Both the position numbers and the translations under genes were made by a program. From Aplectana chamaeleonis (taxonomy: Eukaryota; Nematoda; Chromadorea; Rhabditida; Cosmocercidae): a stretch of DNA of 64,000 bases. The stretch's first letter is position 1, and each line of letters opens with the position of its first letter. Positions 1-64,000 of this stretch are shown here, piece after piece. Location of the stretch: the NCBI GenBank assembly GCA_029168955.1, contig JAPDOI010000132.1, positions 1,364,001 to 1,428,000 on the forward strand, in the 5' to 3' direction. A model generated the notes under the pieces. The model made no database searches and was not told the origin of the DNA. It saw nothing but the letters and a program-made list of their open reading frames with translations.

Positions 1-404
1 TATGCGGTAGCGCAGGATAGTCCCAGAATTGTTTATGTTGGAGTGGACTCAAGTCGAGAAGCAAGTATTGATTGAAACGGTAAAACCGCTACGGCGGTTT
101 GGGCGGCGCTGGTGGACTATGAAAGTTCTTAGCGCGCGTCCCGCGCGGAAAAGAGCTTCTTAGTCCAATGCTCGTCCCGCACGTGTCGCGTTTGCGGTGA
201 GGACTATGAGTGACGCCTATGGGGGCAGTACAATCGATGTACGCTGTTGGCATTATTTGACCGCAAATTTAACCCTCTCGGTAGGCATGTTGCGATATCT
301 CTCACCTTTTCTTGGCCAGCTGCTCCGAGTCATATCTCGTTTGTATGAACGTTTGCTTTAAAATCAGATCGATGCGAATGTATGGTAGAACATATCACAT
401 GTAA

Positions 405-1091
405 GAGGTATAGTATACTTTTGAGACACGCAGTCGCGTCGCTCTGCACAGCGACAACGACCGTCTGTCGCGGAGCTTCCGCCCTTTAGGCCTAGTGCAT
501 ACTTGCCGCGACGCGCGACAGCGCATTCGGACCATATCGACTTTCTGTGGATATCTATCCCAATTACGATGTCGCGTCGCTCGTCGCGGGAAGTATGCAC
601 TAGGCCTTGAACCTGTCGCTGTCGCAGTGCACTGGCAGCGACAAACTTCCACACATTTGCAGAATGTCAGCCTTCCGCGACACGTCGCTGCGACAGACGC
701 GCTACAGGGGTCTGCAGAGTTCAACTCGCGCCGTTGCTCGCAGCGAAGAACAACGCTGGGCGATGCAATATCGATGACTTTTGGCGACAAGGGCTACCGA
801 CGCAGCGTTAAGGGCGACGAGGGGCACCATAGTGTTTTGATGCCGCGACGGCCCTGCGTCACTGCTAGCGAGCGGCAACCGACGCCGCGTCGATAATGTT
901 CAAAAACATTAATGTCGCCGCATCAAGGTTGACGCTCGGCGACCACTCGCCGGTCGCTGCAACTCTGCAGACCCCTTATAACTGTTCCTACGACGACTGA
1001 TGCCGCTGCTCCGTTACGGGTCCCTCCGAGACTTGTGCTAGATCGCATACCGGTCGCTCACGACACCGACAAAGTATATCATACCCCTAAG
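405..1091. mobile_element. MITE with GGTATRGTATACTTT-type inverted ends
   Basis: The left end GGTATAGTATACTTTTGAGA and the right end, read on the minus strand (GGGGTATGATATACTTTGTC), are inverted repeats. Inside lie GC-rich CGACAGCG runs and an inner hairpin around TAGTGCATACTT / AAGTATGCACTA (495-605). A shorter relative with the same ends is at 25.48-25.87 kb. No coding capacity is evident; the open frames here come from the GC-rich palindromes. Confidence 0.6.
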
Positions 1092-1405
1092 GCTCCCGTC
1101 AGAGGTACCTCGTCAGCTGACAAGGAAAGCGTCTGAAGCTTTGAACGCATCTGCGAAAACGATTCACATTATTAATATACTCCGTTTAAAACAAGGTGCA
1201 CAAGCACATGATCCGCCAATGGTCTTCTACTGGCTCTCTACTAGAGTAATCCACGCGTTGTTGGCCGACTCCGTAGGCGATGGATACGTCACGGCCGCAA
1301 CTCAAAACTCACCCGCTCGATACGCTCGCGGACCGCGTGGGCGGATAATCCCATCCGGGCAGACTGACTCAACCATTCTCGCCAACGCTAATTTGTCACC
1401 GATTT
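1092..1405. other. Intronic or intergenic sequence upstream of the protease exons
   Basis: A long plus frame covers 1141-1494, but its sequence before 1409 has no recognisable motif and it is not in the protease reading phase. Probably intron. No exon carrying a catalytic DTG/DSG could be found here. Confidence 0.3.
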
Positions 1406-1408
1406 CAG

Positions 1409-1829
1409 TCGACAATCATCAGTACATCACCATACATCAAGGTACCAGCCAGCGCCTTCATCCGAATTCTGAAGTCTGTGAATTTACCCAGTAGCGTTGC
1501 GCTACCGGCGAAGGTAATTCCTCAGCATTCAAACCATTACAATGACGAACTCTAATACTTACGTTGAGTTATTTCAGGTTGACTGCAAAGCAAAACTGCA
1601 GCTCCGGTTCGATCTCGGAAATCAGCAACTGACGGTGACACAGGACAATGTGTTCCTCAGGAATGATGACGGAAGTTGTACGCTAGGCGTGCTGCCTACT
1701 GACTCCAACGGCTTCGACATGGGACAGAATATTGAGCTCGGCATTCCTTTCTTGAGAGGGCGATGCACATATTTTGACGTTCAACATCAGCGAGTCGGGT
1801 TCGCTGACGCAGTGCAACATATTAACTAA
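1409..1829 (+). CDS. Pepsin-like aspartic protease, last two exons (partial gene)
   Basis: Two exons join in phase 0: 1409-1513 (35 codons, after the acceptor GATTTCAG, before the donor GTAATT) and 1578-1829 (83 codons plus TAA, after TTATTTCAG). The joined C-terminal lobe ends in LGIPFLRGRCTYFD followed by VQHQRVGFADAV. This is the A1-family signature in which the chain closes with a hydrophobic-G-x-PF-hydrophobic-R segment, a tyrosine-phenylalanine-aspartate turn and an RVGFA strand. The first exon (STIISTSPYIKVPASAF) fits the region just after the second catalytic Asp-Thr/Ser-Gly. That motif and the whole N-terminal lobe are not in these exons; they would lie further upstream, probably outside the window or beyond the MITE at 0.4-1.1 kb. 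Nematode A1 proteases are typically secreted or lysosomal and digest proteins such as haemoglobin; that role is family knowledge and was not seen here. Confidence 0.75.
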
Positions 1830-1920
1830 CTAGCTCATACCCAAAGCATTGACCTTGACCACAATCAGATGAACGAAGTTGGAACATCGAAGTTTTCCAT
1901 TTTAGAGAAGAGTGATCACA

Positions 1921-1926
1921 AATAAA
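1921..1926 (+). terminator. Polyadenylation signal AATAAA of the protease gene
   Basis: A perfect AATAAA lies 92 bases after the TAA stop of the aspartic protease terminal exon, in AT-rich sequence. Spacing and position fit a short nematode 3' UTR. Confidence 0.5.
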
Positions 1927-1929
1927 ATT

Positions 1930-2740
1930 TTTATGCAAGCAACTTCTGAGGTACAGGATTATGAGTAGAAATATATCAAAATGACATTACAGGTGCATCA
2001 AGAATATGAAAAATACAAACGTGAGAACAACTACATATAGCTAGAAAAATGAACCTGACCTATTCGAACGGCAACGTTCATAAACATATTTTATACTGTC
2101 CATCCAGCTATGGAAAACCGATAAGGGCCTATCAAACGGGAAGGGTCAGAACTACGAAAATGAAAAGCGTGGTGACAAAACTCTCTTGCAGGTACTACAC
2201 TGCTGTGACCAACTACAAAGGCATCCCGCTTTCTCCTATGCATATTCAAATATTGAATTTTGTGGCCGTTTCCATGAAGCTACAGGAGCCTCCCTGAAAA
2301 TTTTTCGGAGCCAGCCTATGTACAAACGGACTTTATACCCTTTCGAGAGGTTCCCTGTTTCATGATGACCTCACGCACTAGCAGGCGACGGCTGAAAAGG
2401 GTTCAACAGGTAGAGTACTCCTGCGCGGAGCGTGAAGGCCGACGGGCAAAGCTCGAAAACCCTCCAATTTAGGTCGAAAACTCCGCGTCCGCTTCCTTCC
2501 GACCGCATGCCGAGAGCTCCTCGTAATCTCTTTTTTACACAAGAGCAGTTATTATGACGTCAACTGCCTGGAATTTTTGCCTGTAAACATCCTCTTCCTG
2601 TAAAGTGACGTCATCATTTTCCCAGCCAACGCGAAGTCCTCCTCTAGGAAGTGAGGATAACCCTTGTGCAGTGGCTGACTTCGGTGCCAAGTCGAGAGGG
2701 GCTTGAGTAGACGTTGCAACCAACTCGCAACGTTCTGAAG
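1930..2740. other. Intergenic stretch, nothing firmly assignable
   Basis: A plus frame at 2049-2297 and minus frames at 2535-2812 are open but have no recognisable motif. The minus frame ending at 2535 (QEEDVYRQKFQAVD near its end) is coding-like. It may be a neighbouring out-of-frame continuation of the exon at 2745-2891, separated from it by a stop. Confidence 0.25.
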
Positions 2741-2744
2741 TCTT

Positions 2745-2891
2745 TCAACAACCTTCGGTGGAGTCTGGATCTCTCTGTGTCGTAGTGGACGAGCGGTTGC
2801 GTTTGGATTCAATGTTCTTCATTTGTGAGAATGATGGTGAATCTTCCCCCATGCCTAGCCCATTGACAGAAATCATACAGGCTGAGCTTTG
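2745..2891 (-). CDS. Candidate terminal exon, unknown protein
   Basis: After a strong minus-strand acceptor (TTTTTTTGCCGCAG) a phase-0 frame of 48 codons runs to TGA. It is rich in Ser/Thr/Asn/Arg (for example KRNRSSTTTQRDPDSTEG), which suggests a disordered C-terminal tail. Phase 0 would accept splicing from the exon at 3505-3726 or from the one at 20278-20357, both of which end in phase 0. No domain is recognised. Beyond the stop, another minus frame continues for about 60 codons in coding-like style, so a pseudogene with a frameshift is an alternative. Confidence 0.35.
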   Translation of the reverse strand, partial: QSSACMISVNGLGMGEDSPSFSQMKNIESKRNRSSTTTQRDPDSTEGC

Positions 2892-3504
2892 CTGCGGCAA
2901 AAAAACGAAAAAATAAGGGTGCACTTCTAGCAAGTTGACAAAAGATTTTCCTTGGTCTTATATTGTGATCTAAATTATCACGGTGAGACGTCCTATCAAA
3001 TAAGACAATTTAGAGCCAGCGAATGCGATTCGCTGTTTTTTTAGAAGTACACGTGCATCCTAGCAGTCGGTACGGATAGTATTGATATCTTGTGTTCCTG
3101 GTTGTACGCTAGCTCAAAGTCGGTGCACGTGTGTAACAACACGTGTACACCGAGCTTGACCCAGTGCACAACGAGGATTGCAATGTGGCATGCGATCCGT
3201 TTCGACTGTCATTCCGCGTGTATGTGCGCTCGAGCGAGAAGTTTAGCCTAGACCATGTCTGTCAATCGATCAGGCGCGGAGTTGGTTTCAATACCTATGT
3301 CGCAATTAGAGAACATCAAACTCAGCTAAAGACGCCGTCTATGTCGGCACAAGGAGGTCCAGACTCCGCTCGCAGGCGTTGCAAGTTTTCATGAACGCTG
3401 GAATTGATGAGCCACAGTTGATGCTCGTCGCTAAAGGGCTTCCTAGGGCGACCCACGGTGTTTTTCCTGTTGCAGACTTTCGAATCTTTTCGCTAGATGC
3501 TCAC

Positions 3505-3726
3505 ACATGGGTAGACTCGTTCCAGACGCGTCGCAGCCTTCCTGTATGTGAAGACATTTGCACCAGAAGCGTAGGCTTGACTTGGTTCAGGGATGAACAG
3601 CCGGAACGCCGTCAGCATTTTCTCGAACGATACCAAGAACGCTTCTTCTGCTATTGCTGACCCAATCGCATACCACTCTGGAAAAAATTCGCCGCGACCT
3701 TCCAGGCTTGAGGACAAATCTCGGCT
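3505..3726 (-). CDS. Candidate internal exon, 74 codons, unknown protein
   Basis: The segment is bounded by an acceptor TTCTGCATAG and a donor GTGAGC on the minus strand and is open in phase 0 for exactly 74 codons. The product is soluble-protein-like, with stretches such as FFPEWYAIGSAIAEEAFLVS and a basic end AATRLERVYPC. The third codon position favours G/C. No family is recognised. Frames on the plus strand across 3379-3902 are also open, so the strand call rests on splice sites and residue composition. It may belong to the same minus-strand gene as 2745-2891. Confidence 0.35.
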
Positions 3727-3898
3727 CTATGCAGAACTACGAAGCGCACCCAAGCAAACCTCGAAAGAAGACTGAAAAAGGCTTACACTTCAGCTTCAGA
3801 ACAACGAGAAAAGAAACGCAGGCCTTCAAACAGCTCCTATCCTCCAGAAACAAGCATTCCGAAAACTTGTGCATTGAGGAAATTACACCTTCAGCTGC

Positions 3899-3973
3899 CT
3901 AACTGCAGTCAAAGGATAGTCTTCCGCTTTGAGCTCTGACAATGCCCTTCACTTTCACGGTCCCTCGCCCTTC
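3899..3973 (-). CDS. Candidate small exon, unknown protein
   Basis: A minus-strand acceptor CCTCTTTTCAG is followed by a phase-0 frame of 24 codons (begins EGRGTVKVKGIVRAQSGR) and TAG. Alternatively a GTTAGG donor just before the stop would make it an internal exon in phase 1. It is too short to assign. It could be the last exon of the gene whose exons lie at 20.3-27.4 kb, which would put the 8.87-kb element in an intron. Confidence 0.3.
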   Translation of the reverse strand, partial: EGRGTVKVKGIVRAQSGRLSFDCS

Positions 3974-4145
3974 CTGAAAAGAGGTCATAATGTGTCCCAT
4001 AAATGAGAATGTACAACTCATGATTTTTCATAAAAAAAAATGGATGACAGCCGATGGACAAAAACTAGCCGCTAGATAAGTTAAGGCGAATGGGTTAGAC
4101 ATTTCATAGGATCAGAGAGCACAACAACTACTATGAGAGTAAAGA

Positions 4146-5248
4146 CAGGCGGACCGAGGTCACCTTAAGAATCGCCGGGCCAACTGCGGGTGAATGGCGG
4201 GCGGATCGCCACCGACAGCGGGCTTTGCCGGGCTGACCGCGGGTCGATACGAACTCATCGATCAGCTTGTGAGCGGGTCAGGTTCTCTCTACACACGGAG
4301 GGAGAAGCGCGGACGAGATTCATCGCTGACGCGACGCGCGCGGCGGAATTTCTAATCTTCATACCCCATCACTGGAGCGCGCTTGCCACAAGCTCGCGAG
4401 ATTTCACGGGCTTTCATGTTTTTATTGATTCTCACATGACTTTTCCTTATGTTCCTGGTTTGTTCCTCTCATTATCTTATCCTGGACACTCATTAGAGTA
4501 ACTTTTGTATGTTCTCGTGCCGTTGTACCGCTTGATATTTGTAGAAAGTATAATATGGTATTAAGATCGAGCACCATTTTAGAAGCAGTGATGGGATCGT
4601 TGCGGCCGACAACCAGTTTGGCTCTGGATTATGAAACATAAAGACATAGTCATGTGAGAATCAATAAACACATGAAATGTCATTATATCTCGCGAGCTTG
4701 TGGCAAGCGCGCTCCAGTGATGGGAAAATCAGATGAAAAATTTCGCCGCGCGCGTCGCGTCAGCAATGAATCTCGTCCGTGCTCCTCGGGACAGGGTCTC
4801 ACTACACACCGAGGGAGGTGATGTCTGGCCTTTCGCAGCTCTGATTCCACTCGGGACCTCTTCGCTTGTATTGAGTGGCGTGACGTGTTGAACTGCAAAA
4901 AAGGACAACTCCTCCTTCGGTGTGTAGAGAGACCCTGTCCCGTGCTCCGGGACAGGGTCTCACTACACACCGAGGTGATGTCTGGCCTTTCGCGGCTCTG
5001 ATTCCACTCGGGACCTCTTCGCTTGTATTGAGTGGCGTGACGTGTCGAACTGCATAAAAAGGACAACTCCTCTCTCCGTGTGTAGAAAGCCCCTGACCCA
5101 TCGTGAGCAGCCGTAGATTTCCTATCCGAAACGACACAAGATGATACCCTAAGACGATTTGAACGGCGAAATGTGTAGCGTATCGACCCACAATCACACC
5201 AGACTGAGCGATCGCGCGTGGTCAGCTATTGGGCCTCGGTCCGCCAGC
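4146..5248. mobile_element. Fold-back element with CTGGCGGACCGAGG ends
   Basis: The left end CAGGCGGACCGAGG and the right end CCTCGGTCCGCCAG are inverted repeats. Inside, 4265-4445 is repeated in reverse at 4640-4790; the shared stretch includes CAAGCTCGCGAG and the CATGTGAGAATCAATAAA turn. It has no recognisable ORF. It is probably a non-autonomous DNA element with long, rearranged inverted arms. Confidence 0.6.
4781..5095. repeat. Tandem duplication (about 160-bp unit) inside the fold-back element
   Basis: Two adjacent copies begin at GGACAGGGTCTCACTACACA (near 4789 and 4949) and share GTGATGTCTGGCCTTTCGC and TTGTATTGAGTGGCGTGACG. They differ by a few substitutions and a small deletion. 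The minus frames over this stretch repeat the same peptide and are artefacts of the duplication. Confidence 0.7.
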
Positions 5249-5729
5249 TGTTACTCTCTAAGGCCACTACGACATTATGAGCAATGTGAGGTTGAGCAAA
5301 TTTCACAGAACATCCATACTTGATAGGATAGACTGTAGACACGCTTTAGTAGACCCTAACAATAGCTCATGACACCGAACGACATGATCTACTTGTACAA
5401 AAGCTAAAGCACCACACATTAAGAAACCTTGAAAAAAAATGGAGGGCTAACAAATGACCGGTTTGGCCGTGATGTGGCAAATTCGACTCTGTGCAATTAC
5501 GGTTATTGAGGTAGACCATTAGCAATTCGCCGCCAAGTGCCCAGTCAGAGTCGGCGGTAGATTTGCTACGTAAGTGGTAGATAACAATAGAAAATTGGAA
5601 AAAGATACGTTGTGTCGTGCAGTTGTTGAAACATCAATCAATCTAACCATAGTATGTCGTCTTCGGGATGATAATTGAGAAAGAACTGAAGACACACATT
5701 TGAGAGAAAAACAAAGAACGTCCACAATC

Positions 5730-5923
5730 TATGGCTAGGTCCGTGGCTTGTTTCCTCACGGAAAATATTTAAATTTTAACCGCGGCTGGCGCGGTGGTTT
5801 AAATCTCACTAGCGGCTGGCGGGAAATTACCAGTCAGCCGCTGGTGAGATTTAAACCGCCGCCCCAGCCGCGGTTTGAATTAAAATGTTTTTCGTGAGGA
5901 AACCAGCCACGGACCTAACCATA
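5730..5923. mobile_element. Palindromic MITE, about 194 bp
   Basis: The sequence folds nearly end to end: TATGGCTAGGTCCGTGGCTT at the left is matched by AAGCCACGGACC-type sequence at the right, and GCGGCTGGCG / CGCCAGCCGC-like arms meet near 5820. Classic hairpin MITE with no coding potential. Confidence 0.75.
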
Positions 5924-6499
5924 AAACATTTCTAAGAGGGATCAATTTTTTTACTACTAAGACGGCAACATCGGTCGATTTGAATGCGCCAAACGCATCT
6001 ACTGGCTGACAAGCGAATACCGGTAGACAGATGGCTCACTATGAGGAGTGGTGGGGGAAGGGGGGAGGAGGAGTGAGGTCGTCCTCTGAGAGTTTTGGCC
6101 GAGAAATAGCCCACAAGTCTCCGCTGCGGCTCCTGGTTGTCTATTCCTTGGCTATTATGCGGCTTTTTACGAAATGGGCAAAAAATGGCCGAGAAATAAC
6201 GAGAAGTGACCAAAAGTAACCAAGACGCAGCCGTTGGGGCCGCCAGCGGTTGGTCGGGGCCTCCAGAGGATGAGCGAGGTCCAAGTACCTCAAACTTGTG
6301 TAATTGAACTGAGGGAGGTGTTGACATCTGAATCGCGCCTCCGGAATTCGTCGTATACTTACCTGGAGAGCATTATTTTGCCGCTGTTACGCGGCAAGCG
6401 GGCATTTCGCGGCTATTTCTCGGCCAAAACTCTCAGAGTCCGTCCGCTCGGGGGAAGCCATTACAGCTTCGATAGAACTGCGAGCCTACGAAAATTCGT

Positions 6500-6770
6500 G
6501 GGTCGGATAGCGGGTAACCCTGGAGACTGCGGAATGGCCAAGAAGCCGACCAGACGCATGCCCGGACTGTGGTGCTCCCGGACACGACACGGCGCACTTG
6601 TTCATGTGCCCGAAGAGACCTACCTCCTTGACCACAATGGACCTTTGGACGAATCCTGTCAAGGCCGCCCAGTTCCTCAACCTATGACAAAAACCACTTC
6701 GAGGCTGCAGACGAAGAAGAAGAAGGCCGAGAAGCTGACCTCGGGCCGTTTCCAGAAGCCGCTTAGGGAA
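6500..6770 (+). pseudogene. LINE 3' fragment (third LINE family, C-terminal Cys/His region)
   Basis: The plus frame encodes a C-terminal piece with CPDCGAPGHDTAHLFMCPKR, then TMDLWTNPVKAAQFL-like residues. This closely parallels the segment at 52.64-52.76 kb (CPDCGIVGHDTAHLFNCPER). Such a C-x2-C-x4-H-x4-5-H/C-type knuckle lies at the C-terminus of some non-LTR reverse transcriptases. Upstream sequence is not homologous, so this is a 5'-truncated, dead copy. Confidence 0.6.
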
Positions 6771-6825
6771 TCTCCCCTTCGGTGCAGAGTGAAGTGCTCC
6801 CTACTATACTTTTACATTTTCAGAT

Positions 6826-7480
6826 GTTTTTTCGAATATTCGACTTTTCAGATAATTCGGGATTTCAAGCTTTTCGAATAATTTGGAATCTTGAAGATAT
6901 CAAATAATGGACTTTTAAAATAATTCGGGATTTTGAACTTTTCGAATAATCGACTTTTCGAATAGTTTGGGATTTTGAACTTTTGGAGAATTCGGTTTTT
7001 CCAATAATTCGGGATTTTGAACTTTCCGAAGAACTTGGAATTTGAACTTTTCGAATGATCAACTTTTCGAATAACTGGTGATTTTGAACTTTAAGAATAT
7101 TCGGTTTTTCGAATATTTCGGGATTTTGAAGTTTTCGAATATTCGACTTGTCCAATAATTCGGGATTTTAAATTTTTCGAATATTCGACTTTACAAATAA
7201 CTCGCGATTCTGAATTTTTCGAATAATCGACTTTTCGAAGAATTCGGGAATTCGCCTTTTACGATTAATCGAATTTTCGAATAATTCGAAGTCGACTTTC
7301 TCAGAAGAACGATTTTTCGAATCATTCGATTCGGTCAAAGTATATTCCCCACTATACTTTCACATTTTCATATATTTTTCAAATATTCGATTTTTCAAAT
7401 ACTTCGGAATTCGGCGTTTTTCGAATAATCGGTTTTTCGAATTACCCGAAATTCGGCACTTTTGGAATATTTGACTTTTC
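6826..7480. repeat. AT-rich satellite, 42-bp degenerate unit built on TTTTCGAATA
   Basis: Around a dozen diverged copies of a 42-bp period can be read (GGATTTTGAACTTTTCGAAT recurring). The start phrase TATACTTT(T/C)ACATTTTCA appears at both ends (about 6808 and 7355), as if a 550-bp block had been duplicated. The open minus frame across it is repetitive and not a gene. Confidence 0.7.
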
Positions 7481-7484
7481 GAAC

Positions 7485-8060
7485 ACATAGTTGAGTCTCG
7501 GATGTGCAGACTGGGGACGGTGCTTCTCCTAGTACAAGATTTACCGCCGCCCTCCCAAGATGACAACGTACGAACTAGGTGTGCTCCTCGCGCAGAAGGC
7601 GGAGTCGTTCTTGCTGTGAGATGTGCCATCTTTGCAAGTTGACTTTGCTTGGAGCATCGGCGAATGGCTTTCTTTTAGCTCTTTCTCTCTCTCTAACGGG
7701 GTTAAGCACTCTCCAAGACGGATGGTCTGGTTGTTTTATAATGCTAATACGGCGGCGTATTCCAGCGCGGGCTGAAGAACCGCCTTATACGTAGTGAGTA
7801 TTTCATTGCTGCTTTTCCATGAGGTACCACCCAGGGCCCTGAAAGCACTGAGCTTAGCTTTGATGACAGCCTGCTTCGACACTCTTATGAAACTTTAGCG
7901 ACGGATCGAGCACAAGACCGATCAGTTCCGGAAATCGCGCAGCATGACGACGGTCTCCATCTCAGTTTACGTTGGGATAGGGCGCTGTGCACGGAAGGGT
8001 CCGTTGTGAGGACGGATACTGACGACTTAGATGAGGAGATCTCTAGAATCTTCTCGTCGA
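7485..8060 (-). pseudogene. LINE fragment (third LINE family), antisense and rearranged
   Basis: On the minus strand, two pieces match the element at 51.8-52.5 kb: 8050-7800 corresponds to the part beginning VSVLTTDPS and continuing into the core with LDPSLKF-like and LRALGG-like residues, and 7629-7485 matches the KMARLTARTTPPSARGAH region. Most of the reverse transcriptase is missing between them. Frames are broken. Confidence 0.6.
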
Positions 8061-8302
8061 AAAAGCTCTTCAGCGTGAACAGGTACTCATGGATTTTGTT
8101 GGCGGCAGCCTGTATGTTGCGAGCGTTCTGATGGGAGCCATGCGACTCCAGTAGCGTATTGTAGTTATCACAACGACATATTGGAGAATGTATTTTGCCT
8201 CTAACAATATCAAAAAATATACGATTTAGCACGTGTATGCGACAAATAATGCACACTGTCCAACCCGCAATTATTTCTATCTATAAACGAGAGATTTTCC
8301 AT

Positions 8303-8725
8303 CAGAGTTGAGCAGGGTTGCGTGCGACTCGGCGCAACGGGGATCATGAAAAATTTTGAAAATTTTCAATGCAAAATGAAAAATTGGGGGGGGGGGCTCG
8401 TCAAATTTTTGGGAAGAAAAAGGAAATTTCTCCAGAGCACTCGGGAAGCAAAAATAGGTCGTGGTAGTCGCCATCCGATAACAAGATTGCAGGGCGAGAA
8501 CGGCTGTTTATGCAGGGGCCGCCACGAACTTCTTTGTTACGGTGTGTATACGGTAGTTTGGGCAAAGTATCAGATTTCAGTCAAAATGTCTATTCAGAGG
8601 TTTGATGTCTATTTGTCCAGAGAGTGAGGGGCGGAAGAAAAGTTTACATTTTCCCAAAATCTTGGTCAACGGGGTGGAGGGTCGTAGCTCCACCGAAAAA
8701 TGGCGGAATGGCCTGCTGAACCCTG
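8303..8725. mobile_element. hAT-like MITE, CAGRGTTGAGCAGG family (copy 1)
   Basis: Ends CAGAGTTGAGCAGGGTTGCG and (minus strand) CAGGGTTCAGCAGGCCATTC form the inverted repeat. The interior has a G10 tract and AAAATTTT-type runs. Relatives are at 40.10-40.38 and 61.74-62.12 kb, both with 8-bp target duplications; here I see none. Confidence 0.6.
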
Positions 8726-8798
8726 AGGGGCGGGGGACGTAGAAGAGGGTACCTTTTTTGTCAAGAATGCTCCCACTCAGAAAATTGAGAACATGTTA

Positions 8799-10380
8799 CA
8801 ATACCCACCCTAATTCTTGTAGAAAAGACGCGGAAGATGCGGAAGCGCGTCTTTTTCGTCTTTTCGTCATAACTTCGTTTCTAGCGAACTAAAGTGTTTA
8901 GAAAGTTATATCAATCGACTCAAGACGTCGAGGCGAACACAATGATCTATTTTTCAATGTTCGAGGGATAAATTTGTCATCCTTCATTTGCTGAAGTACC
9001 TAAGGCGAGCCATAAACGGGCGAGTCTCCGCTTATTGCGCTGAGTCATTAACGAACAGTGTACTGTATAGCGCTGTTTTGGCACCGAAGCCAAGCCTGAT
9101 ATGTATCCGAATCTTACAAGAATTCAAATAGCACCATCTCTAACTCAAAACTCAAAATGATTCTGTAGAAACTCCAATCAAGGTACTTCAAAGCATTGGA
9201 ATACTCGATCTTCTTTTCTCAGAGAAGTAATGAAAGTCGCAACTTTCGCGACTTCTAATTGATTTCAGTTTTTGGAAAATCTGAATCCCTTTCAAAATCT
9301 GAAAAATCTGATTTTAGTTCAAGTTTATTTCTGATGTTGAAATTCCGAGTCTTTTTCAAATTTCGACAATTTCTAATTTATTTCAGCTTTTGAAAATATC
9401 TACTTTATTGAAAAACCTAACTTATTATGAAATTCTCTAGTTTGATAAATAATAAAAGATTCCTACTAATGTCACTATAAAATTTAAAAAATCAGAATTT
9501 AATTTACACTGTGAGAAATCTGAAATCGTTTTAAATTATTTCTTATACTAAAAATCTGATTTTATTTTCAATATCCAGAAATCCGTAAATTCATGTCAAG
9601 CTTCAAATTTTTTCTGAGAATTTCTGATTTATCTCAATTTCTGGTAATTTTTATTTATTTCAACTCTTGAATAATTTGAATTTAAAATTCAATTCGAATT
9701 TCAAAAAATCTGAATTTCATTGAAGTCGATTTCTGATTTAGGATTACCGAATTTTTATAAGTTATAAAAAATCCTCGGCTACTCCAAGTCTCAATTTTTT
9801 ATTTAATTTCAATCTTCGGAAAATCTAAACTTAATAATAAAATTATTAATCTGACTCGATTTTTTTAATTCTACTCGAATTTTGAACTCAATTAGTATTT
9901 TGAATGTTGAGGCTCTGCTGAGAATTTCAAATATCTACAATTCTCCTTGAAATCAGGCATTCTGACGCAACACAGAGCCCGATTGACATATAATAAGGTT
10001 GGGTGCTGCAGACAAGGATTGTCTACAGATCTGACAAGGTCAATTAAAGGTTTCCTGAGGCCTAATTCACACCTCAAAAGCCACCCCATCGAGTACTAGT
10101 TTGTATGCAGGTCAGTGTAGGGGAAACGTCAGAGTACCTCATTCGCCAGAACTTGCATCTAGCATGGTCCCGACTGCACATTCTATAACATTCAGCTCTA
10201 CACCCCGAAGTGTTGACTACTATTACAATAGAACATATTCTCGCCATCGTATTGCTGCTGGTCAATGCTTCTCCCAGATGCACTGATTTGCCGATTCATG
10301 AGAGTTTTCATGTTTCCTTGTGCATATGAAAGCTTTTCCTGATCTGCGATATAATTCTATATGTTCCCATTTTTACAAAG
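8799..10380. repeat. Left terminal inverted repeat (1582 bp)
   Basis: Matches 16095-17665 in reverse. The outer 100 bp is GC-balanced with GACGCGGAAGATGCGGAAGC; most of the arm is AT-rich TTTCAAATTCTGA-like sequence; the inner 350 bp is GC-normal. Short open frames at 9892-10283 (minus) recur almost unchanged in the right arm but have no recognisable domain. Confidence 0.85.
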
Positions 10381-10827
10381 GGCAATCAAAATGCAAGGTG
10401 GGTGAATCTTCTCTATTTTTCTATCCTAATTTTTTTTTGAAAAATTAGAATATTATTCGAGTCCACTTCTAGTTTTGAAGTTTCGAAATTTGTTCAAATT
10501 CTAGAATTCTAATTTTTTTTTAATTTTTGCAAATTTCTCATTGATTTCATTTTACTAGAAATTTTTATTTAATTCGAGATTTAACAACACTTTTTGATTA
10601 CAGTGCTCGAATTTCAGTGGAATTTCAAACCTAATTCAAACTTTGAATCACTGAGGATTTGTCGAGAAGCCTCAGTATTGACGTTTTCTTTTAAAAGCAC
10701 GCATTTTGACGCAGAACAGAAATCCGGCCCAACACGCCTACCTTCAGGTCCTGCGCCCCTCACATGTGGTGGAATTGGTGGCCGCTCTGCTCCTCAGCTG
10801 GGCCACCACAGCACCAATCCATCGCCA

Positions 10828-11745
10828 CAGAGACCAACCTATAGCCTAGTTTTGACTACATCGCTGCTGTTTTTCATCGCAGCGATTTCGTACCCGCCGC
10901 TGCAGCGATGTAGCAGCGGCAGCGATTCTGTTCATAGTGCATAGCCTCACGGATGATCGAAGAAATTCAATCAATCAGTGAAATTATTGGCTGGTATTCA
11001 TCAATAACGCGTTTCGACTCGAAAACACTGATCTTGTCATGTGAAAGGGTCAACGTTCACTAGACGAAACGTGTCGTTCGCTGGCAATCGCTCCATCGCT
11101 GCCATAATGGCAGCGATGCAGCGACGGTGAGCGACCATTGAGAATCGCTCTTCAAGCAGCGATGCAGTAAAACATAGGATTCCGTCGCCGCGACCCAGCG
11201 ATGTAGGACGTTTGCCACGAAGCGATCACAATTGGAGCGGCTTTCCATTACGCGCGATGAAAAAGGAACAGTTGTCCCTCGCATGGCCGCAGCGACCACC
11301 TGCAGTCAAAACTAGGCTTATGGGGAGGATCAACTGAACACGTCTAGCTTGTAACAACCCTTTATTAATGGTCCAATACGAATTCTTCATATTGGTTACA
11401 CATAGAAATGAGTTTGAACCGAGTATTAGAAGATTCTGAATTTTATTCAATTTTTTTCTGATCTGGAAATTCCAAAAAAAAATTTGAAATTTTGAATTTC
11501 AAACTTGATTTTGATTTAACTGGTTTTATTGTTTTCTTCTGCTTAATTTTTGAGAATTTCCTATTTACTCCAAAAGCTTGGAATTTTGAAATCAGAAAAA
11601 AATTAATAAAATTCAGAATCTTCTAATACTCCGTTCAAACTCTTTTCTATGTGTAACCAATATGAAGAATTCATATTGGACCATTAATAAAGGGTTGTTA
11701 TGAACTTAACGTGTTCACTTGATCCTCGCCATAGGTTGGTCTCTG
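10828..11745. mobile_element. Nested MITE with CAGAGACCAACCTAT ends
   Basis: Left CAGAGACCAACCTAT and right ATAGGTTGGTCTCTG are inverted. Long arms continue inward: AACCCTTTATTAATGGTCCA on the left faces its complement near 11,680, and they meet around 11,530. The left arm is itself split by another insertion (10844-11318). Confidence 0.65.
10844..11318. mobile_element. MITE inside a MITE, TA target, GCCTAGTTTTGACT ends
   Basis: GCCTAGTTTTGACT at the left and AGTCAAAACTAGGC at the right are inverted repeats flanked by TA. The interior has GCAGCGAT-rich palindromes. Removing it restores the left arm of the surrounding fold-back, so it inserted later. Confidence 0.6.
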
Positions 11746-12654
11746 GGGAGGGGGACTTTAGGACAAAATCATTATAGGATGGAGTAATTATACGCCATCT
11801 CGCGCCTCGTCAAAGTTGCCAACAGCAATCTTCCTCCCGAGTCTCTGCGAGAGACATTAGACAACCAAGATCTGGCCGCGGCGGGAAAGGCTGGGGCTCG
11901 GACGAGTTTTACAGGCGCCCTCCACGATGAAGGCTGCTCATCGGCTCTCACGACTGGACCACAGAAGGGAACCGATTTCTCGCCACTATCGATTACAGGA
12001 GTGGCAGAGATGGTTTATTACAAAAGCACATGAATCAGAGCATCAGAAGACCTCAAAAGGGTCCCTTTGGGAACTACATTATTCCTTCATGGTCACCTGA
12101 TCATCTTTTTCGGATAAAACAAGCAGATACAGTACTTATGCACTCGAGTTACCTGTTAAGGATAAGTTTCCGACCAGGGGTGGGCATTTACCGTTTACCG
12201 ATTAACCGGATTTACCGGTATTTGATCCCGAGAGCAGTTCTCTGGGCCCGCACACGGGAAGGAGGAAAGATCATCAAATATGACTACGAGCCGATTTATT
12301 TGGTACAATTTTAGGACCCCTAAGGCGCTTGCCCGCCATTGTTTTCAAAAACGATTTCAGGCTATAAAATTTTGTACGTTTTGAAAGAGAGGTTCATAGG
12401 AAAAAAAAACATATAAGCCGCCTAGGCACGCACATATGTCGACGGGATGAGATTTGAAACATTGTCACGATATTTAAAAACCACCCTATTACTCCCACGT
12501 GTTGTCTAATATGACATTATTTTTTTACTATTTTACGTACCGCCTTCCATCTCTTTTCGTTTCTTTTATCATTCAATTTTCACATTTTTCATTCGATCAG
12601 TTCGGCTAGGTATTCATTTTACCAAATTTATCATATTGGATTTATTCCATATGT

Positions 12655-12936
12655 CCTGTGCTTCTCTGGGCCAAATTCCGGTCCGCAATTGCGTCTCGAC
12701 ACGCTTTGCGGCCGCGCACATTCGAGTCGGAAGAGTTTCCAGCGGGGCAGCCGCCGATCTGTGGACTATAGGTGGGTTTTAGAAACCGGAAAGTGAACAA
12801 GATTGGAGGGAACTGTATAAAAAAAGCCATATCGAGTCGGCTTTGGCGCTGGAAACTCGACTGACTCGAGCGCGTGCGGCTGCAGAGCGTGTCGAGACGC
12901 AATTGCGAACCGGAATTTGGCCCATATAAGCACAGT
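12655..12936. mobile_element. MITE, GGCCAAATTCCGGTCCGCAA family (copy 1)
   Basis: Ends TGTGCTTCTCTGGGCCAAAT and, inverted, TGTGCTTATATGGGCCAAAT. The subterminal part reads CAATTGCGTCTCGACACGCT. Further copies are at 55.95-56.23 and 59.38-59.66 kb; a half copy sits near 29.64-29.73 kb. This copy ends only about 45 bp before the first long ORF of the large element, so it may have displaced that ORF's 5' part. Confidence 0.75.
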
Positions 12937-12981
12937 ATATATTATCACGCCGTAATCAATTAAATATTTTCAACCATCTTA

Positions 12982-14199
12982 TTGCACTCATATTCCGTAC
13001 TCTTTCATCTGATAAATATCCCTCAAATCTGCTCTCACACTACAAAATTCATAATAAATACTTATCATACTCCCACTAGTAATTGTAATACAAAAGGAGT
13101 AGTTTATTGTTTGCAATGCAATTGTTGTGAAAAACAATATGTTGGAATCACACAGCGAAATCTCAAAATTAGAATTAGAGAGCATCTGAATAACATTAAA
13201 AATTTCAAGAAACCTACGCTTTTGTACCATCATTTTCAACAATGTCGCTCAGGATTTTCTGTCTATATTCTAGATGCTCTAGCCTCAAATGAAGATCAAA
13301 GCGTCCTGCTTGAAAAGGAATTATTCTGGATCAAACTGTTGATGACTGCTCACCCGTTTGGTCTTAATGATAATATTAAGGGATATGGTAATATCACCGA
13401 TGTCACAAATCCGCTTTCATACAAAAATAGCCATCCCTTCTTTTCACTCAGAATCACCAAAGAGAGAAAAAATAGAGGTAAAAATAAAAACAAAAAGTCC
13501 AGAAATAGAGAAAAATATAAGGAAATTCTCCATTATCTTACTAATCATGAGAACGATTTCGATAAACCTATGGAAATTTATAGATTACTGAAGTCCTTGG
13601 ATAAGAAAAATATTCGAAGCCTTCTGAAGTCATCACTTTCAGCAGAATTTTTGAAGAATACTCAACAAAAATATAGATTCCTTGTCTTCTGTTTGCTAAC
13701 CAGCCTGCATTATAACATCAATATGTGCAAACCAAAAATACGTAAATTGGAAGGTCATCTTATCAAGATTCCGTTTGCTAACAAAATATTTGACAAAGTG
13801 AATTTCAATAAAATGTTTAATTCTCTCACCATCAAAAACATAATTGGGGTCGTAGATAACAATGAAAAAATCTTTAGACCAATATTTACTTACAGCAATC
13901 CTATTTCTGCTAGAATTTACAATTATAATAAATTTCTGAGAACTCTGACTACCACTGAAATTAAAGATGTTTTGAGTATGTCGTGTGTTTGTGAAACAGA
14001 TAGTGATAAATATCATAATTATATCTGCCCTAGCAATGGACATATAATTACAGGTAATTTGGATATAATTGACGATGTTGTTTTCCGTAACATCCTTAAC
14101 AAAGGCACTAAGTTCAGATTCAACGATAAGTCTAATAGACAAGATATTAAAACTATTTTTGATCAAACCACACTAGAGGTTGTCAAATCACTTGATTAA
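12982..14199 (+). CDS. GIY-YIG endonuclease plus Penelope N-terminal domain (ORF1 of the large element)
   Basis: A 405-codon frame. Residues 39-43 (GVVYC) and 53-55 (YVG) are the GIY and YIG strands, followed by the arginine-bearing helix LKIRIREHL (61-69) and a glutamate at LLEKE (about 109-113). Cysteines flank the first strand (CLQCNCC), as in zinc-binding GIY-YIG versions of Penelope-like elements. Residues 145-200 are a lysine-rich linker. The last third contains PIFTYSNPISARIYNYNKFL, a CVCE cysteine pair and GHIITGNLDII followed by ILNKGTKFR; this is the conserved region that precedes the reverse transcriptase in permuted Penelope-like elements. The frame has no in-frame ATG before about residue 121 and an in-frame stop at 12961, so the true start needs an upstream exon or is lost (MITE just upstream). 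The function would be target DNA nicking. It ends 38 bp before ORF2, in another frame. Confidence 0.8.
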   Translation: MHSYSVLFHLINIPQICSHTTKFIINTYHTPTSNCNTKGVVYCLQCNCCEKQYVGITQRNLKIRIREHLNNIKNFKKPTLLYHHFQQCRSGFSVYILDALASNEDQSVLLEKELFWIKLLMTAHPFGLNDNIKGYGNITDVTNPLSYKNSHPFFSLRITKERKNRGKNKNKKSRNREKYKEILHYLTNHENDFDKPMEIYRLLKSLDKKNIRSLLKSSLSAEFLKNTQQKYRFLVFCLLTSLHYNINMCKPKIRKLEGHLIKIPFANKIFDKVNFNKMFNSLTIKNIIGVVDNNEKIFRPIFTYSNPISARIYNYNKFLRTLTTTEIKDVLSMSCVCETDSDKYHNYICPSNGHIITGNLDIIDDVVFRNILNKGTKFRFNDKSNRQDIKTIFDQTTLEVVKSLD

Positions 14200-14237
14200 T
14201 AAGTTCAAAGCTAAACGGCGAGAAAATCAACCGTGTT

Positions 14238-15719
14238 ATGTCCTTTTTAGACACAGAATACAGGACAAAATTAAAACCACTTCTTCATGGAGAGTTACTT
14301 AAAGAAAATACTTGGAAGTTTCCATATGAAGTTGTCAAAAGGTTGCAAAAGGCTTTCATATTTTGTCCATTGGATAAGGCTAGCAATAACTATGGACTAA
14401 TTTGTAAGAAATATTATCTTATGTTTTTAATGAAAGAAATGGGAATTACTTCTGATGAAGTCAACAATACAATAGTATATGGAAATAACATTGAAGTGTA
14501 TGAAGCCGTTCCAAATGCAAATGAAGTTTCAATAATTCTTAAGCATAAGTTTTTCACCCTGAAGAACAAGTTGAAATTCGTAGTGGATTGTTCACTTCCA
14601 TTGATTTATGCCATACCGAAGCTACATAAAAATCCCATCAAATTTAGATGTATAACAGGAGCACATAATAGCAGTTTGAAACCTCTCGCTCAGGAATTAT
14701 GTGTGGTATTCACAACACTGAAGAAGCATTTTGTTAATTACGCTAACATAGTTAAATCTCGGAACAAGACAATAAAAACATACTGGTCAATTGCAAACAT
14801 AAATATTGCGGAGCAACTGAACTCATTTAAAAATAACGATGCGAAGCTTTATTCGGCAGATTTCACTGATATGTTCACCAACCTACCTCATACTACTATT
14901 ATTGGCTGTATGAGTTATTTGGTCAACATATGCTTCAAAAATGCTAATAAAAAGTTCATCGCAAGTAATGGTTTCAAATCTTTCTACACGGACGACCAAT
15001 CGAAAACCAATAGTTACAGATATTATTCTAAACATGACTTAATTTACTACATTGACTACCTTCTCAATAATAGCTACTGTTTATTCGGTAGCGTCGTTTT
15101 CAAACAGAAACAAGGGGTTCCACAAGGCGGTAATTTTAGCCCCATACTAGCAGACTTGGTTTTATCAGTGATGGAGTTCAAGTTTTCAAAAACTTTGTCT
15201 TTTGATCGTAATGTTTTGTTTGAGCCTTATAGATATATGGATGACCTATTAATCATCCATAACAAAACGGACAGTTATATAGAAGACATCTTAGCTGTTG
15301 TTTACAATAATTTGTTAGAGATTAAAAGAACCCATAGGGACAATTTTCACACCAACTACTTAGATATCAATATAAAAATAGATAGTAACGGAATTTCGAC
15401 TAGTATATACAATAAAACGGACGACTTCGATTTTCTCGTTAAGAAATTTCCGCAGTCAGATTCAGCAGTTTCTGTCATCATCAAGGCCTCAACAATATAC
15501 ACGGAGACCTTGAGGATAGCCAATGTCTGTTCTGAGGTGGGATTTTTCCTTGATAAATTAAAAGAGTTGAAAAATTCACTTTTGCATAATGGGTACTCGT
15601 CAGAATTCATTACTGCGAACATAGTCAAATGTATCTATCGCAACAAAAAAGTTTCATATAAATTTCTTCTTCCAGATGATCACGATAACATTAAAAAAGT
15701 TCTTTCTGCTATTTTATGA
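14238..15719 (+). CDS. Penelope-like reverse transcriptase (ORF2 of the large element)
   Basis: 493 codons from ATG. Motifs in order: PLDKASNNYGLICK (residues 45-58), PKLHKNPIKFRCITG (127-141), motif A SADFTDMFTNLP (206-217) with the first catalytic aspartate, motif B QGVPQGGNFSPILAD (292-306), and motif C YRYMDDLL (331-338) with the paired aspartates. All catalytic residues are present and there are no internal stops. The order and spacing match Penelope-like enzymes, which are related to telomerase reverse transcriptase. The frame is open upstream from 14196, overlapping the end of ORF1. A single frameshift, programmed or mutational, would make one protein of about 900 residues with the endonuclease at its N-terminus. 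AT-rich codon use matches ORF1 and differs from the GC-rich host exons nearby. Confidence 0.85.
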   Translation: MSFLDTEYRTKLKPLLHGELLKENTWKFPYEVVKRLQKAFIFCPLDKASNNYGLICKKYYLMFLMKEMGITSDEVNNTIVYGNNIEVYEAVPNANEVSIILKHKFFTLKNKLKFVVDCSLPLIYAIPKLHKNPIKFRCITGAHNSSLKPLAQELCVVFTTLKKHFVNYANIVKSRNKTIKTYWSIANINIAEQLNSFKNNDAKLYSADFTDMFTNLPHTTIIGCMSYLVNICFKNANKKFIASNGFKSFYTDDQSKTNSYRYYSKHDLIYYIDYLLNNSYCLFGSVVFKQKQGVPQGGNFSPILADLVLSVMEFKFSKTLSFDRNVLFEPYRYMDDLLIIHNKTDSYIEDILAVVYNNLLEIKRTHRDNFHTNYLDINIKIDSNGISTSIYNKTDDFDFLVKKFPQSDSAVSVIIKASTIYTETLRIANVCSEVGFFLDKLKELKNSLLHNGYSSEFITANIVKCIYRNKKVSYKFLLPDDHDNIKKVLSAIL

Positions 15720-15990
15720 ACGTTTGAGATAGCTACACTCTAATCTTGATTCCGATTCCTCCCCCATACCACCATTTGCTTGAATGTCGACATGTTTTGA
15801 CTTTATCGATCCCATTTTGATTGGACTCATTAATTCTTCCCCCTCCCCCCACTCTAAGACCACTTTTTCCTCTTTTTTCACCATTTTCTTGCCTCTTTTT
15901 AATCGTAATATCCTATGCAGCTCTTTACCAACAGTTCTCGCTCAATTTTTTCTTCTCAATATGCTTTCTCATCGACAATTCTGTTCCTCA

Positions 15991-16056
15991 CTGAGGAGCC
16001 TCGGCAGAATTGTTTGGTAAAATTCGTCTGCGGGTAGAGGCGAAACGAATTTTATC
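15991..16056 (+). other. Structured segment resembling hammerhead-ribozyme core parts
   Basis: CTGAGGA (15991-15997, fits CUGANGA) is followed by GCCTC, which pairs perfectly with GAGGC (16037-16041), directly followed by GAAAC. In the loop, GGTAAAATTCGTC (16016-16028) pairs with the sequence after GAAAC. Hammerhead ribozymes are known in Penelope-like elements, but here stem III's second strand lies inside the stem II loop, so the usual topology is not met. Listed as a structured RNA candidate only. Confidence 0.25.
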
Positions 16057-16094
16057 AACTTCTATTTCCTCTGCATCTATCTTTTCATCTCTTT

Positions 16095-17665
16095 CTTTGT
16101 AAAAATGGGAACATATAGAATTATATCGCAGATCAGGAAAAGCTTTCATATGCACAAGGAAACATGAAAACTCTCATGAATCGGCAAATCAGTGCATCTG
16201 GGAGAAGCATTGACCAGCAGCAATACGATGGCGAGAATATGTTCTATTGTAATAGTAGTCAACACTTCGGGGTGTAGAGCTGAATGTTATAGAATGTGCA
16301 GTCGGGACCATGCTAGATGCAAGTTCTGGCGAATGAGGTACTCTGACGTTTCCCCTACACTGACCTGCATACAAACTAGTACTCGATGGGGTGGCTTTTG
16401 AGGTGTGAAGTAGGCCTCAGGAAACCTTTAATTGACCTTGTCAGATCTGTAGACAATCCTTGTCTGCAGCACACAACCTTATTATATGTGAATCGGGCTC
16501 TGTGTTGCGTCAGAATGCCTGATTTTAAGGAGAATTGTAGATATTTGAAATTCTCAGCAGAGCCTCAACATTCAAAATACTAATCGAGTTCAAAATTTGA
16601 GTAGAATTAAAAAAATCGAGTCAGATTAAAAATTTTATTATTAAGTTTAAATTTTCCGAAGATTGAAATTGAATAAAAAATTGAGACTTGGAGTAGCCGA
16701 GGATTTTTTATAACTTATAAAAATTCGGTAATCCAAAATCAGAAATCGCCTTCAATGAAATTCAGATTTTTGAAATTCGAATTGAATTTTAAATTCAAAT
16801 TATTCAAGAGTTGAAATAAATAAAAATTACCAGAAATTGAGATTAATTAGAAATTCTCAGAAAAAAATTTAAAACTTGACATGAATTGCGGATTTCTGGA
16901 CATTGAAAAAATCAGATTTTTAGTATAAGAAATAATTTAAAACGATTTCAGATTTCTCACAGTGTGAATTAAATTCTGATTTTTAAATTTTATAGTGACA
17001 TTAGTAGGAATCTTTTATTATTTATCAAACTAGAGAATTTCATAATAAGTTAGGTTTTTCAATAAAGTAGATATTTTCAAAAGCTGAAATAAATTAGAAA
17101 TTGTCGAAATTTGAAAAAGACTCAAATTTCAACATCAGAAATAAACTTGAACTAAAATCAGATTTTTCAGATTTTGAAAGGGATTCAGATTTTCCAAAAA
17201 CTGAAATCAATTAGAAGTCGCGAAAGTTGCGACTTTCATTACTTCTCTGAGAAAAGAAGATCGAGTATTCCAATGCTTTGAAGTACCTTGATTGGAGTTT
17301 CTACAGAATCATTTTGAGTTTTGAGTTAGAGATGGTTCTATTTGAATTCTTGTAAGATTCGGATACATATCAGGCTTCGGTGCCAAAACAGCGCTATACA
17401 GTACACTGTTCGTTAATGACTCAGCGCAATTAGCGGAGACTCGCCCGTTTATGGCTCGCCTTAGGTACTTCAGCAAATGAAGGATGACAAGTTTATCCCT
17501 CGAACATTGAAAAATAGATCATTGTGTTCGTCTCGACGTCTTGAGTCGATTGATATAACTTTCTAAACACTTTAGTTCGCTAGCAACGAAGTTATGACGA
17601 AAAGACGAAAAAGACGCGCTTCCGCATCTTCCGCGTCTTTTTTACAAGAATTAGGGTGGGTATTG
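16095..17665. repeat. Right terminal inverted repeat (1571 bp)
   Basis: Reverse complement of 8799-10380, with scattered single-base differences and a few indels. The frames at 16192-16583 (plus) are the mirror copies of those in the left arm; conservation of both reflects recent duplication or gene conversion and does not prove coding. Confidence 0.85.
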
Positions 17666-17983
17666 TACTTGTAATACAAATGTAACTTACTTGAAAGTCT
17701 CAAGTGACTTACGTTTATATTACATGTAACTTAAAATTATATTACATGAAAGTTACACTTGCGTTACATGTAGCTTACATTCGTATATTCATCATGGGTG
17801 GCCATGACGCGGAACCGACAGCAACGCCTGTCCTAAGCCTGACGGAAGTGCGTCGTATACTCCCCTTGTAAACGCCTTTTTGGCCGATTCAAGTTACTTG
17901 AGAGTTAGCTTCGCCAAGTTAGTTGCATACAACATATCGGAGACGCAGTGTATGCGATATCCCGCCGATATGTTGCATGTAAC

Positions 17984-18924
17984 TTGAAGGCAGTGTTCAC
18001 GATGATTTTCGTTCCCGAGTTTTTCACATACAACAATGAGTTGGCCTCCAAGTGTTACCCAGATTACGAAGAAACGGCGAGAAACGCATTAAAACGTCGT
18101 ATTTCAGTGACATTAATCTATATCATGGACTAGTTGTCCGGTTGGATAAACACGTTCATGGTGGTTGTCACCGGTAAAAAAATGGGGCTAATCAAAAATG
18201 GAAGAATATTTTATACAAAGCTGGATTAATTAGAGCCCTAAAGAAAAAACGAGCAATAGAAAGTAGAGATCCACAAAAAACTTCATTGTCACAATGATAC
18301 TTAAGAGGCGGGGTGATATTTAAAGCCACAACCCAAGCTCAGGGGTAATGCTTGATAATATACTCCGGTCGCCGTGTACAGCAACCCTGCCCAGCGCGAA
18401 ATCTTAAATCGCTCAAATAAGCGAGAAAAAGCAAGGAAAAAGTCGACCCCGCCGAAATGGAAGAAAAAATGGGTAACGCCCACCGACAAGATTCCGGTCT
18501 CAAGAGGGAAGAGAAGCGCGATCGATTCCGTATCAAATCTATGTTCTTCCATTTGTGTTCGGTCTGGCTCTATTTTGTGACCTGCTTCAAAACGATGGCT
18601 GCGAATAACAAGAAAAGACAGGCTCGAGACAACTCGTCCGCGAACTTCTCGCCGTTCAAAGTCGGAATCTTTGAGGGACCACAACTCCGTTCGTAGTGAA
18701 TTCTGAGCGATTCTGGAGACACTTTTGTGACCAGCGTAAAGTTTTCTTGAAGATAAGCAGGGAAACAAAATTTTTATTCTTAGGTTGGGCTGTGCCTTTA
18801 AGGATTTCGTGCACTTCTGATGTGTTTTTCTCAATTTCTGCGTCATTTTAGTTCTGCATGGGGGTCACTTAATCAATATAGCGAATAATCTCAAAATTGA
18901 AGATTATCGTGAACACTGCCTTCA
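17984..18924. mobile_element. MITE, GAAGGCAGTGTTCACGATGA family, with a nested MITE
   Basis: Left GAAGGCAGTGTTCACGATGA and right (minus) GAAGGCAGTGTTCACGATAA are inverted. The same ends recur at 34.95-35.44 kb. A second MITE (18319-18801) sits inside. Confidence 0.65.
18319..18801. mobile_element. MITE, TTAAAGGCACAGTCCAACCY family (nested)
   Basis: TTTAAAGCCACAACCCAAGC at the left faces TTAAAGGCACAGCCCAACCT on the opposite strand at the right. Sister copies at 19.58-20.05 and 34.52-34.95 kb share CAGGGGT and GCGCGAGATCTTAA-like interior blocks. The minus frame of 181 codons over this copy is not a gene. Confidence 0.6.
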
Positions 18925-19394
18925 GAGGCAGCAGACACACTCAAAAAATTTGTTGAGATAACTACGTTACTGGGGTCTTATGACCCCAAGTAGAAGGCTT
19001 ACGCCGTTGGGAGCGTCAAAAACTAGTCAAAACTACTAAATTTGAGCAATGCTTGTCGAAAATTTCTGCAACCCCGCCCAAACAAAAAACTCGTCCAGAT
19101 TGATCGTTCGAATACGGATGCTTTGGCTGGAATCTGATGCTTCGAATGAGGTGAGCGTTCTAGTACAAGCTGCAAAAGTCTATTGCCTTAGCTAGATACT
19201 TCAACCGTTTTGTCGCTAATATTCACTGTTTCAACGCGCGCGGGAAAACTCGTCCACTTTCACCCGATAACAATAACAACCCTTATTCCTCTATTTGCAT
19301 ACAGTTTTCTCTAATTCCGCATACTACCTGCTCCAAGATTTCGATTTATGTCATAAAATCGATATCATTTTTGAGCGTGCTTGCTGCCTTTAAA
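18924..19394. mobile_element. MITE, AAAGGCAGCATACACGCTCG family, diverged copy
   Basis: Begins GAGGCAGCAGACACACTCAA directly after the preceding MITE and ends with TGAGCGTGCTTGCTGCCTTT. Better copies are at 26.60-27.05 and 40.97-41.40 kb. Confidence 0.5.
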
Positions 19395-19583
19395 ACCCTG
19401 AAATAAGTCACAAATAACCTACATCGGCTTAGATATGTTACAAGTGACTTGTTTTCAGCCTTTTATAGTGCGTGTAACTTGTTTTCATTTTTCTGAGCAA
19501 GACTGACCGGAAATATGCGTTTCAGTTGCGTTTTTCTGCTTCATATAATTTTATCCAGACTTCCGTCAAATCAAAGATTGCCA

Positions 19584-20047
19584 TAAAGGCACAGTCCAAG
19601 CTCACAGATGAAATCCGAGGTTTTCACACCATTGTGAAGTAGACTCACCCTATATAACACCTGCCAAGTGTGAGCTCTAGATATAGAAGGAAGCCACCCT
19701 GGGGCGCCTACGTCAGGAAGCCAGTTTGGCACGCCCCTTTTACGATCTTTCGAGCTCAACACTAGCGAGATCAGCGACGGTTTTCGACCAATAACCCCGT
19801 TATTCCCTTCATTCTCAGCCTCTCTCATCATTCGAATCAGCTCGCACGTATCGGTTGCAAATGACGGGAGTTAGAAGCCTCGGACAACTCGTCCACCATA
19901 TTCCCACCACTCAATTTTTGGGGGCCATAACTCCGTTCCTAGGGGGTCTAGTACGATTCCAGAGGCATCATTGGAATCAGCGTTAGCCCGCTTTTAGGGT
20001 AAGCACAAAAACAGAAAATCGATTTAAAGGTTGTCCTGTGCATTTAA
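19584..20047. mobile_element. MITE, AAAGGCACAGTCCAA family
   Basis: Starts ATAAAGGCACAGTCCAAGCT and ends GGTTGTCCTGTGCATTTAAG, its imperfect inverted complement. No coding content. Confidence 0.5.
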
Positions 20048-20277
20048 GGCACTAAGCGACGAAGTGGCGTGAAGGCACACGTTTGTAACCTAATAACTCG
20101 TGATTTCTGAGAATCCGAGACCACAATGCACAGCCTTCATGAAAAAGTCTAATTCGAGAATATATAGAAACCGCGAAGTCCCTCTCCGAGAAGGCGCAGT
20201 CTCAAGCCAGCCAATTAATTATCTTCGAAAATCTTATATTCTACAGGAATAACTGAATTGTGAACGGTTGTATATAC

Positions 20278-20357
20278 CTGATCGAATTCTTCCAAAGGCA
20301 TATCTTCTAATGGTTCGTGAACAGATTGTGACTCGCTAGGTGGCTCTTCCTTCACAT
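20278..20357 (-). CDS. Exon 3 (at least) of an unidentified minus-strand gene
   Basis: An 80-nt exon between the acceptor TATTCTTCAG and the donor GTATAT on the minus strand. It completes an aspartate codon with the preceding exon and then reads 26 codons starting VKEEPPSESQSVHEPLEDMP and ending EEFDQ in phase 0. It is acidic, Pro/Ser-rich and has a VKEE motif that would fit sumoylation; it is probably a disordered linker. Both splice sites and the phase agree with exon 20419-20529. Confidence 0.65.
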
Positions 20358-20418
20358 CTGAAGAATAGTAATGCAGCAAACCATGGGTAACGAAGCTTCA
20401 AATGTTAGGGAAACGAAC

Positions 20419-20529
20419 CGTTGAAGGATTTTGTGGCCCGCATAGCAGCAATAGATCTTTTCACTGCATCAATTTTATTCTTTATAGTTTCGCGACATTC
20501 TCGTATTACCTGTTGTTCCTCGGTGAGAT
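20419..20529 (-). CDS. Exon 2 (at least) of an unidentified minus-strand gene
   Basis: A 111-nt exon, acceptor GTACCGTTTCAG, donor GTTCGT. Frame: 36 complete codons beginning LTEEQQVIRECRETIKNKID and ending RSIAAMRATKSFN, with partial codons at each end. It is strongly helical and charged, consistent with a coiled coil. The split codons make Asp at both junctions, and the exon fits exactly between 27328-27407 and 20278-20357. No domain family recognised. Confidence 0.65.
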
Positions 20530-21009
20530 CTGAAACGGTACAACAGCAGGTTTCGACACAGAACGAGCAAGTAGAATTGGTGATTCAGATAGTATGTGAA
20601 GTGGAATTCACCAGATGCTATAGACTTTAAGAGACCAAACCCTTGAGGGGAGACGTAGGGAGCAGCATCGCGTGCACATACGAGCGATGAGTGGTGAAAA
20701 TTTCGGTTTCTTATAGAGTATGCACGCTTCCAGACAATACAGTGCGAAGCATAAGAATAACAACACGTTTTAATTAGGTATATCAATTGTTGGATTATCG
20801 TTTTAGATATTGGAGAGAGCTTCTGCCCTCTGCTACGACAAAAACCATGTCACTTGATAGAACCCTAACTTCCCCCGTTTGCCTTTAGTTATTGAGAAAA
20901 GTATGTATTACGCGCGACGCATAAGTATAACAATACCTGAGAAACATGGAAAGGCCTCGCGGGTTACCGTCACATTGTATCACTCTATGTATATTTTCAT
21001 GGTATTGGT

Positions 21010-22118
21010 CAGGGCTGTGCATTATAACGTTAACGTGGTACCGAATTAAAGGGTTAACGCGGTTTATTTTGGAAAATTAACTATTAACGCTTAACGAGAA
21101 AGTCCTAAAGGCACGTTAATTTGAGTTCATTAATTGCAGTGGAACTATACCACTGATTGATCTGCTCAATAGCAGATTTGAAAACTGGGGCCGTGCACGT
21201 CGCGTCGGCTTGCGGCGCTCTCAATTTTCGGTTGCTGTGAAATATATCGCTGACCTCATTGTGTCCTATTCCATAATCCATCTATTTTAGTTATTTGTTC
21301 CCAATATCGACGAATTCGAATTCTTGTTCCTAAAAAAATGTGAGGCCTGATCTACCTCTCTACGGTTGAATAAGCTATCAAATGAGGGACGGGAGCGGGG
21401 ATAGAAGGCGACACACTTCCTAACAAGCGGCACACGTTCTATATGGAATGCACCACGCGGCGCACATTCCACGAGAAGCGCTACTCAGTTCCTACCACGC
21501 GCCGCACGTTCTGCATAAAGCGCTACTGACATTCTAAGACGCGACGCACGCCCAAATGATTTTCTAAGACGCGACGCACGCCTGATTTTCACAACGTCCT
21601 GCTGACGCCATCTGAGCGCTCATCCACTTTCCACAAAGTCCTGACGTCGTCATCTGAAGCCCTGCCTTCTTTCCACGACGTGCTGCTGACGTCATCTGAA
21701 GCCCTACCTACTTTCCATGACATCATCTGAAGGCCTACCCATTTTCCACGAAGTCCTGACCACGTCATCTGAAGCCCCACCCATTTTCCACGTCATTATG
21801 ACGTCATGCGGAGCCCCACCCACCTTTCACGACGTTCTGACGACGTCATCTGTAGCCCTAGCTATTTCCCACGAGGCCTTGCCTACGGCTTCTGGAGCCC
21901 TTCTGCTTTCCACAACGTCCTGCTGACGTCATTAGAAGGTGTATGTTATTTTTCTGGGATCTATGGTGATTTATAGATTTTCGTTGTGGTCAAGTAATAT
22001 TTTGAAAATTTTTAACGAAGCGCAAAATTAACGTGTTAACGAATTAACCGGCTAACGCGGTTTTTTCTCGAAAATTAACGATTATTTAAGAAATATTTTT
22101 CATTAGCGCACACCCCTG
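21010..22118. mobile_element. hAT-like non-autonomous element, CAGGGCTGTGC...GCACACCCCTG
   Basis: Ends CAGGGCTGTGCATTA and (minus) CAGGGGTGTGCGCTAAT are inverted; subterminal GTTAACG-rich blocks face each other. Flanks GTATTGGT and ATATTGAT agree at 6 of 8 positions, as for an old 8-bp duplication. The centre holds GC-rich tandem repeats. No transposase. Confidence 0.6.
21592..21938. repeat. Minisatellite, about 40-45-bp unit containing TGACGTCA-like sites
   Basis: About eight units read roughly TTTCCACGACGTCCTGCTGA then CGTCATCTGAAGCCCTACC. Most units carry GACGTCAT, a CRE-like palindrome. The plus and minus frames over it are repetitive. Confidence 0.7.
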
Positions 22119-22379
22119 ATATTGATTGGTTCAGGGTTATGCTATTCGTCGACTTTCAAGATAAGCTCTAACTGTCTTATGACGGGAAAGTCCCTGTTTC
22201 TACCTTCAATAATGCTGGACTTGGATTTTGATGGATCTTTAGCCGGCCAGTACGACCAGCTGGATGTAATAGTTCCGGATTTAGGATCCTGCGTCGATCA
22301 ACTCGTGTGGTTTCCCACACGACGTTCTATAGAGCCTGGGAAACAATCCCAGCAGGACATTTCTCGACAAGTTTCTAGT

Positions 22380-23160
22380 GACATGGTATCAGCCCCAAGG
22401 ACTCACTACGGATTGTCGCCGTGATTTTAAGCAGATAAGATTCCATACTCCATCAACCAGCATGGCATTGTTGTGGCCTCCCAAGTGAAGCAATCATTCC
22501 AACAAGGCTGCTAAACTCGAGTACACGCTATCAAACATGAACATATTCGTCTTCTTTCCAGCGTTTCTTCCACGATGATGTAGGGTCCGCTTGTTTCGTT
22601 CTTGTGCTAAACTTAGTCCTGTCAGCTGCATCTCCCAGAGCGAAGCGTGCTTCAGCCATGTTGGTTTTCACGAGATCTAGCCAGCGCGTTTTCGGTCTAC
22701 CTCGCGGGCCAAACACCAGCCACCTCCAAGCTGATTGCAGTTTTGGCCACGGAACTAGCAACTTTTCGTAGAACACGTCCATACCATCTCAGCCGGGCTT
22801 CCTTCGCCTTTTCAGTCATTGGTGTAACTCCTAAGGCGGCACGTACAGTGCCATTCGTCACCCGATACCTCAGACTGATACCCAATGACCATCTGAGCAT
22901 TCTCATATGAGCATACGTACCCTACAATTCGGGTAGTCGATATTTGAGGAACCGTCAGTAAGATCTCTCCGATGGCATCTTGTTCGTGTTCATGTTTGAT
23001 CGCGCGGGCTCGAGCCTTGTGAAAATCTTCTGAGCGATGCTTCGTTCTTCGATGCTTCGTTCCGGAGCCCACAATGTTGCCGTACTGATTGATGGAGTAG
23101 GAAATTATATTCGCCAAGAAGCTCAGCGACAATTCGTAATGGGTCGTCGGAGCTAACACG
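22380..23160 (-). pseudogene. RTE-type LINE C-terminal remnants
   Basis: On the minus strand, 22906-22700 reads MRMLRWSLGISLRYRV, RAALGV and KEARLRWYGRVLRK, and 22700-22560 in the next frame reads GPRGRPKTRWLDLVKTNMAE. This is the well-known C-terminal part of RTE/R4-like retrotransposon polyproteins of nematodes, with one frameshift between the blocks. Two short related pieces (22380-22500 and 23040-23160) resemble each other (INQ-G-IV and TTHY-LS residues), suggesting an internal duplication before decay. Confidence 0.65.
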
Positions 23161-23199
23161 TAATGTCACTGGAAACTCCTCGAGGAAAGTATCGATGTT

Positions 23200-24440
23200 A
23201 TTGTTTACCATGCTCCATAGAATGTCTGGGCGACTACAGGCGTTGAGTGATCAAGGGTCCAGTACGAACTTGGGAATATATCCAGTCGGTCGTCCTATCT
23301 GGCTATAGGTCCATCGGAATCCACGCCTAACACTATGGAAGAAACCCACCTGAGCTTTTCGGTCAAGAGACAGGTGGACATCATACCAAGAATGTAGTCT
23401 CACCCTGCTCCATGCTATCAAAATACACATAAAAGTGGTGCAATGCGTCGTGGTGCAACGCCGCGCGTCAGTGGTGCAACGCCGCGCGTCATTTTCATGT
23501 TTTTCGAGTCTTGTTATACTTATGCGTCGTAGGAAATACAAACTTTCTGTTATAGCTAAAGACGAAGTATAGAAGTTATGTTTACACTAAATGAAACATA
23601 GTTTTCGTGGCAAGAGAAAACACGGAAACTCTCCCCAATATCGGTAATCGCGATCCAACATATGATATGCCTTTTTCGAAAATGTTGTTATACTTATGTG
23701 TCGCACTGCAGTAGACCCGGTTGGTTGGAAATCGATGCAGCGCGCTGCAGAATTACACAAATCTCAAATTTTGTGAGGCTAAACTTTCGTTGCAAAACTA
23801 TACAACATAGCTGGAATATGTTCAAATTTTGACTTCTTGGAACATTCGACTTTCGACCGGATCAAAATCGAACATATTCGAAAACTCGCGATTGGCAGGC
23901 TCAAGCAATGACCGTGGGGATCGAATCTCAGAAATACCTGAATAATTCCAAGAACCATTTACTAGGTCCAATCGAGCGTTCAAATTACTGGTTTCGTTTC
24001 TCGAATATGTGTCTGTATTGAGAAATTTGATTGATGCGGGAATTAGAATATTTTAGTTTTTGTTCATTCGTCTATTCCATCAATTTCAGGTCAGGAAATC
24101 CAATGGGTTTCGATTCGGAATTTCCGAGCTCGAACAAATACTCAAATATTCGGATAAAATTTTCAAATATCCATTCAAATAGGATTATGAATTGATTTAT
24201 CCCTTATTTGAATTTCTTCATCCATTCAAAGATTTGAAAAAAACACGATTCATAAATGTATCACTCGGAAATTTAAAAAGGACCATTCAAGTTCAATTAT
24301 CTTCTTGGAAACTGGAAAAGTAAAACTCGAAAAAACCGTAAACATTTTTAGAAATATTTTATACTTCGTCAGGAGCTATGTCGCTTTTAAGGGCAATTAC
24401 AAATGATCACATGCTAGCACAAATGTGATGATTTGTACGC
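23200..24440. other. Non-coding stretch, probably intron
   Basis: No exon or element boundary is convincing. A local duplication (GTGGTGCAACGCCGCGCGTC twice near 23450) and AT-rich TCGAAT-type sequence are all I see. Confidence 0.3.
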
Positions 24441-24449
24441 AAAACTGTT

Positions 24450-24524
24450 GGGCACAGACAGGATTCGAACCTGCATCGAACGCTTTCCGGGCGAGCATGT
24501 TCCCACTTACACACCTGTGCGCCC
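24450..24524 (-). repeat. tRNA-like sequence, probable SINE head or tRNA pseudogene
   Basis: The minus strand begins GGGCGCA and ends TGTGCCC, a full 7-bp acceptor stem, and carries a perfect T-arm GCAGG-TTCGAAT-CCTGT with a good B box. The D and anticodon stems are weak and the base before the apparent GGA anticodon is C instead of the invariant U, so a working tRNA is unlikely. The same CCCGGAAA block recurs in the element at 58.94 kb. Confidence 0.45.
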
Positions 24525-24579
24525 AGGGCTGGAACTTGTCAGCTAGTTGACACACAGAGGTGTGTAATGTACATTGGAT

Positions 24580-24810
24580 CCGACTCACTCATTTTCGGAT
24601 ATCCACCCGAATGAACCGAAATTTTCATGATTCAAAATCCGATTCACCGAAAAAACGTCAAAATTCGAATGATTCAAAATCCGATTCACCGAAAAAAACG
24701 CCAAAATCCGTTTGATCCGAAATCTAAATCACCGAAATGTGCCATGAGTCGGATAATGATTTGGATACCGAACATCCGAAAAATGTCATGATTCGGATCG
24801 GATGACTAGT
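24580..24810. repeat. Short tandem repeat, AAAATCCGATTCACCGAAAA unit
   Basis: Three or more units of about 37 bp. A related diverged array lies at 26.13-26.40 kb (CCGAATCACCGAAAAAAACG). Confidence 0.5.
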
Positions 24811-25479
24811 CGGATATTGGTAGATTCGGCATGTCCTGTTACTTAAACAAGCGTATCTGATGTCACGAATCGACATTCCATTCTACAGTAGCCATACAGG
24901 TGGGTATTTACACTGCAGACATCCAATTGGCGCGCATGGTGAAATTTACGCCGCTTTTTGTTGCGCATCATCAGCGCAGATTTTGCGCGTGATTGGCATT
25001 AAACCTCTTCGTTTGGGTTGTCTGTGCGAGTATAGGCCTTTCAGATTGGCGTCACTGCAAAATTCTTGGCGTCGCTCTCCAGAGCAAAAGAAATTGGGCG
25101 TGACCATGACTTGTCGCCGAATCATATTTCTTTCTCTGCGTCTTTTACCTATTCGCCACCGTTTGTTCGATTGAAAAAACAGTGAAATAGGGGAAATAAA
25201 TATTTTATAGAGAGTTAATGGACAGGTACTAACAAAGGAACATCAACAAATAGAAAGGAACTAAGGCGGGATGGCAGCGACAGCGACAAAAATGGTCGAA
25301 ATCATTTTCATCGCGCGACGTTGGTTCTGTCACAGCTAGCTCGCGCACTCTGGAAGCGCGGCGGTCGTTCCCGTCGAGCGGCACAGGTTGCGCTGCGTAG
25401 CACCCCCCCCCCCCTCCCCCATCACTCACACCGTCTCCGGGACAGCGAGTTTTTCTGCGACGCCACTCTGAAAGGCTCT

Positions 25480-25870
25480 TAGGGGTATGGTATACTTTGC
25501 AGCTGCCATGACCGACAAGCATGCAATCTAGCGCAAATCGCTGCGGGACCTACATCGTAACAATGGCATCGGTCGTCGTAGGCACAGTTATCGCGCGTCT
25601 GTCACAGCGACGCGACGCGGAGGGCTGACATGCTACGAATGGGCTGAAGCCTGTCGCTGTCGCGGGCCGAAGCTTGCAGCACACTGCGACAGCGACAGCG
25701 CATATTAGTAATATCGATTTTCGTTCGATTTAAATGACAAGCATTATGTCGCGTCGCTCGTCATGGAAAGTATGCACTAGGCCTGAAGGGTGGTAGCTCA
25801 CAGTCACTTCGGTCGCTGCCGCTGTGCAGAGCGACGAGACAGTGTGTCGCAAAAGTATACCATACCCCCT
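25480..25870. mobile_element. MITE, GGGGTATGGTATACTTTGC family (copy 2)
   Basis: AGGGGTATGGTATACTTTGC at the left and GCAAAAGTATACCATACCCC at the right are inverted. The interior shares CGACAGCG and AAAGTATGCACTAGGCCT with the copy at 0.4-1.1 kb. Confidence 0.65.
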
Positions 25871-26597
25871 GTGGCGCATTGAGGGTATGATTGGCTCCCG
25901 AAAACCATGTGTATTGATCGAAAAGGCAACCTTGTTTTAGATTGATTAGACAGGAACTCACGGGTACACTCACTTTGAAGAGATTGTGAAAAGTGATTGT
26001 ATCTGTTTGGTTTGCAAAAATTCCGAGATAAAGATGATTATCAATGAATTCTTTTATCGTGGTAAGATAGATTTTTTCTCGGGAATTTCCGCCAGACTAT
26101 CGATTTTCGATAGACTTTTAGAATTATACCATCTTTTATCCGACCGGATAGCCGACTCGGATATTCGGATTCCGACTCACCGAAAAAAGGTCGAAATCCG
26201 AGTGATCCAAATTCCGAATCACCGAAAAAAACGTGATTTTCGGATTGATCCGAGGTACGACTATCCGTCTCGCCTCCCTTTCCCAATGACTCGGATTATC
26301 CGATGTTGTTATTTTGAATCTATCCGTTTGAGTCAGATATTCGCGACCTTTGATTTTTGAGTTATCCGAAATCCGAGTATCCGAATTTTTTTTCAATTCG
26401 GATCCAATGTATAGTGTGTAGCATATCATCTGTGTAGCACATCATCACTCACCCGTCATCGGGTATGATCTGTTAAGCCGATTTCAGGATTAAACCCAAC
26501 CAAGCGGGGGCTTTGAAATTTGATATTTTTTATGACTCAGCACCCCTGTAATGACACGAAAAATCCTTTCAATCGGAACATTTGAAACGAATAATTC

Positions 26598-27053
26598 AAA
26601 GGCAGCATACACGCTCGTAAAAGTGATTGAGATAGCTACGGAAGTAGAATGGTATGGCTCAGAACAAAACGCCTAAGCATTTTGAAGCGTCAAAAACAAC
26701 CGACAATGCTGCTACACGAGTGAGAAACTGGCCCCGCCTCCTGTATTTGCGTCCTCCAGAACAGAGGTGCTGGGCCGCTCCCAACGTCGGCGACGTTTGT
26801 GGTTTCCCTAATGTACCTATTCTACCACCCACAAACGTCGCGAACAATGGGAATGGCTCACCACCTCTGTATTGGAGGATGACACAAACACAGGGGGCGG
26901 GCAGATACAGGGCGATGCAAACTTCTCACTCGTGTAACGTCATTGTGGGTCGTTTTCGGCGCTTCAAAATGCGTAGGCGTAGTGTTGTGAGTCATAGCAT
27001 TCTATTGCCGTACTTATCTCCATCACGTTTACGAACGTGTATGCTGCCTTTAG
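26598..27053. mobile_element. MITE, AAAGGCAGCATACACGCTCG family
   Basis: AAAGGCAGCATACACGCTCG and CGAACGTGTATGCTGCCTTT are inverted ends. An inner inverted pair (CGCCTAAGCATTTTGAAGCG / CGCTTCAAAATGCGTAGGCG) explains the long frames seen here on both strands, which are not genes. Confidence 0.7.
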
Positions 27054-27327
27054 GTAACCTAAAGGGCTCGCTCTGTGAGCCACATTTGCGGCTTCCAGCG
27101 ATGTCTGCAATGCTGTGGTATGGATTGCAGGGTCTGCACTCCGATAAGAACTTTTATGTTTTGTTTGTATGGAGTGTGTAGCTCCCTTTATGCGGAATAC
27201 AGCATCTGCATTCCTTCCTAACAAGCGATAAGCAGAATGAAACCAGAGAAGAGAGAAGAAGTTCTAGAGCCTCACAGATTCACGACACTGAAAGAGCTTT
27301 TTCCAGTTTATGTTCTTGATGAATTAC

Positions 27328-27407
27328 CTTTGTCTGGGCCCGTGGCTTGATGCAGTCTCTCATTGAAATCATCAAACTCGCGTTTGATACGGAACAGACT
27401 CATACTT
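27328..27407 (-). CDS. Likely first coding exon of an unidentified minus-strand gene
   Basis: A minus-strand acceptor GAGCATTTCAG is followed four bases later by ATG and 25 codons (MSLFRIKREFDDFNERLHQA, then TGPDK), then a donor GTAATT in phase 1. An acceptor a few bases before an ATG is the usual arrangement at nematode trans-spliced 5' ends, so a spliced leader may be added here. Joined with 20419-20529 and 20278-20357, the phases are compatible and give an 89-residue helical, charged N-terminus. The 6.8-kb intron would hold an RTE fragment, a tRNA-like SINE, a hAT element and several MITEs. The protein was not recognised. Further exons may exist inside the intron or downstream, for example at 2.7-4.0 kb. 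Confidence 0.6.
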
Positions 27408-28198
27408 CTGAAATGCTCTTCAAATTAATACTACGGCAAGGCGTTTCGTACAAACTGATGTGCTAAACAGAACGAACTATGGTGAACAGGAGATACGGAG
27501 AAGCCCAGGACGCGTCGTGGATTCGTATTTAGAACTTTATTAGCATAATGCCGTTAATGGAACTTCGGACACGAAGTTACGTCGTCACACATAATTCACA
27601 ACGCCTTCCAGCGGGCATCGGACACACTATGACCTTTCCAAGCCCGTCGAAGAACGGAAGAGAAGTTTCTGATCTGGTTCCAAGAAGGTATAAGCGTTTT
27701 CAAGCTTCGCGAAAACGTAAGGGTACTTAAGGCCCTTTTCGGGGTATTCGGAAAAAGTTCAATATTCGGCTCAAGTTGTTTGTTACTTACGGCTCTGAAC
27801 ACGAATCTTGGATCCATTTGGCGAAATTCTGGGGTCTACTCTAGGTTGCGTTAGGTAACATGCCATTTAGGGTCCGAAACCTCAGTATCTTGAAAAGAGA
27901 TATACGGACATCAAATTCGTATCCTCCACTCCGGATAACCCCTCCCCTCTCCCGCAGTACAATTTTGACCCACTGCCTGAGTCTTTGGCCAAACTACTGT
28001 ACACCAATCGGAATTACCGGTGAAGCCCCAACAATACTGCCGCTATTGGAATCGCTCCGTCCAGCGATTTCAAATCGTCGAGCAACGTGGGATCGCTAGT
28101 GGGGACGCAATTCCGCGTGAAACATGACGGAGATTTGCGGACAACGCCTCGAGATTGAGTGTGGAGTCTGCAATTTGGCGCCGATTACCCTACGCCTC

Positions 28199-28604
28199 GA
28201 CGAAAGATTGCGGCCTAGTCGCTTCGACTAGACGAACCGCTTCCATCATGGGAGCAACGCGATTAGTCGAAGCGACCTAAAAAAATCAAGCAGGTCGCTT
28301 CGATTGGCTATGAAATCCCCCTGTCGCTCGGCGATCCCGTCTAAAGGCTCATTCATAGCAGGTCGCTTCGACTAGTCGCGGCACTGCCAACAGTTACAAA
28401 ACCCATCGCGCCAACAGATCTTGCATTGACTCGCGACGGTTTGGAACAGTTTGCTCTTTCAGTCGCAATCGCCGAGCGACTGCGGTATTTCATAGCTGGT
28501 CGAAGCGACCTGCTTGATTTTGTTAGGTCGTTTCGACAAATAGCGTCGCTTCCATTATGGAAGCGATTCGTCTAGCCAAAGCGAATAGTCCGCAATCTTT
28601 CGTC
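28199..28604. mobile_element. MITE, GACGAAAGATTGCGG ends
   Basis: GACGAAAGATTGCGGCCTAG and its complement near 28,590 are inverted; the interior repeats GTCGCTTCGACTAG-type motifs. A partial relative in reverse lies at about 30.95-31.17 kb (shared AGATCTGTTGACACGACGGG-like block). Confidence 0.6.
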
Positions 28605-28841
28605 ACAACCTTGCGTATGTGGCGCAACATTGCAGACGTCACAGTCCACTCGCATAAAATACGGCATGTGAAAGGGGAAAACGAGTATTTATTATACATT
28701 CACGATGAGAAAATGTGATGAGGCTACCGAAAAACCACATTTCATGTTGGCTTCGAGCAACTAGTAACTTTAGCTTTAGTTTTATGTTGCTGTTCAAGCA
28801 ACATAAAACAACTACCCCATCCTCCTCAAAGAAACAAACGG

Positions 28842-28945
28842 CTGGTCCGCGGCGGCAGATGAGCTTTCCGGACGGTCCGCGGCGCTTGACGGCTGATCCG
28901 CGGCACAATTGATGATGGGATGGTCAAACGGCCGATCCGCGGCGC
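28842..28945. repeat. GGTCCGCGGCG repeat cluster
   Basis: Four spaced GATCCGCGGC / GGTCCGCGGC motifs in about 100 bp. The same core forms the tighter array at 30.48-30.61 kb. Confidence 0.5.
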
Positions 28946-29169
28946 TGTGTGTTCTAGATAGGGTGGTTTCGGGACGCACCGGCAGTCCACCATCTCGATA
29001 CTGATCGCCCAAAAGCAGCCACATATATTTTTGAATTGGACGACTCCACCACCTCGTCCCCGAAGTCTTAAGACACTTAAGAATTTCTCAGCAGCTGACT
29101 TCGGCTTTCTCATATCTATGACTTTGTCAAGCCGTTATGTCTACATGCACGCTATTTTTTTCTTTGCAG

Positions 29170-29211
29170 ATGCCGTCGGAACAACTTCTAGCGCAGAAAA
29201 AATTCCCGATG
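29170..29211 (+). CDS. Possible 14-codon mini-exon
   Basis: A perfect-looking acceptor TTTTTTCTTTGCAG is followed by ATG and 14 codons (MPSEQLLAQKKFPM), then a donor GTATGT in phase 0. No partner exon was found on this strand, so this may be chance. Confidence 0.2.
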
Positions 29212-29219
29212 GTATGTAA

Positions 29220-30480
29220 ATTTAAATTTTCGGGATTAACCTCTGATTTTGTTTTTTTTTATTCAAATAATTTTTATGATTGTCTGGTTTCGTAATACTC
29301 ATGTTTTTTTTTCAAGAATAGTTCCGGTTTGATACCGACTTCGATCGATTTCGGCATCAAACCAGGCCTACCCTAGGAAACCAAACAATCATATAAATCA
29401 CTGGAATGTAAGGAAGAAAAACAAAAAGAGAGAATTACAAAAATACACGTGAAATAAAAAATTAAATACCACTGTGAATTTTTTCTTCCCTAAAAGTTGT
29501 TTCGGAGGCATCTGGAAGGAAAAAATTGGTGTGCATGTAGATATAATACTTTAGTACGTGAAGAAACACAGAAGGACGGGTTTAGTCACAGAAGACAAGA
29601 AAATTGAAGAACATGAAAAAACACCTACAATCAGCTGGTCGGCTACGTCGCAGGGATCTCGTCCGGCTCGAGCGCGTGCGGCCGAGAAGCGTCTCAATAC
29701 GCAATTGCGGAGGGGAATTTGACGCAGAGGAGTGCACTCCCAATCAGATGGAAACAGAGTCAGTTTGCCCACCCCCAATCGACTCATTGGCCGTGAGACA
29801 GATTTCGGCATTGTTGCACGCTCTTCGTCCTAGCTTTCTTATCTCCTTAGAAAGCATCAGTATCACAATTTCGCAGGGTTGCTCTACCGTACGACTTATT
29901 TTCAGAGGTAGAACAGCTCAATTTACATGTAGAACTGGTTTCGATGTGCATTCGAAGACTTGTTCATTTTATAGCATATTGCAATGTATGCCCATGGTAT
30001 CATGTTTATAGCATATTGCAATGTATGCCCATGGTATCATGAAGAACTGATTGTGCAATAACTAAGTGTTACAGGTCTTCAGTCTAAACTAATATTACAA
30101 AGCTGTTGCTTAAGAGTCATGAAATATGAGCTCTCGATTTCGAGAATTTGCAGCTCATGATCATACATTATTCATTTGTTCATAATCATAATTATACATC
30201 ACCGATGTCTAAAAGATTGCAATAAAATATAATATTTTCACAATACTTCTTCAGCGATACATGTCACAGTTGTACAGCTAAACTATATCGAAACCAGTTA
30301 TGCAGGTTAATCGAGCTGTTCTACGTTTGAAATTAGCTCTTACGATGGAGAAATCCTGCAAAATTGTGATATTGAGGCTTTCTGGGGGTATGGAATGCTA
30401 GCGCGAAAAGCGTACTCCAATGCCAAAATCTGTCCCACGGCCAATGAGTCGATCGGGGTGGGCTGGATAACATTATTCAA
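29220..30480. other. AT-rich non-coding stretch
   Basis: Contains a 42-bp direct duplication (TATAGCATATTGCAATGTAT at about 29972 and 30007) and a half copy of the GGCCAAATTCC MITE family near 29640-29730. No gene seen. Confidence 0.35.
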
Positions 30481-30483
30481 AAG

Positions 30484-30611
30484 GACGGTCCGCGGCGGCT
30501 CTCAGGACGATCAGCGGCGGCTCTCAGGACGATCAGCGGCGGCTCTCAGGACGATCCGCGGCGCCTGCAGTACGATCCGCGGCGCTGGCAGGATGGTCCG
30601 CGGCGCATTGC
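30484..30611. repeat. Minisatellite, 21-22-bp GACGATCMGCGGCGGCTCTCA unit
   Basis: Six consecutive units, the first three almost identical, the last three diverging. CCGCGG cores are conserved. The minus frame here is an artefact. Confidence 0.7.
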
Positions 30612-31169
30612 CGGCGCATCCGCGGCTTCGGTGAAGGATCGTCCGGTCGTCGGCCGCGGACGATCCTACAAAAGCGCCGCGGATCGTCCTTGGACTTCTC
30701 TGAGTTTTTCGGAACCATTTTTTTTGTTTGAAAACTGCTCAAAACTTTTTTATCAAGAAGGTAAAGGCAAGAATGTCAGAAAAATAAGTAGGAATGCCAA
30801 GAAAAAAAATTTTTCATTCCCATGGCTTGGTCTGGTCCGCAATTGTCCGTCTATATCGCGCGAAAACACGTCCGCTCGAGCGTTTTGAAATCGCTGGACG
30901 AAACGGTTTTAAGTCGCGGCACGGAGCGATTTCAGATCGCGACAGTATTGTTGGTCGCTTCGACTCCAAGTCGAAGCGACCAGCTATAAACGAGCTTTAA
31001 AACTGCAAACTGTTCCAACCCGTCGCGACTCAGTGCAAGATCTGTTGACACGACGGGTTTTGTAACTATCTGCAGTGCCGCGACTATTCGAAGCGACCAG
31101 CAATGAATGGGGCTTGATGCTCCATGCATAGAAGACGTCCTAGCGTCTAGTGACGGTGGGAGTTTGCAT

Positions 31170-32660
31170 CTTCAACATTCTAATTTCCCGGCGACTTCCC
31201 AGCGACCCCTGCAGCCGGTCTGTCGCTGACGGTGGAGGCAAAGCGGCAGTAGCGGCTGTCATTAAAATTATCAATACCATCGTTAACCCCGTGCCGTCAT
31301 CGGACAAGTGGCATGCGCCAGCCGTCGAGCGTCATGCGCCAGGGTTTCGGCGCTGGCGCATGACTCTCCGACGCATTGACGCTTGCCGCCTGTCGTTCGC
31401 TATGGACGGATCCTGAGCGTGGACAAAACGATGAACGGACCTCAGATTCGTGTTAAACGCTCCAAGCACCCTCAGAAGAAAATTCTGAGCCAAATCTGTC
31501 GTAGAATTCCGGAAATCGTCGAAAGTTAAGTTTTGCCCACAAAAGTTCCCCCCGATTGCAAGCTTATAAGTGTGGCTGGAACTCGTATTTCAAGCACACT
31601 CTACTATCGGCAGCACGTAGGTTTTAGTTTAAAAGGTAACCAGATTTCAAACCCTGCGCGCCATGAGCACGTTTCTTATCATGAACCCTACTTTGAACAG
31701 CAGTTGTTTGTATTGACCCGTGAGGGTTGGGAATTCCAACACACTGTTGTCTGAGTCCAGGCGCATAGGGGCAAGAGAAGGATTTTCAATTAACAGTTGA
31801 CATTGAAATATCAGGCCTTCGTCACAGTTGGTTGATCAACGGTATTCCACCTGTTCGATGTGGGCCGTACGGTGTTAAATTTGAGCCAACCTAGCCTGCT
31901 CATTCGACTCCGACTGGTGAGTATAGGGTTTTTTTCGATCGACTCGATGTAGTCGATTTTTTAAGCATTCAACTTTCGAATATGTACAAAATTCCATTTT
32001 TTCGACTTTTCCATTTTCAGAAGGTGTGCGAAATTCCAATTTTTCGACTTTTCCACGTTCGCGATTCCATTTTTCGGGCATACTCGAAATGTCTTTTTCA
32101 AGATTTTAGTGAATCAATCTTCGGAAGTCGATCGCGAATATTCGAGTCGTGGACATGTTAACGGGTTGGATTGTGCTTTTGTCAAATTCAACGTTCGATT
32201 CGATGCTCTCTTAAACTTCCAATCTTCGTAAAATCGATTTTCGAATTAGTTCAGATTTCGATTTCCTCGATTTTCCTATTTTCGATTCCGTTTCAAAATG
32301 CCTAATTCTCGAATTTCGGATATGTTTCAATGTTGGCTTCTCCGAGCATTCGACTTTCAACTCAGTCGAAATCGATTATGGACATTCAAATAGTGAATCA
32401 TACTGGTGAGGAACTGCCACCGTACAGAGTGAAAGACGAACAAGGAATGTTTTCCGGCCACCCAATGCGTTTTTAGGATATAGTATGCAGAACGCGTCCA
32501 AGACATAAGCGTCTCCCCACAAAAAAGGCGACAGGCACGAAGCGCGACGCCACATCGCCCACAAAAAACAGAAAGAGTCATGTCGCTCTAACCTTGCTTG
32601 CGCTCAATGGGGCGAAAATTAAGGAAGAGCCAGTAAGCCATATTTGACTGATACAAAAAG
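31170..32660. other. Stretch without a supported gene
   Basis: A plus frame at 31533-31754 and AT-rich TTTTTCGACTTTTCC repeats (31.97-32.06 kb) are visible. Nothing can be assigned. Confidence 0.25.
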
Positions 32661-32672
32661 AGAACAACTCAC

Positions 32673-32795
32673 TTCGGCGGATATAAACACCACAAGAATC
32701 CAGTCAAATCACTAAGAGCAGTTGAAGTCTCTTGCATCTCTCTTGGATGCCGGCCAACTAAACGCCTCGCTTCACCGCGAGTCTTGTATGGGTGT
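32673..32795 (-). CDS. Candidate exon, unknown protein
   Basis: The minus strand reads acceptor TTCATTCCAG, 40 codons (HPYKTRGEARRLVGRHPREM, later TALSDLTGFLWCLYPP), then GTGAGT. If the donor is not used the frame stops one codon later. The opposite strand is also open, so the strand choice is tentative. No family recognised. Confidence 0.3.
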
Positions 32796-34518
32796 CTGGA
32801 ATGAATCCATGAAAAAACACTTGAATTCGTGAAACAGCATATGCAGTCATTTCCGTGTGTGACGGCCTAGCGGCAGACTGAAATGAGGAAGCTTTGCGGT
32901 TGCGTTGCAGTCAGACTAGACCCCCTTTCGACCTTTCGATTCATTTATAGCTTTGGCGTTCCGACGTATCCTCTGGTTTCAAGCCAGATTTACTCTGTTC
33001 CCTCGCGCGCTTGTGAGGAGCGAGGGTAGAGACAGCGAGAAAGTGTGGGGAGAAGGAGACGCAGCGTACTCGTGCAGACGCACGCGATGAACGGAAATAA
33101 ATCACACTCGGAAACAGAGGATATGTGAGGAAATACCCTCGGCAAAACGTCGTAATTCACATCATTCGAGGCGCGAGCGGCGCGCGCGATGCCTCAGCCC
33201 CCGTCTGCCCTCCGCTCTCTCACTGTCTCTAACCTCGGCTCCGCACCAGCACGCGTAGGAACCAGGGATGTGCGGAAATTTTTTGAAAAATTTCAGAAAA
33301 CAGAAAATCGAGTTTGCCAGAAAACAGAAGGGCCAAAACGGCCAGAAAACAGAAAACTTTCAGAAAAAATACCTATTGCATTTTAACTTAGCGAAGAGAG
33401 GATATAATTCTTGATACCTTTGTCATACTTGCAATATAACATCTACGGAACAGCATAGATGACCTATAAGGCATTGACAGTAGCAATGATGCGCCAGTGA
33501 CGGATACAACATCACTAAAGACACGCTGAGAGTCTTGGCCGAGAAGTAGCCCACCAGGCTCAACAACTGATCCTGTCGAGTATTTCTCGAGTATTTCTTG
33601 ATTATTCCTTGGCTGCTAGGTGGCTCCGACCATGTTGTTCGCGAAATAATTGAGGAATAACCGTGAAAACATGGTTAGTTGCACCGAAGGCGGTGTTGAC
33701 ATCCAAATCTGCCTCAACTTTGCGTCTTACACTCCCCTTTGAGAGCATTCTTTCGCGGCTGTTTCTCGACGACCATTATTTGACGCCTATTTCGCGGCAA
33801 CCACCTATTTTCCGTACACGTCCTTGTTCTCGGCTATTACGGGAAAATCAGGCATTTTATGGCTATTTATCGGCTATTGCTCGGCCAAAACTCTCAGAGC
33901 ACTCACCCGTATGGTAGAACGTCAGCACAATAAGGGTTGCATTCTAGGACAGACATCGGGTGCAACCCCTGTCAGCAGCAACTGCTGAGACAACTAACTG
34001 CAGCAGCTGCTGACAAGGGGAGGGCGAATTTGGGCTCTGCCCTGGGATGCTACCCCTATCGTTCCAAAGAACTACAATACGAGCGCGTTAGGAGGGTTCG
34101 CGATAAAAACGATTGTTGAATTTCCTCTATAGGAATGCAGGTCTGGTAATCACAAAACTGAAAATAAGGGAGAAGTTACATAAAAACGCACAAAAACAAG
34201 TCAGAACGGCTAATTGGTGGGTGTACGCACACCTCCGACTAGAAGGGTTTCTTATAAATGCGTTCTCCGCCTTCTATTTTGCCCCTGAAAAGTTAGTACT
34301 CTCTCGGTGTCCAGCAACTACTTTAAAAACAAAAGAATAGAAGACGACAAAACAAGCAATTGTAGAAATCTAGTTGATTGGGGCTGGCTGAGACCCAGCA
34401 ATAGCTTGTTTTTGAGCGTTTTTTTCTACGACTCTCCGCTTATTTTCACTTTTGTGATGACAACGCCTACCTTCTCAAAAAGATACCACAATTCATTTTT
34501 CTATCGCAAACCCTGCCC

Positions 34519-34954
34519 TTAAAGGCACAGTCCAACCTCAGGGGTTGAATTTGATATTACGGTCCACCCACCTTGTATGGCAACCCTGCCAAGCGCGAGA
34601 TCTTAACTCGTTAAAATAAGTAAGAAACCATAGGGAAAAAGTCGGCCCCGCCCCCAATACCCAGAAAACATTATCAAGCGGTTCGCCCCGAATAGGGAAC
34701 CAAATTCTTTGCAAACGGAAAAATTGGTTTGTGTGGCTATGTTCAAATTCAAAATGTGCAATAGCAGTGCTCTTGGTTCCCTTTACGGGGCGGTGTGCGC
34801 GGTTAGGCTTTTGGGGTGTTGTGGGCGGGGCCAAACTTCCCCTTAGTTTCTCTCTTATTTGAGCGAATTGAGATCTGGCGCTTGGCAGGGTTACCACTCA
34901 CGATGGCTGGATTACAATGTCAAATTTTACCCCTGGGGTTGGACTGTGCCTTTA
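34519..34954. mobile_element. MITE, TTAAAGGCACAGTCCAACCT family, inside the hAT element
   Basis: Left TTAAAGGCACAGTCCAACCT, right GGTTGGACTGTGCCTTTAGA. Cleanest copy of this family in the window. Confidence 0.7.
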
Positions 34955-35442
34955 GAGTTAGTGTTCACAATAATCTTCGATTTCGAGATTAATAGCTGAA
35001 TCGATTGTTTGGGTCCCGGGTAGAACACAAATGACGAAGGAATCGAGAAAAAAGCACCAGAAGGTCACGAAATCCTTTACTCTCATCCCACCTCTTTACT
35101 CTCACAGGAACTGTTCGTTGTGACAATGAAATGATTTGTGTGCCCGTCCTTTACAATTATTTGCTTTCTTTTGCTCCGTTCTTTTCTTCGGACCCTAACT
35201 AGTACTATTTTGCCTGGAATATTCCTCCATTTTCGACTGATCCCATTTTTTACCGATGACAACCACCGTGAACATGTTCATACAACTGGACAACTAGTCC
35301 AGGCCAGAGAATAATGTCACTGAAATAAGACGTTTTAGTGCGCTTCTCGCCGTTTCTTCGTAATTTCTGTAACACTCGGTGGGCAACGCCTTATTTTGAG
35401 TGGAAAACTCGGGAACGAAAATCATCGTGAACACTGCCTTTA
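34955..35442. mobile_element. MITE, AGTGTTCAC...GTGAACACTGCCTTTAA family, inside the hAT element
   Basis: GTGTTCACAATAATCTTCGA faces CGAAAATCATCGTGAACACT. It directly abuts the preceding MITE and shares its interior style with 17.98-18.92 kb. Confidence 0.6.
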
Positions 35443-35764
35443 ACAGCAATCGCTCCATTGAACACAAATAGTACCTCGTAACGAACTACATAAGCTGAGC
35501 TGTTCCACAGATCCGGATTTCGTTGATTTTTTCTGATTTTTTCCCTGTTTTTCGCAGATTTTTCAGAAAACAGAAATCAGAAACAGAGAGGCCAAAACGG
35601 CCATAAAACACAAAACAGACATTTCCGCACACCCCTGTTAGGAACCATGTTAATTTCGCCGTTTTATAGACTGAACTAGAAGGCGACGCGATCAAACGTT
35701 GAAGTAGTGGGTGTCATCAATTCTTGATCTCATGCCATACTTATATAGTCACTAATGTATTCAT

Positions 35765-36040
35765 ATGTACCACTCATGCACTGGTGTTCTTGAACTCAAC
35801 CACAGCTCGCCGTCAACTCGAGTAAGTCGTCATTTCGCAGCACCAAGCGTTTGGGTCCGCAATCTTTCAATAATGGCAAAGATCCAGCTCAACAAGGATA
35901 CGATTCATGTCACGATCTTCAGCAACACGGCCAACCCTGCCATATATCGCAGCAAGGACATCATCACCACCGCCATACCGACCCAAGCATTGCTCGATGT
36001 GGATCATAAGGAGGATCTTCTTGATGGTTCAAAAAAGTGA
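35765..36040 (+). other. Coding-like segment, strand uncertain
   Basis: A plus frame ends with AKIQLNKDTIHVTIFSNTAN, then KDIITTAIPTQALLDVDHKE, with GC-rich third positions typical of coding. The minus strand is equally open (AEDRDMNRILVELDL). Could be an exon or a transposon-protein fragment; unidentified. Confidence 0.25.
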
Positions 36041-36521
36041 CTCGAGACTACATTCCACGAGAGACCAGCTACGCTCTCAATGAGATGCGGAGCCTGATGA
36101 GCATGCGATAATTGGGAGTCTGTGCAATTGACATTCTGTCCGAATGAGACTGTCCGCAAACGTGGCCGGTGCGCGTGTCGAGCGACACACGCGAAGACAT
36201 TTTTTAACGAAGCTCTTCACGACGACACACTCTTCACTGATATACCGTTCACTGTTTTCACTATTTCAGGTGATTGATTAAAAACTCCGAAAAATGCCTT
36301 TGCGACGCCCGCTTGACGCGCACGCCTGACCGCGTAGGCGAACAGTCCCATTTGGGCCGTCTTAGCGTACCTATGGAGGGTCCTTCCTCCTATCTCCCAC
36401 CGAAACCTAACTGTGACAGAGATGGCCGCACGTTCGGTTCATGCCAGTACTGATTGTTGCAACACGTGCTCTTCACCAGGCTGACTATAGGACCACATGC
36501 TCCCTCTTGGAGCACATGATC

Positions 36522-36648
36522 CTATCGTTCATTGCGTTCGAGTTGACCTTGAGTCGTGATCAGGGTCAAAAGCACCAGTGCGTGATTCGAGAACTCATGT
36601 GAAACGTTGCGAAGTGTGATAGGATTCAGGAAATGCGTGAAGATACCT
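36522..36648 (-). CDS. Candidate terminal exon, unknown protein
   Basis: A minus-strand acceptor TCTCCCTTTCAG is followed by one base and 41 codons (GIFTHFLNPITLRNVSHEFS ... QLERNER) and TAG. It lies 300 bp downstream of the exon at 36948-37115 on the same strand, but the phase joins only if that exon uses an internal donor. No AATAAA seen nearby. Confidence 0.35.
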
Positions 36649-36947
36649 CTGAAAGGGAGACAGGATTCAGACCTGTGAAGACCTCCAGGACGAGTTGCTT
36701 CTAAAAGTTCTGAAATGGCTGAGAGCTCTGGATATCTAAGGTCTTTCAAATTTCCATGCCCTTCCAAATCCAACTTCTATTCCCAGACTAGCACGGTTAC
36801 ATTTTTCAGCTCCCGAAAAGTTGAAAATAATATCCGCTCAGCTCTGAACGCAGCATCGACTAATCTCCCAAAAAAAAATCCACCAAGTCAGCCAAGCGCA
36901 TAGCCTCTCCATATGAGATCAAAACTTGTGTGCCGCAACGCGATCTT

Positions 36948-37115
36948 TCACGCTGATAGATGTTTGTCTGCAGCTAGGCCTCCCCCAACACGAACGATCG
37001 AAGACAACAATGACGTAACCAACAGGCGGTAAGCGAGGTAATCAACAAAAGGCTCCGCTTTGAGATTGTCCTTTTCCTCGAGCTTGGCCAAGACAGCCTT
37101 CAACCTCGCAACTTC
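36948..37115 (-). CDS. Exon 4 of an unidentified coiled-coil protein gene (possible last exon)
   Basis: Acceptor TGATGATTCAG, then phase-0 frame EVARLKAVLAKLEEKDNLKA continuing EPFVDYLAYRLL and ending in TGA after 55 codons. The heptad-like start continues the helix encoded by the preceding exon (KKVTEKLKAQKE). The last 20 codons are less typical; a donor at GTTACG (after codon 32) and splicing to a further exon is possible. Confidence 0.55.
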   Translation of the reverse strand, partial: EVARLKAVLAKLEEKDNLKAEPFVDYLAYRLLVTSLLSSIVRVGGGLAADKHLSA

Positions 37116-37361
37116 CTGAATCATCACACATATTCACACTCATACTTCGGAGTCAGTGCAATTGAGGAAGGAACTAGATGAATTTTCAAAAACAAATATG
37201 GTGCGTGGCTTCATTCTCTAACAATCTCGCTTGCCGACAGCGGTTCGATAGAATTCCATCTCATAAAATGTTTCTGTTGACAACTAAAGCAGGGCGTTCA
37301 CCATGGGACACCGGCCTGTAGCCCAGGAAAACCTGCCGGTCCTCTCTATTTGGATCCAATT

Positions 37362-38214
37362 ACTCTGAGAGAATTTTTGGCGCTAGTACCGTGATGCTCC
37401 CACGATCCGCGTTCGTTCCGCGATAGTCACCCAATTGACTCATCCGTTGGCATTCTCGTTCTCGTACCGTGATGGTTGCGCAATCTTTGAGGTTTACCGC
37501 GCTAGTACCGTGGTGCCCTCGCGATCCGCGACGGTACCGTGATCGTTTCCCCCGGTTCCGCGTTCTCATGATAAGCAGATTTGTAAAGCAGCACGGAATA
37601 CAGCAAGAGAACCCCCTTATAGCTTCGTGTTGACCTGATAGGCAACACTCGCTCGGAAGAAACATCGACGAGAGGGCATAAATGCGGTACGATTAGGGGT
37701 AGAGGGTGGCAGGATCTCGCGACCGTCCCGCGATAGTTCCGGGCTCGATTCATCGCGGTTCCGCGATGTAACAACCCGAATACATCAATTTATAGACACG
37801 ATTTGCCCTTAGGTTGAAGCTGGTAGAATCTCGCGATCGTTCCGTGATAGGCCCAGGCACGATTTACCGTGTGCAGCCGGATTAGCCAATCCGGATATTA
37901 CTCAAATAATAAGTGAAAAGGGAAGGAACGATTTTGATGGCTGCTGACTGCCTTCGTATGGTGTAGACGATGGTCTATTACGACGTCTGCAGAAATTGGA
38001 AATGTACTCTGAGAGAATCCCCGCGATCGTTCAAGGATAGGGAAATCGCGGGTCCGCAATAGAGCATCGATGAACGAACGAAGTACGCTCTCTGTTTGAG
38101 ACTGGCAGATTCTTGCGATCGTTCCGCGGTTGCTCCATGCTAGTATCCTCTCGGCCCCTACCAGAAACCGAGGGGATCCTATCCGTGAACGATCGAGGGG
38201 GATTCTCTCAGAGT
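37362..38214. mobile_element. GC-rich element with ACTCTGAGAGAATC ends (copy 1, disrupted)
   Basis: Shares its order with 62.73-63.94 kb: GCGCTAGTACCGTGATGCTC, GACTCATCCGTT, TTATAGCTTCGTGTTGA, GAGACTGGCAGA, CCCTACCAGAAACCGAGGGG. The right end is GATTCTCTCAGAGT. The body is built of loosely repeated CGCGATCGTTCCGCGATAG motifs. A fold-back (37863-38357) interrupts and overruns its 3' part. Confidence 0.65.
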
Positions 38215-38357
38215 ACATTTCCAATTTCTGCAGACGTCGTAATAGACCATCGTCTACACCATACGAAGGCAGTCAGCAGTCATCAAAATCATTCCTTCCC
38301 TTTTCACTTATTATTTGGGTAACACCCGGATTGGCTGATCCGGCTGCACACGGTAAA
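37863..38357. mobile_element. Fold-back with TTTACCGTGTGCAGCCGGAT ends
   Basis: Arms of about 170 bp are near-perfect inverted repeats (TTTACCGTGTGCAGCCGGAT; AAGGCAGTCAGCAGTCATCA on the right arm). The 150-bp centre is the 3' end of the GC-rich element, so the arms flank a captured or pre-existing piece of it. Confidence 0.65.
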
Positions 38358-38399
38358 GAAAAGTCAAGAATGATATGCTGCATGTCGGAGCTAAATTTT

Positions 38400-39850
38400 C
38401 ATAGTCAGTAGAGAGAAGAAAGGGCGAGCGAGGGTAGGGGAGACAGAAAGAGCATCGTAAGCGTTCAAGGACGAGGTCGCTTGATGAATTTGGCTCCAAG
38501 AAATGAAACTAGAGTCTGGTTGGTTTCAAGTGAACTCCTATCTTCGGTTATCCCAGCGCGGAGCGGTTGCTTTTTCGCCGGAACCTCCTTATCACTAGTT
38601 ATATTTCACCAAGGCTCACCGCTCCGCTGCTGGTGATAATCGAAATTCATAGGTCACTAGGAGTTTGCCAGAGTCCAACTATCTCGGGTCACTGACGCGT
38701 TTAAGGTTCAAAACCTTCCGAAGGGCCCCGATCGCCGGTTAATGGGCGGATCGAGATCGATGACGCAAGAAGTGTCAACCACTAGCACACTGCGAGCCCC
38801 CAATTGGTCGTAATACGCTTCCAACTAGTGTATCTCGATGGGATGAGAGGCTCCTTAGCAGCAACCTGTGCTGCTAAGAAGCAAAACTTTTTTCGCACCC
38901 TTGCACGTGTTCCTCTCGTACAATAGCGTGCGACACAAAACCGTAGGAGCGTTCGAAGTATCGCACTTCCGATAGGAGCAGGGTCGCCCACAGCAAAGAT
39001 ACCGCACCTGCCGCATAAGCAAAAAGAGCAGCATCCCCGCCACAGTCCACTAATATGCTTCCCTTGCTGTGGACCACAGGAGACCCTTCAGCGGACAAAA
39101 ATTGCCTTCCAAACACTCATTCAAAAAAATCTTCTGCGAACAGGAGGAACTTTTGCCTCACCCATAGCGACACCACGGCAGCATGTGCTGTCAATGTGGA
39201 GGAGCGCACAACATCAAATCATCGGAGCGTTCAAAAGATTGCTCCTTCAATTGGAGCAGAGTCTGTGACAGAAAAATGTCAGCTCTGCCGGAGTAAAGAA
39301 CAAGGACATCATCGTTGTCGCCGCCCACTACGAGGCTTCCCTCACGGTGGAGCATGAGGGAAACCCCCACAGCGGCCAGAAATCGTGTGAGAATGACTCG
39401 ATGTTACCTATCATGAGCAGCCTCAGAGATGGAGACCCTGTACGCCAAGTCGGTTGGATACCTATAGAATGATATGCTCTATGAGGAGCATAGTGGCTCT
39501 TTTGTCGCGCAAGACGTCATGTGGTCGAATTAGTAGCGTACCATGGTCGAGTTGAACATCTGGTGTTGCAGATCGAGCTTACATTGCATGCGATCACGTG
39601 CTGCTGGAGGAGCAGGTTATCTACTTACGTTCAAACCGCCTTTTGGTCAAGTTGAGAGTGTAGCGTGGCCAATTCCAGCCCCTAGTAAGTGATAGCAGGT
39701 CAATATGAGAGCTGCGCAACTGTAACACAGCGAGGCAACACGCAGCCGCCGCATGCATGCCTGTTGACTAGAGGTGACTCACCTTCGGCAAACAAAACTG
39801 ATTTCGCACAAATGAAGAGATGCCCTGCATGAGAATGCAACTAACACCTT
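38400..39850. other. Stretch with a small fold-back and no supported gene
   Basis: 38512-38670 is an imperfect hairpin (GCGGAGCGGTTGC / TCACCGCTCCGCTGC). At 39160-39320 a plus frame holds CCQCGGAHNI and another frame CQLCRSKEQGHHRC, reminiscent of retrotransposon gag zinc knuckles, but frames are broken and I do not call a gene. Confidence 0.3.
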
Positions 39851-39852
39851 AC

Positions 39853-39912
39853 CTCCTTTTGAGCTTTCAATTTCTCAGTTACTTTCTTCTCGAAGTCCTC
39901 TATGGGAACTCC
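39853..39912 (-). CDS. Exon 3 of an unidentified coiled-coil protein gene
   Basis: A 60-nt phase-0 exon: acceptor TGTTTCAG, 20 codons GVPIEDFEKKVTEKLKAQKE, donor GTAAGG. Separated by a 70-bp intron from the upstream exon, a typical nematode intron size. Basic/acidic alternation predicts a helix. Confidence 0.75.
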
Positions 39913-39982
39913 CTGAAACAAATACACTGAAAACAATAATAAAAACTCAATGGAAAAACAACTCCAAATGGACCACACTAAC

Positions 39983-40051
39983 CTCACGGCGGATGTTATT
40001 CTGGTAGTCCGCAAACAGATCCTTGAATCGCTGAGTCGGTTCGAAGGAAAA
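39983..40051 (-). CDS. Exon 2 of an unidentified coiled-coil protein gene
   Basis: A 69-nt phase-0 exon between CTTCTATAG and GTTAGT, 23 codons beginning FSFEPTQRFKDLFADYQNNI and ending RRE. Both junctions keep the reading frame with neighbours. No family recognised; the residues are those of a soluble helical protein. Confidence 0.75.
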
Positions 40052-40095
40052 CTATAGAAGATAGTGTATGTTCAGAGTCCAGGACGATTCACTAC

Positions 40096-40383
40096 CAGGG
40101 ATGAGCAGGGCTGCGACTCGGAGCCACGAGAGTGAGGAGGGGGTAGTAAAATATCTGGGGAACTTTTGAAAAAAAAATCAAATCGGGGACGGGGCTCGTA
40201 CGATTTGACCAAATTTTACCGCAATGTTGAACTTTTCCCAACTTTTCGATTCTCAAAGAGCTCAACGAATTTTTCATCTCAAGGTGGGGTCGAAAAATTT
40301 TAGAAAATCTTCAGAAACTTTGGTCAACGGGGACTGGGGTCGTAGCTCAGTCAGAAATTGGCGCAACGGCCTGCTCAACCCTG
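40096..40383. mobile_element. hAT-like MITE, CAGGGWTGAGCAGG family (copy 2), in an intron
   Basis: CAGGGATGAGCAGGGCTGCG and (minus) CAGGGTTGAGCAGGCCGTTG are the ends. Flanks TTCACTAC and TTCATTAC match at 7 of 8 bases, an 8-bp target duplication. It lies between exons 40414-40485 and 39983-40051. Confidence 0.75.
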
Positions 40384-40413
40384 TTCATTACAGGTCTGTG
40401 AGTTTATACTTAC

Positions 40414-40485
40414 ACCTTCGAGCGAAGCTGGACAGTAGTCTTCATGCGGATAATTTACGAATGAATCGAACTTCTCCTGGGCGCT
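40414..40485 (-). CDS. Exon 1 (of those found) of an unidentified coiled-coil protein gene
   Basis: A 72-nt phase-0 exon after ATTTTGACAG and before GTAAGT, 24 codons beginning SAQEKFDSFVNYPHEDYCPA. Together with the three exons downstream (40051-39983, 39912-39853, 37115-36948) it gives a continuous chain of about 120 residues, low in hydrophobics at first and coiled-coil-like later. It lacks a start codon, so 5' exons must lie above 40.5 kb, perhaps in the GC-rich zone at 43.2 kb. A hAT MITE (40096-40383) sits in the intron before exon 2. Confidence 0.7.
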
Positions 40486-40911
40486 CTGTCAAAATATATT
40501 TAGGCATACAAACCACATGAATATTGAAATACATTGAGTATTCAAATGATATGAAGACCAGAAATCAAATTTTTCAAAATTTCAGATCTTTTCCCTAAGA
40601 TTCCTATATTTTTGATATTTTTGCGCTTTTAACAGTGCGTTTTCTCATCTTTTTAGACAATGACCTTATGTATACTCAGACAATGAGAGCGGAGGACAGC
40701 TGGTGAAAGTTCGCAAGATGCTCAACAGCTGGATGACCTCTGGCATTTAGCTGACCGATGGCAAATAAAAGGCCGACAGTTGGCATAGACTCATCATGTA
40801 AGGTAATGCCTAGCGAATAAGTGTCAGTTGCCTAACAGCTAGGAGATAACTGACATCGAGCTGGCAATAGACAATTGCGAGGCCACAGCTGGCTCATCCT
40901 TGTCATCTCAG

Positions 40912-42738
40912 GTAGCTTATTTAGTCCTTTACGAGGTACTATTTGTGCTCAATGTGCGATTGCTGTTAAAGGCAGCATACACGCTCAGTGATAACGAAAA
41001 ACCGTAAAAAATCCACTGAAATGAAGATATAACGGTTTGTTCTATATTGGCACGGAAGTGGACGAGTTGTACCGCATTGGCTGAAATAGCAGAGCTAGCG
41101 ACAAATTTGTTGGGATAACGACGCTAATGTACTCGTACGACCCTTTCTGGAACTTTTACGACCTTAGAAGCGTGAAAAATGAGCCAAAATGACCGTAATC
41201 GAGCATTGAACATTTGTATTGACGGGCGGAGCCCGTATCGATGGGCGGGGAAAGGATGATTTGGTGACTCAATACGGCTCAAATACGGTAATTTTAACTC
41301 ATTTTCAACTTCCAACTTCGTGAGGGCTCTTCTAATGCCCATACGACCCCACTAATGTAGTTATCTCAACAACTTTTGCGAGCGTGTATGCTGTCTTTGA
41401 GGGCAGGGTTAGCAATAAAAAAAAGTTAATTGTGGTATCTTTTTGAGAAGGTAGGCCTGGTCATCACAAAAGTGAAAATAAGTGGAAAGTCGGAGGAAAA
41501 ACGCTCAAAAACAAGCTAGTGCTGGGTCTCAGCCCGCCCCAAATTAACTAGATTTCTACAATTGCTTGTTTTGCCGTCTTTTATTCTGCATTTAAAGTAG
41601 TTGCTAGACACTAAGCTAGAGACTACTAACCTTTTAAGCGGCAAAATAGAAGGCGGAAAATACGCGTTTATAAAAAAAACATGTTAGTTGGGGGTGTGCG
41701 TACACCCACCATTTACCCGTTCTGACTTATTTTTGTGCGTTCTCCATGCAACTTCATGTCATTTATTCATTTATCATGTCATTTTATTCATTTATCACAT
41801 GTCATTTATTTTTACTTTTGTGATGACCAGAGCTGCATTCTTATGAAAAAACCAACAATCGTTTTTACCGCGAGCCCTGCTAACACACTCGCAGGTTAGT
41901 ACTTTGGCACGATTGGGGTAGCATCCCAGGGCAGAGCACGAATTCAACCTCCCCTTGTCGGCAGCTGCTGCAGTTAGTTGTTCGCAGCAGCTGCTCGACA
42001 CAGCGAGTGGTTGAACCAGATGTCTGTCCTAGGATGCAACCCTTATTGTGCTGACGTTCTACCATACGGGTGAGTGCTCTGAGAGTTTTGGCCGAGCAAT
42101 AGCCGATAAATAGCCACAAAATGCCTGATTTTCCCGTAATAGCCGAGAACAAGGACGTGTACGGAAAATAGGTGGTTGCCGCGAAATAGGCGTCAAATAA
42201 TGGTCGTCGAGAAACAGCCGCGAAAGAATGCTCTCAAAGGGGAGTGTAAGACGCATTGTTGAGGCAGATTTGGATGTCAACACCGCCGTAGGTTCAACTA
42301 CCCATGTTTTCTCGGTTATTCCTCGATTATTTCGCGAACAACATGGTCGCAGCCACCTAGCAGCCAAGGAATAATCAAGAAGTACTCGAGAATCTGCTCG
42401 ACAGAATCAGTTGTTGAGCCTGGTGGGCTATTTCTCAGCCAGGACTCTTGGCGTGTCTTTAATGATCTTATATCCGTCATTAACGCGTCCTTGCTACTAT
42501 CAATGCCTTATAGGTCATCTGTGCAGTTCCGTAGATATTATATTTAAAGTATGACAAAGGTATTCATAATTACATCCTCTCTTCACCTGAAGAAAGTTCA
42601 AATTCAATGAGTATTTTTTTCTGAAAATTTCTTGATTTCTGATTTCTGTTTTCTGGCCGTTTTGGCCTTTCTGTTTTCTGACAAACTCGATTTTCTGTTT
42701 TCTGAAATTTTTTTAAAAAGAATTTCCGCACATCCCTG
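40912..42738. mobile_element. Second copy of the 33.3-kb hAT element, reversed and truncated
   Basis: The right edge TTTCCGCACATCCCTG (42723-42738) is the element's left terminus in reverse; homology then follows the first copy down to its AACAGCAATCG junction at about 40,960 and ends near 40,912, so its other terminus is missing. It carries a different MITE from the first copy at the same internal site. Confidence 0.7.
40968..41398. mobile_element. MITE, AAAGGCAGCATACACGCTCA family, inside the reversed hAT copy
   Basis: AAAGGCAGCATACACGCTCA and GCGAGCGTGTATGCTGTCTT are the inverted ends. Internal CGGGCGGAGCCCG hairpin near 41,225. Confidence 0.65.
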
Positions 42739-42819
42739 ATTGGCAATCACTCCTTGAATTCTCCGAACACATGAAAACAGCACTCCATCGACGTTTAACC
42801 GACCAGTAGCATTCGCCTT

Positions 42820-43450
42820 ATCTCAGATCATTACCGGTCTTCCATAGGACTGGTAGACGGAAGTCAAGCAAATGTTCAACAGTGGGAGAATAGTTCGGGT
42901 AACAAGAAAAATGATAGCTGCGGACACCTCAGCAGACTGCGCTGCGTCGTGTGCGCCCACGAGAAATGTGGCGATCGATCGGAGCATGCGACAGGCACGC
43001 GCTACCCTGAGTGGTCCGCAGCTATTCCTTTCGCGGATAAACCCACCATACCAGATAGTGGCAGAGAGGCTGCCGCGGTCGGCCAGCGTTCTGACGGACC
43101 GCAGGTTAAAAGCTGGCTGGCACCGGGGTCCACCAATCAAATCGTCTGAGTGTGCAGTAACTGTATTAGCAGAGCCTACGCTTCGCGGATAACATCGTCC
43201 TGGGGTGCGTTCAAAGAACATTCCTATGACAAAAGACTTCCATGGAAACGTAGCCACGGCCGCGTGGAAGCAAATTACAGTCATAATTCGTCGCCATGGG
43301 TTGCCGGAGAACTCACACCCGAGCGCACCCCAGACAGCGCGATGACGTCACAGGCGGCGGCGAGCGTCTCGTTGTCGTGCATTCTCCCTCTCTCACCTTT
43401 GCGGCCGTTCACCCAGGAGGGCAAACGGGGGAATAGTAGGGATGAAATGG
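42820..43450. other. GC-rich region open on both strands, possible promoter or 5' exon
   Basis: Long frames exist on plus (42872-43192) and minus (42823-43284), with no recognisable domain. On the minus strand a CRE-like TGACGTCA (about 43343) and an X-box-like GTTTCCATGGAAG (about 43240) sit upstream of the 40.5-kb gene. Function uncertain. Confidence 0.25.
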
Positions 43451-43912
43451 GCCACTGAATTCACCGCAGGGTGTGAATATCAGAAGTGCAGGATGTAACT
43501 GGTTACAAAAAGTATATTCTGGTTGCCATTGAAGCTTTATAGTGTCTTAAATGTCATATAACTGACTAAATGGATTGTCCCTCCACTAAAATCGCAAACG
43601 TTTCATATTCATGGTTCAATTCTAGGGAGTCAATCAAGATAACTATACGTTGACGAGCCTGATATCGAGCGACTATTATGGGGTGAAAAGATTATAGTTG
43701 GGGGTGTGTATACAAGTCTGTTGGTACCTGCTCGTTGGTGCCTCTGCTTCTACTGAACCCAGCAGACGTTTGAGTGTACACAGGGAACGTTCGAGCGATA
43801 TAGCGTGCACAACTATATCGCGAAAGTATCCCGCACATTGCATAAAGGTGTCGCCGTCCGGCACACTAAGGCCTCTGGTCCATAACACCTTAGGATCCGT
43901 ACCTAGGGAGTC

Positions 43913-44715
43913 ATGGAGTCTTTGGCCACAAGCCACAATTTCGCCACCCTGAACTGTCGATCGCTGTCGAGTGATATCCAAAAAACTGCGCTATCCAGAC
44001 TTCTGAGCTATTTCCATGCACCGTTTGCTGCTTTGCAGGAAACCCGCCTCAAGGATAGACCCGTCATCAGCGTCGGAGAGTACACCATCTACTGCGGTAA
44101 CGCTGACGATAGGAGAGTGGGAGGCTGTGCAATAGCTGTAAGGAAGGATTTCAATGGTATGGTCAAGGAGTTCGGCTCAACGTCGTGTCGGAATGCATTC
44201 GTACGACTGCGGGATCACAGAGGATTCAATCTGTGGATAGTGAGTGCTCATGCGCCCACTGAAACCGCCGAAGACAATTCGAAGGATGCGTTTTATGAGG
44301 AACTCAATACGTTGCTGGCCAGGATACCTTGTCAACATGCTGTTGTCGTGGGGATTGACGCAAATGCGAAGATGGGACTTGATCAGGAATCCGGAAGTAC
44401 TCGGTAAATGGTTCTACCCAGTGGAGCAAACATCGGACAATGGCTACCGCCTTGTCGACTTTGTGAACGCAGTGGTCTGATTATTGCATCGACATTCAAG
44501 AGGAATCATCGCCGCCATCAGCTCACGTGGCAGGGACCAACCCGGCTATCTCCAGAAGAGCAGCGGAAGCGGAAGATGACAATTTTGAAACTACAGCTTG
44601 ACTATGTCCTGACGAGGAATATTCCAGTATCGGACATTCGAAGATCTAGAGCTGTGTGATGTCGCATTCGATTCGGATCACCGTCCTGTTCTGTTGAACT
44701 TCACTGCGAGGATTC
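43913..44715 (+). pseudogene. LINE endonuclease domain, frameshifted
   Basis: Starts MESLATSHNFATLNCRSL. The catalytic landmarks of the exonuclease-endonuclease-phosphatase fold follow: LQETRLKD with the metal-binding glutamate, GGCAIAVRKDF, WIVSAHAPTETAED, VVVGIDANAKMG, and DSDHRPVLLNF near 44,670. The frame changes near 44,395, 44,465 and 44,650, so no single frame encodes the domain. All key residues are still readable across frames, which points to fairly recent decay. Its role in a live element is to nick target DNA to prime reverse transcription. Confidence 0.8.
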
Positions 44716-44755
44716 ATAAGAGGAAGCGAGGGGCTCAGCCTTCCAGAGAATTGAC

Positions 44756-46933
44756 ATGACAAGTCTCAGAGATGAAGAGTGCAGAAGGAATTTCCGACAA
44801 CGCGTTTCTATTCACATCGGAGTACGGACTAAGAAGAAACTTTGCGACGCGGATTCTTTGTCAAGTGCATCCAGGACGCTTCGGAAAGAGGCACTCCCGG
44901 TTGTACAGCCTAAGAAGAAGTTCGCCTACGTCTCAGAAGAAACAACATCTACCTACAACAGAGTATGTGCTCTCCGAACTGCAGGAAACTTCGTGGAGGA
45001 GAAGCGTCTGAGGAGGAAGTTGCGTCGGCAGCTTCAAAGTGACCGCGAACGAGAGTGGACGTGTAGAGCTAAGGAGTTCGAGAAGGCTTGGGAGGAGAAG
45101 AATCCGAAGAAAGCCTACACGTTGCTGCGACAGTATAGCGGGAAGATGAAGAGATGTTCTCCTGTCTTGAACACTACCAATGGAGTTGCAGTTGGTGATG
45201 CGACGCTGCCAATATGGAAGGATTACTTCAGTTCACTACTGAATCGTCCAGCGCCATCAGTACCTGAGCTCCCGCATGTTCAAAGAGCACATTACGATGT
45301 CAGTGAGGAACCGCCGACTGAGTCTGAAGTTTTGGATTGTGTCCGGAAAATGAAGAATGGAAAGGCAGGTGGAGATGACAACATCACTGCTGAAATGCTG
45401 AAAGCTCTTCCTCCGTCTGGGATTCGTGAAATGACCAACACCATCCGTGCCATATGGATGAGCGAAAGGATACCCGATTCGTGGAGACATGCGATCATCG
45501 TACCTCTTCACAAGAAGCTATCCGTCACGGATCCTAAGAACTACAGAGGAATCTCTCTACTTCGTCTCATGTACAAGGTTTTAGAACGTATCATTCTCGA
45601 GCGACTTATCAAACATCGTGAAGGAACGACCAGAGATGAGCAAGCCGGTTTTCGACCTGGAAGATCGACCATCGACCAAGTGTTCGTCGTGAGAAGAGTA
45701 ATTGAATCGTGGCAGCGGTTTTCGAAGCCATTACAGCTTGCTTTTTGGACTTTGAAGCCGCGTTCGACTCTCCTCATCGTGATCGATTGCTCAATGCTCT
45801 GCGAGCAGATGGAGTCCCGGAAAAAGTGTGTTCGGTTAATCGAGGACATGAACAAAGGAACAACAGCAGCAGTTCGTACACCTGTCGGATTTACGTCAGC
45901 TTTCGAGGTGAAAACAGGAGTAAGGCAAGGAGCCGTTGCAGGACCTTTTCTTTTCAACTTCGCCGTTGATGACATCATGCGTAGAGTCGCAGAACAGTTT
46001 CCTGCGGATGTGATCCTAACACCATCAGGACGCTCCCTTGTCGACCTGGAGTACGCCGACGACATTGTGTTATTCGCTGAAAACAACGCAAAACTGCAAA
46101 GGATTGTGAACCTCGTTTCGAAGTATGCCGCAGCCTATGGACTTCGTCTTCGTCCCGACAAATGCAAGCAGATGTGGGTCTCTCAGAGGCCTTCAACTGG
46201 AGTTTGTGTGGACGGACAACGTATCGAACTGGTGGACGATTTCTGTTATTTGGGCTGTTTGCTGAAGAACGATGGTAGTTATGCAGCGGATATTCGACAA
46301 CGATGTGCGAAAGCTACGTCTGCATTCAATTCTCTAACCAAGTGTTTGTGGTCTACCACCATCGCGAAGGAAGTCAAGTTGCGCGTCTACCTATCCGCTA
46401 TTCGCCCTATCATGATGTACGGATCGGAGACGTGGGCAGCACCGAAAACGCAGATGGAAAGGTTGGATTGCACGGAGAGGAAGCTTTGTAGGCGTTTGCT
46501 TGGATATTTCTGGCCGCGTGTATGCCATAACGAAGACCTTTACAAGGAAATCGACGCAGTACATCAACGCTTGACACGAGGGAGGTGCCAGCATCTCCTA
46601 ACGCCATCTCAAGCAGCAATGGAAAGTCGACTTCGACTGCTCGGGCATATACTAAGAAGAACGCCGGATCGTCTCGTACAACACGCTTTAAAAATGCTTC
46701 CAAATCCTGTCTGGAAACGGCCACCTGGGCGTAGGCGAAAGTTCTGGACGGATGTGGTTAAAGAGGATTTAAAGTCACTCGGCATCGAAAGACAGTTCAG
46801 GCGCGATGTTTCGTTTCGCAGGAAATGGAATAGTGACAGCTGGATGGAATGTGTTCAAATTGTGGCTGAAGACCGTGAAAAATGGACACGGCTGACTACT
46901 AGGACGGCACACCTCGGTGAAGATGCGGAATGA
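44756..46933 (+). pseudogene. LINE reverse transcriptase, open 725 codons but motif A out of frame
   Basis: Landmarks: AGGDDNITAEMLKALPPSG, WRHAIIVPLHKK, YRGISLL, RDEQAGFRPGRSTIDQV, TGVRQGAVAGPFLFN (motif B), LEYADDIVLFAEN (motif C) and RLRPDKCKQMW. After the RT come SETWAAPKTQMERLD and PPGRRRKFWTDVV, the usual RTE C-terminus. Between 45,745 and 45,835 the frame is shifted: motif A (CFLDFEAAFDSPHRDRLL) is read only in the +1-related frame, whereas this ORF reads FWTLKPRSTLL. A one-base loss in a T run and a one-base gain in an A run restore the frame, so the ORF looks intact but lacks the first catalytic aspartate. Confidence 0.85.
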
Positions 46934-46999
46934 CCGCGTCAGGCGAAAGCCAACCGATTAAGTCAAGTAAGTCAAGTTGTTTCTTCAGCTTCAATACAT

Positions 47000-47450
47000 G
47001 AACCCCTAACTCCATCATGCCTTCAACAAGCAACGAAATCTTACACTAAATATTATAATTCCAGTCGTCAAAAGTACGAAATCTATAGAACTGATCAGTG
47101 TATACTCGTGTATTTCAAAAGAACATTTTCGTACTGAAGCCGACCAAGCGTAATGAACTTCTCCAAACACTAGTAGTTTAAATATGAGCTATACTCAAGG
47201 CATAAGAAGTTGAGTCCACTTTGATTTTTTCATGGAAAGGCTCCGGTTCATTATCAGCTATAACTTGTAAAAACGCATTATTCGAATCGATCCATTATCC
47301 GGAGAATTATCTCCGGATAACTGGTACATATTTCCAATAGAAAGAAGAGGCAGGATGAATTCACTAAAGAGCTGCATAGGTACAACCTGTTTGTGAACAC
47401 TGTGAATAGACCTCCTAAAGAAGCGGAAAGTCATCAATACCTAAACCATC
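47000..47450. other. Non-coding stretch between two elements
   Basis: No frame, element end or splice pair seen, apart from TCCGGAGA / TCTCCGGA near 47,300. Confidence 0.3.
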
Positions 47451-47983
47451 TACTCAGAACTTTTTGAACAATTTGAGAACGACATAAAACACCGCGAACA
47501 ATTGTAAAACAATATATCTTCGCGTGAACAACGTTCGGTTGACCTACTTAATTCAAACGTTAGTTGTTGGTAGTTGGAACGGCGCACGGACAATGAACGT
47601 GCGACGAAAATCGAAAAAGTGCCTCGGATACGGGCACGAACAAGTAGGCGGCAATAAATTCTGAGAACGGACATATTCCGATCTACATTGGAATCCGCAA
47701 AAAAGCAACGAACAAATTACGCTGGGCATTCGATCGGCCTGAGATACGGATCACTTACAAGCAGCATAATGAACAACTATTCTCCAAGCTTTGGAACGCA
47801 TTTGTTACGAACAACAAGACGGATTAGTTGAGCCCTATCTTCTATGAATCGATAACGCGATGGCGATAATGCCTCCGCTGCCCCGCCATCTTCTTCGCCG
47901 CTGCTGTTTCTTGCTCTGCTTTTGACTTCCGTATTACCTGCTTTTGACTTCCGTATGAACATTTGAAAAATTCTAAAGAAACA

Positions 47984-49230
47984 CATCGTAGGTCACCTAG
48001 AGAAAAATTCAATCATTCCTAGTAATCAACATGGTTTTGTGGCAGGGAAGTCGGTTGAGACTAATTTGCTTGAGTGTATCAATGATTGGAGCGATTACTT
48101 GGAAAAAAAGAACGCTTATGATATCATCTATTTTGATTTTTCAAAGGCCTTCGATAGGGTAAATCATGTTATACTTATGCTGAAGCTCGAGAAGTTGAGG
48201 TTTCATCCGGCAGTGTGTGGGTGGATAGAGAATTGCCTTCGTAGTTTCCAGGTTAAAGTTGGGTCCAGCTTTTCATCCAGCCGGTTGGTCAAGAGCGGAG
48301 TCCCTCAAGGTGGTGCTTTGTCGCCCATTTTATTCACCGTTTTCACAGCCGAACTTCCCAGGAAAGCACTGGTGTCACTTGTAAGCAGTTTGCTGATGAA
48401 GTAAAAATTTATAATGTGGTTGAGTCATCTGGGGACGTGCAGAGAATGCAGGCTGCTCTTCACAGAATACAGGAATGGTCTGTAGCTTGGAGTTTGAAAC
48501 TATCTCCCGATAAAACACTTCACATGAGAGTGGGCAATTCCAGTCTACCAGCCAACTACATTCTTGATGGGCATGCACTTTCTACTGTTGCGGAAGTGTA
48601 GGATTTAGGTTTCCGGTATAACAAGGAACTTGATTTCTCACCTCATTATCAGGCTATCCACAGCAAAGGTTTATTACGCACCTTCCATATTTTCAAAGGC
48701 TTATCGACCTGTGATGAAAACGTGTTGTCGCGTGCGTATAAAGTTCATAACCTATAATGGAATCAGGAAATGCAGTATTCTGAACTCATAAAAAGAAAGA
48801 TATCCGACTTTTAGAAAGAGTACAAAATAACTTTACTCTCAAAGTTTATTTGAGACGAAATGGTTTCTCTTATGCTGGAGTGCCTGGTCGCATAAGGAGG
48901 AATCAAGAATTGTCCCTACACTCTCTCGAATCTCGGAGTAAACGAAACGATGTATGCGTGGTCTTTAAGATTTTGAGTGGGATGATGAAAACAGACAAAT
49001 TGAAGTTCTATACATTCATTCCTTCCAGAACACGTGGGGAAAATCCCGGAAAATCTCTTATGAAGTTCCAAAAACTAATCACAGATTAAACAGCTTCACC
49101 TGTAGAGCTGGTTCTGCTTTTGCTTCTTTGAATCTGGACATTCTTCCCGTGCCCTACTCTTTCCTATCATTCAAACGAAAGCCTCGAACATTCTGCTCAC
49201 ATGGTAACTCCATCACTTTGCTTATTCTGG
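47984..49230 (+). pseudogene. CR1-like LINE reverse transcriptase remnant
   Basis: Begins HIVGHLEKNSIIPSNQHGF, then FVAGKSVETNLLE, motif A YFDFSKAFDRVNH, motif B SGVPQGGALSPILFTVF and SPDKTLHMRVG. The frame breaks after the motif B region, where the usual YADD box is damaged (AD-E in the next frame), and again at 48,600 and 48,757. The C-terminal LLERVQNNFTLKVYLR and NSFTCRAGSAFASLNL regions are recognisable. The 5' half including the endonuclease is absent. Confidence 0.75.
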
Positions 49231-49327
49231 TGCTTGTATGGGTATATGCTTTAATGTTTATCACGTCTACGTTATGTAGCGTAACAATAAATAAATTATT
49301 CACTCATTTGAAGTTGTAACCTTCCTT

Positions 49328-49674
49328 CAACCTATTCACGACCACATGTAACACCGGTGGGACACGCGTTTGTATTCGGCAGCAGAGAGCTGGTGAGCGA
49401 TCACCACTCTCTGAATAAACGGTTGGCAAGGAAGAGCTCGGCCACACCCCTAGACATCCCGCCGGTTGACAGCACTGTTACCCGTGATTGTACAATATTT
49501 ACCTCACTGATAGCTTCACTATGAACATGAAAAACAAAAATAGATTTTCGGTGGCATGCCATTCAAGCAAACGTCTCCCACCGGTGGGACGGTAACGCAT
49601 ACGGTAACACAGAACTGCACGCAGTCCCAAAGCGCAGTCACCCAAAATTAAACGTGGTCGTGAATGGGTTAACT
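49328..49674. mobile_element. MITE with TTAACCCATTCACGACCAC ends
   Basis: TCAACCTATTCACGACCACA and GTGGTCGTGAATGGGTTAAC are inverted ends; CACCGGTGGGAC occurs twice in opposite subterminal positions. Confidence 0.65.
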
Positions 49675-49781
49675 TGCTTCATGATTCCGTTACATCTTGA
49701 ATTCAGAAGCGTTTCGTAACCGATTGTTAAGAATAGTGACGATAAATAGCCGATGCTTTTAACAAATAACCTTCGTTGCAG

Positions 49782-49967
49782 GCCCCAGCACCTTTGTCAA
49801 TCACCGAGGCCAAGGAACTTAAATAGGGTATATCCCAATGGCAATGCCTAATGGAAACGAAAATGAAGCTCACGGAAGCATCAATTCTGTCAAGGCGGAA
49901 ACGAAAGTCATTCCCTTGAGGAATTAGCCAAGTTTCTACGAAGAAGTCAGAGGATCGAAGTCGTTAA
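49782..49967 (+). CDS. Candidate exon preceding the 50.2-kb terminal exon
   Basis: Acceptor CCTTCGTTGCAG, donor GTAAGG. The last 25 codons (SHSLEELAKFLRRSQRIEVV) join in phase to the next exon. The upstream part of the same exon is in another frame (MAMPNGNENEAHGSINSVKA), implying either a frameshift (pseudogene) or an unseen splice. No domain recognised. Confidence 0.35.
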
Positions 49968-50186
49968 GTAAGGTGCGTTTTCTCTTTACATTTCCAGCAT
50001 TATTTCACACAATGTGTCTTGCATTCTTTCTACACTAACGACCGTAGCGAAATCCAATCTTTGAGTGCAAAACGATTTTTGACGCTATCCAAAGTACTAG
50101 AGTCATCGAAAGTAATCGAGAGCTATGTGTGTTACAGGTTTTGTTTTTCGTGATTCATTTATTTGTATAGGAATAAATTCTTTCAG

Positions 50187-50298
50187 GCTCTGTGAAGAGG
50201 AATTGGGCGACTTTCGGGGAATGACAAGGCGACGTCATCTTCACTATGGTACAGCGTACGGGGCGGAGGAAGTCGAGCTCACCATCACGCAGCTATAA
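50187..50298 (+). CDS. Terminal exon of an unidentified plus-strand gene
   Basis: Acceptor AATTCTTTCAG, then one base and 36 codons (LCEEELGDFRGMTRRRHLHY, then GTAYGAEEVELTITQL) and TAA. It completes a lysine codon with the upstream exon and continues its charged, helical character. GC-rich codons contrast with the surrounding AT-rich sequence. Family unknown; no AATAAA close downstream. Confidence 0.5.
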
Positions 50299-50519
50299 TC
50301 TTAGGAATACCTCCGTGTGATGATCTCTCATGAAGACACGGATGTCAATCTACCCGTTTTAAATCTTCGGATCGATCACTTTTCGGTTCTGTTGTGTATC
50401 CTGTAAGGATGAAGCTGTTAAATAGATTTGTTATAAAATTTGTATACGAGAATGAGAGATTGTTGTGAACGTTGTCCATCGAGTACAAAGGACAACAGTT
50501 TGATAGCTGTTCATGGCGT

Positions 50520-50663
50520 AATAGACATATTTTTCCCCACTTAAACATTACAAGCACCGTGGCTTTCTTCTCTTGAGACTCCAATAGAGTTGCAGACACT
50601 TTCAAGGGAGGATTTGAAAGTCACGGCACTGAAGATGTGTAAGTGGGAGGAAATATGTCTATT
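50520..50663. repeat. Small fold-back
   Basis: ATAGACATATTTTTCCCCAC is matched by its complement GTGGGAGGAAATATGTCTAT after a 100-bp interior whose own arms pair (CACCGTGGCTTT / AAAGTCACGGC). MITE-like hairpin. Confidence 0.5.
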
Positions 50664-51819
50664 AAGATATGAACAACTATCAAACTTGGTATGAACAATT
50701 GTAAAACGAGATGTGGGAATCACGGCGTTAATTGTTGGTGAGGTAGGGGGAAAATAGTCCGTGAACGTCATGAATATGTTTCCGACAACGTTGTGAACAA
50801 TTGCAAGGCAACCATCTGATTAGTTGTTCGTGCCTACCGGTACGGACAATTTGCCACCTAGCCCAGCGCGACATTAGACCTGCCGTAGCACCAGCTACAA
50901 ACAGTTAACTTAGACAATTCGTAAGTTGTTCAATAATTGGGGAACAAATTGTTCAAAAAGTTCTGAGTAGCCGCAAGATTCGCTCATTGATGTACTCGAT
51001 GTTTGTTAAGCTGTTCTTGTAAAACTCTGAGCTTTACTTTTCATCTCATTGCCCTGTCATTATGTAGATTTAGCAGCCAATAGATCAGATGACTGATGCA
51101 GCAAATGTTTGCTGAAGTTGTTCTTGTTAGATAGTTGTTGTTTGCCTTTTACTCCACTATGCTAGCGTTCTTCAGAGAAATCAGGTTACCCACCACTCTA
51201 AAACAGCATGCCTACCTCTATAATATTTGGAAAGAGCTCAAACTAGCAACTCGTAATGCGTAATGAGCCCTTCGAACGACAACGATGTGTCTATCGCGCT
51301 CCAATGATAATGAACACTCGCTGTCTGCGCGTTGACCGTCGCCGTCTGCGCTCTAACCTTTTTCTCTGCCGTCGCGCGTCTCCCGAGTCGACCGGTGTGA
51401 GTTCTCATAGAATCGTCGCTATGGGAAGCAAATTAGTCCATGGAAAGGCTACATGCCCTATCACGGCGTCGTAGGAACATTATTGGAACGCACCCCTGCT
51501 CAGTAACAGCGAAGCCAAACTTCAGCAGATGGTGTATGACCTGAACGCAGCGGGTCGCAGAATCGGGTGAACGACAAATCGCAGCAATACAGGAGTCATG
51601 AGAAACAAATGGGCAGACCCAGCACCGACCAGAGTGTGAGGTGCTGGGTCTTCGAGAAAAGGAGAAATGTCTGCCTGGGGCGCCTCGTAATCATGAACGA
51701 TTTGTGGGTCGAAATCAGCCGAAGAAGAAGCGCTGCATGATCTGCGATGTCAAACGTCAAGAAGAAGCACCCTTTGTCTCCGACAAAACAATCCGTGCTC
51801 ACCTATTTGACTCTACCGT

Positions 51820-52763
51820 CCTCTCGTCAGTGTCCGTTCTCACGACGGACCCATCCGAGCACAGCGCTCATCCGGATGTCGTGTGGGATGGAGACCGTTT
51901 GCCTGCTGCTCGCTTTCCAAAGCTGCTCGGTCTTGTGCTCGATCCGTCACTCAAGTTTCATAAGAATACCGAGCAGAAGCAGGCAGTCGTTAAAGCTAAG
52001 CTCAACGTTCTCAGGGCCCTGGGCGGCACTTCGTGGGGTAACAGCAAGGAGACTATACTCACAACGTATAAGGCAATTCTGCAGCCCGCCCTGGAGTACG
52101 CCGCACCGGTTTGGCAGCATCTCGTCTCAGAATCCTCCTGGACAAAGATGCAACGAGTACAAAATGCTGCTCTCCGTATCGCCACCGGATGTGCAAGGAG
52201 TTCCCCAATCGAGCACCTGCATGCTGAGACCCGTCTATTACCAGTGAAGGAGCACTGTCAGCTCCAGGCCCAGCAATTCCGCATTAACATTATAAAGCAA
52301 CCAAATCACCCGTCGTGGAGAGTGCTAAACCCCGTGAGAGAGAGAAGTATAAGAAAGCCATTCGCCGATGCTCCAAACAAAGTCAATTTGCAAAAGATGG
52401 CACGACTCACAGCAAGAACGACTCCGTCTTTTGCGCGAGGAGCACACCAAGTTCGTACGGTGTCATCTTGTGAAGGTGGCCATAAATCCTATACTAGGAG
52501 ATATACCGCCCCCCATCTGCACCTCAGAGTCTCAACTCGGAAGAAGGGCGAGATGCACGCTCGCATCATTACGCTGTGGTCACTCTACAATGCTAATGTC
52601 TTATGTCAGCAAGATTGACAGCAGCAAATCTGATGTGTGCCCGGACTGCGGTATCGTCGGCCATGATACCGCACATTTATTCAACTGTCCGGAGAGACCT
52701 ACCACGCTGACACCAATGGACCTATGGACGAATCCACTACTGGTCGCCCAGTTCCTCCGCCTA
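51820..52763 (+). pseudogene. LINE C-terminal half (third LINE family, jockey/I-like)
   Basis: The frame from about 51,820 to 52,360 encodes the thumb and post-RT region: LGLVLDPSLKFHKNTEQKQA, LEYAAPVWQHLVS, KMQRVQNAALRIATGC. After a frame change near 52,370 it continues LREEHTKFVRCHL, then the Cys/His motif CPDCGIVGHDTAHLFNCPER and the end PLLVAQFLRL. The polymerase core and endonuclease are missing. Pieces of the same family are at 6.5 and 7.5-8.1 kb. Confidence 0.7.
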
Positions 52764-53004
52764 TGACAAAACCCTCTATGTGGCTGCAAAGAAGAAGAGA
52801 AGACCGTCCTCTCCGCAACGGGCTAGCAGCAAGCAGGAACCTGAGCCTCCGACAAGTCTTCTGCCATTCTGATGACGCGAGACACGAGCTCAAAGAGCCC
52901 TCGAGCGAACGCTGCTGGGAACGAATCGTCGGGAACGAAGAAACTAGCACATTTGCAGCACCGACCTCCGAAACAGTAAGAAATTCGAGTTGCTGTACGT
53001 TATA

Positions 53005-53296
53005 TGTGACAACCGCAAAACATCGATGGGCCGGCCACACCACAAGAAGAGCCGATGACCGCTGGACAAAACCCATAACCCTCTGGTACCCACAAGACAT
53101 CAAGCAAACAATTGGTGGTCTTGTAACAGGATGGAAAGATACCTTCGCACATCTGAAAACAACTTACACGAACTGGTTACAGACCGCGCAAGATCGAGGG
53201 GTATGGAAAATGGCAGCTCCACCAAGCAAAAACACTGATCGTGTGCCTCCAGACAAGCTGAGACGTATGATCGACGATGAGACGATCGCCGACTGA
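53005..53296 (+). pseudogene. RTE-type LINE C-terminal fragment
   Basis: The frame reads KHRWAGHTTRRADDRWTKPI, TLWYPQDIKQ and W-DTFAHLKTTYTNWLQTAQDRGVWK, the C-terminal end of hookworm-type RTE polyproteins (usually RRWAGHxxRRxDDRW). It follows directly on the preceding LINE fragment, in the frame that starts at 52,724, so that long frame is a chance fusion of two remnants. Confidence 0.6.
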
Positions 53297-53299
53297 CAA

Positions 53300-53890
53300 T
53301 GGGTAATCGAGTAACAAGCAAGTAAATACCAGGCAGTGAACCTGAACTTTACTTACTAACGTAACTATTCGTTAATGAACTCGTTAATAGGTAAACAGAA
53401 AAAAGGATCGTTCGAATAACTAGTCAAATACTCCTTTCAACCAAAAATCGCAGATTTCAGAAGCAATCATTCACTGAGGAATTTTTGATAATCGGCTGCT
53501 ATAAAACCCTTGCACTACACGTAGATGAGTCTTCGCATTTTCCTCTGTTCGTCTGGGATCATTCGATGAAATGCGCTATGCTTTCCGTTTTCGTTCTAGC
53601 CTGACGCATGGACCAGGCGGCTGGCCGTGCGTGTTTGGCTGTCTCAGTGGAGAAGGGGGACTCGATTCGCGCGTGGTGATCTACCATCACAGCCCCGTCC
53701 ATCCATCAGACTAAATTGATTGCGCGAACTCTATGTATGTGGTAGGGTTTGCTTCCAAATACTCCGTGTTATTTTCGCAGCAGACCCGAATGTATGCAGC
53801 CCATGATTTGAAGTTAATGAATCCCAGCTTTGTTTGATAGGAAGGAGAGAACGAGGGAAATAACAACTTCCGACAACCAAAAGCGAAAAA
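53300..53890. other. No supported gene
   Basis: A minus frame at 53711-54115 is open but overlaps a palindrome. A possible 14-codon start exon (MASQEAKPELLRAT, 53937-53896, before GTAATT) is noted with low weight. Confidence 0.2.
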
Positions 53891-53937
53891 ATTACCGTAG
53901 CTCTCAGAAGCTCTGGTTTCGCTTCCTGAGAAGCCAT

Positions 53938-54175
53938 TCATACTCCTCCAAACCAGCGCGTAACGCATGTTACACGCAGGCGTCACGTTTTCCAATGACT
54001 TGACAGTGACGCGCGTAGAGAATTTTCCTTCATTTCCAGAGATCACTCTGACTTCAATTTCATTTCCCTTCAGTCTCCGTACGCGCGTGATGCGTATGAC
54101 ACTCAAACAAAGCATTCACGCTCCAACGCCAAGGCCGCACGTAACGCGCGTGACGCCGTGGCGTTGAGGAGTATT
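53938..54175. mobile_element. Fold-back with ATACTCCTC ends and CGCGTAACG arms
   Basis: CATACTCCTCCAAACCAGCG and CGCCGTGGCGTTGAGGAGTA are imperfect inverted repeats; inner GGCGTCACG / CGTGACGCC arms match. Probably a MITE. Confidence 0.5.
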
Positions 54176-54581
54176 AATAGCCAGCCCCACAAACTGTTGA
54201 GAAATTGTACTGTTGAGAAATATTTATTACCCAAAGTTTTGCGGCAAATTTAGCACCGCAGCTCGCACAGCTCCTCATGAGAAATTCCAATTTAAGATCA
54301 TTTCGAACATTCCTTCACTGCGACACCTTGCTGCTTGTTCGACGGCTAATTCGAAAAATGCCTCTCTATTTACGGCGTCGTGCTATATTCTCTAACTCAA
54401 TATCCGTTTCTCTGTGCCTTGAGAAACCCCTATTACTAAGGAATTTCTATAAACAATCGACAATCTACTTGTTAAATATAAGTTTGAGCGTTTGAAAGTT
54501 TTCATGTGCACTCAACATTTGTTCTGCTTTTAAGAACAAAAAAACCTCGCTCATCAGTAATAAAAAGCCTTCAAGCCTCAC

Positions 54582-54699
54582 GTCTGTATCCTCCTTTGTG
54601 TTGATACGTGCTTCCCGTTTACGCTTTAAAAGGTTCGCATCTGGCTGTCTTTTTCGTTCAGGAAAGGGCATCACATTGCACTCTCTTAGCAGATTCCTT
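54582..54699 (-). CDS. Internal exon, unidentified basic protein
   Basis: A 118-nt exon between the acceptor GATAATTTTCAG and the donor GTGAGG on the minus strand. After one base it reads 39 codons: RNLLRECNVMPFPERKRQPD, then ANLLKRKREARINTKEDTD, ending in phase 0. Strongly basic with KRKR, suggesting a nuclear or nucleic-acid-associated region. Neighbouring exons of this gene were not located; the exon at 60.2 kb has an incompatible phase for direct joining. Confidence 0.55.
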
Positions 54700-54709
54700 C
54701 TGAAAATTA

Positions 54710-55240
54710 TCCAGCTAACATTAGAATAAGCACTGAATGAAGACCGAACATATCAATGCAGATAATCCTGTGATCGGAGTGGTGTCGCACTCCATTCCGG
54801 ACATACGACGCAACTGCGAGCACGGTCATACAATCTGCTGGACAATGTTCGATTAGATTTGGGCACCAAAACGACTGGAGATATTTGATCTAAACACTTA
54901 GGACCATTTAAGCCGTCCATTTGATTAAAAACCTAGGCTTATGAGTGGAAAAAGTTATTCCAATCTCCCCGTGATTACGCCATACGGCGAAGAGTTCGAC
55001 ACCAAGAAAAAACTCTAGAACGTCTTACGTTAGCCTGCGTTGACATGCATGCGACATTCTGGGTCTCCCAAGCTTCTCTATGTCAGCAGCCCAGATATCT
55101 CCATCGCTCCCTAGAAAATGGTTCTCAAATGAATTCACTTTATGAACGACAGATTGGTGAAAAATCCAGTGAATCTTACATTCGCTAGACTATTTGCTTT
55201 TAGTGTACAGTGTATTTATAATACACTTTAGTCGACTCCA
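54710..55240. other. No gene seen
   Basis: AT-balanced unique-looking sequence without convincing exons or element ends. Confidence 0.3.
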
Positions 55241-55249
55241 ATCAATTCC

Positions 55250-57460
55250 TTTCACTGATGCCTCGGTGACCATCCCTGACGATTAGTCGTCATCCACTTT
55301 CTTCATAGTACATAAAGCACCCGACGGTATTCAGCCGTTTTCAACCATCTTAATATCCTGAAGATCACCCCTCATGGTTCCTAGGTTACATATGATGAGC
55401 TCCTAGGGTTGATATCACAGCGATACCAGCCATGACAAAGAATACGTCGCTTAACTCCTCAATTGAACTCAATTTCCACAGAAGACCCATGATATTGCAT
55501 CGCCTGTAACTCGCTTTTGCACTTGATCTACTGTGGATCTCTCCAAGCCAGTCCAGCCCTCGATACCCAGCTGGCCAACCATGACGTGTGGTTGCCTCCA
55601 AATTTCTCCCTGGCTCGATGGTTCAAAGAGCACCCACGATATTCCGCCTTCAACTTGCTAACCCAGTTGATGTTCTGACGATCGCTCACCAAGCTTAGTC
55701 ATCTCTAACTCAGTCTCGATCTTGATGTTCATCAGACAATCCACAGCATGTAGTCGTGTCCAACTGTCCCCCGTACTAGATATACTAGGGAATGACCATG
55801 GTATTCAGCCGTCTGCAACCCGTTCTAGCACTTGATGTGCTCTGGATCTCCCATCCCGCATAGTGCCCTCCAATCTAGTAGGTTCGCCGAAACCCAGGAA
55901 ATCAACTACGACGTTTGTTTGTTCCCGATTTTCTTCCGCGCTTTATAGTATATACTGTGCTTCTCTGGTCCAAATTCCGGTCCGCAATTGCGTCTCGACA
56001 CGCTTTGCGGCCGCACGCGCTCGAGTCAATCGAGTTTCCAGCGCCGAAGCCGACTCAATATGGCTTTTTTATACAGTTTTCGCCAATTTTATTTAGTTTC
56101 CAGTTTTCAAAACCCATCTAGAATCAGCAGATCGGCGGCTGCGGCGCTGGAAACACTTTCGAATCGGAAGAGCGCGGCCACAAAGCGTCTCGAAACACAA
56201 TTGCGGATCGAAATTTGGTCCAGAGAAGTACAGTGGAGCACCCACGATATTCCGCCTTCAACTTGCTAACCCAGTTCATGTTCTGACGATCGCTCGTCAA
56301 ATTTAGTCCTCTCTAACTCAGTCTCGAATTTGATATCCAACAGACAAACCATAACGTGTTGTCAACTCCATGTGTATACCGTACTTGCTATAGGATAATG
56401 CCAATGGTAGTCGTCTGCAAACGGCTTTCGCACTTGATATAATGTGGACCTCCCATGAAGCTTAGCGTCCTCTAATCCAATCGCTCAGCCGGTGCATAAA
56501 GAACAGCAATGATTTGGTTCTCCCCAGTTTTCTCCTGTGTTTGATTTCTCAGACAAATCATCGCTCGAAGCGGGACCGGAGAGCGACTCGAGCGATGCTG
56601 TCTCTCCGCTCCAAGCAAAAATTTGCCATCAACCAGAACCACAGCAGTCGCTCTCCGGGTGACGGCAGTCCCATTTGGAGCGATATCCGGCCGCATTTGG
56701 CACTGCGGTCGCTATACGGGCGATTTTCTGAAATTACCCAACTGCTTTTTTTATTTCAACATCCTCTCGAGAAGGTGCATCCTATTAGGAGGATAGGGTA
56801 CTTGTTACAGCTTGTGGGCAGAGAAGTTATTCCTGCCACAGGCCGCAACAAGAGTACCATACCGGCATGGTCCATGAGGAAGCCTCCCTCACCGCGAGCT
56901 ATGGGGGATCCCCTCGGCCGCCGAAAATTGTCTTCTTGGAAGTGAACCAAAGTCACCTCTCGAGAGTGGCTTCGAAAGGTCAACTGCCCGTCTACACGAG
57001 ACGAGTCGCCTTTTATACCCCCAGATTGGTTATTCTTTGAAGAACAACCAGTCTGACGTCTCTATATCTCTGGCGATGGCACCGTTGTCGCCCTGAGAGC
57101 GACCGGACAGCGGCCGAGGCTGGTATCCCAATTGGACAGGGACCGCGGTGGCATTTCGACCCTCGGCCGCTGTCCGGGCCATGCGTCATAATTTGGAGGA
57201 GCGGGTTCCGCTCCGAGTGTGGATTCTCTGAGATGTAGTATTAGGAGCGCCCACGATAACCAGCCGTCTTGAACCCGCACTCGAAGTTTATGTTCTGACA
57301 ATCGCTCATCGAGTTTAGTCGTCTTTAACCCCTTTGACCCGGTCTCGATGTTGATATCCTACGGACTATCCAATACGTGTTGTCAGCTCCCATGTTCGAC
57401 CACACTTTTATGATCCAGGAAAACCCACGAGATTCAGTCGTCTGCAACCTCATTTCGCAC
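55250..57460. repeat. Degenerate long-unit tandem array, TTCAGCCGTCTGCAACCC units
   Basis: Phrases recur in the same order: TATTCAGCCGTCTGCAACCC, GCACTTGATGTGCT-GGATCTCC, GTTCTGACGATCGCTC, TCTAACTCAGTCTCGA, CAACACGTGTTGTCA-like. Copies are seen near 55.3, 55.65, 55.8, 56.25, 56.4, 57.25 and 57.43 kb. The array is interrupted by a MITE (55.95-56.23) and by other unrelated sequence (56.5-57.2 kb). Confidence 0.6.
55954..56234. mobile_element. MITE, GGYCCAAATTCCGGTCCGCA family (copy 2)
   Basis: Ends ACTGTGCTTCTCTGGTCCAA and TTGGTCCAGAGAAGTACAGT. It sits inside a unit of the tandem array. Confidence 0.75.
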
Positions 57461-58018
57461 TTAAAGGCATCGTTCGCGCTAAAAACCGATTTCCATTTTT
57501 CAGGCTCAATTTCATGAATGAGCCCGCTGGACCGAGTCGGCGTAGTTTTGTGCGTCAAAAACGTATGGTTATGAAGTTCGAGTGGTTCAAAATGACGATC
57601 CGCCACCAGTTTCCACCAACCATCTAGCAAAAGGAACAGAAGCGCCATCTCAGTCGCAGATGACTCAGCGTTTGATTTTTTTTAATGCGGGAAATTCAAA
57701 CATCCAAACTTGCTTAATTGATACTTTTTTTCTGAATAAGTTCCAGTGAACGAAAGGCAAGAGAAATTCACCCACTTAATAAGTTCAAAACAAAAAAACA
57801 CATCCAACGTTTGTGAAAAAAAAAACTTCCGAAGTATTGCGCCAGACGCATAGAAGTCGACGGAGGGTTGGGAAGTGAATAATTCGAGACGTTTTGAAAC
57901 TTTTTTTGCGAAAGTTGATGGTTTTGTGGAGCCTATCCACTCTTATTCTGTATGTCAACCGCCTGCGCACAAATATGAAAAAAAGAGATACGGTTTTTTC
58001 TCGTACGATGCCTTTGAA
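57461..58018. repeat. Inverted pair TTAAAGGCATCGTTCGCGCT, probable MITE
   Basis: TTAAAGGCATCGTTCGCGCT at the left faces TACGATGCCTTTGAAGG at the right. Just beyond the right end, GGACAGTCCAACC recalls the AAAGGCACAGTCCAACC family, so the boundary may be a merger of two elements. Confidence 0.45.
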
Positions 58019-58315
58019 GGACAGTCCAACCTTAAAATCGTTTTTCTGCGTTTCTGCCCACCTTGAAAACGGTCCCATGCTGACTTCAATGATGTCTCCG
58101 GAATTACAATGAATTTCCGTGACTAATTCTTCTGGAACAATGTAAGTACTGAACGCTGCCGTCCAGTACTTATTTTCTTCTGGAACAATGTAAGTACTGA
58201 ACGTTGCCACCCTCTCAGCGCGATGAACAGGCCACGAATTGAGAGGGACACAACACCTATACAGGACATTAACACGTAAAACGAATGCACCTTCACAGTA
58301 ACACACAATGACAGA

Positions 58316-59375
58316 TACATTTAGCAAAAATACACAGTATCATGCATCCTAACTGAAAAGAAACTCATACACTTGATTCAGGAGTTGGATCTGACACTGA
58401 ACTTAAAATGCCAGTTAGTCTACATTAGAACTTGGAAATCCGATGGATATTTCAATCTTAAGAGTCGCCCACTGCTTCAATATTCTCATTATGATTTAAT
58501 TTTTAAGACATGTATAATGAAGACGCCATACAAGGACCAAATTGAAATAATTCATCGATACAACACACACAAAGCTCACACGATTTTTGGATGTTTTTTG
58601 CCGTAACTGAAGTTTAAAGTCACAGTGCACGTTATGGTAAGTACTTATTCTCTTTTGGAACAATGGGAATATGCTTCCGCGGAAAGGGAATACGCCGGTT
58701 CACTCTCGCCCGGAGCCACGCGTGTTGTGATCAACTCAACACCTTCTGTAAACACACCATAACATGCACTGCGACGTTAAACTGCAGTTACGGCAAAAAA
58801 CATCCAAAAATCGTGTAAAACTTAACTAGGGCGTCGTCCTGACAGGTCTAGGACGGCATACCTGTTTCATCCCGTTATGCTGGTGAAGGGATGGTTGCTT
58901 CGGTGAAGATTCACCGATCCGCTGAGTGAGAGCCGCGCTGGGGCTCCGGTGGTGCAGTGCGATAAGGCGCTTACCCGGAAACGGAATATGCTGGTTCAAT
59001 CTCGCCCCCGAAGCCGAGCGTTTTGCGATCAACTCAACACCTTGTGTAAACATGACATAACACGCACTGCGACGTTAAACTGCAGTTACGGCAACAAAAC
59101 ATCCAAATATCGTGTGAGTTTTGTGTGTGTTGTATCAAGGAATTATTTAAATTTATTCCTTGTATGGCGTCTTCATTATACATGTCCTGAAAAACGAAAC
59201 CATAGTGAGAATATTGAAGCAGTGGGCGACTCTCAGGATTGAAATATCCATCGGATTTCCAAGTTCTAATGTAGACTAACTGGCATTCTAAGTTCAGTGT
59301 CAGATCCAATTTCTGAATCAAATATATGAGTCTCTTTTCAGCTAAGGTGCATAATGCTGTGTATTTTTTCTAAAT
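58316..59375. mobile_element. Fold-back with about 280-bp arms around a SINE-like core
   Basis: 58.33-58.62 kb (GAAATCCGATGGATATTTCA region) is repeated in reverse at 59.09-59.37 kb with few changes. The core has two GCACTGCGACGTTAAACTGC-type copies and a tRNA-like segment. A 55-bp tandem duplication (TTCTTCTGGAACAATGTAAG) lies just outside at 58,128-58,205. Confidence 0.65.
58940..59035 (+). repeat. tRNA-derived SINE-like segment
   Basis: A-box-like TGGTGCAGTGCG and B-box-like GGTTCAATCTC are spaced as in a tRNA, with ACCCGGAAAC at the anticodon-loop position. A partial duplicate (GGTTCACTCTCGCCCGGAGC) lies near 58,700. Shares its anticodon block with 24.45 kb. Confidence 0.45.
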
Positions 59376-59378
59376 GTA

Positions 59379-59664
59379 TCTGGGCCAAATTCCGGTCCGC
59401 AATTGCGTCTCAACACGCTTTGCGGCCGCACGCGCTCGAGTCATTCGAGTTTTTACCGCCAAAGCCGAATCGATATGGCTTTTATAAACAGTTTTCTTCA
59501 ATTGTGTTTAGTTCGCAGTTTCTAGAACCCACCTAGAGTCAACACATCGGCGGCTGCGGCGCTGGAAACTCTTTCAACTCGAAAGCGCGCGGTCGCAAAG
59601 CGTGTCGAGACGCACTTGCGGACCTGAATTTAGCTAAAAAAAAGAATTTAAATTTGGCCCACAG
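59379..59664. mobile_element. MITE, GGGCCAAATTCCGGTCCGCA family (copy 3)
   Basis: CTGGGCCAAATTCCGGTCCG at the left, TTTGGCCCACAG at the right, with a small AAAGAATTTAAA insertion near the right end. Confidence 0.75.
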
Positions 59665-59669
59665 TATTT

Positions 59670-60210
59670 TGGATCTTCTTTTATTGCCACCAAATTTTTC
59701 GCTTGCGGAACTTGTCATTCAGCGATGTCAGCTGGAGCCAGTATTTCATGTGTGTTCAGCTTTCCTAGTTCAATGATTCTGCCATTAGATTTCATAGGTG
59801 CATACATAATAGTAATAATGCTTCATCTTCTAAAAGTCACACATGTGAGAGAAAAACAATATATACTCTATCTCGTAGGCCAATTTACAATAGCCTTCAA
59901 GGAGCGTTGGCATCCTATTAGTGACCGGCCGGTTCGGTAATTCCATTTCACAATTTTGCATTCACTAGAAAGCAACAATGGAACCACTTCGCTTGAGAGC
60001 ACCCGTGTCCATTTTTCAGGGTCATCCTAGGTTGAGTATTTTTTCTATATTGGCTCGACCTTCTTTAAAGTCATTAAATTTCATAGAAGCATACATTGAA
60101 AGTGAAAACTTCATTAAAATCGAAGAGTTGCTCCTTTACTGTATTTACAAATTGGGATGCTTCACAGACAATTTTTAGTGCAGGCTCGGAACAGCGATTA
60201 AAATATATAT
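59670..60210. other. No supported gene
   Basis: Two AT-rich plus frames (59725-59940, 59978-60178) share a short block (ATTAGATTTCATAGGTGCAT / ATTAAATTTCATAGAAGCAT). No domain recognised. Confidence 0.25.
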
Positions 60211-60213
60211 TAC

Positions 60214-60289
60214 TTCTTGGAAGACGTCTGTAGTTTCATATGCTGCATTCGCTATTCGAGATTCATACATTGCGGCAATTCGTGGAGAT
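60214..60289 (-). CDS. Internal exon, unidentified protein
   Basis: Acceptor CCTCTGTTCGCAG and donor GTAATA on the minus strand enclose 76 nt: one base plus 25 codons (SPRIAAMYESRIANAAYETT then DVFQE) in phase 0. Helical, coding-like composition. Function unknown; the flanking GGGGGGGGCGC tract and AAATTTTTTT run at 60,370 are low-complexity. Confidence 0.45.
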
Positions 60290-60685
60290 CTGCGAACAGA
60301 GGTGATAGCAAGGTCAGTCATACACTGGGATGCTCCCAGTGAAGGAGAGGGCAACTTTGAGCCGTCCTGGGGGGGGGCGCAAATTTTTTTATCCAAAATT
60401 TTTTTGAAAGGGTCATGATTTTCATGTGGTTCTATCACTCCAACGATTCATGGATTGATTTCGAGGTTCATTTTTTGATATTTCTTTATTCCGAATCCAT
60501 AAAAAGAATGATTCGACTTTGAAAGCAGTGAAGATTTGAAATTCATAGTGAAGAGTGAATAACGTTGCTTTTTCAGGCGTACCGCTCAGAAATGTGGGTG
60601 TCGACTTTGTCAAAAGGAAAAATGTGCAAGGAAAGCAGCTTCCATATTATGTTTTTTGTCCCAATAACGGATAATGCACTGTATG

Positions 60686-62695
60686 TCAATGATTATAAAT
60701 ACAAATGTATGTTGTAAATGCATTGTGTCGATCAACAAACAAAGTAGCCCAAAATAGGTGGCTTAGGAAGAATCTTCTTCTGTGCGTCCTGGCTCGCTGG
60801 ATCTGATGTGACCGCTTTCTATGTCCGAGAGTTGCAGTCGACAAGGTGGAGGTTGTGGTTGTAGAAATGTCCACATTGTACCTCTCACACTCTTCTTCGA
60901 AGTGTTTGGAAAGATCGTATGGCTCTGGTTCATTGGCATCTACGCCATGATGAATGTCGTTGTCCTGTAATGAGTCCGAGAAATGTGACATTGCTGTGCG
61001 ACGATTATCACAAAGCTCACAACGTACAAAGTGGGCGTGAGGGCGAGAGGGATCGTAATGGTGCTTGAACCATGGATAGTCTTTGAGGATTGTTTCGATG
61101 AGTTCGTTAGGAATGTGCTGTTCTAAAACGGTAACACGTTGTAGATGTGATCTGAGGCGTAGGCCTTGGTTTCTGTCTCTAAACATTCCGAACTGTTTTG
61201 CCACATCATCCTTCACAACTGCTGTTTCCTTATCCACCATAGTGTTTTTTCTCTGATGGATGCCAACACGGTAACCAACATTTCTTCTGCAATTCCTCCA
61301 GACGCCTTTAAACGATCCAAGCGTTTTATAACCTCTTGGTCTTGTTCTGGCCTCGCAGTCGATTTTTGATTAGCTAGAGCGGTGTTCACAGCTTCGACCA
61401 CGGCGCTTACCAGTTCCTGCTTGGTATACACAGGTACCTGCTCCTTGACTGGCTCGCGTGGTGTCTGCGGTGCAGCTGCATTCTCGCGCGGTGGAGTGAG
61501 CGGAAGAGCCGGATCAGACAGGTCGTGTGAGACAGGTGATTGTTGCACTTGGCAGGATGTGTACTCATTTAGTTGTCCACACTTGTGGCTCAAGAACGTG
61601 TGAATTGTCTCCAACTTCACATGAATTTTCAATACCAGGAGTTGCGCAGTTGAGAGCGTAATGGTTGGAAACTGATTCGCAGTAGAATAGTGATGTTTCA
61701 GGACCCGGAAAACGGAGTACAGGGACAACATGGTCCACAGGGTTGGGCAGGCTTGCGACCGGTCGCAACGGGGGATCGTGAAAATTTGGGAAATTTTTTG
61801 AAAGAATAGATTTTTTTTTGGGGAAGGGGTTCGTAAAACTTTCGGAAAAATTGGGGTTATCTTCAAACACTCGGAAAGGTAGATTGGGGTTTATCTCCAA
61901 ACCACTCGGAAAGGTCTCGGAAATGTATCATTCTTAGATCATCGTTTGATCTATAGCGCCGTGTATTGCATCGAGTCCATTTCTCCATCCAAAAAGGGGG
62001 GTCATAAAAACTTTGGTAATGAAAGTTTTCATCCCAGAGGGGGGGGGGTTCGTGAAAATTTTAGTCAGCAAGGGGGTCGTAAAATTTTGGTCACCGGTCG
62101 CAACGGTCTGCTCAACCCTGATGGTCCATAGGCTGATTTCCTTTAAACATCAGTCTCAGTTTCTCTAAAGGCAGTTTTTGTGAATTAGCATCTTTTCTTC
62201 GCGAGATCGCTATTATATCTTGAATTGTAAAGGAAAGCCAAAACTGATCATCTTCACTGATAGCCGATTTGTCAACGCACTTGGTCCTTTTCCCTGCCTA
62301 CTGTTCTTCAAGAAAGGGGAATCGTTCCACGAAGCTGCTCTTCTGCTCCTGAACAGGGAGACACAGAAGCATGAAGTGAAGATGAGAAGCTGGTTGACTC
62401 GAACCCTGCGACACGTAGCCCATCATGCTGTTCTGCCCTTTCTCCCCCCAGATTTGAAGCAGTTCCTCCAGTTACGAATCTTGTGCACCTTGCTAGTCTC
62501 TCCATTTTCGAAATAAAAAGTTGAGATCGAAGTGGTGATCGATGAAGTCGTCTTCTGTGCTCCCTACAAAAAAGTATTTATCGAACAAGTCTTTCCTCCA
62601 CGCTTTGTTATTGAAATCAACAAACGCCAGCTCTGTGAACGACTTATCTGCTGCTCCCTGGAAATAGTCGTATATGTCAAGGTTTGCCATGAAAC
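60686..62695 (-). pseudogene. Decayed gene of unknown family, split by a hAT MITE
   Basis: Coding blocks on the minus strand follow each other: MANLDIYDYFQGAADKSFTE with FVDFNNKAWRKDLFDKYFF (62,695-62,500); after two stops, SAISEDDQFWLSFTIQDIIA (near 62,250); then, beyond a MITE, HYSTANQFPTITLSTAQLLV and FLSHKCGQLNEYTSCQVQQS (61,690-61,560), a Pro/Thr linker (LPLTPPRENAAAPQTPRE), a helical segment, and after a frameshift in an A6 run the last block, with ILKDYPWFKHHYDPSRPHAH and FVRCELCDNRRTAMSHF, a possible C-x2-C zinc site. The whole reads like one former protein of 500-600 residues. I cannot name the family; a multicopy or transposon-derived gene is possible. Confidence 0.55.
61738..62120. 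mobile_element. hAT-like MITE, CAGGGTTGRGCAGG family (copy 3), perfect 8-bp duplication
   Basis: Ends CAGGGTTGGGCAGGCTTGCG and (minus) CAGGGTTGAGCAGACCGTTG. Flanked on both sides by ATGGTCCA (61730-61737 and 62121-62128). The interior holds G6-G10 tracts and AAAATTTT motifs as in copies at 8.3 and 40.1 kb. Confidence 0.85.
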
Positions 62696-62733
62696 TGAGC
62701 GAGCTAACCTGAGGAGCTCTGCTGTCTGCTCCA

Positions 62734-63935
62734 ACTCTGAGAGAATCTTCTGCGCTAGTACCGTGATGCTCCCGTGATCCGCGATAGTACCGTGTTCGTC
62801 TCCCCCTAGTCCCGCGATCCGCGTTCGTTCCGCGATAGTTACCCAATCGACTCATCCGTTAGCATTCTCGTTCTCGTACCGTGATGGTACCGCGATCTGA
62901 GAGGTTTACCGCGCTAATACCGTGGTGCACTCGCGATCCGCGATGGTACCGAGATTTTCTCCCCCCGGCCTGGCGTTCTCATGTTGTGCAGATTTGTACT
63001 CAGACTCTGCGGGGGGGGCAAGCGCCGGACAATAGAGCCCGTTTTCGATTTGGGGGAGCGACAGCGCAGGCCTCCCCCGAGGGGGGCTTCAGAGGCTTGC
63101 CCCGCTCTCCTCCGGCGCTTGCCCCCTCGAGAGGAAGAGAGGGAAAAGATGGGAAGAAGTCGTAGAAGGTAGTTTACGACAATAGAGGCCAGAGAAGGCA
63201 TAGTAGGCCAAACGCACGCATCGTCATTCACGTCGAGTTTTGTCCCGATTTGACGTGATTTCTCCTGTGATCTATCACGTGCTCGACCGGTATAAAAGGC
63301 GCCTCACCTCATGAAGAGCCGCATTCGGCCCAACAGGGCCGGCCCTGGACGGCGACTTCGAGTCACTGTCAGAAAGGGATATTCTTGGAGGAAAGCGGAG
63401 ACGCTTTACGGGGGGGGAGGGTGACGTCACTGCTCCGGAGTCGTGACGTCACTGCTCCGGAGCCGTGCCCCCCCTGAAGAGCTGCGCTAGCCCCCTCCAG
63501 TGTATGAGTAAAGCAGCGCGAAATGCGGCGAGGGCAATACCTTATAGCTTCGTGTTGATCTGATAGGTAACACTCGCTCGGGTGAAACATCGAGAGGGCC
63601 TGGATGCCTGGATCGTCCCGCGATAGTTCCAAGCTCGGTTCGTCGCGGATCCGCGATGTAACAACCCGAATACATCAATGTATAGACGCGATTTGCCCTC
63701 AGGTTGAAACTGGTAGGATCTCGCAATCGTTCCCTGATAGGCCCAGGCTCGACTCCTCGCGGTTTTGCTATAGAGCATCGTGGGAGCGTCGATGAACGAA
63801 CGCGGTACACTCTCGGTTTGAGACTGGCAGAATTTCGTGATCGTTGCGCGATAGCCCCATACTAGTATCCTCTCGGCCCCTACCAGAAACCGAGGGGATT
63901 CTATCCGTGAAGGATCGCGGGGGATTCTCTCAGAG
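62734..63935. mobile_element. GC-rich element with ACTCTGAGAGAATC ends (copy 2, 1.2 kb)
   Basis: ACTCTGAGAGAATCTTCTGC at the left and GGGGGATTCTCTCAGAG at the right are inverted. The body contains many CGCGATCC / GTTCCGCGATAG motifs and a central G-rich hairpin (63.0-63.13 kb, GCCCCTCGAG-type arms). No coding region. Order matches copy 1 at 37.36-38.21 kb. Confidence 0.65.
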
Positions 63936-64000
63936 GAGGCCATAATCAGTGATGATAAGTAATCTTTTCCAACAAATCTTGTTAGGCTTTACCTCGATGA

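Follow-up and report, generated by a model that had tools for sequence, protein, structure and literature searches.

The unit at positions 8799 to 17665 of the window (the whole stretch of Aplectana chamaeleonis DNA analysed here, 64,000 nucleotides) combines inverted arms of 1.58 kb, a TA on each side and a core occupied by a Penelope-like element (PLE) with its GIY-YIG domain first. This arrangement raises the question of whether a reverse transcriptase (RT) and an endonuclease operate here between DNA-transposon ends as a single element, or whether one mobile element has landed inside another. The second answer is almost certainly the correct one: the unit consists of two unrelated mobile elements, a truncated, frame-broken GIY-YIG-first PLE, most likely nested by chance in a TA-flanked fold-back transposon. 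The sequences of both families may be new, while the kinds of element are already known.

Layout of the unit

The features of the unit are collected in Table 1. The outline given in an earlier note on this DNA, namely inverted termini, arms of about 1.58 kb and a TA on both sides, was confirmed. The tips read CAATACCCACCC... from 8799 and ...GGGTGGGTATTG up to 17665, and the left and right arms share 97.6% identity across 1,585 aligned columns (blastn). The same note had described a GIY-YIG open reading frame followed by one for the RT. Both domains were recovered with Pfam, GIY-YIG (E 2.4e-7) in the frame 12964-14199 and RVT_1 (E 2.4e-8) in the frame 14196-15719, but the two-frame reading gave way to a single frame that is broken in the window copy: an element with two frames was ruled out by two other genomic copies, in each of which a single frame, of 974 or 958 aa, holds both GIY-YIG and RT. 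In the 974-aa frame GIY-YIG spans residues 97-179 and RVT_1 residues 718-836, and GIY-YIG is thus upstream of the RT.

Table 1. Features of the unit, in window coordinates.
Feature	Position	Strand	Remark
TA, left target-site copy	8797..8798		matched by TA on both sides in 12/12 other elements with both flanks read
Fold-back left arm	8799..10433		homology to other elements until ~10433; mirror in right arm until ~10380
Inner module, fold-back family	10434..10842		inverted mirror copy in complete relatives (e.g. L009, L015); none on this element's right side
476-bp insertion	10843..11318		separates modules that are adjacent in L009, L015, C1581 and C1519
Hairpin module, fold-back family	11319..11748
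Dispersed repeat nested in hairpin module, with its own MITE-like hairpin	11746..13018		common to fold-backs C1519 and C1581
MITE-like hairpin	12649..12942		further window copies at 55945-56233 and 59377-59631
Four bases at the 5' junction, belonging neither to core nor to PLE	13019..13022
Penelope-like element, 5'-truncated	13023..16094	+	CTTT common to 3' end and arm; end possibly up to ~16097
GIY-YIG domain	13093..13341	+	Pfam; stop-to-stop frame 12964-14199
Reverse transcriptase part of broken frame	14196..15719	+	RVT_1 at ~14940-15317
PLE 3' stretch (pLTR)	15637..16097	+	in fuller copies, repeated directly upstream of the frame
Fold-back right arm	16095..17665
TA, right target-site copy	17666..17667

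The fold-back and PLE families in the assembly

Searches were run against the window's own assembly (1.04 Gb, 2087 contigs). The outer 201 bp of the unit returned 639 candidates; the best 40 were scored, all 40 matched, and they include at least eight inverted tip pairs besides that of the window, lying 1.8-12.3 kb apart. The family of the window arms has very long inverted repeats and many dispersed copies. Inspection covered 18 other fold-back elements in 20 stretches, 13 of them in full from one tip to the other and 5 partially. The TA target duplication is constant, being found on both sides of all 12 other elements for which the two flanks were read, of the window unit and of C300, a further locus described below; the left flank of L020 (left flank only) is TG instead of TA. 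Many copies (e.g. L009 and L015) have a palindromic layout, running from arm through inner module and hairpin module into the mirror image.

None of these 18 elements has a nucleotide match to the PLE in the DNA read; at L019 a distant match to GIY-YIG, of 31% identity, falls outside the fold-back element. Two fold-backs (L010+L011 and L016) contain a LINE similar to the one at window positions 43907-46933, which we take to resemble nematode RTE elements. Visual inspection of the frames of 120 aa or more in 17 fold-back elements revealed no transposase. The fold-back is apparently non-autonomous.

The window arms are 98.1% identical to each other over 1,100 bp, compared with 96.1-96.8% to the arms of four other elements. 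The arms of L022 are also most alike within the element; in L009 and L020 one arm is nearer to an arm of another element, and within-element identity is low in L014 (90.8%) and L016 (76.0%, one arm being disturbed by an insertion). The earlier note had read the high arm identity as a trace of recent activity or gene conversion. Recent copying and gene conversion are both possible causes, but the identity does not set this locus apart.

On the PLE side, the RT protein query returned 3158 candidates, the best 85 of which were scored and yielded 88 matches, several of them stop-free in open frames of 902-974 aa. Flanks were inspected at 31 PLE loci out of these 88 matches, comprising 12 loci (L029-L040) and 19 further stretches of 0.9 kb. 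A PLE tail is visible in 10 of the 19; the other nine (eight lacking a tail match, and L055, whose match looks spurious by eye) are without a genuine tail and therefore show merely that no arm lies within 0.9 kb. L026 and L028 have a common left flank and are possibly one insertion on two contigs. At the 12 loci the 3' end is near-constant (...TTTTCATCTCTTTCTT, with small variants) and the DNA beyond it differs. Arm sequence stands beside the PLE at 2 of the 31 loci (window and C300) and is absent from the stretch at the other 29. Fold-back DNA contacts a PLE at 3 of the 31 (window, C300 and C632), and the position differs in each case. L030, L033, L043, L052 and L060 are PLE loci that share other stretches with fold-back loci, none of them a window-arm match.

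Direct repeats of about 460 bp occur in 4 of 7 PLE stretches and also in C300, and are absent from the truncated window copy; they correspond to the pLTR arrangement of PLEs (for comparison, the available parts of PMC3846280 and PMC11167929). That the arms might be inverted pLTRs of the PLE itself was ruled out, the pLTR being a different sequence in direct orientation. A database protein with the same domain order as the PLE is 31% identical to it over 637 aligned columns. Hammerhead ribozymes are common in PLEs and not required. A scan of 7000-19500 gave no Rfam match to a hammerhead at E <= 1, and one suspected by eye near 15993-16055 was dropped for want of Rfam support at this threshold.

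Junctions, sister elements and the proposed course of the insertion

The window PLE is 97.6-98.3% identical to six fuller copies and stops at 13023, where these continue; its 5' end and the pLTR there are missing, and its frame is broken. The 3' junction (query 15945-16245) is spanned by just one of the best 40 matches scored, the window itself. Another 34 of the 40 are PLE tails ending at query positions 150-166, and 5 are arms starting from query position 151, including the window's left arm. The 5' junction query (11740-13140) gave 106 matches from the best 40 candidates scored, and among them only the window continues past 13018. A second copy of either junction is absent from the best 40 candidates scored per junction, a search in which a badly decayed second composite could be missed. 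CTTT is common to PLE and arm at the 3' junction, and no target-site duplication is visible around the window PLE. The earlier note had suggested looking for an empty chromosomal site; none was found with a query made of the arm end and the right flank (17560-17811; right flank only), and among the best 40 scored of 7894 candidates the window alone covers it.

Two related fold-backs, C1519 and C1581, share the window's core as far as 13018, including its nested repeat and MITE, beyond which they run into other DNA. Neither contains a PLE in the DNA read (0/2). The right tip of C1581 was read and has TA outside; the DNA read stops short of its left tip and of the two C1519 tips. The points of C1581 that match the window's two junctions are 1,399 bp apart, so that a 3.07-kb truncated PLE in the window stands against 1.4 kb of core in its sister. 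The right flanks of the window and C1581 differ, and C1581 is a sister element rather than a pre-insertion allele. The figure of about 1.4 kb is thus drawn from a sister, and a later deletion could account for the loss instead. Taken together, the junctions found in the window only among the scored matches, the PLE-free sister C1581 and the presence of each element type alone elsewhere support the earlier note's first proposal, that a permuted Penelope element inserted into a fold-back transposon.

The note's other proposal was a hybrid, a single functional unit in which the long-inverted-repeat ends are moved by the RT and the GIY-YIG endonuclease. Its probability is practically nil: the order of parts in the window speaks for it and nothing else does, and against it PLE-free fold-backs are the rule (0/18 with PLE), as are arm-free PLE copies (29/31 loci with the 3' flank read), neither junction recurs in the matches scored, and the window PLE is truncated and frame-broken. 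Neither the junction searches nor the 18 fold-backs plus C1519 and C1581 revealed a set of many loci in which this RT core recurs between these TA-bounded ends. The note had also held that RT copies ending at boundaries within the core, or arm copies free of the frames together with a transposase-bearing relative, would tell against a hybrid. RT copies do end inside the core, at their 3' ends (34 of the 40 scored matches are tails that stop there), and arm copies free of the frames were seen throughout the DNA read of the 18 other elements, but no transposase-bearing relative turned up by eye among the 17 whose frames were inspected. The junction searches, the PLE-free sister cores and the arm-free PLE copies led us to reject a hybrid element. 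Within this genome each element type is also found on its own, which argues for ordinary nesting and not for a new hybrid.

A separate issue is whether the nested PLE has become a passenger, such that the loaded fold-back has moved, or still can move, as one TA-bounded unit through a trans-acting transposase. The nested repeat and MITE lie at the same place in the window, C1519 and C1581, which suggests an earlier spread of fold-backs together with cargo. This shared set, the differing right flanks of the window and C1581, and the intactness of the window's tips and TA copies are all compatible with a passenger PLE, but neither PLE junction recurs among the best 40 candidates per search and no transposase was found (by eye, frames of at least 120 aa, 17 elements), which makes such movement unlikely. 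It is likewise doubtful that the fold-back family moves whatever lands in its core, the PLE-loaded copy being a cut-and-paste vehicle for a retrotransposon. The PLE-bearing copy gives no sign of having spread with its cargo, and the earlier note's statement that the PLE now travels with the fold-back found no support in the best 40 matches scored per junction search.

Assembly errors could in principle have placed the PLE beside the fold-back arms, as long palindromes are difficult to assemble and a single assembly is concerned. This is very improbable, because the 3' junction is a typical PLE 3' end meeting the arm at the common CTTT, and because C300 has another PLE in an arm with both sides read. 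There, a truncated and a longer PLE copy form a tandem array within a fold-back arm. The arm sequence breaks off at element position 1358 and continues from 1356 past the PLE, CTT being common to arm and PLE tail. The C300 tips, each bordered by TA on its outer side, lie at 60041 and 79460; 71660-79379 lies outside the DNA read, and we infer that both tips belong to one element. C300 differs from the window in arm position and orientation, which points to an independent event. At C632, the PLE sits on the border of a hairpin module. Across 501 bp its 5' flank matches the L017 fold-back core with 94% identity, 37 bp of inner-module sequence follow downstream, and the tips of that fold-back fall outside the DNA read. 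Both C300 and C632 are PLE insertions independent of that in the window. With 2 of the 30 other PLE loci in contact with fold-back DNA, the PLE may to some degree favour fold-backs.

A nesting event of this kind could have proceeded by target-primed reverse transcription. Reverse transcription of the PLE RNA would have begun at its 3' end, on a nicked CTTT beside the inner right arm; synthesis would have halted short of the PLE 5' end, giving the 5' truncation; and repair would have joined the PLE copy to the fold-back core with the loss of about 1.4 kb of target DNA. Target priming, 5' truncation and repair with target loss are familiar from retroelements of the PLE type. Movement of the fold-back would depend on a TA-specific, Tc1/mariner-like transposase acting in trans and provided from elsewhere.

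Significance and comparison with known systems

The would-be hybrid class falls away, as an RT between DNA-transposon ends proves here to be nesting. The analysis adds an abundant family of TA-flanked fold-backs, with arms of 1.6 kb and cores that collect LINE, PLE and MITE insertions. Junctions were also read for a GIY-YIG-first PLE, the 3' end of which met CTTT (window) or CTT (C300) in the target DNA; this bears on the start of reverse transcription in such elements. Viral contigs gave 11 pattern matches and no relatives, and solved structures gave no match. A search for SL1 RNA gave three weak matches of 45.6-50 bits, under the cut-off of 75, which hint at a nematode host without proving it.

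Permuted, GIY-YIG-first Penelope-like elements were reportedly described by Craig et al. 2021 (Mol Biol Evol). The PLE groups Naiad and Chlamys have this domain order, which would make the window PLE a candidate Naiad. It resembles permuted PLEs in having GIY-YIG upstream of the RT in one frame, a near-constant 3' end, 5' truncation and direct pLTRs in its family; it differs in that the window copy lacks the 5' end and its pLTR and has a broken frame, and the 1.58-kb arms lie outside the PLE. Craig et al. 2021 is cited in the available part of PMC12910113, and the names Naiad and Chlamys appear in those of PMC10941475 and PMC12477816.

For the fold-back, the comparison is with Tetris of Drosophila virilis, as presented in the accessible portion of PMC4079207. 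Likened by structure, both are apparently non-autonomous, with very long inverted repeats and a modular interior containing repeated units; unlike Tetris as described there, the window family has a TA duplication and carries LINE and PLE insertions in its cores.

For the unit as a whole, a PLE between inverted repeats is also seen in the inverted-pLTR Penelope copies of Adineta vaga. According to the available part of PMC3846280, the inverted repeats in that case are the PLE's own pLTRs, of about 180-220 bp, with target duplications of 8-10 bp in flanked cases and none in one case. The window arms, in contrast to those repeats, are not pLTRs and belong to an unrelated TA-flanked family.

Repeats in the window and in fold-back cores

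A dispersed repeat, carrying the same internal MITE, is common to three fold-backs: the window fold-back and those at C1519 and C1581. Its end never lies beyond 13018 in the matches, 40 of 5576 candidates having been scored. The MITE-like hairpin family has several copies in the window and further ones in the fetched loci. The window LINE, which we take to be RTE-like, has near-identical reading frames within the cores of two other fold-backs (L010 with L011, and L016).

In the window fold-back, 476 bp separate the inner and hairpin modules, which adjoin each other in other fold-backs; this segment is an uncharacterised insertion. A minisatellite-like array was also observed in the window.

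Coordinates of repeats and modules
Feature	Location	Detail
Minisatellite-like array	window 6829-7483	periods of 42 bp and longer
Segment between modules	window 10843-11318	
Dispersed repeat	window 11746-13018	
MITE-like hairpin	window 12649-12942	
MITE-like hairpin	window 29638-29729	
MITE-like hairpin	window 55945-56233	
MITE-like hairpin	window 59377-59631	
LINE	window 43907-46933	
GIY-YIG stretch	L019:9002-9262	31% identity
Tandem modules	L027:1826-7994	

Penelope-like copies and a shared flank

At C632 (L035 and L064), the GIY-YIG-first Penelope-like element sits on the margin of a hairpin module belonging to a fold-back, and TCTGTG, about 6 bp, is present on either side by eye, a possible target duplication. 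A distant GIY-YIG stretch at the fold-back locus L019, beyond the fold-back boundary, possibly represents a second Penelope-like family.

The stretches L026 and L028, which lie on contigs C1889 and C1785, share one left flank: in places both haplotypes may be represented in the assembly.

Tandem arrays of fold-back modules

The inner and hairpin modules are repeated in tandem at the fold-back locus L027, where a period of ∼0.52 kb extends over several kb, and also at L020, L021, L019 and C1581. These tandem modules resemble an emerging satellite.
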